A program made the position numbers and the translations under genes. A stretch of 41,535 nt of DNA from the NCBI RefSeq assembly GCF_016793285.1, contig NZ_JAEUMO010000021.1, positions 1-41,535 on the forward strand. The letters run 5' to 3'. The DNA is from Phenylobacterium sp. (GTDB lineage: Bacteria; Pseudomonadota; Alphaproteobacteria; Caulobacterales; Caulobacteraceae). This document shows, in pieces, positions 1 through 41,535 of the stretch. The notes beneath the pieces are model-generated. The model searched no databases. It was not told where the DNA came from and saw only the letters and a list, made by a program, of their open reading frames with translations. Position 1 is the stretch's first letter; each line of letters starts with the position of its first letter.

Positions 1-129
1 GCGGCCGGACCGGCGGCCGCGGCGCTCGCCACGCTCATGACGGTCGTGCCGGCCGCCGGCGGAGCCCATGTGGCCGCCCCAGCCATGGCGGCTGCGGTGG
101 AAACGGTGTTCGTGAAAGTGTCTGTGCAT
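1..129 (-). CDS. PadR-like transcriptional regulator, N-terminal fragment
   Basis: A minus-strand frame opens with ATG at 129 and stays open to the window edge (43 codons). The visible peptide is rich in His, Arg and Gly, starting MHRHFHEHRFHR and continuing with a GWGGH segment. Many PadR-family repressors carry such a basic, His/Gly-rich leader before their winged helix, which would lie outside the window. Two strong palindromes sit directly upstream (145-177 and 200-216), as expected for an autoregulated repressor. The ribosome site is weak (AGG about 10 nt before the ATG). The family call rests on the leader composition and the operators only; the DNA-binding domain itself is not seen, so another small regulator is possible. 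Confidence 0.45.
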   Translation of the reverse strand, partial: MHRHFHEHRFHRSRHGWGGHMGSAGGRHDRHERGERRGRRSGR

Positions 130-144
130 TTGATTTAGACCTAG

Positions 145-177
145 TTTCGATATGTCTGAAATTCAGATACATCGAAA
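145..177. promoter_or_regulatory. 33-bp near-perfect palindrome (candidate PadR operator)
   Basis: The outer arms are TTTCGAT (145-151) and ATCGAAA (171-177). Folding the 33-mer on its centre at 161 gives 14 matching pairs of 16. It lies 16 nt upstream of the start of the PadR-like gene, a position suited to autorepression. Confidence 0.6.
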
Positions 178-199
178 TCGCATCGGGCTGCAAGCGCTT

Positions 200-216
200 T
201 TTCGATACAGTCGAAA
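200..216. promoter_or_regulatory. Second palindrome with TTTCGA/TCGAAA arms
   Basis: TTTCGA (200-205), five bases, TCGAAA (211-216). The arms are the same as the outer arms of the 145-177 palindrome, so the two probably bind the same protein. It lies between the PadR-like gene and the 3' end of oxyR, whose stop is at 240. Confidence 0.55.
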
Positions 217-239
217 TACGATCTAAAAGCGCGGGGGCG

Positions 240-1139
240 CTATGCGTCCTTCAGCACCTCGGCGAGAAGGCGGCCCTCGGCGCGGCGGTTGGAGCCCGCG
301 CGCCAGGCGACGACGATTTCGCGGGCGGCGTGGTCGGCGGCGAGCGGCTTCACCGCGACATGAGCGGCATCGGCCAGGCCGGCGCTCACGGCCATCTGCG
401 GCAGGAAGGTGACGCCCAGGCCCGAACCCACCATCTGGACCAGCGTCGGCAGCGAGGTGGCGGCGAACGGCTCCTCGCCGGCGCCGGCGCGCGGCGGCCC
501 GAGCTTGCAGGCCGAGAGCGCATGCTCACGCAGGCAGTGGCCGTCCTCGAGCAGGATCAGGTTCTCGCGCTCCAGCGCCTCCGGGCTGGCCGTGGCCTCG
601 CGCGCCAGCGGGTGGTCGGCGGGCACAGCGGCCAGGAGCTCGTCGTCGCTGACGTGGGCCCACTCCAGCCCGGCCGTGTCGAACGGCAGCGCGATCAGGG
701 CGGCGTCGAGGCGACCCGCCTTCAACTGGGCGATCAGCCGCTGGGTCAGGTCCTCGCGCAGGAAGAGCCGCAGCTTCGGGAAGCGCTGGCGCAGCAGGGG
801 CAGCGCGCCGGGCAGCAGGAACGGCGCGATCGTGGGGATGACACCCAGGCGGAAGCGCCCCGTCAGCGGCTGGCCGGCGTTCTTCGCCGCCTCCACCAGC
901 TCCTCCGCCTCGTTGAGGATGACGGTGGCGCGGCGCAGCGCCTCCTCGCCTACCGGCGTCAGGATCACCCCCGTCCGCGCCCGGTCGACCACCGGCGCGC
1001 CCAGCGTGCGTTCCAGTTCCTGGATGCCGGCCGACAGCGTGGGCTGGGTGACGTGGGCCGCCTCGGCCGCCCGACCGAACGCGCCGTTCTCGGCGAGCAG
1101 CTTCAGGTACTGGAGTTGGCGGATGGTGGGCAGCAGCAT
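240..1139 (-). CDS. oxyR: OxyR, peroxide-sensing LysR-type regulator
   Basis: 299 residues, the usual OxyR length. The N-terminal LysR helix-turn-helix covers about residues 5-65 and the substrate/redox domain about 93-295. Two cysteines, C202 and C211, lie in the segment GHCLREHALSAC with eight residues between them. This matches the spacing of C199 and C208 of E. coli OxyR, which form the peroxide-induced disulfide. The gene is divergent from ahpC-ahpD with 130 nt between the two start codons, and an ATAG-N7-CTAT half motif lies in that gap. It therefore probably activates ahpCD and controls itself. ATG at 1139 is the natural start, with the helix-turn-helix beginning right after it. Confidence 0.93.
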   Translation of the reverse strand: MLLPTIRQLQYLKLLAENGAFGRAAEAAHVTQPTLSAGIQELERTLGAPVVDRARTGVILTPVGEEALRRATVILNEAEELVEAAKNAGQPLTGRFRLGVIPTIAPFLLPGALPLLRQRFPKLRLFLREDLTQRLIAQLKAGRLDAALIALPFDTAGLEWAHVSDDELLAAVPADHPLAREATASPEALERENLILLEDGHCLREHALSACKLGPPRAGAGEEPFAATSLPTLVQMVGSGLGVTFLPQMAVSAGLADAAHVAVKPLAADHAAREIVVAWRAGSNRRAEGRLLAEVLKDA

Positions 1140-1148
1140 CCGGACACC

Positions 1149-1185
1149 ATAGACCGGCCCTATATCAATCTCAAAAACTATCGAT
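1149..1185. promoter_or_regulatory. Candidate OxyR binding site upstream of ahpC
   Basis: ATAG (1149-1152), seven bases, CTAT (1160-1163) is an exact half of the OxyR motif ATAG-N7-CTAT-N7-ATAG-N7-CTAT. Keeping the spacing, the fourth element would fall at 1182-1185, where CGAT matches three of four bases; the third (TCAA) is poor. The site lies 10 nt upstream of the oxyR start codon and about 107 nt upstream of that of ahpC. Confidence 0.5.
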
Positions 1186-1269
1186 TGGCGCTGTGGAGCC
1201 GGCCTCCCTATCTCCCGGTCAGCGCGACGCTCCTCCCCGGCGTCGGAAATGATTTCAAGGAGTTGTCAC

Positions 1270-1827
1270 TTGCTGAGCGTTGGCCAGACCCTTCCCGACT
1301 TCAAGCTCGTCGGCGTGAAGCCGAAGTTCATGCGCCACGAAGAGAAGGGCGAAAGCGCCTTCGAGATCCTGACCAAGGACAGCTTCCCGGGCCAGTGGAA
1401 GGTCATCTTCTTCTATCCGAAGGACTTCACCTTCGTCTGCCCCACGGAGATCGCCGAGTTCGCCCGCCTGAACCGCGAATTCGCCGACCGTGACGCCGTC
1501 GTCCTGGGCGGTTCGACCGACAACGAGCACGCCAAGCTCGGCTGGCGCCGCGAGCATCCGGACCTGAACGAACTGGCGATCTGGAACTTCGCCGACAACG
1601 GCGGCCGCTTCGCCCGCGACCTCGGCGTCCTGAACGTCGAAGAGGGCGTCGCCCAGCGCGCCACCTTCATCGTCGACCCCGACAACGTGGTGCAGCACGT
1701 CTACGTCACAAACCTCAACGTGGGGCGCAATCCGCAGGACACCCTGCGGGTTCTGGACGCGCTCCAGACCGACGAACTCTGCCCGTGCAACCGTTCGGTT
1801 GGCGGCGAGACCCTGAAGGCGGCGTAG
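1270..1827 (+). CDS. ahpC: AhpC-type peroxiredoxin
   Basis: Thiol peroxidase that reduces H2O2, organic peroxides and possibly peroxynitrite in the cytoplasm. The start is taken as TTG 1270 because AAGGAG (1257-1262) lies 7 nt before it; an upstream in-frame ATG at 1249 precedes this ribosome site and is unlikely. The protein has 185 residues with the thioredoxin fold. The peroxidatic cysteine is C57 in FTFVCPTE, and two further cysteines, C171 and C173, form a CPC motif near the C-terminus. This three-cysteine layout resembles mycobacterial AhpC, which is reduced by AhpD rather than AhpF. ahpD follows 101 nt downstream, and oxyR is divergent. Confidence 0.95.
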   Translation: MLSVGQTLPDFKLVGVKPKFMRHEEKGESAFEILTKDSFPGQWKVIFFYPKDFTFVCPTEIAEFARLNREFADRDAVVLGGSTDNEHAKLGWRREHPDLNELAIWNFADNGGRFARDLGVLNVEEGVAQRATFIVDPDNVVQHVYVTNLNVGRNPQDTLRVLDALQTDELCPCNRSVGGETLKAA

Positions 1828-1928
1828 CACACACCCGCCACCTTCAGAGACTGTCCGGGGGCGCTCGCTCCTTCTCTCCCAGGAGCGCCTCCGGATCTTT
1901 CCCCTTCGATCTTGCTGGAGACGACCCG

Positions 1929-2465
1929 ATGTCGCTCGAAACTCTGCGCGACGCGCTGCCCGCCTACGCCAAGGACATCAGCCTGAACCTGGGCAGCCTG
2001 GCCGCCGAGACCGTGCTCAGCGACCAGCAGAAGTGGGGCGCGTTCGTCGCCTCGGGCCACGCGGTGGGCGAACCCTCGGTGATCCGCGCGGTCGAAGCGG
2101 CCGCCAGCGACGCCGGCCTGTCGCCCGAAGCCCGGACCGCCGCCAGGTCGGCCGCGGCCATCATGGGCATGAACAACGTCTACTACCGCTCGCTCCACCT
2201 GCTCTCGAACGGCGAGTACAGGACGCTGCCGGCCCGCCTGCGCATGAACGTGCTGGCGAATCCGGGCGTCGAGAAGGCCGACTTCGAGCTGTGGTCGACG
2301 GCGGTCTCGGCGGTGAACGGATGCGGCATGTGCCTCGACGCCCACGAGGCCGAACTCAAGAAGCACGGCGTTCCCGCGCAGCAGATCCAGGCGGCGCTCC
2401 GCATCGCTGCCGTGGTCAACGCCGCCAGCCGCGTCATCGCGGCCGAGACCGCCCTGGCGGCGTAG
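1929..2465 (+). CDS. ahpD: AhpD, alkylhydroperoxidase / AhpC reductase
   Basis: 178 residues, all-alpha AhpD fold. The active site is CGMC (C132-C135) followed by LDAHE, with E120 and H139 placed like the proton-relay residues of mycobacterial AhpD. The middle of the CxxC has Gly-Met where the mycobacterial protein has Ser-His, so one relay histidine is absent. GGAG (1917-1920) lies 8 nt before ATG 1929. Together with AhpC it forms an NAD(P)H-linked peroxidase chain; the donor (lipoamide type in mycobacteria) is not encoded here. The gene converges on the MocR gene at 2487. Confidence 0.93.
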   Translation: MSLETLRDALPAYAKDISLNLGSLAAETVLSDQQKWGAFVASGHAVGEPSVIRAVEAAASDAGLSPEARTAARSAAAIMGMNNVYYRSLHLLSNGEYRTLPARLRMNVLANPGVEKADFELWSTAVSAVNGCGMCLDAHEAELKKHGVPAQQIQAALRIAAVVNAASRVIAAETALAA

Positions 2466-2486
2466 CGGGCCGCGGCCCCAGAGGCG

Positions 2487-3929
2487 TCATCCCTCCAGCG
2501 CGGCCGCGAGCTTCGCCACGCCGCCGGCCATCGCCTGGGCCGGAAAGCCCGTGAAGCCGAGGAGCAGCCCGCTCCTCGGCTTTTCGTCATGGAAGAGGGC
2601 GCTGATGCCTCGGGCGGTAATGCCGCGGGCCGCGGCCTTCGCCTCGACGTCGACGTCCGGGCGGCCGTCCTTCAGGTAGGCGATCAGGTGCATGCCCTGG
2701 TCGGGGACGTCGACGTCCAGGACGTGGCCCAGCCGCCGGTCCAGCGCCTCGGCCAGGGCGTCGCGCTGGGCCCTGTAGGCGAGGCGGCGGCGGCGGATAT
2801 GGGCGGCGAACTGGCCGCTTTCCATGAAGTCGAGCGTGACCGCCTGGGTCAGCGTCGGCGGCTGGCGGTCGGTGAGGCGCCGCAGGGCCGAGAACTTCGC
2901 CGCCAGCTCGCGCGGCGCCACGAGGTAGCCCAGCCGGATCCCCGGGAAGAGCGACTTGTTGAAGGTCCCGACGTAGACGACGCGCTCGCCGCCATCGAGA
3001 CCCTGCAGCGCCGGCAAGGGCGCGCCCTCGTAGCGGAACTCGGCGGCGTAGTCGTCCTCGACGATCCAGGCCTTCGCCTCTCGCGCCCAGGCGACCAGCT
3101 CCAGCCGCCGCGCCATCGACATCGCCACGCCGAGCGGGAACTGGTGCGAGGGCGTGACGAACGCGGCCCTGGCCCGCGCCGCCCGGGCGACGCCGGCCTG
3201 CACGATCAGCCCATGCCGGTCGACCGGCACGGCCACGCCCCTCGCGCCGGCGGCGCGGGCTGCGTGCCAGGTGGGCTGGTAGCCGGGATCCTCCAGCCAG
3301 ACCTCGTCTCCCGGTGGGAGCAGCACGCGCAGCGACAGGTCGGTGGCATGTTGCGCGCCGGAGGTCATCAGGATCTGGTCGGGCGTGCAGACCACGCCGC
3401 GGGCGGCGCGAAGGTAGTCGGCGACGGCGGCGCGCAGCTTCAGATCGCCGGCCGGCCCGGAATAGCCGAAGTGGATCGGGTCCAGGACGCGCAGGGCCCG
3501 ACGCGTGGACTTCGACCATTCGTCCAGCGCGCGGGCGTCCATCAGGGTGCGACCGTTCGAGAAGGTCTGCGACGCCATCGCCAGCGGCGCGAAGCCCATG
3601 GCCGCCTGCTCGGCCTCGGCCGCGATCGCCCCGCCCTCGCCGGCGCGCGCAGGCTTCAGGTCGACCACGCCGGAAAGGTCGCCCGAGACATAGGTTCCCG
3701 AACCCTGGCGGCCTTCGGCGTAGCCTTCCGCCAGCAGCCGGTCGTAGGCCGCCACCACCGAGGCGCGGGCGACACCCAGGCGCGCGGCGAGGTCGCGGCT
3801 AGACGGCAGGCGGCCGCCGGGCTTCAGCGCGCCCTGGTGGATCGCCTCTCGGACCTGGTCGTAGACCTGCCGGATCACCGGCCCGCCGGCCTCGGGCGCC
3901 CGCCAGGGGTAGATGTCCGCCCAGCTCAT
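2487..3929 (-). CDS. MocR/PdxR-type GntR regulator with aminotransferase domain
   Basis: 480 residues from ATG 3929, which gives the standard MocR start MSWADIYPW. A GntR winged helix (about residues 15-80, with the segment LPSSRDLAARLGVARASV) is followed by a class-I aminotransferase-like domain (about 110-475). The PLP lysine is present in YVGTFNKSLFPGIRLGYL. MocR proteins use PLP or related ligands as effectors and often control vitamin B6, GABA or amino-acid genes. It is divergent from an FMN-binding pyridoxamine-oxidase-like gene (4024), its most likely target. An inverted repeat lies in the shared promoter. A G-run serves as ribosome site. Confidence 0.88.
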   Translation of the reverse strand: MSWADIYPWRAPEAGGPVIRQVYDQVREAIHQGALKPGGRLPSSRDLAARLGVARASVVAAYDRLLAEGYAEGRQGSGTYVSGDLSGVVDLKPARAGEGGAIAAEAEQAAMGFAPLAMASQTFSNGRTLMDARALDEWSKSTRRALRVLDPIHFGYSGPAGDLKLRAAVADYLRAARGVVCTPDQILMTSGAQHATDLSLRVLLPPGDEVWLEDPGYQPTWHAARAAGARGVAVPVDRHGLIVQAGVARAARARAAFVTPSHQFPLGVAMSMARRLELVAWAREAKAWIVEDDYAAEFRYEGAPLPALQGLDGGERVVYVGTFNKSLFPGIRLGYLVAPRELAAKFSALRRLTDRQPPTLTQAVTLDFMESGQFAAHIRRRRLAYRAQRDALAEALDRRLGHVLDVDVPDQGMHLIAYLKDGRPDVDVEAKAAARGITARGISALFHDEKPRSGLLLGFTGFPAQAMAGGVAKLAAALEG

Positions 3930-3940
3930 CCGCCCCCCAA

Positions 3941-3983
3941 TGGTCTGCCGCAACTGCAGCAACTGGACCTGTTTAGCAGACCA
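3941..3983. promoter_or_regulatory. Inverted repeat between MocR and its divergent neighbour
   Basis: TGGTCTGC (3941-3948) and GCAGACCA (3976-3983) are exact 8-bp inverted repeats, 35 nt centre to centre, or just over three helical turns. A further CTGGACC lies between them (3963-3969). The left arm is 12 nt upstream of the MocR start codon, so binding could both autorepress and activate the divergent gene. Confidence 0.55.
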
Positions 3984-4023
3984 CATGCGGCTTAGTCCGC
4001 CAAGCCGGAAGAAGGACGGCCGC

Positions 4024-4701
4024 ATGAGCACAGCGCACGACGTGACGAACGGGGCCCCCGCGTTCCGCCCCACCGACCGGTCGCGGGTGCGGCGCAGACC
4101 GCAGCGGGCCGCCTACGACGAGGCCGCCGTCTACCGGATCCTCGACGCCGGCGTGATGGCCCACGTCGGCTACACGATCAACGGCCGGCCCTACGTCACG
4201 CCCACCGCCTACTGGCGCGAGGGCCGGAGGCTCTACTGGCACGGCTCGGCGATGAACCGGATGCTGGGCGCGGTGGGCGAAGGCGTGCCCGTCTGCGTGA
4301 CGGTCAGCTTCCTCGACGGCTTCATCGTCGGGCGCTCGGGCATGGTGCATTCGCTCAACTACCGCTCGGTGATGGCCTTCGGCCGCGCGAAGCCGGTGGA
4401 GGGGATCGCGGCGCGGCGGGCCGCGCTCGACAACTTCATCGACCGCCTCTACGCGGGCCGGCCCGTGAAGCTGCGGCCGACCACCGACGAGGAGGTGGCC
4501 GCCACCGCCATGGTCGAGATGGAGATCGAAGAGGCCTCGGCGAAGGTGCGGGCGACCGGCGTCGCCGACCTGCCCGCCGACGCCGGCTGGACGGCCTGGG
4601 CGGGCGTCTTGCCGGTCGAGACCCGTATCGGCGCGCCCTTGCCCGAGCCCGGGATGGGCGCGGGCGGGCCGCCGACCGCCGACCTCGCGCCCTACGCCTA
4701 G
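4024..4701 (+). CDS. Pyridoxamine 5'-phosphate oxidase-like FMN-binding protein
   Basis: 225 residues from ATG 4024. The split-barrel flavin-binding fold is indicated by the segments VYRILDAGVMAHVGYTINGRP, read here in parts as DAGVMAHVGY and RPYVTPTAYWREG, then LYWHGSA and later HSLNYRSVMAFGRA. This is the family annotated as flavin-nucleotide-binding or PNPOx-like proteins, not the true PdxH, which has a different C-terminal signature. It is divergent from the MocR regulator and probably part of its regulon. The substrate is unknown. About the first 35 residues are Arg-rich and may be disordered. Confidence 0.8.
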   Translation: MSTAHDVTNGAPAFRPTDRSRVRRRPQRAAYDEAAVYRILDAGVMAHVGYTINGRPYVTPTAYWREGRRLYWHGSAMNRMLGAVGEGVPVCVTVSFLDGFIVGRSGMVHSLNYRSVMAFGRAKPVEGIAARRAALDNFIDRLYAGRPVKLRPTTDEEVAATAMVEMEIEEASAKVRATGVADLPADAGWTAWAGVLPVETRIGAPLPEPGMGAGGPPTADLAPYA

Positions 4702-4808
4702 GGCGCGCCGCTGGACGAGGCGCTCGCGGCGGCTGCGCGGGCGGCGTCCGTCACACCCTGATGTCCGGACGCCATGGCCCGGATAAGCCGGGTACGACGA
4801 GCTTTGGT

Positions 4809-5336
4809 CTACGGCTTGCCGGTCTCGACGTAGCGCTTGAGGCGCGCCCAGGCGCCCGTCAGCACGCCGTCGACGCCCGGTGCGGCCTTCAGGATGGCGT
4901 CGCGGGCGCCGCCGACGTTGTAGGTGACGGTGAGCTCCGTCCCGCCGTCCTTCGGCTTCGTCTGGAAGAGCAGCGCCGTCGAGACGCCTTCGTCCTGCAG
5001 CGGCCCGAGCGGCGCGCTGGCGCGGATCATCCCCAGGCCCGGTGACGCCAGCACGACGACGCCGTGTTGCACGCTGCCGTTCGGCGGCACGGTTTCGCAC
5101 CAGCAGCCGCCGGCTTGCAGCGCGATCGAAAGGTTCCTGGCATCGCCAGAATAGGTGTGCGCCGGATCCCACCACCGGCCGATCTCGCCGATGGCCCGGT
5201 AGACCCGCTCGGGCGAGGCGCTGATCTGCACGACCGATTTCAGCCGGAAGCCATTGGCGTTGGCGCCGACGACCTCGGCGCGCGCCGCGCCCGCGAGCGA
5301 CAGGGCGCTCAGCGCGCCCGCGATCCAAGCCTTCAT
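4809..5336 (-). CDS. Secreted SRPBCC (START-like) family protein
   Basis: 175 residues. A signal peptide is clear: basic start MKAW, hydrophobic core, and a likely cut after ARA at residue 20. The mature part follows the SRPBCC pattern: a first strand ending in SASPERVYRAIGEIGRWWDP, then GGCWCET, and a C-terminal helix with GVLTGAWARLKRYVET. Such cavities bind hydrophobic ligands, but the ligand here is unknown. It lies 13 nt after the start of murI's 3' end on the same strand (murI stop at 5350), so on the minus strand murI reads toward this gene's start region only through 13 nt, and co-transcription murI then SRPBCC is likely. Confidence 0.78.
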   Translation of the reverse strand: MKAWIAGALSALSLAGAARAEVVGANANGFRLKSVVQISASPERVYRAIGEIGRWWDPAHTYSGDARNLSIALQAGGCWCETVPPNGSVQHGVVVLASPGLGMIRASAPLGPLQDEGVSTALLFQTKPKDGGTELTVTYNVGGARDAILKAAPGVDGVLTGAWARLKRYVETGKP

Positions 5337-5349
5337 GCCAAACCCCCGT

Positions 5350-6201
5350 TCAGGCCGGCTCGAAGCTTAGCGGCGCGCCCCAGAACGTCGCAACCAGGCT
5401 GTTCTGGGCGCCGGGCTCACCGGTCGTCAGGAAGCGACGAACGGCGCCGGTTCCGGTCGCGAACTCCGGGTGCCGCTCGAAATAGCGTGCGAGCGCGTCC
5501 GCGGTGGCGTCGGGCTGGCGGATCAGCGGTGTGCCGGGCGGCAGGGCCGCCTGGAAGAGATCCGCGACGATCTCATAGTGCGTGCAGCCCAGGATCGCGC
5601 GGTCGGGTGCGCGGCCGATGCGGGTGGTGAGCGCCTTGACGTGGCCCTCGACGACCCTGGCCAGCTCGTCGCGCGGCGCGTTGGCCTCGATCATCCGCGC
5701 CAGCTCGGGGCAGGGTTCGGAGAAGACGGCGACGTCCTGCCGGCGCTTGTCGATCTCGATCTCGTAGACGCGGCTCTTCGCGGTCGCCGGGGTCGAGAAG
5801 ACGCCCAGGATCTCCAGCTTCTCGGCCTTCTCCTCGCGCCACTGCGCCTCGTGCTCCCAGGGCAGGCCGGTCGCCGCCTCGATGGTCGGCACCACGATGC
5901 CCAGCACGTTGATCGGCCGGCCCAGCTCCTTGCGATAGCCGGGCAGCCACGTCTGCTGCAGGCGGCGCAGGGCCACGCTGGCGGCGGTGTTGCAGGCCAG
6001 CACCACCAGATCGCAGCCCTCGTCGAACAGGCGCCTGGCCCCGGCCCTGGTCAGCTCGACGATCTCCTCGCCCGAGCGGCCGCCGTAGGGCGCGTTGGCC
6101 TGGTCGGCCAGGTAGATGAAGTCGGCCTGCGGAAACCGCTCCACCAGCCGGTGATGCACGGTCAGCCCGCCGACGCCGGAATCGAACACGCCGATGCTCA
6201 T
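5350..6201 (-). CDS. murI: Glutamate racemase
   Basis: 283 residues. It interconverts L- and D-glutamate in the cytoplasm to supply D-Glu for peptidoglycan. Family motifs are in place: FDSGVGGLTV at residues 6-15, NAPYGGRS, VLACNTAAS with the first catalytic cysteine C70, and LGCTHYE with the second catalytic cysteine and histidine. ATG 6201 starts the canonical MSIGVFDSG. The SRPBCC gene lies 13 nt downstream on the same strand. Confidence 0.96.
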   Translation of the reverse strand: MSIGVFDSGVGGLTVHHRLVERFPQADFIYLADQANAPYGGRSGEEIVELTRAGARRLFDEGCDLVVLACNTAASVALRRLQQTWLPGYRKELGRPINVLGIVVPTIEAATGLPWEHEAQWREEKAEKLEILGVFSTPATAKSRVYEIEIDKRRQDVAVFSEPCPELARMIEANAPRDELARVVEGHVKALTTRIGRAPDRAILGCTHYEIVADLFQAALPPGTPLIRQPDATADALARYFERHPEFATGTGAVRRFLTTGEPGAQNSLVATFWGAPLSFEPA

Positions 6202-6267
6202 GCGCCGGTGTTAGCGAGGGTCGCGGGGCGTGTCGACGCCGGGCCCGACGGCAACGGGGCGGCCAGC

Positions 6268-6657
6268 CTAGGCGAAGGTGGTCGCGAGCTCCGCATACGA
6301 TCGGTCGCCCGGCGCCGGGCCGAAGCGGTTCTCGCCGCGCGTGCCGGGGAGCATGCTGAAGACGAAGAGCACGAGGCCGCCGATCAGCGGGATCGCCCCG
6401 ATCAGGATCCACCAGGCCGTCCGGTCGGTGTCGTGCAGCCGCCGGAACGTCAGCGACAGGTTCGGGATCAGGTTGGCGAAGACGAAGAGCAGCGACGTCG
6501 GGCCGAGCAGCCCCGGCACGCCCTCGCCGGGAAAGGCGAAGGCGTCGACCAGCCCCGCCGCCACGCCGACCAGGACGTTGAAGAGGAAGAACAGCCAGTA
6601 CTCGGCCCGCGACGCCCGGCCCCGGAAGTCCCAGTAGTTGCTGTAGGCCGCGAACAT
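6268..6657 (-). CDS. DUF805 inner-membrane protein
   Basis: 129 residues from ATG 6657, which has GGGGGA seven bases upstream. The DUF805 signature is visible: YWDFRGRASRAEYWLFFLFN at the start, then LTFRRLHDTDRTAWW in the middle. Three to four hydrophobic segments are expected at about residues 20-42, 54-68 and 85-110. The function of the family is unknown. The tail after residue 110 is polar and Gly/Pro-rich. It is on the same strand as murI with a 66-nt gap. Confidence 0.85.
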   Translation of the reverse strand: MFAAYSNYWDFRGRASRAEYWLFFLFNVLVGVAAGLVDAFAFPGEGVPGLLGPTSLLFVFANLIPNLSLTFRRLHDTDRTAWWILIGAIPLIGGLVLFVFSMLPGTRGENRFGPAPGDRSYAELATTFA

Positions 6658-6789
6658 GGCGCAGTCCCCCGGCTGACGTCGCCCACAGGCTCGCGCCGGG
6701 GCCTTAAGGTCGCGTTGGGCGAATGGGTTAAGACGCGCGCCGGCCCGCGACCTTGCCTCGCGCCTGCGTTTCAGCACGTATGCGCCGCG

Positions 6790-7602
6790 ATGACCGCGGC
6801 CACCAAGCTCCTGACCACCCGCGACGGCCGGATGCTGGCGCTGGCCGGCGACCGCTTCATCACCCCCTGCCTGGAGACCTACGGCGAGCTCAGCCCGGCC
6901 GAGCGCGCCATCCTGGTGCAGATGATCAGGCCCGGCATGACGGTGGTCGAGGCGGGCGCCAACGTCGGCGCCTTCACCCTGGCGATGGCGCGGGCCTGCC
7001 ACCCGGGCCCGCTCTACGCCTTCGAGCCGCAGCAGCGCGTGTTCCAGATCCTCTGCGCCAACCTGGCGATGAACGGGATCGAGAACGTGGTCGCTTCGCC
7101 CGACGCCTGCGGCCGCGCGCCCGGCCGCGCGACGATCCCGCCGCTGGACTACGCGGCGCAGAACAACTTCGGCGGCGTCTCGCTGTCGGCGGCGGATCGC
7201 CCGGGACAAAGCGTCCGCATCACGCCTCTCGACGAGCTTGCCCTGCCGGCCTGCGGCCTCGTCAAGGCGGACGTCGAGGGATTCGAGGTCGAGGTGATCG
7301 AGGGGGCCCGCGAGACCATCGCCCGCTGCCGGCCGCTGCTCTACGTCGAGAACGACCGGCGCGAGCATCGCGACACGCTGATCCGGCTGATCCATTCGCT
7401 CGGCTACCGGCTCTTCTGGCACAGGCCGGCGCTGGCCAGCCCGCAGAACTTCAACGGCGTGCAGCGGGCGATCTTCGACCGGAACTACGTGTCCACGAAC
7501 ATGCTCTGCATTCCCCACGAGCGCGGCACGCACACCGACCTGGAGCCTATCGATCCGGCGAACCCTCAGCCGCCGACACCGGGCCGCCCCGCGGGCGGGT
7601 AG
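6790..7602 (+). CDS. FkbM family SAM-dependent methyltransferase
   Basis: 270 residues from ATG 6790. SAM motif I is seen in VVEAGANVGAFTLAMA at about residues 54-69, and an acidic end of the next strand in LYAFEPQQRVF. The later segment VKADVEGFEVEVIEGA is the typical FkbM stretch. Such enzymes O-methylate sugars or polyketides. No glycan or polyketide cluster is nearby, so the substrate is open. The final 25 residues are Pro/Gly-rich. Its stop (7600-7602) lies one base from the stop of the convergent gene at 7604. Confidence 0.85.
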   Translation: MTAATKLLTTRDGRMLALAGDRFITPCLETYGELSPAERAILVQMIRPGMTVVEAGANVGAFTLAMARACHPGPLYAFEPQQRVFQILCANLAMNGIENVVASPDACGRAPGRATIPPLDYAAQNNFGGVSLSAADRPGQSVRITPLDELALPACGLVKADVEGFEVEVIEGARETIARCRPLLYVENDRREHRDTLIRLIHSLGYRLFWHRPALASPQNFNGVQRAIFDRNYVSTNMLCIPHERGTHTDLEPIDPANPQPPTPGRPAGG

Positions 7603-7603
7603 C

Positions 7604-8014
7604 TCAGCGCCAGGCCTGGCCGGCCTTGATGATGTCGCGGCCCTGCGAGAGGCGGCCCACCGAGCCGCGGTCGCTGATGCACTGGGCGACCAGGCCCTGC
7701 TCGTCCTGGCCGGTGATGCGACAGGTGACGTCCTGGCCGAAGCTGGCGGCCATCAGCGCGCCGCGGGAGGCGGGCGCGGTCGAGACCTTCATCGGCGCAT
7801 CCGCGAGACGCACCGGCACCCAGGCCGACGGATCGGCGCCCAGCGCCACGCACAGTCGCTCGCCGTCGAGCACCTCGAGGACGGGGCCGCGGAACTCGTC
7901 CGCGTCGGCAGGCGGTGCGCCGCCGCACGTCGCCGCCTGGGCCACGCCGCCCCCGACGCCAAAAGCGAGGGCGAGGGACAGGAGGGTCGCGGTGGTGATG
8001 GATCGCAGGATCAT
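7604..8014 (-). CDS. Secreted, degenerate thermonuclease-like protein
   Basis: 136 residues from ATG 8014. A signal peptide with core TLLSLALAFGVGG ends near AQA (residue 27). The mature part follows the order of staphylococcal-nuclease-like domains: GPVLEVLDGERLCV, VPVRLADAPM, SRGALMAASFGQDVTC, then LVAQCISDRGSVGRL and a final KAGQAWR. Key acidic and arginine residues of active SNases are not clearly conserved, so it may bind rather than cut. The call is from pattern only; an uncharacterised secreted protein is the safe reading. Confidence 0.6.
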   Translation of the reverse strand: MILRSITTATLLSLALAFGVGGGVAQAATCGGAPPADADEFRGPVLEVLDGERLCVALGADPSAWVPVRLADAPMKVSTAPASRGALMAASFGQDVTCRITGQDEQGLVAQCISDRGSVGRLSQGRDIIKAGQAWR

Positions 8015-8149
8015 CTCGGGTCTCAACGCGGGTCTGGCCGGTTCGTTCGCAACTTCCGGGCCATCCCGAACACAATTGCGCAGACGGCGCCGGACCGCCC
8101 GATCCCTAGGCGAACCGGCGCCCAATTCGCGCGCGCAGAACCGCAGGGC

Positions 8150-8689
8150 TCAGGAAGCGAAGAGGTCCGCCTGCGCCGCGGCCCTCGCGCCCTCGATGCC
8201 GAGCAGCTTCAGCTTGGTGTTCACGCCGCCGCGGGCCGAGAAGCCGCCCGGCTTGCCGCCGGCCGCGGTGACACGGTGGCACGGCACCACGATGGGCCAC
8301 GGGTTCTTGCCCAGCGCCTGACCGACGTCGCGCGCCAGCAGCCGGTCGCCCAGCTTCACCGCGATCTCGCCGTAGGTCAGCGTCTCGCCGGGCGGGATGG
8401 CGCGGGCGATCTCGTAGACGCGCGCGTGGAACTCCGGCGTCTGCGACAGGTCGAGCGGCGCGTCACTGAGATCGACCTTCTCGCCGCGCATCAGCGCGCG
8501 GATGCCCTCGACGGTGGACGCCAGACGATCGGGGATCGCGGCCTCGGTCGCGTCGGGGAACCGGCGCAGGAAACTGCGGCGCGAGTTGTCGGTATCGCGC
8601 TCGGGCAGATGGCAGGCGACGAGGCCCGCGTCGTTCCAGGCGATGCCGGCGAACCCGATTGCGGTCTCGAACAAGGCGTATTGGGTCAT
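8150..8689 (-). CDS. ogt: Methylated-DNA--protein-cysteine methyltransferase
   Basis: 179 residues. It repairs O6-alkylguanine by moving the alkyl group to its own cysteine, a suicide reaction. The acceptor is C137 in IVVPCHRVTAAGG, preceded by the helix-turn-helix-like DNA-binding stretch with TYGEIAVKLGD and ARDVGQALGKNP. It lacks an Ada N-terminal domain, so it is the Ogt/MGMT form. It is divergent from ffh with 257 nt between starts. Confidence 0.93.
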   Translation of the reverse strand: MTQYALFETAIGFAGIAWNDAGLVACHLPERDTDNSRRSFLRRFPDATEAAIPDRLASTVEGIRALMRGEKVDLSDAPLDLSQTPEFHARVYEIARAIPPGETLTYGEIAVKLGDRLLARDVGQALGKNPWPIVVPCHRVTAAGGKPGGFSARGGVNTKLKLLGIEGARAAAQADLFAS

Positions 8690-8763
8690 AACGCCAAGAT
8701 AAGGCCGTTCGCCGAAAGTCGCTGGCGGCTTTCGGACATGGATCGCGTTGGCAGGGCCTTTTC

Positions 8764-8792
8764 TTGACCTGACAGCGTCTTTCGCCCATAAG
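8764..8792 (+). promoter_or_regulatory. Candidate promoter of the ffh-rpsP-rimM operon
   Basis: TTGACC (8764-8769) and CATAAG (8787-8792) are separated by exactly 17 bases. The -35 matches five of six and the -10 four of six bases of the general consensus. Transcription from about 8799 would give a leader of about 150 nt before ffh, including the hairpin at 8889-8916. Confidence 0.45.
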
Positions 8793-8888
8793 CGCGCCCT
8801 TCCGGCGCCAACCTCGGTCAGCGCCCTCTACCGCTACGACCCCCATGGCCCCAATTCAAAGGGTCCTCTGGGACGAGAGCGGCGAGGC

Positions 8889-8916
8889 CCCCCGTCCACG
8901 CAATCGTGCACGGGGG
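8889..8916 (+). other. Strong hairpin in the ffh leader
   Basis: CCCCCGT (8889-8895) pairs with ACGGGGG (8910-8916), and inside it CACG pairs with CGTG across one C-C mismatch, with loop CAAT. No U-run follows directly, so it is not a standard terminator. It lies 30 nt before the ffh start. The 257-nt gap 8690-8946 holds no gene that I can see, and no SRP RNA tetraloop pattern. Confidence 0.55.
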
Positions 8917-8946
8917 TCGACTGCGTTTGGGCCTTAGGAGCGGCAT

Positions 8947-10461
8947 TTGTTCGACGCGCTGACAGATCGGCTGACAGGGGTCTTCGACCGGCTTTCCGGC
9001 AAGGGCGTGCTGTCCGAGAAGGACGTCACCGAGGTGATGCGCGAAATCCGCGTCGCCCTGCTCGAGGCCGACGTCGCGCTGCCGGTCGTCCGCGACTTCA
9101 TCGCCAAGGCGACCGAGGCCGCCACGGGCGAGGCGGTGATCCGCTCGGTGCGGCCCGCCGACCAGGTGGTGAAGATCACCTACGACGGCCTGGTCGAGAT
9201 GCTGGGCGGCTCGGGCGAGCCGCAGAGCCTGAACATCTCGCTGAACCCGCCGACGGTCATCATGATGGCGGGCCTCCAGGGCTCGGGTAAGACCACCACT
9301 GCCGGCAAGCTGGCGCTGCGCCTCGTCAAGGAGCGCAAGAAGGTCCTGCTGGCCTCGCTCGACACCCGCCGCCCGGCCGCCATGGAGCAGCTCGGCATGC
9401 TGGCCGAGCAGGCGGGCGCCAACTTCCTGCCGATCGTCCAGGGCCAGGCCGCCGCCGACATCGCGCGCCGCGCCATGCAGGCGGCGAAGCTGCAGGGCTT
9501 CGACATCCTGATCCTCGACACCGCCGGCCGCACGACGATCGACGAGGCGATGATGGCCGAGGCGGCCGAGATCGCGAAGATCTCGACGCCGTCCGAGACC
9601 CTGCTGGTCGCCGATGCGCTGACCGGCCAGGACGCCGTGCGCACCGCCAAGGCCTTCCACGAGCGCCTGCCGCTGACCGGACTGGTGCTGACCCGCGCCG
9701 ACGGCGACGGCCGCGGGGGCGCGGCGCTCTCGATGCGCGCCGTCACCGGCCTGCCGATCAAGTTCCTCGGCGTTTCGGAGAAGATCGACGGCCTGGACGC
9801 CTTCGACGCCGACCGCGTGGCCGGCCGCATTCTGGGACGCGGCGACGTCGTGGCGCTTGTCGAGAAGGCCGCCCAGGAGCTCGACATCGCCAAGGCGGAA
9901 GCCACGGCCAAGAAGCTCGCCAAGGGCCAGTTCGACCTCGACATGATGGCCGACCAGCTCGCCCAGATGAAGCGCATGGGCGGCATGGAGGGCATGATGG
10001 GCCTGCTGCCCGGCGTGGCGAAGATGAAGAAGCAGATCGCCGAGAGCGGCCTGAACGACAAGAGCTTCGACCGCCAGATGGCGATCATCTCGTCGATGAC
10101 GAAGCAGGAACGGAAGAAGCCCGACATCCTGGCCGCCTCGCGCAAGCGCCGCATCGCCGCGGGCTCGGGCGTCGACGTGGCCGAGGTGAACCGGCTCCTG
10201 AAGCAGCACCGCCAGATGGCCGACGCCTTCAAGGCGCTGAGCAAGAACGGCGGCAAGGGCTTCGGCCAGATGGCCAGGATGCTGGGCGGCGGGAATCTCG
10301 ACATGGGCAAGATCGCCCAGATGACGGGGCAGCCCGCGCCCACCCCCGAACAGCTCGAACAGATGCAGGCCCAGCTCAAGAACATGCCGGGCGGCCTGCC
10401 GAAACTTCCCGGATTGGGCGGCGGCGGCCTCCCTCCCGGTTTCAACCCCTTCAAGAAATAG
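8947..10461 (+). CDS. ffh: Signal recognition particle GTPase Ffh
   Basis: 504 residues from TTG 8947, which has AGGAG (8936-8940) six bases upstream. Ffh binds signal sequences and 4.5S RNA and docks to FtsY at the inner membrane. The N domain covers about residues 1-95. The G domain has the P-loop GLQGSGKTTTAGK (about 105-117), DTRRPAAMEQL, DTAGR, and TRADGD in place of the usual TKxD. The Met-rich M domain begins about 310 with MKRMGGMEGMMGLLPG. The last 70 residues are Gly/Pro/Met-rich and longer than in E. coli. rpsP follows after 24 nt. Confidence 0.97.
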   Translation: MFDALTDRLTGVFDRLSGKGVLSEKDVTEVMREIRVALLEADVALPVVRDFIAKATEAATGEAVIRSVRPADQVVKITYDGLVEMLGGSGEPQSLNISLNPPTVIMMAGLQGSGKTTTAGKLALRLVKERKKVLLASLDTRRPAAMEQLGMLAEQAGANFLPIVQGQAAADIARRAMQAAKLQGFDILILDTAGRTTIDEAMMAEAAEIAKISTPSETLLVADALTGQDAVRTAKAFHERLPLTGLVLTRADGDGRGGAALSMRAVTGLPIKFLGVSEKIDGLDAFDADRVAGRILGRGDVVALVEKAAQELDIAKAEATAKKLAKGQFDLDMMADQLAQMKRMGGMEGMMGLLPGVAKMKKQIAESGLNDKSFDRQMAIISSMTKQERKKPDILAASRKRRIAAGSGVDVAEVNRLLKQHRQMADAFKALSKNGGKGFGQMARMLGGGNLDMGKIAQMTGQPAPTPEQLEQMQAQLKNMPGGLPKLPGLGGGGLPPGFNPFKK

Positions 10462-10485
10462 CTTTCAGACCAAGGACTAAGACCA

Positions 10486-11028
10486 ATGCTGAAGATCCGT
10501 CTCGCCCGTGGCGGCGCCAAGAAGCGCCCCTACTACTCGATCGTCGTCGCCGACAGCCACTCGCCCCGCGACGGCCGTTTCATCGAGAAGGTGGGCAGCT
10601 ACAACCCGCTGCTGAAGAAGGACGACCCGAACCGCGTCGTCCTGAACCAGGAGCGCATCGGCGAATGGCTCGCGAAGGGCGCCCAGCCGACCGACCGCGT
10701 GGCCCGTGAACTGGGCAAGCTCGGCGTCGTGAAGTGGGAAGCCGGCAACAACCCGAACAAGGGCCAGCCGGGCACGAAGGCCAAGGAACGTGCGGAAGAG
10801 CGCGCCCAGCGCGAAGCCGACCGCGCCGCGGCCGCCGAGGAAGCCAAGAACAACCCGCCGCCGGTGGAAGAGCCCGCCGCTGAAGAAGCCGCTCCGGTCG
10901 AAGCCGCTGCCGAAGAAGCCCCGGCCGTTGAAGCCGCGGCCGAGGAAGCCCCGGCCGCCGAAGCTGCTGCTGAAGAGGCCCCGGCTGCTGAGGAAGCTCC
11001 GGCCGCCGAAGGCGAAGAGCAGGCCTAA
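10486..11028 (+). CDS. rpsP: 30S ribosomal protein S16 with long acidic tail
   Basis: 180 residues, about twice the usual 80-90. Residues 1-80 are canonical S16, beginning [17 protein letters not shown] and including GSYNPL and a segment with [16 protein letters not shown]. After about residue 100 comes a charged helix ([17 protein letters not shown]), then a low-complexity tail of AAEEAPA-like repeats. The tail is strongly acidic and Ala/Pro-rich. Long S16 tails occur in Caulobacterales; their role is unknown to me. The gene sits between ffh and rimM, and rimM acts on 30S assembly. Confidence 0.97.
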
Positions 11029-11037
11029 GCCTGCCGG

Positions 11038-11544
11038 ATGGGATCTGATCTCATCCAGGTGGGTCGCGTCGCGGGCGCCTTCGGGGTCCGCGGCGAGGTC
11101 CGCATCACCAGCTTCACGGCCGAGCCTGCGGCCCTGCTGGAGTACAAGGATCTGAAGCGTGAGGACGGCTCGGTCGGCCTCACGCTCCTGTCCGGCCGCC
11201 CCGCCAAGGGCGGCGTCGTCGCGCGCGCCCGCGAGATCGAGACGCGCGAGCAGGCCGAGGCGCTCCGCGGCCTCAAGCTCTTCATCGACCGCGCGGCGTT
11301 GCCCGAGCCCGACGAGGACGAATTCTACGTCACCGACCTGATCGGCCTTTCGGTCGAGACCGCCGACGGCGCAGCGCTCGGGACCGTGAAAGCGGTGCAG
11401 GACTTCGGCGCCGGCGACCTGCTGGAGATCGTCCCGCCCGAGGGCGGGGCCACGTGGTATCTCCCCTTCACGCGCGAGGCCGTGCCCGAGGTGCGGATCG
11501 CGGAGCGCAAGGTCGTGGGCGTCCGGCCGCCCGAGATCGAGTAA
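11038..11544 (+). CDS. rimM: 16S rRNA processing protein RimM
   Basis: 168 residues from ATG 11038, nine bases after the rpsP stop. The N-terminal beta-barrel opens with [18 protein letters not shown]. The C-terminal PRC-barrel has [15 protein letters not shown] and GAGDLLEIV, ending with a [12 protein letters not shown] segment. RimM binds S19 and helps mature the 30S head. In most proteobacteria trmD and rplS follow; here rdgB follows instead. Confidence 0.95.
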
Positions 11545-11569
11545 GACGAGATCGAATAGGGAGTTCGCC

Positions 11570-12169
11570 ATGCCGCTGAAGCTGGAGCCCGGGACGCGGC
11601 TGGTCGTCGCCACGCATAATCCGGGCAAGGCGCGCGAGCTGGCTGAGATCCTGGAGGACCGCTTCGAGCTGGTGGCTGCGGGCGAGCTGGGCCTCCCCGA
11701 ACCCGACGAGACCGAGCAGACCTTCGTGGGCAACGCGCTGCTGAAGGCGCGCGCCGCGGCCGACGCGTCGGGCCTGATCGCGCTCGCCGACGACTCGGGG
11801 CTGTCGGTGAGGGCGCTGGACGGCGCGCCGGGCATCTATTCGGCGCGCTGGGCGGGGCCTTCGAAGGACTTCGCCCTGGCGATGCGGAAGGTCGAGGAGC
11901 GGCTGGAGGAAGTGGGCGGCGACGACGCCTCGGCGTGGTTCACCTCGGCGCTGGCAGTGGCCTGGCCGAACGGTCCGGCGGTGGTCGTGGAGGGCCGCGT
12001 CGACGGGACGCTCACCTTCCCGCCGCGCGGCGACAAGGGCTTCGGCTACGACCCCATCTTCATTCCCCAGGGCTTCGACCTGACCTTCGGCGAGATGGAG
12101 CCCGCGGCGAAGGACGCCATGAGCCACCGGGCGCGGGCCTTCGGGAAGCTGAAAGCCGCGCTGCTTTGA
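11570..12169 (+). CDS. rdgB: Non-canonical purine NTP pyrophosphatase (RdgB/HAM1)
   Basis: 199 residues. It hydrolyses dITP, ITP and XTP to monophosphates and so keeps deaminated purines out of nucleic acids. Signature stretches are [17 protein letters not shown] (residues 9-25), [17 protein letters not shown], the metal-site segment [20 protein letters not shown], and the C-terminal [17 protein letters not shown] lies seven bases before ATG 11570. Its stop overlaps the TTG start of hemW. Confidence 0.95.
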
Positions 12170-13326
12170 CCGAACCCTCGCCGCTGGGGGTCTACGTCCA
12201 CTGGCCCTATTGCGCGCGCATCTGTCCCTACTGCGACTTCAACGTCTTCAGGGCGAAGGGCCGCGAAGGCGAGGCAACCGGGCTGGCGCGCGCCATCGTC
12301 GCCGACCTCTCGGCGCAGCGTGAACTCAGCGGGGCGCGCGAACTGGTCTCGGTGTTCTTCGGCGGCGGCACGCCCTCGCTGATGGAGCCGGCGGCGGTCG
12401 GCGAGATCGTCGCCGCGGCGCGGCGCCTGTGGACCCCGCGCGACGACCTGGAGGTCAGCCTGGAGGCCAACCCGACCGACGCCGAAGCCGACCGGTTCGC
12501 GGCGCTGGCCGACGCGGGCGTGAACCGCCTGTCGCTGGGCCTCCAGTCGCTGGACGACGCGGCGCTGCGGTTCCTGGGCCGTAATCACGACGCGGCCGAG
12601 GGTCTGCGCGCGGCAGAGGCGGCGGCGAAAGCGTTCCCGCGCCTGTCGGTCGACCTGATCTACGCCCTGCCCGACCAGACGCCGGGCGCTTGGCGCGCCG
12701 AGCTGGAGGCCGCCGTCGCGCTCGGCGCGGAGCACGTCTCGCCCTATCAGCTCACCATCGAGGAGGGCACCGCGTTCGCCCGCGCGGTGCGCCGGGGCCG
12801 CTTCGCGCCGCCGGACGACGAGGCGGGCGCCGACCTGTACGACACCACCCAGGCCGTGCTGGAGCAGCACGGCTTCCACGCCTACGAGGTCTCGAACCAT
12901 GCGAGGGGCGAGGGGGCGCGGTCGCGGCACAACCTCGTCTACTGGCGGGGCTGGGACTACGTCGGTGTCGGCCCCGGCGCGCACGGCCGCGTCACTCTCG
13001 GCGGCGCCCGCGAGGCGACGGAAGCGGCGGACCGGCCGGCAGACTATATCCGCCGGGTCGGCGAGACCGGCGTGGGCTTCGCCAGCCGCGAGACCCTCAC
13101 GCCCGCCGAGGCCGCGGCGGAGCGCCTGCTGAGCGGCCTGCGCATCGCCGACGGCGTGCCGTTCGCCGACCTCGCCGCGCTCGGGCTGGAGCCCGGCCAT
13201 GCCACTGTGCAGCATCTCGTCGAACTAGGCCTCGTCACCGCCGACGCCGGGCGCCTGCAGGCGACGCCGGACGGGCGGCGCGTCCTCGACCGCGTGACGG
13301 CGGAACTGGCGCTGGCGAACGGCTGA
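12166..13326 (+). CDS. hemW: HemW, radical SAM heme chaperone
   Basis: 386 residues. The start is TTG 12166, overlapping the rdgB stop by four bases (TTGA); no later start keeps the conserved N-terminus [19 protein letters not shown]. The 4Fe-4S motif is CARICPYC (C-x3-C-x2-C), as in HemW and HemN. The next conserved parts are [11 protein letters not shown] and [11 protein letters not shown], and the C-terminal domain of HemW is present. It lacks the N-terminal extension of true HemN. HemW delivers heme to respiratory proteins. The gene order rdgB-hemW is common in alphaproteobacteria. Confidence 0.93.
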
Positions 13327-13372
13327 GCGTCACGGCCGGCGCCCGCGCAGCGGCGCCATCCTTTGGGTGGGC

Positions 13373-13402
13373 CATGAAGGAGGCGGAAGGACGCGGAAGG
13401 AG
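13373..13402. repeat. Short intergenic repeat with 9-10-nt period
   Basis: GGCGGAAGG (13382-13390) and ACGCGGAAGG (13391-13400) stand in tandem between hemW and rsmI. The unit is like those at 30361-30474 and, more distantly, the complement of 32602-32646. No other feature is seen in the 138-nt gap. Confidence 0.5.
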
Positions 13403-13464
13403 TCCGGCGCTCTTCCACCCTGGGCTCTCTTGCCTTTGTGGGCCGGAGCGGCGAACCCTCGGCC

Positions 13465-14328
13465 ATGGCCCGCGCCCTTCCGCCTCCGCAGCTCGACGAT
13501 GCGCCGCTGGCGCCGGGGCTCTACGTCGTGGCGACGCCGATCGGGAACCTGCGCGACATCACGCTGCGCGCGCTCGACGTGCTCGGCCAGGCCGACCTGG
13601 TGCTGGCCGAGGACACGCGGGTGACGGCCAGGCTGCTGCAGGCGTTCGGCCTTTCGGCGAAGCTCGAGCGCCACGACGAGCACGCCGCCGAACGGGCGCG
13701 GCCCAAGGCCATGGCGCTGCTGGCCGACGGCGGCCGGGTGGCGCTCGTGAGCGACGCGGGCACGCCGCTGATCTCGGATCCCGGCTACCGGCTGGTGCGC
13801 GAGGCCGCCGCCGCCGGCCATGCGGTCCACCCGATCCCCGGCGCCTCGGCGCTGCTGGCGGGCCTGTCGGCGGCTGGGCTACCGACCGACCGCTTCCTGT
13901 TCGTGGGCTTTCCGCCGCCGAAATCGGCGGCCCGCCGCACCTTCCTGGCGGAGTTCGCCGGCGTGCGCGCCACGCTCGTGTTCTTCGAGGGCGGTTCGCG
14001 GCTGGCGGAGAGCCTGGCCGACATGGCCGCGGTCCTCGGCGACCGCGAGGCCGTCGTCGCGCGCGAGATCACCAAGCTCTACGAGACCTTCTACCGCGGC
14101 CCGCTGCCCGAACTGGCGGCCGACCCGAAGCTGGACGCCCCCAGGGGCGAGATCGTGATCCTGGTGGCGCCGGGCCGCGAGGTGGAGGCCACCGCCGCCG
14201 ATGCGGACGCCGCCCTGGCCGACGCGCTTACCCGCCTCAAGCCTGCCGATGCCGCCGCCGAGGTGGCCAAGGCGCTCGGCCTCCCTCGCCGCGAACTCTA
14301 CCGCCGGGCCATGGAGCTGAAGCGGTGA
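13465..14328 (+). CDS. rsmI: 16S rRNA (cytidine-1402-2'-O)-methyltransferase RsmI
   Basis: 287 residues from ATG 13465; an in-frame GTG at 13438 is possible but adds non-conserved residues. The tetrapyrrole-methylase fold is marked by GLYVVATPIGNLRDIT, VLAEDTRVTARLL, VALVSDAGTPLISDPGYRL and HPIPGASALLAGLSAAGLP. It 2'-O-methylates C1402 in the ribosomal P site. Its stop overlaps the GTG start of yraN by four bases (GTGA), a sign of translational coupling. Confidence 0.95.
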   Translation: MARALPPPQLDDAPLAPGLYVVATPIGNLRDITLRALDVLGQADLVLAEDTRVTARLLQAFGLSAKLERHDEHAAERARPKAMALLADGGRVALVSDAGTPLISDPGYRLVREAAAAGHAVHPIPGASALLAGLSAAGLPTDRFLFVGFPPPKSAARRTFLAEFAGVRATLVFFEGGSRLAESLADMAAVLGDREAVVAREITKLYETFYRGPLPELAADPKLDAPRGEIVILVAPGREVEATAADADAALADALTRLKPADAAAEVAKALGLPRRELYRRAMELKR

Positions 14329-14696
14329 ACGACCGCGCCGCGCGCGGGGCGGCGGCCCGGCTTTCGGGACGGCGCGCCGAGGTCTGGGCGGCGGCGTGGC
14401 TGATGGCGAAGGGGTATCGCATCCTGGGTTTCCGCCTGAAGACCCCGATCGCCGAGATCGACCTCCTGGCGCACCGCGGCGACACGCTGGCCGTCGTCGA
14501 GGTCAAGAGCCGCACCAGTCTCGAGGCTGCGCTCGAGACGGTGACCTTCGACCAGCGCGACCGGCTGCGGCGCGCCGGGAGCCACCTGGCCGCGAACCGG
14601 CCGGGCCTGAAGGGGTGCGGCGTGCGCCTGGACCTCGTGGCCTTGGCGCCCGGGCGACTTCCTAGGCATATACCCGACGCGTGGAAGGGCGGCTGA
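14325..14696 (+). CDS. yraN: YraN family (UPF0102) nuclease-like protein
   Basis: 123 residues from GTG 14325. The restriction-endonuclease-like core is visible: AEVWAAAWLMAKGYRILGFRLKT in parts, AEIDLLAHRGDTLAVVEVKSR with the catalytic-type D-x-(E)VK pattern, and KGCGVRLDLVAL. The biochemical role of YraN is poorly known. The rsmI-yraN pair is widely conserved. Its 3' end overlaps the proposed start of the SirB1-like gene by 16 bases. Confidence 0.9.
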   Translation: MNDRAARGAAARLSGRRAEVWAAAWLMAKGYRILGFRLKTPIAEIDLLAHRGDTLAVVEVKSRTSLEAALETVTFDQRDRLRRAGSHLAANRPGLKGCGVRLDLVALAPGRLPRHIPDAWKGG

Positions 14697-15532
14697 CGTC
14701 GCAGCCGCTACGGGAGATGGACCGCGAAGAGGCCGAGACCATCCTGTCCGAGGCGGGGGGCGCCGCGGACACGGAGTTTCCGCTGCTGGAGGCGGCGATC
14801 GCGTGCGCGGTCCACGAGGACCCCGCGCGCGATCCCGCCGCCGCGCGCGAACTCGCCCGCCGCGGCGTGGAGCGCCTGAGCGAGCGGCTGAAGCGCGAGA
14901 GTCCGGAGGAGGCCATCGCCGAGACCATGGCCGGCGACCTGGGCCTCGGCGGCGACCTGTTCACCCTGGACGACCCCGACAACGCCGACATCCTGTCGGT
15001 GGCGACCCGGCGGCGCGGCCTGGCGGTGACCATCGGGCTCTTCTACCTGCACGCGGCGAGGAAGTGCGGCCTGACGGTGCAGGGCGTCGACTTCCCGGGC
15101 CACTTCCTGCTGCGGATCGAGACGGAGGAAGGACCGCTGGCCCTGGATCCCTTCTCCGAGGGGCGCGTCGTGCTGCCGTCCGAACTGACGCGCCGCGCGC
15201 TGCACGCGGGCCTCACGCCCAACGTCGCCGACCGGCTCGACCGCCTGATGGCGCCGGTCAGCGACCGCGCCGTGCTGCTGCGCCTGCAGAACGTCTGCTA
15301 CGCCACCGCCAGCAACGCCGGCGACTACGCGCGCGCCGAGCGCGCCGCGCTCCGGCGTGCGCTCCTCGACCCACCGGACCACCGCCCCTGGCTCGACGTC
15401 GCGGCGGCCCGCGAAGGGCAGGGCGCGCTGGCCGGAGCCCTTGAGGCGTTGCAGAAGGCCACCGCGCTGGACGGCGGCGCGGCGCTTGCGGCCCGGGCGG
15501 CGCGCGAGCGGGTGAGGCTGCGGCTCAATTGA
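14681..15532 (+). CDS. SirB1 family transglutaminase-like/TPR protein
   Basis: 283 residues from GTG 14681; an ATG at 14717 is an alternative but its GGGAG lies directly against it. The N-terminal transglutaminase-like half contains PRRRGLAVTIGLFYLH-type sequence (seen as RRRGLAVTIGLFYLHAARKC) and VDFPGHFLLRI, the latter the SirB1 signature. The C-terminal part has TPR-like helices (SNAGDYARAERAALRRALL, then EGQGALAGALEALQKA). Function is unknown; the catalytic triad of real transglutaminases is not evident. It lies in the rsmI-yraN-gshB block. Confidence 0.85.
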   Translation: MEGRLTSQPLREMDREEAETILSEAGGAADTEFPLLEAAIACAVHEDPARDPAAARELARRGVERLSERLKRESPEEAIAETMAGDLGLGGDLFTLDDPDNADILSVATRRRGLAVTIGLFYLHAARKCGLTVQGVDFPGHFLLRIETEEGPLALDPFSEGRVVLPSELTRRALHAGLTPNVADRLDRLMAPVSDRAVLLRLQNVCYATASNAGDYARAERAALRRALLDPPDHRPWLDVAAAREGQGALAGALEALQKATALDGGAALAARAARERVRLRLN

Positions 15533-15708
15533 GCGAGGCCTCCACCAACGAGGTCATGCGGATGATCTTCTTCGACGCCCCGCCGGTCGGATGGACCACG
15601 GTCTTCGGCTGGAGCAGCGCCGGGCGCCAGACGCTGCCGAACCAGTGGGTCGGAAGCATCGTGAGCGTGAGGGACCGCCTCAACGCCGCGCGTGAACGCT
15701 GGCGGTAG
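15529..15708 (+). CDS. Small unrecognised protein, 59 residues
   Basis: TTG 15529 overlaps the preceding stop as TTGA, the same junction type as rdgB-hemW. The peptide starts MSEASTNEVMRMIFFDAPP (first residue from TTG), is rich in aromatic and hydrophobic residues in the middle (VGWTTVFGW) and ends in a basic helix with RDRLNAARERWR. Third codon positions are mostly G or C, as in neighbours. An internal ATG at 15556 is an alternative start. I do not recognise the family. Confidence 0.5.
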   Translation: MSEASTNEVMRMIFFDAPPVGWTTVFGWSSAGRQTLPNQWVGSIVSVRDRLNAARERWR

Positions 15709-15758
15709 CGGCGGCGAGGCCCTACATCGGCTGAGCTTCAGGTCGGAAGGACGCCCGT

Positions 15759-16706
<948 letters not shown>

Positions 16707-16719
16707 TTCCGTCTCACAG

Positions 16720-16748
16720 GAGACGTCCGGAAGTTACGGAATCGTCTC
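16720..16748 (+). terminator. Terminator-like hairpin after gshB
   Basis: GAGACG (16720-16725) pairs with CGTCTC (16743-16748), and TCCG (16726-16729) with CGGA (16737-16740) past a two-base bulge; loop of seven. It starts 14 nt after the gshB stop. The T-content afterwards is modest. Confidence 0.55.
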
Positions 16749-16804
16749 ACTTTCCCTCTAAGTTCCCAATTTGTTCTTGATCTGAGCCAGGCGACATGCT
16801 TGGT

Positions 16805-16813
16805 TGTGGATAA
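16805..16813 (-). promoter_or_regulatory. Consensus DnaA box
   Basis: The minus strand reads TTATCCACA exactly at 16805-16813, 42 nt upstream of the comM start. It is a single site; no second box or AT-rich stretch is nearby, so this is not an origin. It may be a regulatory or titration site, or chance. Confidence 0.4.
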
Positions 16814-16854
16814 CTTTTGGCCGACCACAATGGGTTGATCGGGGGGTGAGCACG

Positions 16855-18399
16855 ATGGCCGCAAGCGTCGTGACGTTGGCGTTCAACGGCGTGGATGCGG
16901 TGCGCGTGGACGTCCAGGTCCAGTTCACCGGCGGCGAGGCCAAGTTCTTCATCGTCGGGATGGGCGACAAGGCCGTGCAGGAGAGCCGCGAGCGTGTTCG
17001 CGGCGCCTTCATCGGCATGGGCCTGGCCCTGCCGTCGCGGCGGATCATCGCCAACCTCGCGCCCGCCGACCTGCCCAAGGTGGGCAGCCACTACGACCTG
17101 CCGATCGCGCTGGCGATCATGGCGGGCATGGGGATCATCCCGCCCGACACGCTGGAGGGCTGGGCGGCCATCGGCGAACTGGCGCTCGACGGCCGGATCC
17201 TGCCTGTGGCCGGCGCCCTGCCGGCGGCGGTCGCGGCCGGCAGCCTGGGGCTGGGTCTGATCTGCCCCGACGCGTGCGGGCCCGAGGCGGCCTGGGCGGG
17301 CGGGACGCGGATCGTGGCGGCGCCGTCGCTGATCGCGCTCGTGAACCACTTCCGCGGCACGCAGGTGCTGTCGCCGCCAAAACCCGGCGACATGCTGGAC
17401 GCGGAGCGCGCGCCCGACCTGCGCGACGTGAAGGGCCAGGAGAACGCCAAGCGCGCGCTGGAGATCGCCGCGGCCGGCGGCCACAATCTCAGCTTCATCG
17501 GCCCGCCCGGGTCCGGCAAGTCGATGATGGCCGCGCGCCTGCCGGGTCTGCTCCCGCCGCTGACGCCCGGCGAACTGCTCGAGACCTCGATGATCCACTC
17601 GATCGCGGGGCTGATCGCGCGAGGGCAACTGTCGCGCAACCGCCCGTTCCGCAATCCGCACCACTCCGCCAGCATGGCGGCGCTGACCGGCGGCGGGCTG
17701 AAGGCCAAGCCGGGCGAGGTGAGCCTGGCGCACAACGGCGTGCTCTTCCTCGACGAACTGCCGGAGTTCAGCGCGCAGGCGCTGGATTCGCTGCGCCAGC
17801 CGCTGGAGACCGGCGAAGTCGTCGTGGCGCGCGCCAACGCCCACGTCCGCTATCCGGCGCGCTTCCAGTTGGTGGCGGCGATGAACCCCTGCCGCTGCGG
17901 TCTGGGCGGCGCCGGCCGCGGCGCCTGCGGGCGCGCGCCGCGCTGCCAGAGCGACTATCAGGGCCGCATCTCGGGCCCACTGATGGACCGCATCGATCTG
18001 CAGGTGGAGGTCCCGCCGGTCACCGCCGCTGACCTGGCGCTGCCCGCGCCGGCCGAGGGGACGGCCGAGGCGGCGGCCCGCGTGCTGGCCGCACGGGCGC
18101 AGATGGCCGACCGGGCCGGCACGACGTCCGACACGCCACGCCTGAACGCACAGGCCGAGGGCGACTTCCTGGAGACCATCTGCGACCTCGACCCGCCGGC
18201 CCGTGCGCTGCTGGCCCGCGCCGCCGAGGCCGGCGGTCTGTCGGCCCGCGGCTGGACCCGGACGCTGCGGCTCGCGCGCACCATCGCCGACCTGGAAGGC
18301 GCGGGCCCGGTGCGCCGCGTTCACGTCGCCGAGGCGCTGATCTACCGTCGCGTTGCGCCGGGCGGATCGATGGCCGGCATCGCCTCGATCTCGGCGTAG
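16855..18399 (+). CDS. comM: ComM/YifB family AAA+ ATPase (Mg-chelatase-like)
   Basis: 514 residues from ATG 16855, with a G-run (16841-16846) eight bases upstream. The N-terminal ChlI-like domain has FFIVGMGDKAVQESRERVR and LPKVGSHYDLPIALA. The AAA+ core has Walker A GPPGSGKS, Walker B VLFLDELPEF and the pre-sensor RQPLETGEV. The cysteines of MNPCRCG and later CGRAPRC fit the usual zinc-binding insert. ComM is a branch-migration helicase that aids integration of transforming DNA. Its last 58 bases overlap the convergent gene at 18342. Confidence 0.92.
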   Translation: MAASVVTLAFNGVDAVRVDVQVQFTGGEAKFFIVGMGDKAVQESRERVRGAFIGMGLALPSRRIIANLAPADLPKVGSHYDLPIALAIMAGMGIIPPDTLEGWAAIGELALDGRILPVAGALPAAVAAGSLGLGLICPDACGPEAAWAGGTRIVAAPSLIALVNHFRGTQVLSPPKPGDMLDAERAPDLRDVKGQENAKRALEIAAAGGHNLSFIGPPGSGKSMMAARLPGLLPPLTPGELLETSMIHSIAGLIARGQLSRNRPFRNPHHSASMAALTGGGLKAKPGEVSLAHNGVLFLDELPEFSAQALDSLRQPLETGEVVVARANAHVRYPARFQLVAAMNPCRCGLGGAGRGACGRAPRCQSDYQGRISGPLMDRIDLQVEVPPVTAADLALPAPAEGTAEAAARVLAARAQMADRAGTTSDTPRLNAQAEGDFLETICDLDPPARALLARAAEAGGLSARGWTRTLRLARTIADLEGAGPVRRVHVAEALIYRRVAPGGSMAGIASISA

Positions 18400-18803
18400 C
18401 GCCGCGGCGCCGACAGCGAGGCGTAGATGATCGTGAAAAGGATCAGGTAGCTCCAGATGATCTGGGCGGTGATGTAGGCCCAGGCGCTGATGCCCGTGTC
18501 GAGCGTCTTGGCGCCGTGGGTGACGACCTGGAGGAGACCGAATCCGGCCGCGAACAGGGGCCAGTAGCGTCGCGTCTTCATCGACAGCCAGACGAAGACG
18601 ACGAACTGCACCGTATCGACCGCGAAGATGCCCCACTGTGTGTCGCGGCTCCCGGTCCGATAGACGACCATGGTGACCGCCCAGGCGGCCAGCATCGTGA
18701 AGGCGCCGAGGCGCTCTTCCTCGCGACCGCGCCACAGCGCGGCGAGGCCGGCGCCGATCACGACGGTCGGATAGGTCCACAGAGGAAGCTGGAAGGCGGA
18801 CAA
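18342..18803 (-). CDS. Unrecognised small multi-pass membrane protein
   Basis: 153 residues if TTG 18803 is the start; no ATG or GTG gives the first membrane segment without running into the terminator hairpin upstream. Hydrophobic segments are at about residues 8-25 (TYPTVVIGAGLAALW), 33-50, 60-75 and 110-130. The C-terminus is cytosolic-looking and charged. I do not recognise the family. Its 3' end overlaps comM by 58 bases tail to tail. The hairpin 18808-18833 ends four bases before the proposed start, so either this gene has its own leaderless promoter or the start is misjudged. Confidence 0.6.
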   Translation of the reverse strand: MSAFQLPLWTYPTVVIGAGLAALWRGREEERLGAFTMLAAWAVTMVVYRTGSRDTQWGIFAVDTVQFVVFVWLSMKTRRYWPLFAAGFGLLQVVTHGAKTLDTGISAWAYITAQIIWSYLILFTIIYASLSAPRRYAEIEAMPAIDPPGATRR

Positions 18804-18807
18804 AGAA

Positions 18808-18833
18808 CGGCCCTCGGTTGAACCCGAGGGCCG
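18808..18833 (-). terminator. Rho-independent terminator
   Basis: CGGCCCTCGG (18808-18817) and CCGAGGGCCG (18824-18833) form a perfect 10-bp stem with a six-base loop. Read on the minus strand it is followed by TTCTTTG. It would end transcription of the 18871-19233 gene. Confidence 0.75.
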
Positions 18834-18870
18834 CACTCTGCCAGATGGTGTGAGCGGTTTGAACCGCCGA

Positions 18871-19233
18871 CTACGAGGCGACCCGCAGGGTGCGCATGCG
18901 GACCCGCTCGACTTCCAGGCCTTCCGGCGGCGGCTTCTCACCGGGGTCGCCGCTGAGCGTCACGGCGCCGAGGCCGATCTGGCCCTGGACGACACTGAGC
19001 TCCCTGTGGGTCTCGACGATGGCGCGGCGGGCTTCGGCCAGGGCCATGATGGCCTGGCTGGCGCGCTCGACCGCGTCCTGCCCGATCAGCGCCGAGGCGC
19101 CGGCGACCTTGCGGAGGGCAGGCATCGCGCCCGTCAGGGCGGCAGTCTTGCTGAGCGCCGCGTCGATGGCGGCTTCAGCGTCGAACAGGGCGGCGGCGAC
19201 CTCTTGGGCGGCCATGCGGCGTTCTTTGAGCAT
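18871..19233 (-). CDS. Unrecognised 120-residue helical protein
   Basis: ATG 19233 has GGAG seven bases upstream. Residues 1-85 are Ala/Glu/Leu-rich and predict as long helices (for example AAQEVAAALFDAEAAIDAAL), possibly a coiled coil. Residues 90-120 are polar with a basic end (EVERVRMRTLRVAS). There are no cysteines and no signal peptide. Helical bundles of this kind occur in scaffold or cell-envelope proteins, but nothing specific can be claimed. It follows the LuxR-type gene by 69 nt and ends in a terminator. Confidence 0.65.
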   Translation of the reverse strand: MLKERRMAAQEVAAALFDAEAAIDAALSKTAALTGAMPALRKVAGASALIGQDAVERASQAIMALAEARRAIVETHRELSVVQGQIGLGAVTLSGDPGEKPPPEGLEVERVRMRTLRVAS

Positions 19234-19302
19234 GAGTTCTCTCCATGCGCGTCCGTCAACACGGCGCGCCGTTACATTCAGCGATCAGGGTTTCGTAGCC
19301 GT

Positions 19303-20055
19303 TCAGGCTTTTAGTAAATTCGCCGCCAGATCGTTGAGGGCGTGGAGGCCCGCCAGCATCCCCCCGAAGGCGAGGACGGTGACGACGGCGATCCCGACGA
19401 TCGCGACGACCCGGACGGCGGGGCTCAGTTCATTTCGGCGGGTCCAGTCTCCGCTTCGCCCTTGAAGTTCTCGTCCAGGAGAACCCAGGTGAGGCAGAGG
19501 ATTTCCCGCAGCACCATTTCCGGCGGCTTGAACGGCGCCAGCTTCCGGGTCGCGGAAACCAGATGCCGCGCCATGTCCGCCTGCGCCGGCGTCGCCGAGA
19601 GATCGACGAGCTGCCGCTCGAGCTGCGTCCATGAGAAGCCGGGAAGAAGCTCCTCCCGCCTCGCCAAGGCCGGCCAACGCTCCTCGAAGTCGTCGATCTC
19701 CCGGCGAAGGCGGAGCGCCCTGCCAATCACCGCCCTGTTCTCGAAGCTCGGCCACTCGCCCATCGGATGTCTCCTCGGTTGCGAGGGCATCCGGCCAGCT
19801 TCGGTTAACCGTGTCTGTCCTGATCGTGTCGTGTCCTGACGCGATCAGGACAGCGCCGCGGTCGAGTTCGCGCAGCAGCCTGGCCGCCTGGAAGCGGTCG
19901 TCCACGCCCAGCTTCCGGCGCGCGCGGTCGCAGTAGGTGTCGACGGACGTCTTGGACATCCCGAGTTCGCGGGCGATCTGCTTGGAGCTGAGATGCTGAT
20001 CGACCAGCCGCAGACAATCCCTCTCGCGCTGGGTCAGGATCTCGACAGGGTTCAT
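19303..20055 (-). CDS. LuxR-type helix-turn-helix protein with C-terminal membrane segment
   Basis: 250 residues from ATG 20055. Residues 5-65 are a clear LuxR helix-turn-helix: LTQRERDCLRLVDQHLSSKQ, then IARELGMSKTSVDTYCDRARRKLG. Residues 212-245 form one hydrophobic segment (VRVVAIVGIAVVTVLAFGG). Similar HTH-linker-membrane proteins are frequent in Caulobacterales. The middle (about residues 85-210) has poor codon bias in this frame and coincides with a better-coded gene in another frame (19425-19763). So the single chain is the literal reading, but the HTH part and the membrane part might instead be separate products. There is no receiver domain. Confidence 0.65.
   Translation of the reverse strand: MNPVEILTQRERDCLRLVDQHLSSKQIARELGMSKTSVDTYCDRARRKLGVDDRFQAARLLRELDRGAVLIASGHDTIRTDTVNRSWPDALATEETSDGRVAELREQGGDWQGAPPSPGDRRLRGALAGLGEAGGASSRLLMDAARAAARRSLGDAGAGGHGAASGFRDPEAGAVQAAGNGAAGNPLPHLGSPGRELQGRSGDWTRRNELSPAVRVVAIVGIAVVTVLAFGGMLAGLHALNDLAANLLKA
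19425..19763 (-). CDS. Gene nested in another frame inside the LuxR-type gene
   Basis: 112 residues from ATG 19763, preceded by GAGGAG with a seven-base gap, one of the best ribosome sites in the window. Third codon positions are mostly G or C, while the enclosing frame over the same bases is near random. The protein is charged and helical, with motifs EIDDFEERWPALARREE, GFSWTQLERQLVDL and VLREILCLTWVLLDENF. One cysteine is present and no membrane segment. Family not recognised. It ends ATGAACTGA right where the membrane segment of the enclosing frame begins. Confidence 0.65.
   Translation of the reverse strand: MGEWPSFENRAVIGRALRLRREIDDFEERWPALARREELLPGFSWTQLERQLVDLSATPAQADMARHLVSATRKLAPFKPPEMVLREILCLTWVLLDENFKGEAETGPAEMN
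19816..19852. promoter_or_regulatory. 11-bp inverted repeat upstream of the nested gene
   Basis: TGTCCTGATCG (19816-19826) and CGATCAGGACA (19842-19852) are exact inverted repeats. The spacer carries a third TGTCCTGA (19832-19839). It lies 53 nt upstream of the nested gene's start, just after the HTH-coding part. It could be an operator or an RNA hairpin that separates HTH and downstream expression. Confidence 0.6.
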
Positions 20056-20172
20056 GACGCCCCCCAAAGCGCACTCCGTCTTGCGCAGTAAACGACGGGT
20101 TTTGCCCCGCGTCTACTTTGCCGCGTGGTTTACAGGGGCTCGCGTTGTTTTGCAGCAAGTCATTCGTCGCGC

Positions 20173-20205
20173 TTGACGGCCCGTTAAGCCCTCTGCGGCT
20201 AATTC
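20173..20205 (+). promoter_or_regulatory. Weak promoter candidate for the ShkA-like kinase
   Basis: TTGACG (20173-20178) and GCTAATTC (20198-20205) resemble the Caulobacter housekeeping elements TTGACG and GCTANAWC, but the 19-base gap is long. If used, transcription would begin within a few bases of ATG 20215, giving a nearly leaderless mRNA. Confidence 0.35.
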
Positions 20206-20214
20206 GACCGCCGC

Positions 20215-21765
20215 ATGCGTAAACCGACACGGTCCCTCTCCGAACGGCGCCCGGCCCGAGTGCAGATCAGCGCCGAACAACTCGCGTCGCTCAGCCACGA
20301 GTTCCGCACGCCCCTGAACGGCGTGCTGGGCATGGCCCGACTCCTCGAGGGCACCAAGCTCACGGAAGAGCAGAAGACCTATGTCGCGGCGCTCCGCGAC
20401 TCGGGCCAGCACCTGCTCACCCTGGTCAACGACGTCCTCGATTTCGCCAAGCTGGGCGCCGGGCGCCTGGAGCTGCATCCGGCGCGCACCGACATCGAGG
20501 CGCTGCTGCAGAGCGTGGCCGAGCTGCTGTCGCCGCGGGCCCGCGAGAAGGACCTGGAGATCGCCTGGGCCGCGCGGGCCGCGCCGCTCACGATCCACGC
20601 CGACGAAAGCCGCCTGCGCCAGATCCTGCTCAACTTCGCCGGCAACGCCGTGAAGTTCACCGAGACCGGCGGCGTCCTGATCACCGCGGCGGCGCCGGAA
20701 CCCGGCGTGCTGCGCTTCACGGTCGAGGACACCGGGCCCGGCGTGTCGGACTCCGACCGCGACCGCATCTTCGAGGCCTTCGCCCAGGCCGAGACCGCGC
20801 ACGCCGACCTCGGCGGCTCGGGCCTCGGCCTCGCCATCGCCCGGCGCATCGCCCGCGCCATGGGCGGCGAGGTGGGCGTCGAGACGGCCCGCGAAGGCGG
20901 CGCCGCGTTCTGGTTCGAGGCCGAACTTCCGATCGTTCCCGCGGCGCCGCGCGGCCTGCCCCTCTCGCGCCGGCGCGTGGGCGTCGCCTCGCCGAGCCGC
21001 ATCGTGCGCGCCGCGGCGGCCGCGCAGGTCGAAGCCTGCGGCGGGACCGCGGTCTGCGGCGAGACCGTCGCCGAGGTCGTCGCCGCCACGCGGACCGGCG
21101 ACGTCATCCTGGTCGACGCCGGCCTGGCCGGACCGACGGGCGCGCTCAGGCCGCCGGCCCAGCGCAAGGGCATCGTGCTGCTGGCGCCCGACGAGCGCGA
21201 CCGCGTGGCGCGCTATCGCCGGGCGGGCTTCACGGGCTACCTCATCAAGCCGCTCCGCCGCGCATCGCTGGCCGAGCGCGTGCTGATCGCCGCGGGCGAG
21301 GCGCCCACCGCCGCGCCGCCGCGCGAGGACGAGCGCATCGTGACGGCCGCGGCGCCGGGCGCGCGCATCCTGCTCGTGGAGGACAACCCGATCAACGCGC
21401 TCCTGGCGCGCACCCTGCTGACCCGCGAGGGCTGCGAGGTCGAGCATGTGACCAGCGGCGCCGAGGCGCTGAAGGCCGCCGACATGGGCGCCTTCGACGT
21501 GATCCTGATGGACATGCGGATGCCCGGCCTGTCGGGCGAGGAGACCGCGGGCCGCCTGCGCGAGGCCGGCATCGCGACGCCGATCGTGGCGCTGACCGCC
21601 AACGCCTTCGAGGACGACCGCCGGGCCTGCCTCGCCGCCGGGATGGACGACTTCCTGGTGAAGCCGCTGTCGCCCGACGCCCTGCGCACCGCGCTGACGC
21701 GCTGGGCCGCGCCCACGAGCCGGGCCAACTGGACGAAGCCCGCCAAGCGCTTCAAGGTCGGCTAG
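20215..21765 (+). CDS. shkA: ShkA-like hybrid histidine kinase
   Basis: 516 residues, no membrane segment and no N-terminal sensor. Order: HisKA with H28 in SHEFRTPLNG; HATPase with FAGNAVKFTE, DTGPGV and GSGLGLAIA; a degenerate receiver (about 245-360) that keeps DVILVD and YLIKPL but lacks the N-terminal acidic pair; then a full receiver with VEDNP, phospho-acceptor D433 in LMDMRMPG, and FLVKPLS. This matches Caulobacter ShkA, where c-di-GMP binds the pseudo-receiver and frees the kinase, which feeds ShpA-TacA. The linker has EDER near 371-374, comparable with the DDR motif described there. The adjacent ampG supports orthology. Confidence 0.75.
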   Translation: MRKPTRSLSERRPARVQISAEQLASLSHEFRTPLNGVLGMARLLEGTKLTEEQKTYVAALRDSGQHLLTLVNDVLDFAKLGAGRLELHPARTDIEALLQSVAELLSPRAREKDLEIAWAARAAPLTIHADESRLRQILLNFAGNAVKFTETGGVLITAAAPEPGVLRFTVEDTGPGVSDSDRDRIFEAFAQAETAHADLGGSGLGLAIARRIARAMGGEVGVETAREGGAAFWFEAELPIVPAAPRGLPLSRRRVGVASPSRIVRAAAAAQVEACGGTAVCGETVAEVVAATRTGDVILVDAGLAGPTGALRPPAQRKGIVLLAPDERDRVARYRRAGFTGYLIKPLRRASLAERVLIAAGEAPTAAPPREDERIVTAAAPGARILLVEDNPINALLARTLLTREGCEVEHVTSGAEALKAADMGAFDVILMDMRMPGLSGEETAGRLREAGIATPIVALTANAFEDDRRACLAAGMDDFLVKPLSPDALRTALTRWAAPTSRANWTKPAKRFKVG

Positions 21766-21814
21766 TTGCGGGCGGCCCAGGAAGCGTCCTGAGGAGCGCC
21801 GCTGAGAGGCCGGC

Positions 21815-23161
21815 ATGACCGACAAGGCTGAAGGGGCGCAAACCCCGCGGCGCAAGCGCACCGCCATGGAGGTGGTCCGGTCCCTGCGCCAGCCGAAGGT
21901 CGCGGTCACGCTCGCGCTGGGCTTCTCCTCGGGCCTGCCGTTCCTGCTCACCGGCAACACCTTCGGCTACTGGCTGCGCGACGAAGGCACCAGCCTGAAG
22001 GCCATCGGGTTCATCTCCTGGGTCGGCATGGCCTATGTGCTGAAGCCGTTCTGGGCGCCGATCGTCGACCGCGTCGACGTACCCCTGCTGGGCCGCCTGG
22101 GCCGCCGCCGCGGCTGGATGCTGCTGTCGCAGGTCCTGATCGCCCTGGGCCTGATCGGCATGGTGATCACCGGGCCCGAAGGGGGCCTCACGGCCATCGG
22201 CGCCTGCGCGCTCCTGGTCGCGTTCGCCTCGGCGACGCAGGACATCGTCATCGACGCCTGGCGCATCGAGGCCTCGTCCGACTCCGACGAGATGGGCCTG
22301 CTCTCGTCGGCGGCCCAGCTCGGCTACCGCGTCGCCCTGCTGGTCGCCGATGCGGCGATCATCGCGGCGGCCGAGCACTTCGGCTGGCCGATCAGCTACG
22401 TCTGGATGGCGATCCTGATGGGCGTCGGGGTCGCGGCAAGCCTCTTCGCGTTCGAGCCCGCGCGCGCCGACGAGGTGATGCACGCCAAGGCGCCGCTGTG
22501 GACGCCGCGCGGCTTCTTCGACGCCGTCGTCGGGCCCTTCATCGACTTCTTCGGCAAGCACAAGGCCGTCGGCCTGCTGATGCTGGCGGCCATCGCCGCC
22601 TACCGGCTCCCCGACTTCCTCATGGGGCCGATGTACAACCCCTACTACCACGACCTCGGGATCACGAAGGACACGGTGGCGGTCGTGCGCGCGGCCACAG
22701 GCCTGCCCGGGGCCTTCGCCGGCATCGCCGTGGCGGGGCTCTTCGCGGTGCGGTTCGGCCTGTTCCCGACGCTGCTGGTCGGCTCGGTCCTGCAGGGCTT
22801 CGGCACGGCCGCCTTCGCGCTGTTGGCCTACGACAACGACCCTGCGCTCTTCACCGCCGTCATGGCGCTCGACAATTTCGCCCAGGCGTTCGCCGGCGTG
22901 GCGCTGGTGGCCTACATGTCGAGCCTGACGGGCCTCGGCTACACCGCCACGCAATACGCGCTGCTGTCCTCGACCTACGCCTTCCTGGGCAAGTTCCTGA
23001 AGGGCTTCTCAGGCGCGGTCGTGGAGGGCATGACGCCGACCCACGGCCTGCTCGGCGCCTACGCCACCGCCTTCATCGGCACGGGGCTGACGGCCATCCC
23101 GCCGATCCTGCTGTTCCTGTGGCTGGCGCGCATCCACGCCCGGCAGACGAAGGCCGCCTAG
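21815..23161 (+). CDS. ampG: AmpG-type muropeptide permease (MFS)
   Basis: 448 residues, about 12 membrane helices. The AmpG signature is strong at the start: LGFSSGLPFLLTGNTFGYWL, then DEGTSLKAIGFISWVGMAYV and KPFWAPIVDRV. AmpG imports GlcNAc-anhydroMurNAc peptides for cell-wall recycling and in many bacteria controls beta-lactamase induction. Downstream motifs DIVIDAWRIE and GLGYTATQYALLSS also fit. It follows the kinase by 49 nt. Its stop (23159-23161) shares bases with the stop of the convergent protease gene. Confidence 0.9.
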   Translation: MTDKAEGAQTPRRKRTAMEVVRSLRQPKVAVTLALGFSSGLPFLLTGNTFGYWLRDEGTSLKAIGFISWVGMAYVLKPFWAPIVDRVDVPLLGRLGRRRGWMLLSQVLIALGLIGMVITGPEGGLTAIGACALLVAFASATQDIVIDAWRIEASSDSDEMGLLSSAAQLGYRVALLVADAAIIAAAEHFGWPISYVWMAILMGVGVAASLFAFEPARADEVMHAKAPLWTPRGFFDAVVGPFIDFFGKHKAVGLLMLAAIAAYRLPDFLMGPMYNPYYHDLGITKDTVAVVRAATGLPGAFAGIAVAGLFAVRFGLFPTLLVGSVLQGFGTAAFALLAYDNDPALFTAVMALDNFAQAFAGVALVAYMSSLTGLGYTATQYALLSSTYAFLGKFLKGFSGAVVEGMTPTHGLLGAYATAFIGTGLTAIPPILLFLWLARIHARQTKAA

Positions 23162-23988
23162 CCGCCCAGGCAGACCACCTGCGCCACCTGCAGCTCCCGG
23201 CGCAGGTCGTCGGCGACGTAGAAGTAGTTCTGCGGCGTGATCTGCTCGCCGGTCGCGGTGGCGTCCGCGCGGCGGCCGCTGGCGATCAGGGTCGCGCGCA
23301 CCACCTCGGGCGCGGTCGTGTAGATGCGGCCCCGCCGCGGGCTCTCGGCGATGGTCACGCCCAGCACGCGGCCCTGGGCGTCCAGCGCCGGCGCGCCGGA
23401 GAGGCCCCCCAGCGTGCCGTTCAGACCCTCGGTCCGGCCGGTCTCGGCCCAGACCAGGACCGGCTCGGTCCGCGCGCCGTGGCCGCGCACGACCAGGTTC
23501 TCGCGGCCCAGCAGGCGCGACGACGCCTCGCCGGGCTGCCCCTGCGGGAAGCCGGGATGGAAGGCCCGCTGGCCCCTGTGCAGCGGTTCGGCCAGCGCGA
23601 GCGGGAGCGGCGCGGCGCCGCCCTCGGTGTAGAGCAGCGCCGCCTCGCCCTTCGGGTCGATCTTCACGCTCACGGCCACGCCGGCGCCGGGACCGACCAC
23701 GATGGCCGCCCGCGCGCAGCCGTCGACGACGTGGCGCGCGGTCAGCCACACGCCCGAGCGGGCAATGGAGAAAGCGGTGCCGGCGGCCGGGCCGGGCTTG
23801 TCCGGCACGTCCACGACGATCGACGGATCGAACGGCGAGGCCGGGCCCAGCGCCTCGCCCAGCGGGTCGGCGCTCTTCGGCGGCGGCGGCGGCGCGTCGG
23901 TGCGCTCGTCCCGTCCCAGCGCAGCGAACAGCAGCACCACGAGGATCGCGGCGTAGACCACCCAGTCCGGCAGCCGCGGGAACTTCAT
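23158..23988 (-). CDS. Membrane-anchored trypsin-like serine protease
   Basis: 276 residues from ATG 23988. One membrane segment (about 9-24, WVVYAAILVVLLFAALG) is followed by a Pro-rich linker and then a trypsin-like domain in the periplasm. The catalytic His is in WLTARHVVDGC and the serine in GGLSGAPALD. The usual aspartate stretch reads DPKGEAALL, with Glu where D-x-A-L-L is expected, so activity is uncertain. It is two bases downstream of the DUF350 gene (stop 23991), a clear two-gene operon. Membrane quality control or regulated proteolysis is inference. Confidence 0.8.
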   Translation of the reverse strand: MKFPRLPDWVVYAAILVVLLFAALGRDERTDAPPPPPKSADPLGEALGPASPFDPSIVVDVPDKPGPAAGTAFSIARSGVWLTARHVVDGCARAAIVVGPGAGVAVSVKIDPKGEAALLYTEGGAAPLPLALAEPLHRGQRAFHPGFPQGQPGEASSRLLGRENLVVRGHGARTEPVLVWAETGRTEGLNGTLGGLSGAPALDAQGRVLGVTIAESPRRGRIYTTAPEVVRATLIASGRRADATATGEQITPQNYFYVADDLRRELQVAQVVCLGG

Positions 23989-23990
23989 GA

Positions 23991-24410
23991 CTACGAGCGG
24001 GCCGCCGCGAGAATGACGGCGGTGGCGAGCTTGGCGCCGACCAGCAGCGCCGCGGCGGAGAGCTCGCCCTCCTGGATGCGCTTGGGCAGGCCGCGCAGGA
24101 TCATGTCGACCAGCCGGAAGATCAGCAGTTGCACCACCACGGTGACCGCGCCCCACAGGCCGATCTCGATGACGTTGGTCGACGCCTTCAGCGACGCCGA
24201 GAGCGGGATGGCGAGCCCCACCAGCACGCCGCCCAGCGACAGCGCCGCGGCGGTGTTGCCGTCGCGGATGAGGGTGATCTCCTTGTGCGGCGTCAGCAGC
24301 ACGTAGGCCGCCGCCGCCGCGATCAGGATCGTCATCGTGACGGAGACGTGCAGCAGGAAGACCGGGAACCCGGCGGCAAAGGCCTGGATCTCAGGCGAAG
24401 GCGTAGGCAT
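23991..24410 (-). CDS. DUF350 family membrane protein
   Basis: 139 residues, four hydrophobic segments at about 15-38, 52-70, 82-102 and 115-136. The DUF350 feel is in the first pair: LTPHKEITLIRDGNTAAALS, followed by LGGVLVGLAIPLSASL. Function is unknown for the family. It is translated with the protease gene, whose start lies two bases after its stop. The upstream gap to the VOC gene is 106 nt and divergent. Confidence 0.82.
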   Translation of the reverse strand: MPTPSPEIQAFAAGFPVFLLHVSVTMTILIAAAAAYVLLTPHKEITLIRDGNTAAALSLGGVLVGLAIPLSASLKASTNVIEIGLWGAVTVVVQLLIFRLVDMILRGLPKRIQEGELSAAALLVGAKLATAVILAAARS

Positions 24411-24516
24411 CGAAAAGCGTCCCCGAAGCAGGCGGTCGAACCGTTACCACGCCGCCTGCCCAATCAGAACGCCATCGCCCATGCGTGCGTTAGGGTGCTC
24501 GAACGGAGGACGCGCC

Positions 24517-24939
24517 ATGCAGCAACAGGTCGCGGTCATCACCCTGGGCGTCGCCGGCCTGGTGCGCTCGAAGCGCTTTTATGTCGAGGGCTTCGGCTGG
24601 ACGCCGGTGTTCGAGAACGAGGAGATCGTGTTCTACCAGATGAACGGCTTCGTGCTGGGCACATGGCTCCAGGCCGGCCTCGAGGCCGACATGCAGCGCA
24701 GCGGGCTCGCGCGGGGCGGCGCGTTCGCGCTCGCCCACAACGTCGGCTCCGAGGCGGAAGTGCGGTCGGTGATCAACCGCCTCGCCGGCTTCGGCGGCAA
24801 GGTGCTGCGTCCGGGCGACGCCCCGCCGCACGGCGGCTTCCGGGGCTATGTCGCCGACCCCGACGACCACGCCTGGGAGATCGCCTTCAACCCCGCCTGG
24901 CCCATCGACGCCGAGGGCCACGTGACGTTCGGGCTCTAA
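24517..24939 (+). CDS. VOC (glyoxalase-like) family protein
   Basis: 140 residues from ATG 24517 with GGAGGA (24505-24510) six bases upstream. The beta-alpha-beta-beta-beta VOC pattern is clear: [40 protein letters not shown], and [12 protein letters not shown] at the end. The latter holds the usual C-terminal Glu metal ligand. Substrate unknown. Its stop overlaps the stop of the convergent rlmN. Confidence 0.85.
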
Positions 24940-26093
24940 TCGGCCTGCTCGATCTTTCGCCGCGCGCTGGCCCGCAGCTTCTCGCTTTCGCTCTTGAGCT
25001 GGCCGCAGGCGGCGAGGATGTCGCGGCCGCGGGGCGTGCGGATCGGCGAGGCGTAGCCGCCGCGGTTCAGGATCGCGGCGAACCGCTCGATCGTGGACCA
25101 GGACGAGCACTCGTACTCGGTCCCCGGCCACGGGTTGAACGGGATCAGGTTGATCTTGGCCGGGATGCCCTTCAGCAACTGCACCAGCGCCTTGGCCTCT
25201 GCCGGGCTGTCGTTGACGCCCTTCAGCATCACGTACTCGAAGGTCACGCGCCTGGCGTTGCCCAGGCCCGGATAGGCGCGGATGCCGGCCATCAACTCCT
25301 TCAGCGGATACTTCTTGTTCAGCGGCACGAGCTTCTCGCGGAGCTCGTCGTTGGTGGCGTGCAGCGAGATGGCCAGCATCGCCTGGGTCTTCTCGCCCAG
25401 CGCCTGAAGTTGCGGGACCACGCCCGACGTCGAGACGGTGATCCGGCGGCGCGAGATCGCGATGCCTTCGTGGTCGGCGATGATGTCGATCGCCTGGGCC
25501 ACGTTGTCGAGATTATAGAGCGGCTCGCCCATGCCCATGAACACGATGTTCGAGAGGCGGCGGTCCTCCTTGGGCGAGGGCCATTCGCCGAGGTCGTCGC
25601 GGGCCACCTGCACCTGGGCCACGATCTCGGCGGCGGTCAGGTTGCGCACCAGAGACTGTGTACCTGTATGGCAAAAGGTACAGTTCAGGGTACAGCCCAC
25701 CTGCGAACTGACGCAGAGCGCGCCGGCGCGGCCGACGTCGGGGATGTAGACGGTCTCGACCTCGATGCCCGGGCCCATCCGGATCAGCCACTTGCGCGTG
25801 CCGTCCCTGGAGACCTGGCGCTCGACCACCTCGGGGCGCTCCAGGCTGAAGGCCGGGGCGAGCTTCGCGCGCTGCTCCTTGGCGATGTCGGTCATCCGGT
25901 CGAAGTCGGTGACGCCGTAGTGGTGCAGCCAGCGCCAGACCTGCGCGGCGCGCATCTTGGCCTTCTCGGGCGGGACCGCCCCGGCGTCGACCAGCGCAGC
26001 CGCCAGTTCCTGGCGGCTGAGGCCCGTCAGGTTCGGCGCCTTCGGCGCGAGCGGGGTCGCCGGCGCGCGGCTGAGATCGAGGGTCACGCCCAA
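24936..26093 (-). CDS. rlmN: 23S rRNA/tRNA (adenine-C2)-methyltransferase RlmN
   Basis: 385 residues if TTG 26093 is used, which has AAGGA seven bases upstream; GTG 26087 is two codons later. The radical-SAM cluster motif is [11 protein letters not shown] (C-x3-C-x2-C). The mechanistic C-terminal cysteine lies in DILAACGQL. Other family stretches are [14 protein letters not shown] and [11 protein letters not shown]. RlmN methylates A2503 of 23S rRNA and A37 of some tRNAs. The N-terminal extension (about residues 1-20) is variable. Confidence 0.95.
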
Positions 26094-26266
26094 GGCTGGG
26101 TCCTTCTGGAGCGCGGCGAATATAGGGGAGCGCGCCTCGGTCGCCAAATCCCGACGCCGCCGCACGCCCGCGCGCCCGCGCCGCGGCCTGCCCCAGGGGA
26201 GGACTTCAAACATCCGTTCGAGACCGCTAGGGTCCGCCCACGCAATCGAGAACCGGGAGAACGTCC

Positions 26267-27268
26267 ATGAAAGCGCTGCTCAGCAAGGCCGTCGGCGGGC
26301 CCGAGACCCTGGTGCTCGACGAGATGCCCTCGCCCGAGGCCAAGCCGGGCCAGGCCGTGGTCAGCGTCAAGGCCGTGGGCGTCAACTTCCCCGACGTGCT
26401 GATCATCGAGGACAAGTACCAGTTCAAGCCGGCCCGCCCGTTCGCGCCCGGCGGCGAGGTCAGCGGCATCGTGAAGGCGGTGGGCGAGGGCGTGACCCAC
26501 ATCAAGCCGGGCGACCGGGTGCTGGGCAACACCGGCTGGGGCGGCATGGCCGAGGAACTGGCGCTGGAAGCGCACCGGCTGGTGAAGATCCCCGACGCCA
26601 TGCCCTTCGACGAGGCCGCCGCCTTCATCATGACCTACGGCACGAGCTGGCACGCCCTGGAGGCCCGCGCGAACCTCCAGCCGGGCCAGACCCTGCTGGT
26701 CCTCGGCGCGGCCGGCGGCGTGGGCCTGGCGGCCGTGGAGCTGGGCGCCGCGATGGGCGCACGCGTGATCGCCGCGTGCTCGAGCCAGGAGAAGGTCGAC
26801 CTCTGCCTGAAGCACGGGGCCGCCGCGGGCGTGGTCTATCCGAAGGGGCCGTTCGACCGCGAAGGCCAGAAGGCGCTGGCGGCCCTCTTCAAGGACGCCT
26901 GCGGCCCGAACGGCGCCGACGTGATCTACGACCCGATCGGCGACGCCTATGCCGAGCCGGCTCTGCGCTCCATCGCCTGGGAAGGCACCTATCTGGTCGT
27001 GGGCTTCGCCGCCGGCGAGATCCCCAAGGTCCCGCTCAACCTCGCGCTGCTGAAGGGCTGCCAGATCGTCGGCGTCTTCTGGGGCGGCTGGGTCGCCAAG
27101 AACCCCGAGAAGCACCAGAAGAACGTGGCCGACCTCCTGGAGATGTACGCCAGGGGCAAGATCAAGCCGTTCGTTTCGCAACGCTTCCCGCTGGAGCGCG
27201 CCGCCGAGGCGATCACCCACCTCGCGAGCCGCAAGGCGCTGGGCAAGGTCGTCGTCACCGTCGACTGA
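26267..27268 (+). CDS. NADPH:quinone oxidoreductase-like MDR enzyme
   Basis: 333 residues. Zinc-free medium-chain reductase of the QOR type. The N-terminal GroES-like part has [19 protein letters not shown] and the cofactor fold has [18 protein letters not shown] later [20 protein letters not shown] is the QOR-type C-terminal segment. GGAG lies in the run-up to ATG 26267. The quinone or enone substrate is open. Same strand as the EamA gene 100 nt on; the gap is GC-rich with possible hairpins. Confidence 0.88.
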
Positions 27269-27368
27269 CGAACGCCGGCCGGCGCGGGGGCGCGGCCGGC
27301 CGCCGGCCGAGGTTGCGCCGCGCGGCGCGCCTCCGTAGGGATCGCGCGACCTGGGGGACGGCTGCGGC

Positions 27369-28283
27369 GTGAGCGAGAGATCCGAGAGCTCGAACCTGCA
27401 GGGCGCGCTCTGGATGCTGCTCTCGGCGGTCACCTTCTCGGCGATGACCACGCTCGTGAAGTTCCTGGGCGACGACTACCCCGCCGCGCTGCAGACCTTC
27501 TACCGCCAGGCCGCGGGCTTCGTGGTCCTGCTGCCCTTCATCCTGCGCCACCGCGGGGCGGCGTTCGCCAGCAGCCGGCCCGGGATCATGGTCTTCCGCT
27601 CGCTCGCCGGCACCCTTGGCCTGATCCTGTCGTTCTGGGCCTTCCAGGAGATGCCGCTGGCCGACGCCAACGCGCTCTCGTTCACCCGCACGCTGTGGCT
27701 CGTGCCGCTGGCCGCCTTCGTCGTGAAGGAACAGGTGGGCCCGCTGCGGGTCGTCGCGGCGCTCGTTGGGTTCGCCGGGGTGCTGGTGATGATCCGGCCG
27801 GGCGCCGACGGGCACTTCGCGGTCGGGCTGCCGGCCCTGGCCATGCTGGCGTCGTCGTTCCTGTTCGCCTTCACCGTCACCGGCATGAAGGTGCTGACCC
27901 GCGACCACTCGCCGATGGTGATCCTGTGCTGGTCGGCGGCGCTGGGCCTCTTGCTGGCGATCCCCGGTGGCATCGTGGCCTGGCGCTGGCCGACGCCGGT
28001 CGACTTCGCGCTGCTCTGCGCCATGGGCGTGATCGCGACCGTCAACCAGGCCTGCTACATCAAGGGCATGCAACTGGGCGACGCGGCCGCCATGGCGCCC
28101 ATCGACTACACGCGGCTCGTCTTCGCCGCGGGCATCGGCTTCCTGGCGTTCAACGAGATCCCGACCGTCTGGACCGTCGCCGGCGCCGCCATCGTGGTGG
28201 CCGCCACGCTCTTCATCACGCTGCGCGAGCAGCAGCTCGCGCGCTCGGCGCGGCTGAGCGCCGAGCCCGAGGGCGAACGCTAG
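27369..28283 (+). CDS. EamA/DMT family transporter
   Basis: 304 residues from GTG 27369. About ten membrane segments; the two EamA halves begin at GALWMLLSAVTFSAMTTLVKF and near FAVGLPALAMLASSFLFAFT. The first half carries DANALSFTRTLWLVPLAAF, typical for the family. Direction and substrate unknown. The TAG stop is the first base-step of a terminator hairpin (28283-28320). Confidence 0.85.
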   Translation: MSERSESSNLQGALWMLLSAVTFSAMTTLVKFLGDDYPAALQTFYRQAAGFVVLLPFILRHRGAAFASSRPGIMVFRSLAGTLGLILSFWAFQEMPLADANALSFTRTLWLVPLAAFVVKEQVGPLRVVAALVGFAGVLVMIRPGADGHFAVGLPALAMLASSFLFAFTVTGMKVLTRDHSPMVILCWSAALGLLLAIPGGIVAWRWPTPVDFALLCAMGVIATVNQACYIKGMQLGDAAAMAPIDYTRLVFAAGIGFLAFNEIPTVWTVAGAAIVVAATLFITLREQQLARSARLSAEPEGER

Positions 28284-28320
28284 AGCGCGCCGCGCGATCC
28301 GGGACCCGGGCCGCGCGCTC
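28283..28320. terminator. GC-rich hairpin between convergent genes
   Basis: GAGCGCG (28283-28289) pairs with CGCGCTC (28314-28320), with additional GC pairing inside. On the plus strand CAGGTTTTCG follows. It probably ends the EamA transcript and may also serve the convergent PEP-CTERM gene. Confidence 0.55.
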
Positions 28321-28361
28321 CAGGTTTTCGCTGTCGCCCCGTTGTCGCGGGGGCAAAGACC

Positions 28362-28961
28362 CTAGGCCAGCGCCGCCCGGCGCCGGCGGATCGCCGCGCC
28401 CGCGCCCGCGAAGCCCAGGATCATCAGGCCCCAGGCGGCCGGCTCGGGCACGCCGCCGCTGACGAGGTTGTCCCCGCTCAGGACCACGTTGTCGAACTTG
28501 GCGAGGAAATGGCCGCTGGAGGCGTTGGTGGTGTGCATGCCCAGGGTGATGGTGTGGTCGCCGGCGCCGAGGGCGCCGAGATTGAAGCTGCGCGCCTGGA
28601 ACGTGTTCGTGCCCGCCGTCCGCGTCAGCGAAACCCCGTCGAACAGCACGTCGTAGCTGATCGTGCAGCCCTGGCAGACCAGCGCCCACGCGTCGAGGTC
28701 GAGCGTGTAGTCGCCCGCGAGCAAGGTCAGCGTGCGGGTGGCCCGCGCGGTGAGCTGGCCGCCGCCGGGCGGGGCGTTGATGTAGGGGCCCAGGATGCCG
28801 CCCTCGTCGATGCCCGCGGCGCCGCCGTAGTTGGTGCTGAAGACCCACTCGGGCCCCACCCCGGCGTCGAAGTCGTCGGAGAAGACGACGGTGGCGGCCT
28901 GCGCCTGGGCGCTCAAGGCCGCGGCCGACAGCGCGGTCGCCCAGAACAGCTTGCGATACAT
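28362..28961 (-). CDS. PEP-CTERM sorting-domain protein
   Basis: 199 residues from ATG 28961. A signal peptide ends near AQA (about residue 22). The C-terminus (about 172-199) is PEPAAW, a hydrophobic stretch GLMILGFAGAGAAI and then RRRR, the alphaproteobacterial form of the exosortase sorting signal. The body is a beta-rich, Gly-rich extracellular domain with two cysteines (CQGC). Such proteins are cut and exported with a polysaccharide. No exosortase gene is in this window. Confidence 0.88.
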   Translation of the reverse strand: MYRKLFWATALSAAALSAQAQAATVVFSDDFDAGVGPEWVFSTNYGGAAGIDEGGILGPYINAPPGGGQLTARATRTLTLLAGDYTLDLDAWALVCQGCTISYDVLFDGVSLTRTAGTNTFQARSFNLGALGAGDHTITLGMHTTNASSGHFLAKFDNVVLSGDNLVSGGVPEPAAWGLMILGFAGAGAAIRRRRAALA

Positions 28962-28979
28962 GGCGTCATCCCCGCGACA

Positions 28980-29046
28980 TCCGGCCCGCACGGCCGGAGC
29001 CGCACCATGCGGCGCGGCGCGGACGACTCCCTCCCCCGATCGGGGG
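28980..29046. other. Two palindromes between DUF1232 and PEP-CTERM genes
   Basis: TCCGGCC (28980-28986) pairs with GGCCGGA (28992-28998). A second, CCCCCG-AT-CGGGGG, is at 29033-29046, five bases after the DUF1232 stop on the minus strand. No T-run follows on either strand, so their role (terminator, leader) is unclear. Confidence 0.4.
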
Positions 29047-29051
29047 TGTCG

Positions 29052-29465
29052 CTACTCGCCCCGCAGGCGGGCGATGTCGCGCCGGGCGGCGTCCTTGTGG
29101 CTGGACTTCAGGTTGCGGCCGATCACCGCCATCAGGGCGGCGAACACCGCCGCGTCGTCGGTGTAGCCCAGGCCGGCGATGAAGTCGGGGATCGCGTCGA
29201 CCGGAAGCACGAAGTAGGCGAGCGCCGCCAGCATCATGCCCTTGGCCGCGATCGGCGTGTCGTCGTCGCGGGCGCAATACCAGACGCTGAGCGCGTCCTT
29301 GGCGAACGGGATACGCGCCACGACGCGGGCGATCTTCGGCCAGAAGCCGCGCTCGACGCGCTGTTCGTTCAGCTTCATCACCGACGGGACCAGGGCATGG
29401 TCCTTCGCGATGACTTCCGCCGCATCGAAGGTGACGTCGGGTGAGACTTTTTTGCCGGGGCTCAT
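29052..29465 (-). CDS. DUF1232 (YkvA-like) protein
   Basis: 137 residues from ATG 29465. The family core is MMLAALAYFVLPVDAIPDFI followed by GLGYTDDAAVF, one hydrophobic helix. It has a Lys-rich N-terminus and a cytosolic helical start (VPSVMKLNEQRVERGFW). Function unknown. Divergent from the SDR gene with 54 nt between starts. Confidence 0.88.
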   Translation of the reverse strand: MSPGKKVSPDVTFDAAEVIAKDHALVPSVMKLNEQRVERGFWPKIARVVARIPFAKDALSVWYCARDDDTPIAAKGMMLAALAYFVLPVDAIPDFIAGLGYTDDAAVFAALMAVIGRNLKSSHKDAARRDIARLRGE

Positions 29466-29519
29466 GGGGGTAAGGGTTCGCCGGTTTTACTCACGCCATC
29501 ATATGGGAGCGGGCGTTCC

Positions 29520-30299
29520 ATGGAACTCAATTCATCCGTCGCGGCGGTCGTCACCGGCGGCGCGTCGGGCCTCGGCGAGGCGACGGCGCGCCGTCTGGCC
29601 GCCAAGGGCGTGAAGGTCGCGATCTTCGACATGAACGAGCAGAAGGGCGAGGCCGTGGCCGGCGAGATCGGCGGCGTCTTCTGCAAGTGCAACGTGACGT
29701 CCGAGGAAGAGGTCGACGCGGCCTTCGCCAAGGCGCGCGCGGCGCACGGCCAGGAGCGCATCCTGGTGAACTGCGCCGGCACGGGCAACGCCATCAAGAC
29801 CGCCGGCCGCGACAAGCAGACCGGCGAGACGAAGCACTTCCCGCTCGACGCCTTCAACTGGATCATCCAGATCAACCTCGTCGGCACGTTCCGCTGCATC
29901 GCCAAGTCGGCGAAGGGCATGCTGGACCTGGAGCCGGTCGACGGCGAGCGCGGCGCGATCGTCAACACCGCCTCGGTGGCGGCCGAGGACGGCCAGATGG
30001 GCCAGGCGGCCTACTCCGCGTCCAAGGGCGGCGTGGTCGGCATGACGCTGCCCATCGCGCGCGACCTGGCCGGCGACGGCATCCGCGTGAACACCATCCT
30101 GCCGGGCATCTTCAACACCCCGCTGATGAACGCCGCCCCGCCGCAGGTGAAGGAGGCGCTGGCCGCCTCGGTGCCGTTCCCGAAGCGCCTGGGCAACGCC
30201 GAGGACTACGCTTCGCTGGCGCTGGAGATGATCACCAACGGCTACTTCAACGGCGAAGACGTCCGCCTCGACGGCGCCATCCGCATGGCGCCGCGGTAA
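29520..30299 (+). CDS. SDR dehydrogenase, 3-hydroxyacyl-CoA (HSD10) type
   Basis: 259 residues. Rossmann motif TGGASGLGEATARRL at residues 13-27, NCAGTGNA, and the catalytic Ser in VNTASVAAEDGQMGQ with Tyr-Lys in YSASKGG. The long loop with KHFPLDAFNWIIQINL is typical of type-II 3-hydroxyacyl-CoA dehydrogenases, which act on short-chain and branched acyl-CoAs. GGGAG is upstream of ATG 29520. A clear terminator follows. Confidence 0.88.
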   Translation: MELNSSVAAVVTGGASGLGEATARRLAAKGVKVAIFDMNEQKGEAVAGEIGGVFCKCNVTSEEEVDAAFAKARAAHGQERILVNCAGTGNAIKTAGRDKQTGETKHFPLDAFNWIIQINLVGTFRCIAKSAKGMLDLEPVDGERGAIVNTASVAAEDGQMGQAAYSASKGGVVGMTLPIARDLAGDGIRVNTILPGIFNTPLMNAAPPQVKEALAASVPFPKRLGNAEDYASLALEMITNGYFNGEDVRLDGAIRMAPR

Positions 30300-30325
30300 G
30301 CGATCGCGTCACCGCGGAACGGATC

Positions 30326-30360
30326 GAGCCCTCGCGCAAGCGGGGGCTCTTTTCGTTTTT
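30326..30360 (+). terminator. Rho-independent terminator after the SDR gene
   Basis: GAGCCCTCGC (30326-30335), loop GCAA, GCGGGGGCTC (30340-30349), one G-U pair, then TTTTCGTTTTT. It starts 27 nt after the stop. Confidence 0.9.
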
Positions 30361-30474
30361 GGAACCGCGGAAAGCGCGGAAGGACGCGCAAGAGCGCCCG
30401 CCGCTTCTTCCGCTTCTTCCGCTTCTTCCGCTTCTTCCGCTTCTTCCGCGGCCTTCCGCGGCCTTCCGCGGTTC
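30361..30474. repeat. Inverted, periodic repeat element with five 9-nt tandem copies
   Basis: Five exact copies of CGCTTCTTC fill 30402-30446, followed by two of CGCGGCCTTC (30447-30466). The left end (GAACCGCGGAAAGCGCGGAAGG from 30362, read in parts) is nearly the reverse complement of the right end (30447-30474, ending CCGCGGTTC), so the whole element could fold into a long hairpin. It fills the gap between the SDR terminator and the gene at 30497. No coding function is supported. Confidence 0.7.
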
Positions 30475-30496
30475 ATCGACCTTCGGGCACGATGCT

Positions 30497-30967
30497 CTAG
30501 TGCCGCGTCGTGCGCGCGTCGGGTTCGAGGCCGCGGGCGGGGAGCGGCCAGCCGGCGGCGCAGAGCGCGCTGTTGAGCTGGCGGCTGAGCATGATCACCA
30601 TCCCGGGCTCGCGCACGATCGGCTCCAGCAGCGCCTCGGCCAGCGGGCGGTCGACAGGGGCCAGGCCACAGGCGAAGATCAGGCGCTGGGCGTCGGTCGA
30701 CATGCCGCCGCAGTGGCTGCAGGTGAGGCGCAGCGGCCGGGCGCTCGCGGCCTCCACCGCCTGGATCCAGGCCAGGAAGAGGCTCGACGCGCGGGGCGAG
30801 GCCCTGGCGGCCAGCACCTCGCCGACGTGGCCGTGCGGGCGCTCGCCCATCAGCCGCGCCGCAGACCAGGCCTTGAGCGCGTAGAACAGCAGGCGTTCCG
30901 CCGGGAACAGCCGCGCCTCGCACGCCTGCGGCTCGCGCCCGGTCCTCGCCACGCCCTGCATCGACAT
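30497..30967 (-). CDS. Unrecognised protein with a CxxC zinc-ribbon-like motif
   Basis: 156 residues from ATG 30967, with GGAG seven bases upstream. The segment LRLTCSHCGGMS has a CxxC; further cysteines are at FACGL and ALCAAG, so one metal site is possible. Leu/Ala-rich helices dominate (FPAERLLFYALKAWSAARLM). No membrane segment or signal peptide. Upstream lie two TTGCGA/TCGCAA palindromes of iron-box type, which suggests metal-dependent control. I do not know the family. Confidence 0.65.
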   Translation of the reverse strand: MSMQGVARTGREPQACEARLFPAERLLFYALKAWSAARLMGERPHGHVGEVLAARASPRASSLFLAWIQAVEAASARPLRLTCSHCGGMSTDAQRLIFACGLAPVDRPLAEALLEPIVREPGMVIMLSRQLNSALCAAGWPLPARGLEPDARTTRH

Positions 30968-30980
30968 CGCCGCGCTCCAT

Positions 30981-31001
30981 TGTTGCGAATGGTTCGCAAC
31001 A
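30981..31001. promoter_or_regulatory. Fur-box-like palindrome
   Basis: TGTTGCGAA (30981-30989), TGG, TTCGCAACA (30993-31001): nine perfect pairs. It differs by one base from the TTGCGAATGATTCGCAA form that I associate with Fur-type boxes in some proteobacteria. It lies 14 nt upstream of the start of the 30497-30967 gene. Confidence 0.6.
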
Positions 31002-31019
31002 GGAGTGCGCGGGCGCTAG

Positions 31020-31036
31020 TTGCGAGTCAATCGCAA
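31020..31036. promoter_or_regulatory. Second TTGCGA/TCGCAA palindrome
   Basis: TTGCGA (31020-31025), five bases, TCGCAA (31031-31036). The same arms as the 30981-31001 site, 37 nt centre to centre, so a second binding site for the same regulator is likely. It is just before the stop of the DUF853 gene (31045). Confidence 0.5.
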
Positions 31037-31044
31037 AAGCGCGG

Positions 31045-32538
31045 TCAGCGACGGCGGCGCGTGGGCCGGCTGGAGGCGGCCAGCCCGCCCAGCACGCCGC
31101 GGATCAGCTCGCGGCCCAACTGGCTGCCGAGGGTGCGCAGCATCGACTTGGCGAAAGCTTCGCCCATGCCCTGGCGGTTCGAGGCGCGCGGACGCGGCGC
31201 GGCCTCGTCGCCGTCGTCGCCCGCGCGGCCGCGGCGCTGCGGCGGCTCGGCGTCCGGCTCGGGCTCGGCCCGCTTCTGCTGCAGCATCTCGTAGGCGCTC
31301 TCGCGGTCCAGCGCCTGGTCGTAGACCCCGCGCACCGGGCTCTGGCCGATCAGCGCCGCGCGCTCGGCCGGCGTCAGCGGCCCCAGCCGCGAGACCGGCG
31401 GCCGGATCATGGTCTTCTGCACCACCGTGGGCACCCCCTTCTCGTCCAGCACCGAGACCAGCGCCTCGCCGACGCCCAGGGCCTGGATCGTGGTGGCGGT
31501 GTCGAAGGCGGGGTTGGGCCGGAAGCTCTCGGCGGCGGCGCGAAGCCCCTTCTGTTCGGCGGGCGTGTAGGCGCGCAGGGCATGCTGCACGCGGTTGCCC
31601 AACTGGCCCAGCACGGTCTCGGGGATGTCGGCCGGGTTCTGGGTGACGAAGTAGATGCCGACGCCCTTGGAGCGGATCAGCCGCACCACCTGCTCGACCT
31701 TCTCCAGCAGCGGCTTCGGCGCGTCGCGGAACAGCAGGTGCGCCTCGTCGAAGAAGAACGCGAGCTTCGGCTTCTCCGGATCGCCGACCTCGGGAAGCTC
31801 CTCGAACAGCTCCGACAGCAGCCAGAGGAGGAAGGTGGCGTAGAGCCGGGGCGTGGCGATCAGCCTGTCGGCCGCCAGGATGTTGATGTAGCCGCGGCCC
31901 GCCCCGTCGGTGCGCATCAGGTCCGAGAGCCGCAGCGCCGGTTCGCCGAACAGGTTGGTCCCGCCCTGGGTCTCCAGGCTGAGCAGGCTGCGCTGGATCG
32001 TGGCGATGGTGGCCGGCGAGATGTTGCCGTACCTGGCGCTGAGCTCCTTGGCGTTCTCGGACGCGTGGGTGAGCATCGCCTGCAGGTCCTTCAGGTCCAG
32101 CAGCGCTAGGCCCGCCTCGTCGGCCGCGCGGAAGACGACCATCAGGACGCCTTCCTGCACGTCGTTCAGCTCCAGCATCCGCGAGATCAGCAGCGGGCCC
32201 ATCTCCGACACCGTCGCGCGGACCGGGTGGCCGGACTGTCCGAACAGGTCCCAGAACACGACCGGCGCGGCGCGCGACTCCAGCGTGAGGCCCATGTCCC
32301 TGGCCCGCGTCAGCATCTTCTCATTGGGCGTCCCCGGCGCGCCCACGCCGCAGAGGTCGCCCTTCACGTCCGCGGCGAAGACGGGCACGCCGGCGTCGGA
32401 CAGCCCCTGCGCCAGCACCTGCAGCGTCACCGTCTTGCCCGTGCCCGTCGCCCCGGCCACCAGGCCGTGCCGGTTGGCGCGGCTCAGCAGCAATTGCTCG
32501 GGCTGGCCCGAGAACCCGATCAGGACGCCATCACTCAT
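31045..32538 (-). CDS. DUF853 / HerA-like ATPase
   Basis: 497 residues from ATG 32538. P-loop GATGTGKTVT at about residues 29-38 and Walker B LAFFFDEAHLLF at about 254-265; a later sensor-like FVTQNPADIPETVLGQLGNR, read in parts. The family is related to the HerA/FtsK clan of DNA-translocating ATPases. The C-terminal 80 residues are Arg/Glu/Pro-rich and end in SRPTRRRR. No NurA nuclease or other defence gene is adjacent, so this is the stand-alone housekeeping form. Actual substrate unknown. Confidence 0.88.
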   Translation of the reverse strand: MSDGVLIGFSGQPEQLLLSRANRHGLVAGATGTGKTVTLQVLAQGLSDAGVPVFAADVKGDLCGVGAPGTPNEKMLTRARDMGLTLESRAAPVVFWDLFGQSGHPVRATVSEMGPLLISRMLELNDVQEGVLMVVFRAADEAGLALLDLKDLQAMLTHASENAKELSARYGNISPATIATIQRSLLSLETQGGTNLFGEPALRLSDLMRTDGAGRGYINILAADRLIATPRLYATFLLWLLSELFEELPEVGDPEKPKLAFFFDEAHLLFRDAPKPLLEKVEQVVRLIRSKGVGIYFVTQNPADIPETVLGQLGNRVQHALRAYTPAEQKGLRAAAESFRPNPAFDTATTIQALGVGEALVSVLDEKGVPTVVQKTMIRPPVSRLGPLTPAERAALIGQSPVRGVYDQALDRESAYEMLQQKRAEPEPDAEPPQRRGRAGDDGDEAAPRPRASNRQGMGEAFAKSMLRTLGSQLGRELIRGVLGGLAASSRPTRRRR

Positions 32539-32601
32539 TTCCAGGACCCCCGCAGAACCGTCAAAACCACAGCCATCACCAAAGACCCGAGCCGGGCCCG
32601 G

Positions 32602-32665
32602 CTTCCACGGCCTTTTCGTGTCCTTTCGTCTTTTTCGGACTTCGCGCAAGAGCCGCTTCGTGGCC
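32602..32665. repeat. Periodic intergenic repeat related to 30361-30474
   Basis: On the plus strand a 10-nt beat is seen from 32602 (CTTCCACGGC, CTTTTCGTGT, CCTTTCGTCT). It ends near CGCGCAAGAGC (32643-32653), an 11-mer also present at 30385-30395, followed in both by CCGCTTC. The 281-nt gap 32539-32819 holds no gene that I can see. Confidence 0.5.
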
Positions 32666-32819
32666 TGATTTGCGCCGGAATCGCGACGAACCGTGCCGGA
32701 AATTGCGCCCGGCAGGGCAAATCGCCTCCCCCTTGAGCGCGAAGAGGGGTAGAGAACGCCCGATTTGACGTTGCAGGCCCTTCGCGCCGACAGTCCTCCG
32801 AGCCTTGCCGAAAGCGCGC

Positions 32820-33974
32820 ATGCCCGCCCCGAAACCCCCGGCCGCCGACCCCGTCTCGCGAAACGCCCTGGTCATCCTGGCGACGATCGCCGGCGGCCTG
32901 GTGCTGTACGCGCTCTCCGACATCCTGACGCCGCTGGCGCTGGCCCTCTTCCTGGCGCTGATGATCGACGGGTTCGCGCGGGTGCTGCAGAACCGGCTGC
33001 CGGGCGTGTCGGGCCGGGTGGCGGTGCCGCTCGCCGTCGTGCTCTCGATCGTGATCTTCGGGGGCGCGGCCTTCTTCATCGCCGACAACGCCGCCTCGTT
33101 CGCCGGCCAGCTCGTCGGCTACGCGCCGAAGCTCAACGGCCTGATCGCGCGGGTCGCCGGCATGGTGGGCGTGGACGTGCCGCCGACGATCACCCAGCTC
33201 ATCCAGCGCGCCGATCCGGCCAGCCACCTGGGCGAGGTGGCGCGCGGGCTTCAGACCTTCGTCTCCACCGCCGCCTTCGTGCTGGTCTACCTGGGCTTCA
33301 TCCTGGCCAGCCGCCGCGGCTGGGAGCGCAAGGCGGTCGGCCTGTTCGAGAACCGCGAGCGTCGGCAGGAAGCCGTCGCCGCCTTCCTGCGCATCCGCAA
33401 CGGCGTCGAGCAGTACCTCTGGGTGCAGACGGTCACCGGCCTGATGATCGCGGTCGCGTCGTGGATCGCGATGGTCTCGGTCGGCCTCGACAACGCGCTC
33501 TTCTGGTCGATCCTGATCTTCATCGCGTCGTACATCCCGGTGGTCGGCGGGATCATCGCCGTGGTCCTGCCGCCGGTGTTCGCCCTGGTGCAGTTCGACA
33601 CGCTCTGGCAGGCGGTCCTGCTGTTCGTGGTCCTGCAGGCCATCGGCATGTTCGTCGGCAACGTGGTGCAGCCCCGGATGCAGGGCCGCAGCCTCAACAT
33701 GGACCCCATCGTGCTCCTGATGGCGCTGGCCTTCTGGAGCGTGGTCTGGGGCCTGCCCGGCGCGTTCCTGTCGACCCCCCTGACCACGGTGGTGATGGTC
33801 ATCCTCGTGCAGTTCCAGGGCACGCGCTGGATCGCCGTGCTGCTCTCGGCGGACGGCGAGCCGGGCGAGCTCCGCCACCGCCCGACCCACGCCACGCCCG
33901 ACACCCCGCCGTCGCGGCGGGACGCCGGACGCCGTTCGAAGACGCCCCCCAAAAAAGACGGACCCGGGACTTAA
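32820..33974 (+). CDS. AI-2E family (PerM-like) membrane transporter
   Basis: 384 residues from ATG 32820; TTG 32805 in frame is possible. Eight membrane segments are expected, two near the N-terminus (LVILATIAGGLVLYALS and LALALFLALMIDGFA) and the rest after residue 150. The family signature is in FWSILIFIASYIPVVGG and later FVGNVVQPRMQGRSLNMDP. Some members export AI-2 or act as antiporters; function here is open. The C-terminal 45 residues are basic and disordered-looking. Confidence 0.85.
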   Translation: MPAPKPPAADPVSRNALVILATIAGGLVLYALSDILTPLALALFLALMIDGFARVLQNRLPGVSGRVAVPLAVVLSIVIFGGAAFFIADNAASFAGQLVGYAPKLNGLIARVAGMVGVDVPPTITQLIQRADPASHLGEVARGLQTFVSTAAFVLVYLGFILASRRGWERKAVGLFENRERRQEAVAAFLRIRNGVEQYLWVQTVTGLMIAVASWIAMVSVGLDNALFWSILIFIASYIPVVGGIIAVVLPPVFALVQFDTLWQAVLLFVVLQAIGMFVGNVVQPRMQGRSLNMDPIVLLMALAFWSVVWGLPGAFLSTPLTTVVMVILVQFQGTRWIAVLLSADGEPGELRHRPTHATPDTPPSRRDAGRRSKTPPKKDGPGT

Positions 33975-34031
33975 AACGTGACCCTTGCCTCCCTAGATAC
34001 TGTTGGCTGGACGGCACTTTCCTCCAGCAGA

Positions 34032-34131
34032 TGCGTCCGCTCCCCAACCCCGCGGACGCAGCGAGCACCCGGAGCTCCGCCTGTCCCCCCCGGCGGAGCC
34101 ACGCGCCGCCGGACTCTCTCCTCCGGCGGCG
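34032..34131 (+). promoter_or_regulatory. Three consecutive hairpins in the gdhZ leader
   Basis: Hairpin 1: TGCGTCCGC (34032-34040) with GCGGACGCA (34052-34060). Hairpin 2: GCTCCGCC (34074-34081) with GGCGGAGC (34092-34099). Hairpin 3: CGCCGCCGGA (34104-34113) with TCCGGCGGCG (34122-34131). All stems are perfect (9, 8 and 10 bp) with loops of 11, 10 and 8. The last ends 40 nt before ATG 34172. No known riboswitch is recognised and no T-run follows. Confidence 0.65.
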
Positions 34132-34171
34132 TTCTCGCGTCCGGCGTCCCCCTCATCGAAGGAGGCGCCCG

Positions 34172-37100
34172 ATGAGCCGCGCTCCCCGCACCGCCCGCGC
34201 CCTCGCCAGGGCGCTCGCCGAGGACCTGGGAGACGACGCCTCCAGGGCCGTGAAGTCGTTCGTGGCCCAGGCCGCGGAGGACGCGCACGCCGACGAAACC
34301 CCGGAGCTCTCGACCGCGGACCTCGCGAAGAACCTCGCCGACCTCTGGCGCTATGGCGAAAGCCGCCGCGGGCGCGGCCCGCAACTGCGCATCACCGACG
34401 CGGTGGGCGCCAGCTTCGACCGCCTCGACATCGTGCAGGACGACGCACCGTTCCTGGTCGACAGCATCATGGGCGAGATCGCCGACCAGGGCCTGTCGGT
34501 GCGCGCCATGGTCCACCCGATCGTCGAGATCCAGCGCGACCGGGCCGGCGTGCGCGGCGACACCGGGACCGCGCGGCGCGAGTCGATGATCCAGGTGATG
34601 ATCGAGGACGTGGCCAAGGACCGCGAGAGGGCCCTGCTCGACGGCGTGAAGGCGACGCTCGCCGACGTCCGCGCCGCGGTCGAGGACTTCCCGGCGATGC
34701 TGGCGATGATCTCCCAGACCACGGCCGAGCTGCAGGCGTCGGGCAAGGCGCGGCCCGAGGAGATCGACTTCCTGAACTGGCTGCACGAGCAGCACTTCGT
34801 GTTCCTGGGCGCCCGCATCTACGAGTACCCGAGGCTGAAGAACGGGGACTACGCCGCGGAAGAGCCGCTGTACCAGCCGAAGGACGGCCTGGGGGTGCTG
34901 CGCGATCCCGGGCGCACCGTGCTGCGCCGCGCGAACGAGCCCGCCGTGCTGATGGCGGCGATGAAGGACCGCATCGTCCGCGACCCGGCGCTGACCATCG
35001 CCAAGTCGAACGTGAGAAGCCGCGTCCACCGCCGCGGCTACATGGATTACGTCGGCATCAAGCGCTACGGCGACGATGGCCGCCCGTCCGGCGAGGTCCG
35101 CTTCGTGGGGCTGTTCACGGCAGAGGCCTACGACCAGCCCGCGACCACCGTGCCCCTGATCCGCGAAAAGGCCGCGCGCGTCCTGCGGCGCGCCGGCGCC
35201 GCGCCCGGCAGCTACAACGAAAAGCGCCTGCGCAACATCGTCGAGAACCACCCGCGCGACGAACTCTTCCAGATCGGCGAAGACGAACTGCTGGAGATGG
35301 CGCAGGGCATCCTGCACCTGGCGGACCGGCCGCGCGTGCGGCTGTTCGAGCGGCGCGATCCCTTCGACCGCTTCGCCTCCGTGCTGCTGTTCGTGCCGCG
35401 CGAGCGCTACGACTCCGACCTGCGCCGCAAGGCCGGGGAACTGCTCACCGAAGCCTATGGCGGCCGCCTCTCGGCCTACTATCCCAGCTTCAACGACAGC
35501 CCGCTGGCGCGCGTCCACTTCATCATCGGGTTCACCCCGGGCCAGCATCACGAGCCGGACCTGCGCGCCCTCGAGGCGGCGATCACGGAGGCGGCGCGCA
35601 CCTGGGAGGATCGCCTGGACGCCGCGATCCGCGGCGTCGGCGGCGATCCCGAGGACGCGACGGGCCGCATGGCGCGCTACCGCACCGCCTTCCCCGCCGG
35701 CTACCGCGACCGCTTCGACGCCGCCGAGGCGCTGGAGGACATGGCCGTCATCGACGGCATGGCCGCCGACCAGGCGGTCTGCGCGCGCGCCTATCGCGCG
35801 CCCGGCGACGGCCCGCTGCACTTCCGCTTCAAGCTCTACCGCCGGATCGTCCCCGCGGCGCTCGCCGACGTGCTGCCGATCCTGGAGAACATGGGCCTGA
35901 AGGCCCTGGCCGAGGCCGGCTTCGCGCTCACCCCCGAGGGCCAGGACGCCGTCTGGGTGCATGACTTCGAGATCGAGGACCCGCGCGGGGCGAACCTGAT
36001 CTTCTCCGAGATCAAGGACGCCTTCGAGGACGCCGTGGTCGCCGTCTGGACCGGCAGGACCGAGAACGACGGCTTCAACCGCCTCGTCATGGAGCTCTCG
36101 ATCCCGTGGCGCGACGCGGCCCTGGTCCGCGCGCTGGCGCGCTACCGCCAGCAGTCGGGGCTCGACCCCTCGCAGCGGGTGCAGGAGCAGGCGCTGTCGA
36201 ACCACCCGGGCGTCGCGCGGCTGATCCTCGACCTCTGGCGGATCAAGTTCGACCCGGCGATCGCCGCCGACGTCGAGGCCCGCAAGGACCAGGCCGGCGC
36301 CGTCATGGACGAGATCGTCGAGGCGCTGCAACTCGTCGAGAGCCTGGACGACGACCGCGTGCTGCGCCGCCTGGCGCTGCTGGTCGGCGCGATCCAGCGG
36401 ACCAACTTCTATCAGGCCGCGGGCGACGGGTCCGTGAAGCCCTACATCTCGTTCAAGGTCGCCTCGGGGGCGCTGGCCGACCTGCCGGCGCCGAAGCCCT
36501 ATCGCGAGATCTTCGTGTCCTCGACGCAGGTCGAGGGCGTCCACTGCCGCTTCGGCCCGGTGGCCCGCGGCGGCCTGCGCTGGTCGGACCGCCGCGACGA
36601 CTTCCGCACCGAGGTGCTCGGCCTGGTGAAGGCCCAGCAGGTGAAGAACGCGGTGATCGTGCCCGTGGGCTCCAAGGGCGGCTTCTATCCGAAGCAGTTG
36701 CCGAAGGGTCCGCCCGACGCCGTGCGCGCCGAGGCGATCGCGGCCTACAAGACCTTCCTCTCGGGCCTGCTGGACCTCACCGACAACCTCGACGCCAGGG
36801 GCAGGGTGATCCCGCCGCAGGGCGTGGTCGTCCACGACGGCGACGATCCCTACCTCGTCGTGGCCGCCGACAAGGGCACGGCCACCTTCTCCGACATCGC
36901 CAACGGCGTGGCCGAGGACTACGGCTTCTGGCTGGGCGACGCCTTCGCGAGCGGCGGCTCGGTGGGCTACGACCACAAGGCCATGGGCATCACCGCCCGC
37001 GGCGCGTGGGAGGCGGTCAAGCGCCACTTCCGCGAGATGGGCAAGGACATCCAGTCCGAGCCGTTCACCGTGGTCGGCTGCGGCGACATGTCGGGCGACG

Positions 37101-39010
37101 TGTTCGGCAACGGCATGCTGCTCTCCACGCAGATCCGCCTGCAGGCGGCGTTCGACCACCGCGACATCTTCCTCGACCCCGACCCCGACCCGGCCCGGAG
37201 CTATGCCGAGCGGGAGCGGATGTTCGCGCTGCCGCGCTCGTCCTGGCAGGACTACGACAAGAAGAAGATCAGCCGGGGCGGCGGCGTCTTCTCGCGCGCG
37301 CTGAAGTCGATCCCGCTGTCGAACGAGATCCGCGCGCTCCTGGGGACGACGGCCGAGGCGCTGTCGCCCGCCGAGGTGATCAACCTGATCCTGAAGGCGC
37401 CGGCCGAGCTGCTCTACCTGGGCGGCATCGGGACCTACGTGAAGGCCAAGGGCGAGTCGAACGCCGAGGTCGGCGACAAGGCCAACGACGCGGTGCGCGT
37501 CAACGGCGCGGACCTCAGGGTGAAGGTCGTCGGCGAAGGCGCGAACCTGGGCCTGACCCAGGCCGGCCGCATCGAGTTCGCGGAAGCCGGCGGTCGCGTG
37601 GACACCGACGCCATCGACAACTCCGCCGGCGTCGATTCGTCCGACCACGAGGTGAACATCAAGATCACCACCGGCATCCTCGAGCGGCAGGGCAAGCTCA
37701 CGCGCAAGGCGCGCAACACGCTGCTGCCCAAGATGACCGACGACGTGGCGACCCACGTCCTGGTCCACAACTACGACCAGACGCTGGCGCTCTCGCTGCT
37801 GGAGATGGACACCGTCGGCGAGCTGGAGCCGCACGCGCGGTTCATGACCGAACTGGAGCAGGCGGGCCGCCTGGACCGCACGGTCGAGGGCCTGCCCGAC
37901 GCCCTGGCGGTCTCCGAACGCAAGAAGGCCGGCAGGGGGCTCACGCGGCCCGAGCTCGCCGTGCTGCTGGCCTACGGCAAGCTGGAGCTCAAGCGCGAGA
38001 TGGTCGCCGGCGACGCGACCGCCGACCCGTTCTTCGAGCGGCTCCTGATCGACTACTTCCCGAGGCTGCTGCGCAAGTACAAGGACGCGATCCTGCAGCA
38101 CCGCCTGCGGCCCGACATCATCGCGACCGTCATCGCCAACGACATGGTCAATCGCTGCGGGCCCTCGTTCCCGTCGCGGATCATGACCTCGGCAGGCGTG
38201 GACGTGACGGCGTTCACCGCCGCCTACGCCGCGGCCAAGCAGGCCCTCGGCTTCGAGACGCTCTGGCAGGACGTCGAGGCGCTGGACCTGAAGATCCCGT
38301 CGTCCGGGCAGATGGCGCTGTTCCGCCGCCTGACCGCGGCCCTGCGCGGCGCGACCTTCTGGCTGGCCCGCCGGGCGGGGCGCGAGGACCTGAACGTGGC
38401 GGAGCTGACGGGCCGCTACGCGCCGGGCTTCAAGAGCCTGCACGGCCTGATGCCCGAGATCCTGTCGCCGGCGGAGCACGAGGGCGTGATGGCCCGCAAG
38501 CGCCAGCTCGTCGACGCGGGCGCGCCGGCCGACCAGGCCATGGCGGCCGCCGTCCTGGGCCCGCTCACCAACGCCGCCGACCTCGTCGACCTGGCCGAGG
38601 CGTCGAGCTGGCCGATCGCCAGCGTCGCGCGGCTCTACTACGCCGTGGACGAGGTCTTCGCCTTCGACCGCGTGCGCGCGGCGGCGGGCGCGTTCCGGGC
38701 CGGCGACATCTTCGAGCGGACGGCGCTTCGCCGCCTGATCGAGGACCTGCTGAGCGAACAGGCGCAGCTCACCCGCGCGATCATGGCCTTCACCGGCAGC
38801 GCCCAGGCCGGCGAGGACAAGGGCTCGGCCCGCGACGCGGTCCGCGCCTGGGCGGCCCTGCGCCGCGATCTCGCCAGCACCGCGACGCGCACGGTCGAGG
38901 AGATCGAGGCCGGCGGCTCGGCCTGGACCTTCGCCAAGCTCACCATCGCCAACGCCGCCCTGCGCGAACTGGCGGCGGAAGCGGCGGCGGGCCGGCGTCG
39001 GAAAGGCTAG
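34172..39010 (+). CDS. gdhZ: Large NAD-dependent glutamate dehydrogenase
   Basis: 1612 residues, matching the 180-kDa class. It oxidises glutamate to 2-oxoglutarate with NAD+. GGAGG (34161-34165) precedes ATG 34172 by six bases. The regulatory N-terminal half (to about 780) includes DAPFLVDSIMGEIADQGLS. The catalytic dehydrogenase core follows: GPVARGGLRWSDRRDDFRTEV, then KNAVIVPVGSKGGF, and the nucleotide-fold region with VGCGDMSGDVFGNGML and VKVVGEGANLGLTQ. In Caulobacter GdhZ also stimulates FtsZ disassembly with KidO. The convergent ScfR-type gene shares its stop bases. Confidence 0.96.
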   Translation: MSRAPRTARALARALAEDLGDDASRAVKSFVAQAAEDAHADETPELSTADLAKNLADLWRYGESRRGRGPQLRITDAVGASFDRLDIVQDDAPFLVDSIMGEIADQGLSVRAMVHPIVEIQRDRAGVRGDTGTARRESMIQVMIEDVAKDRERALLDGVKATLADVRAAVEDFPAMLAMISQTTAELQASGKARPEEIDFLNWLHEQHFVFLGARIYEYPRLKNGDYAAEEPLYQPKDGLGVLRDPGRTVLRRANEPAVLMAAMKDRIVRDPALTIAKSNVRSRVHRRGYMDYVGIKRYGDDGRPSGEVRFVGLFTAEAYDQPATTVPLIREKAARVLRRAGAAPGSYNEKRLRNIVENHPRDELFQIGEDELLEMAQGILHLADRPRVRLFERRDPFDRFASVLLFVPRERYDSDLRRKAGELLTEAYGGRLSAYYPSFNDSPLARVHFIIGFTPGQHHEPDLRALEAAITEAARTWEDRLDAAIRGVGGDPEDATGRMARYRTAFPAGYRDRFDAAEALEDMAVIDGMAADQAVCARAYRAPGDGPLHFRFKLYRRIVPAALADVLPILENMGLKALAEAGFALTPEGQDAVWVHDFEIEDPRGANLIFSEIKDAFEDAVVAVWTGRTENDGFNRLVMELSIPWRDAALVRALARYRQQSGLDPSQRVQEQALSNHPGVARLILDLWRIKFDPAIAADVEARKDQAGAVMDEIVEALQLVESLDDDRVLRRLALLVGAIQRTNFYQAAGDGSVKPYISFKVASGALADLPAPKPYREIFVSSTQVEGVHCRFGPVARGGLRWSDRRDDFRTEVLGLVKAQQVKNAVIVPVGSKGGFYPKQLPKGPPDAVRAEAIAAYKTFLSGLLDLTDNLDARGRVIPPQGVVVHDGDDPYLVVAADKGTATFSDIANGVAEDYGFWLGDAFASGGSVGYDHKAMGITARGAWEAVKRHFREMGKDIQSEPFTVVGCGDMSGDVFGNGMLLSTQIRLQAAFDHRDIFLDPDPDPARSYAERERMFALPRSSWQDYDKKKISRGGGVFSRALKSIPLSNEIRALLGTTAEALSPAEVINLILKAPAELLYLGGIGTYVKAKGESNAEVGDKANDAVRVNGADLRVKVVGEGANLGLTQAGRIEFAEAGGRVDTDAIDNSAGVDSSDHEVNIKITTGILERQGKLTRKARNTLLPKMTDDVATHVLVHNYDQTLALSLLEMDTVGELEPHARFMTELEQAGRLDRTVEGLPDALAVSERKKAGRGLTRPELAVLLAYGKLELKREMVAGDATADPFFERLLIDYFPRLLRKYKDAILQHRLRPDIIATVIANDMVNRCGPSFPSRIMTSAGVDVTAFTAAYAAAKQALGFETLWQDVEALDLKIPSSGQMALFRRLTAALRGATFWLARRAGREDLNVAELTGRYAPGFKSLHGLMPEILSPAEHEGVMARKRQLVDAGAPADQAMAAAVLGPLTNAADLVDLAEASSWPIASVARLYYAVDEVFAFDRVRAAAGAFRAGDIFERTALRRLIEDLLSEQAQLTRAIMAFTGSAQAGEDKGSARDAVRAWAALRRDLASTATRTVEEIEAGGSAWTFAKLTIANAALRELAAEAAAGRRRKG

Positions 39011-40416
39011 GTCAGCCGGAACGGGACCGTGCGGCGCTCGTGCTCGGGCACGTTCAGCCGCCGGTCCACCGGCGGGAAGGCGCGCTGGGCGCAGTCGTCG
39101 CGCTCGCAGATCCGGCAACTGACGCCGATGGGCGCGACCGGCCCCTTCAGGTCCACGCCCTCGGAGTAGACCAGCTCGTGCGCGTGGTCGATCTCGCAGC
39201 CGAAGCCCAGGACGTAGCGACGGTCCGGCCTCAGGTAGGCTTCAGAGCGCTTCACGACCGCCCGCGCCACGCAGAGATAGCGTGTGCCGTCCGGCATCGC
39301 GGCCACCTGCACCAGGAAGCGGTCGGACGCCGCCGCCGCGTCGTGGACGTTCCACAGCGGACACGCGCCGCCGAACCGCGCGAACTGGAACCGCGTGGCG
39401 CTGTGACGCTTGGTGATGTTGCCGGCGTAGTCGAGCCGCACGAAGTAGATCGGCGTCCCGCGCTGTCCCGGGCGCTGCAGGGTCGAGAGCCGGTGGCAGA
39501 CCTGCTCCAGGCTGGCGCCGAAGTGCAGGGCCAGTTGCTCGACGTCGTAGCGCCGCGCGCGGGCGAAGGTCGCAAAGCGGCCGTAGGGCATGATCAGCGC
39601 GCCGGCCGCGTAGTTGCCCAGGCCGACCCGGCAGACGTCGACGGCCTCGCGGCTGCGGAACCGCGCCCCGGCCAGCTCGGCGTCGACCTCGCCCGCGAGG
39701 TTCGCCACGGCCACGTGATAGGCGAGCTGGAACACCCGCGTCGCCAGCGGCTGGGCCACGTTCAGCCACAGCACGTTCGCCGTGGGGTCGTAGCGGCGCA
39801 TCACGTCGTCCATCGCCGCATAGCGCACGTCCACGCCCATCCGCTCGCGCACGTACATCTCGAGCAGCATGTCGGCCGGCCCCGGTTGGTCGAGGCCGAT
39901 TTCCCGCGCCAGGTCCTCGGCGGCGCGGTCGAGGCTGTCGACGTAGTTGTCCCGGAAGTGGAAGAAGTCGCGCACCTCCTCGTAGGGGAGCAGCGAGCTG
40001 GCCGCCGTCGCCTCGTCCAGCGCCACGGCCTCTTCCGTCAGCTTCAGCCGCTCCGACAGCCGATGGTTGGCGCGGTGCAGGTCGAGAAAGCGCCGCGCCA
40101 GGCCCGGCGACTGCAACGCGACCTGGCGCAGCTCGCTGAGCGGGATCGGGTCGCCCAGGCCGCCGCTCTCGGCCACCGCTTCGCGCAGGTCGGCGATCAG
40201 CCGCTGGTCGTTGTCGGCCTCGAACAGTTCGGCCGGCGCGCGGAAGGTCTCCATCAGGCCGGCCAGCACGCGGTCTGTCACCGGCCGCTGGTTCGCCTCG
40301 ATCTGCGAGAGATAGCTGACCGAGATGCCCAGCCGCTGGGCGCAGGCCTCGAGCCGCCAGCCGCGCTGGGCGCGCAGCGCACGGACCTTGGGACCGACGA
40401 ACAGCTTGTAGCGCAT
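39007..40416 (-). CDS. ScfR-type regulator of short-chain acyl-CoA metabolism
   Basis: 469 residues from ATG 40416. XRE helix-turn-helix at residues 8-62 (VRALRAQRGWRLEACAQRLG, SVSYLSQIEANQRP). The middle follows the IrrE/DUF955-like peptidase-derived fold, but the HExxH metal motif is missing (FQLAYHVAVANL). The C-terminal domain has CPLWNVH and the cysteine set CRICERDDC that may bind metal. Relatives such as RamB and PccR control acetate, glyoxylate or propionyl-CoA genes and sense acyl-CoAs. A TTTCGCAA/TTTCACAA repeat abuts the start codon, pointing to autoregulation. Confidence 0.85.
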   Translation of the reverse strand: MRYKLFVGPKVRALRAQRGWRLEACAQRLGISVSYLSQIEANQRPVTDRVLAGLMETFRAPAELFEADNDQRLIADLREAVAESGGLGDPIPLSELRQVALQSPGLARRFLDLHRANHRLSERLKLTEEAVALDEATAASSLLPYEEVRDFFHFRDNYVDSLDRAAEDLAREIGLDQPGPADMLLEMYVRERMGVDVRYAAMDDVMRRYDPTANVLWLNVAQPLATRVFQLAYHVAVANLAGEVDAELAGARFRSREAVDVCRVGLGNYAAGALIMPYGRFATFARARRYDVEQLALHFGASLEQVCHRLSTLQRPGQRGTPIYFVRLDYAGNITKRHSATRFQFARFGGACPLWNVHDAAAASDRFLVQVAAMPDGTRYLCVARAVVKRSEAYLRPDRRYVLGFGCEIDHAHELVYSEGVDLKGPVAPIGVSCRICERDDCAQRAFPPVDRRLNVPEHERRTVPFRLT

Positions 40417-40431
40417 TTCGCAATTTCACAA
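40416..40431. promoter_or_regulatory. Tandem 8-mer operator candidate before the ScfR-type gene
   Basis: TTTCGCAA (40416-40423) and TTTCACAA (40424-40431) are adjacent direct copies with one difference. They begin at the start codon of the regulator on the minus strand. The shape recalls the TTTGCAAA-type sites bound by PccR and RamB. Confidence 0.5.
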
Positions 40432-40569
40432 ATCGAGTGGCGCGGACGGCCAATTCTTCGCACGATCTCGGTTGAAACCCAACGGTCCGTAGCGGCACCT
40501 TCGCGCCCGCACAGCCCGCAACGGGTATCGGCCCACTACCCCGATCTTGTGGAATGGTGTGGCCATGGG

Positions 40570-40962
40570 ATGCGAGACATGATGGACGACAACCTCCGCC
40601 ACCTGCCGCGCCTGGGCATCGCCGGCGCCATGCGGCTCTACGGCATGACCGCCCGCGCGCTCCGCTTCTACGAGGAGCGCGGCCTGATCGAGGCCCGCCG
40701 AGACCGCCAGAACGCGCGCTTCTACGACCCCGCGGCGCGGCGTCGGCTGGAGTGGATCTCGCGCCTGCGCCGCGCCGGCGTCGGCCTGCCCGAGATCGAG
40801 GCCGTGCTGGAAGCGGAGGTCGAGTCCGAGGCGCGCGCCCTGGCCGCCGAAACGCTGACGGCCCGGCGCGCGAAGCTGGCGGCCGAGATGGCCGCCCTCG
40901 ACGAGGTCATCATCGACCTGGACCGCCCGGAAACGCCGCGGCGGCTCGCCGTCCGCGGCTGA
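40570..40962 (+). CDS. MerR family transcriptional regulator
   Basis: 130 residues from ATG 40570 (an ATG-ATG pair at 40579 is possible). The MerR winged helix is plain: LYGMTARALRFYEERGLIEA, RRDRQNARFYDP, then RLRRAGVGLPEIEAVL. The dimerisation helix (about 85-120, ETLTARRAKLAAEMAALDEV) is followed by a short basic tail. No cysteine pair, so it is not a metal sensor of the MerR/CueR kind. Target unknown; no divergent target gene other than the ScfR-type regulator. Confidence 0.85.
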   Translation: MRDMMDDNLRHLPRLGIAGAMRLYGMTARALRFYEERGLIEARRDRQNARFYDPAARRRLEWISRLRRAGVGLPEIEAVLEAEVESEARALAAETLTARRAKLAAEMAALDEVIIDLDRPETPRRLAVRG

Positions 40963-40977
40963 TCCCGCGCGCCGGTC

Positions 40978-41535
40978 CTAGTGCCGGAACACGCGCACGC
41001 CGGTGAACACCATCGCCACGCCGCGCTCGTCCGCGGCGTCGATCACCGCCTGGTCGCCGATGGAGCCGCCGGGCTGGATCACCGCCGTGCAGCCTGCGTC
41101 GGCCGCCTGGAGCAGGCCGTCCGGGAACGGGAAGAACGCCTCCGACGCGCAGGCCGAGCCCCTGAGGTCCAGGCCGAAGTCGGCGGCGCGGAGCGCGGCG
41201 ATCCGCGCCGAGTCCTTGCGGTTCATCTGCCCCGCCCCGATCCCCAGCGTCTGGCCGGCCCTGGCGTAGACGATCGCGTTCGACTTCACATGCTTGGCGA
41301 CGGTGAAGGCGAAGAGCATGTCGCGGACTTCCTCGTCGGTCGGCGCGCGCCTCGTCACCACTCTCAGGTCGGCCGGCGTCAGGTGCGCCGTGTCCTTGCT
41401 CTGCACCAGGAAGCCGCCGGTCACCGACTTGAACGTCTTCCCGAAGGCCCGCGGATCGGGCAGGCCGCCGGTGACCAGCAGGCGCACGTTCTTCTTCTTG
41501 CGGAAGAGCGCGACGGCGTCGTCGTCGGCTTCGGG
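40978..41535 (-). CDS. purH: PurH, AICAR transformylase part (5' end outside window)
   Basis: The last 185 residues of the bifunctional AICAR formyltransferase/IMP cyclohydrolase, open through the window edge at 41535. The AICARFT domain is clear: [41 protein letters not shown] and [17 protein letters not shown]. The stop is at 40978, 15 nt from the convergent MerR gene. It performs the last two steps of purine synthesis. Confidence 0.95.

Follow-up and report, generated by a model that had tools for sequence, protein, structure and literature searches.

Comparative support for a small gene nested in the linker-coding part of a LuxR-type membrane regulator gene of Caulobacteraceae

Background

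Fully nested gene pairs located on the same strand of bacterial DNA are known mostly as single cases, and their reality is disputed. Transmembrane transcription regulators usually possess a periplasmic sensing domain. In these proteins a membrane helix and a DNA-binding domain are combined in one chain (PMC10269533). The small gene laoB of Escherichia coli O157:H7, which is described as a product of overprinting, overlaps the gene of a CadC-like regulator (PMC5810103). For CCNA_00832 of Caulobacter crescentus, 804 nt in the +1 and 360 nt in the +2 frame, an internal transcription start and LC-MS peptides for both frames were reported in 2014 (PMC4117421).

Here we describe a pair of genes from the window (the whole 41,535-nt stretch of DNA that was analysed), in which a 112-codon frame lies inside the gene of a LuxR-type regulator. 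This regulator shares with the transmembrane transcription regulators the predicted combination of a membrane helix and a DNA-binding domain in one chain, and differs from those described in PMC10269533 in its N-terminal LuxR-type helix-turn-helix (HTH), in the position of the helix at the very C terminus without a periplasmic domain, and in the second gene within its linker. Like laoB, the nested gene is small and overlaps a regulator gene; laoB is antiparallel, whereas the nested/LuxR pair is located on the same strand and is kept across genera. CCNA_00832 is similar in having a 360-nt frame at +2 within an 804-nt frame and peptides of both, but in the available part of PMC4117421 it is printed as an example of internal transcription start, and an HTH-membrane regulator, conservation and stop avoidance are not described there. 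Among the titles and opening lines of abstracts returned by a literature search, no description of the nested/LuxR gene pair was recognised.

Methods

Homologous loci were collected by means of the nested protein alone, so that no locus was chosen for its LuxR frame; 36 weaker family rows, with 27-57% identity to the nested protein, were also included. Seven duplicate contigs, six of them recognised as pairs with identical DNA and one (L013/L052) by contig and coordinates, reduced the 109 rows to 102 distinct loci. L121 is a false match. The AlphaFold model of the LuxR protein was built from 25 close sequences. The comparison of gene order with C. crescentus made use of the numbers of the flagellin genes.

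Results and discussion

The main features of the locus are given in Table 1.

Table 1. Position of the features of the nested/LuxR locus in the window
Feature	Position	Strand	Basis or remark
Downstream 120-aa gene, companion of the regulator	18871..19233	minus	Homologue (score over 100) 3' in 81/90 loci
CDS of LuxR-type HTH - linker - membrane-helix protein, 250 aa	19303..20055	minus	Open frame, ATG 20055; Pfam GerE 5.8e-14
C-terminal helix with membrane segment, within LSPAVRVVAIVGIAVVTVLAFGGMLAGLHAL	19309..19422	minus	AlphaFold helix 212-249; profile A2
LuxR-protein linker, residues 70-211, nested gene within	19423..19848	minus	pLDDT mostly <50; composition
Nested gene, 112-aa predicted helical protein	19425..19763	minus	ORF, SD site, codon-position GC, homologues, structure model
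GAGGAG Shine-Dalgarno-like site of the nested gene	19771..19776	minus	Sequence; seven bases 5' of nested ATG
Third TCAGGACA copy	19816..19823	minus	Part of 12-bp inverted repeat 19815-19826 / 19842-19853
Palindrome TGTCCTGA-N5-TCAGGACA in LuxR coding sequence	19832..19852	.	About 70-90 bases 5' of nested ATG
LuxR/GerE helix-turn-helix domain, residues 6-60	19876..20040	minus	Pfam PF00196; pLDDT about 90, residues 11-60
Divergent hybrid histidine kinase, HisKA-HATPase-REC	20215..21765	plus	Pfam

The nested gene

The nested frame is shifted by one base against the LuxR frame (phase +1) and lies wholly within it on the same strand, the arrangement expected of an embedded same-strand overlapping gene pair. 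The original prediction had named a GAGGAG word seven bases before the nested ATG, a strong third-position G/C bias of the 112-codon frame and a LuxR frame open from the HTH to the membrane segment, and each of these is confirmed. The Shine-Dalgarno-like (SD-like) word is read at 19776-19771, GC at codon positions 1/2/3 amounts to 0.67/0.46/0.85 in the nested frame versus 0.86/0.68/0.46 in the LuxR frame over the common bases, and the LuxR frame runs without interruption from its ATG to the stop at 19303. Outside the overlap the LuxR frame has 0.65/0.46/0.84 in the part 5' of the nested gene (HTH included) and 0.75/0.43/0.85 in the membrane part. In 50 of 54 loci the start chosen for the nested gene has an SD-like word among the 18 nt that precede it. 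The nested protein was modelled as four helices with a mean pLDDT of 77.5; the protein itself (P0002) gave no match in Pfam/NCBIfam at E up to 1, 23 members of the nested profile A3 gave scattered weak matches only (best 0.011), and in a fold search of the model against PDB the best match had an E of 0.47, so none reached 0.001.

Conservation of both frames

Homologues of the nested protein, on which the original prediction depended, are present in 56 of 149 family genomes; a search of the named contigs yielded 24 loci, mostly from Phenylobacterium, and a search started from a second-genus member of the nested family gave matches in 63 of the 75 genomes of that genus. The first genus is Phenylobacterium by the contigs shared with it, and the second is probably Caulobacter, as judged from its flagellin neighbours. 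In the class-wide search, the nested profile A1 matched 1 of 385 genomes, its own, and profile A3 (E up to 0.01) matched four of 385: its own, G024 and two with weak matches, which we do not believe.

Invariant residues among 18 aligned nested proteins include F26, W30, P31, W45, R50, Q51, K79, P80, R86, E87, D97 and E98. In 23 sequences of the Phenylobacterium group, differences at the first, second and third nested codon positions (first 100 codons) are 0.129/0.058/0.350, a protein-coding signature which indicates that the nested frame is a real protein gene. These sequences share on average 86.6% identity in the nested protein versus 58.8% in the LuxR frame over the same bases. Divergence at four-fold sites in this group reaches 0.431 in the nested gene versus 0.496 in the HTH part, a slight reduction only, which suggests that the LuxR frame over the nested gene is constrained little beyond staying open.

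An unbroken LuxR frame, leading from the HTH through the nested gene to the C-terminal membrane helix, is present in 103 of the 109 rows. The original prediction had also allowed for a frameshift error in the assembly; the HTH-to-membrane frame was found intact in the window and fused in 96 of 102 distinct loci. As to the six exceptions, in L027, L153 and L089 the HTH is located in another frame than the linker and the linker frame is still open over the nested gene, L115 possesses an HTH together with an open frame of suitable length, the hydrophobic end of which was missed by the score, in L108 no HTH was found, and the sixth is the false match L121. At the level of sequence comparison, dual coding of this DNA, with both frames being coding, is supported.

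As a separate observation, runs of 5-8 C occur between the HTH and the nested gene in L021, L025, L027, L148, L151, L153 and L159. They include L027 and L153, which are two of the three loci where the frame is broken, and slippage or phase variation may be possible there.

Domains of the regulator

The GerE domain scores 51.9 bits against a Pfam gathering cut-off of 23.5, which places the protein among the LuxR/GerE HTH proteins. The AlphaFold model comprises a confident HTH, a linker of mostly low confidence (pLDDT <50) and a predicted helix 212-249. The linker over the nested gene is Gly/Ala/Arg-rich and, because of the low confidence of the model, is taken as disordered. The predicted helix extends to the C terminus (residue 250), leaving no periplasmic sensing domain behind it, and the joining of a predicted membrane helix with a DNA-binding domain in one chain is that of a transmembrane regulator. 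Profile A2 of the membrane segment has 10 invariant columns among 18 sequences.

Palindrome upstream of the nested start

The palindrome located in the LuxR coding sequence occurs, with at most one mismatch, at a single place in the 4.49-Mb genome. It is exact in 20 of 21 aligned sequences, L042 having one mismatch, and in 36 of the 109 rows. In Phenylobacterium it is accompanied by the further copy of TCAGGACA 5' of the nested start. Two or more half-sites within 500 nt upstream are present in 39 rows of the 109, and these 39 all belong to a set of 42, L001-L018 and L031-L054; L015, L017 and L018 have one half-site each, and two are reached in no row beyond the 39. At the same position the second genus has another conserved sequence with a similar core. 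The codons that make up the palindrome are rare in this DNA (TCA 2/305 Ser, GGA 20/696 Gly, AGG 34/595 Arg, ACA 8/347 Thr), and its columns vary hardly or not at all among the 21 sequences, which together argue for selection acting on the nucleic acid and not on the protein alone.

We regard the palindrome as a candidate operator or RNA hairpin, which would serve dedicated control of the nested protein relative to the regulator. That it is an RNA hairpin, coupling or attenuating translation of the nested gene, rather than a DNA operator, seems to us to have somewhat less than an even chance. The transcript segment with the palindrome folds far better than its shuffles (z -5.23), which is in favor of the hairpin, but its arms are nearly invariant and display no covariation (term -0.04), therefore the RNA and the DNA reading are not separated by these data. 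A hairpin masking the SD site, present in the fold of the window, is absent from the consensus structure. The Rfam search of 18800-20300 gave two matches, both under the gathering score. Between the regulator and the kinase (20088-20215, minus strand) a weak match to Rfam BASRCI414 was noted (25.1 bits, gathering 270).

Avoidance of stop codons in the LuxR frame

In the 41,535-nt stretch, 192 control windows of 112 codons were drawn from 21 long ORFs, and 153 of them are stop-free in the same relative frame versus 6 in the other frame. In such a G+C-rich genome openness of the LuxR frame alone is thus not beyond chance, and the comparison of many genes had to decide. With expected numbers obtained by redealing of synonymous codons, a procedure in which no phylogeny was used, the LuxR frame has 0 stops against 74.8 expected in 38 orthologues (after removal of 16 of the 54 rows as at least 90% identical) and 0 against 31.8 in 34 paralogues, which were not dereplicated. 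For the 72 nested genes pooled, L108 and L121 being left out, 0 stops stand against 107 expected, and the lowest of 300 simulations had 80.

Controls in the same genomes and the same relative frame gave 79 stops against 99 expected in the downstream gene (n=65) and 61 against 86 in the HTH segment (n=69), from which it follows that general codon context would take away 20-30% of the expected stops and not all of them. Third-position T is present in 0 of 1614 cases where a stop in the LuxR frame would result and in 465 of 5676 elsewhere. Within the three groups compared, the two members of a pair differ at 38-43% of their four-fold sites, hence the absence of stops is not merely inheritance. 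The avoidance is visible in every fifth of the nested gene.

Other readings of the locus

Programmed frameshifting, by which the nested protein would be fused either with the HTH or with the membrane segment in place of two independent starts, could find an argument in the runs of 5-8 C between the HTH and the nested gene, present in the seven second-genus loci looked at. We consider it very unlikely, as the HTH and the membrane segment share one stop-free frame and need no shift, the nested start has its own SD-like word in nearly all loci inspected (50/54), and in the window no run of at least 5 is present between the HTH and the nested gene.

As its second option, the original prediction had offered an arrangement of three separate genes, one for the HTH, the nested one and one for a membrane peptide. 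In the form considered here the HTH gene would be short, and the small membrane peptide would arise by reinitiation where the nested gene stops. The nested stop does overlap the start of the membrane segment, GC3 switches the frame twice, and 20 of 88 loci have an ATG, GTG or TTG close to the nested stop in the frame of the membrane segment. The remaining 68 of 88 have none in this frame between 60 nt upstream and 15 nt downstream of that stop, the HTH frame continues into the membrane segment in almost all distinct loci (96/102), and the avoidance of stops over the whole nested gene, not just its end, speaks against a short reinitiated peptide as its reason, which makes this arrangement extremely unlikely; the start-codon counts and the gene-wide avoidance led us to reject it. 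Used as the only query, the membrane-segment profile found 34 of 148 family genomes, in every case directly beside a match of the nested gene. Of the 56 genomes in which the nested protein was matched, 22 gave no match to the segment, mostly those with distant copies only, and one of these 22, G148, may not have been drawn in the segment search.

A reading in which nothing but the nested gene and the HTH is genuine, with the LuxR frame kept open by G+C-rich codon bias, as in the 153 of 192 ordinary windows, is scarcely credible in view of 0 stops versus 107 expected in 72 genes (the neighbour gene and the HTH having 79 and 61) and of the 10 invariant columns of the membrane segment in 18 sequences, and mere chance openness is rejected on the same stop counts. 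The first option of the original prediction, two proteins made from the same DNA, has withstood the comparison: both frames are conserved, and the LuxR frame is free of stops in all 72 genes.

Dual coding and its possible function

Very probably, then, the locus is dual-coding and gives a membrane-anchored LuxR-type regulator (A) together with a small soluble helical protein (B), whose roles as a partner and in control are our inference. The genomic comparison has established conservation of both frames, a start of its own for B, the stop-free state of A and the lack of a separate membrane gene, each as a property read from DNA. Frame A would yield a regulator with an N-terminal GerE HTH, a long flexible tether and a single C-terminal membrane helix, and frame B, shifted by one base inside the tether-coding part, a soluble helical protein from its own SD site and start. 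Frame B appears to be tuned as a protein, and frame A over it to be held open and hydrophilic as a spacer. A might bind DNA while tethered, and B might act in the same pathway, most likely as a partner or antagonist of A, along with the conserved downstream protein. The palindrome, placed in A and upstream of B, may be the operator of an internal promoter or an RNA hairpin, and would set the amount of B versus A.

A broader reading is offered with considerable reserve, since we hold it to be rather unlikely: in Caulobacteraceae the tether of the LuxR protein would be the gene of its partner read out of phase, so that about 750 bases encode a regulator, its partner or antagonist, and the linking control site between them. 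Its other part, equally doubtful, is that the tether-partner overlap would have outlasted gene duplications and a divergence that leaves the partner with as little as about 30% identity.

Comparative support for both frames of the nested/LuxR pair comes from many species and several paralogous groups, presumed Caulobacter included. For Caulobacter, a model genus, ribosome profiling and proteomics have been published (PMC4117421). The pair makes it testable how one stretch of DNA remains committed to two proteins for long periods, and whether overprinting takes place readily in flexible linkers.

Possible counterpart in Caulobacter crescentus

We consider it likely that CCNA_00832 belongs to the nested/LuxR family. 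Of six second-genus loci measured, five have an 804-nt ATG frame with a 363-nt nested frame at +2, the stop being included in both lengths. L204 has no further starts, the remaining four matching loci have longer options as well, and L208 offers 810 and 345 nt. A point against the identity is that the two lengths given in PMC4117421 agree only on the assumption that one includes the stop and the other does not. Sizes of 804 and 360/363 nt at +2 were sought in eight stretches and pointed to the nested/LuxR gene in four of them and to one unrelated site (L212, 15474-16277). Gene order also argues against the identity: CCNA_00830 is a beta-galactosidase-like gene (PMC9007349), and near the beta-galactosidase-like gene other genes would stand at number 832 in two relatives. 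A LysR gene was also considered as the published 804-nt gene and rejected, having in two relatives no 804-nt version and no +2 frame of at least 200 nt.

Related systems and origin of the overlap

Seven sphingomonad plasmid loci (L128, L129, L130, L131, L133, L134 and L135) encode HTH-linker-membrane proteins, which are similar to the LuxR protein in their GerE-like HTH and C-terminal hydrophobic segment and differ in shorter linkers (133-177 codons between the HTH match and the stop). In L131, L133 and L135 a homologue of the downstream gene of the window comes next, with about 40% identity and E of about 1e-18 in BLASTP among only eight sequences; the match is weaker at L129 and L134 and not significant at L128. 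An HTH and a hydrophobic end with no nested gene are also found in G160, G391 and G292, which belong to another family, and in the family locus L146. Profile A3 searched in six frames of the sphingomonad loci, G160/G391/G292 and L146 found nothing at E up to 1, and recovered its positive controls L126 (7.5e-6) and L123 (4.1e-12). The simplest reading of these comparisons would place the origin of the nested gene in the linker, or its insertion there, within Caulobacteraceae.

A plasmid search with the nested protein gave no match, yet a plasmid of Asticcacaulis carries a distant nested gene, which means that this search was too insensitive. At L126 2501-3121 on this plasmid both frames are present, and its gene table, from a collection whose tables are incomplete, has the nested WP_338736634.1 and no HTH-membrane gene, a possible blind spot of annotation.

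Neighbouring genes

The downstream protein, conserved next to the regulator in 81 of 90 loci, and the hybrid kinase, divergent from the regulator in 24 of 24 named-contig loci, would likely be members of the same pathway. In the kinase (20215-21765) no sensor domain was found by Pfam, and the downstream protein gave weak matches only in Pfam/NCBIfam. The downstream-gene profile matched 7 of 385 genomes in the class-wide search. A second copy of the downstream gene is present in the genome of the window (L144, G000:C26:3469-3798), where no HTH gene was recognised just upstream. Two closely spaced copies were observed in each of two genomes of genus g3 (L137, L138, L143 and L145), again with no HTH-membrane gene recognised upstream of them.
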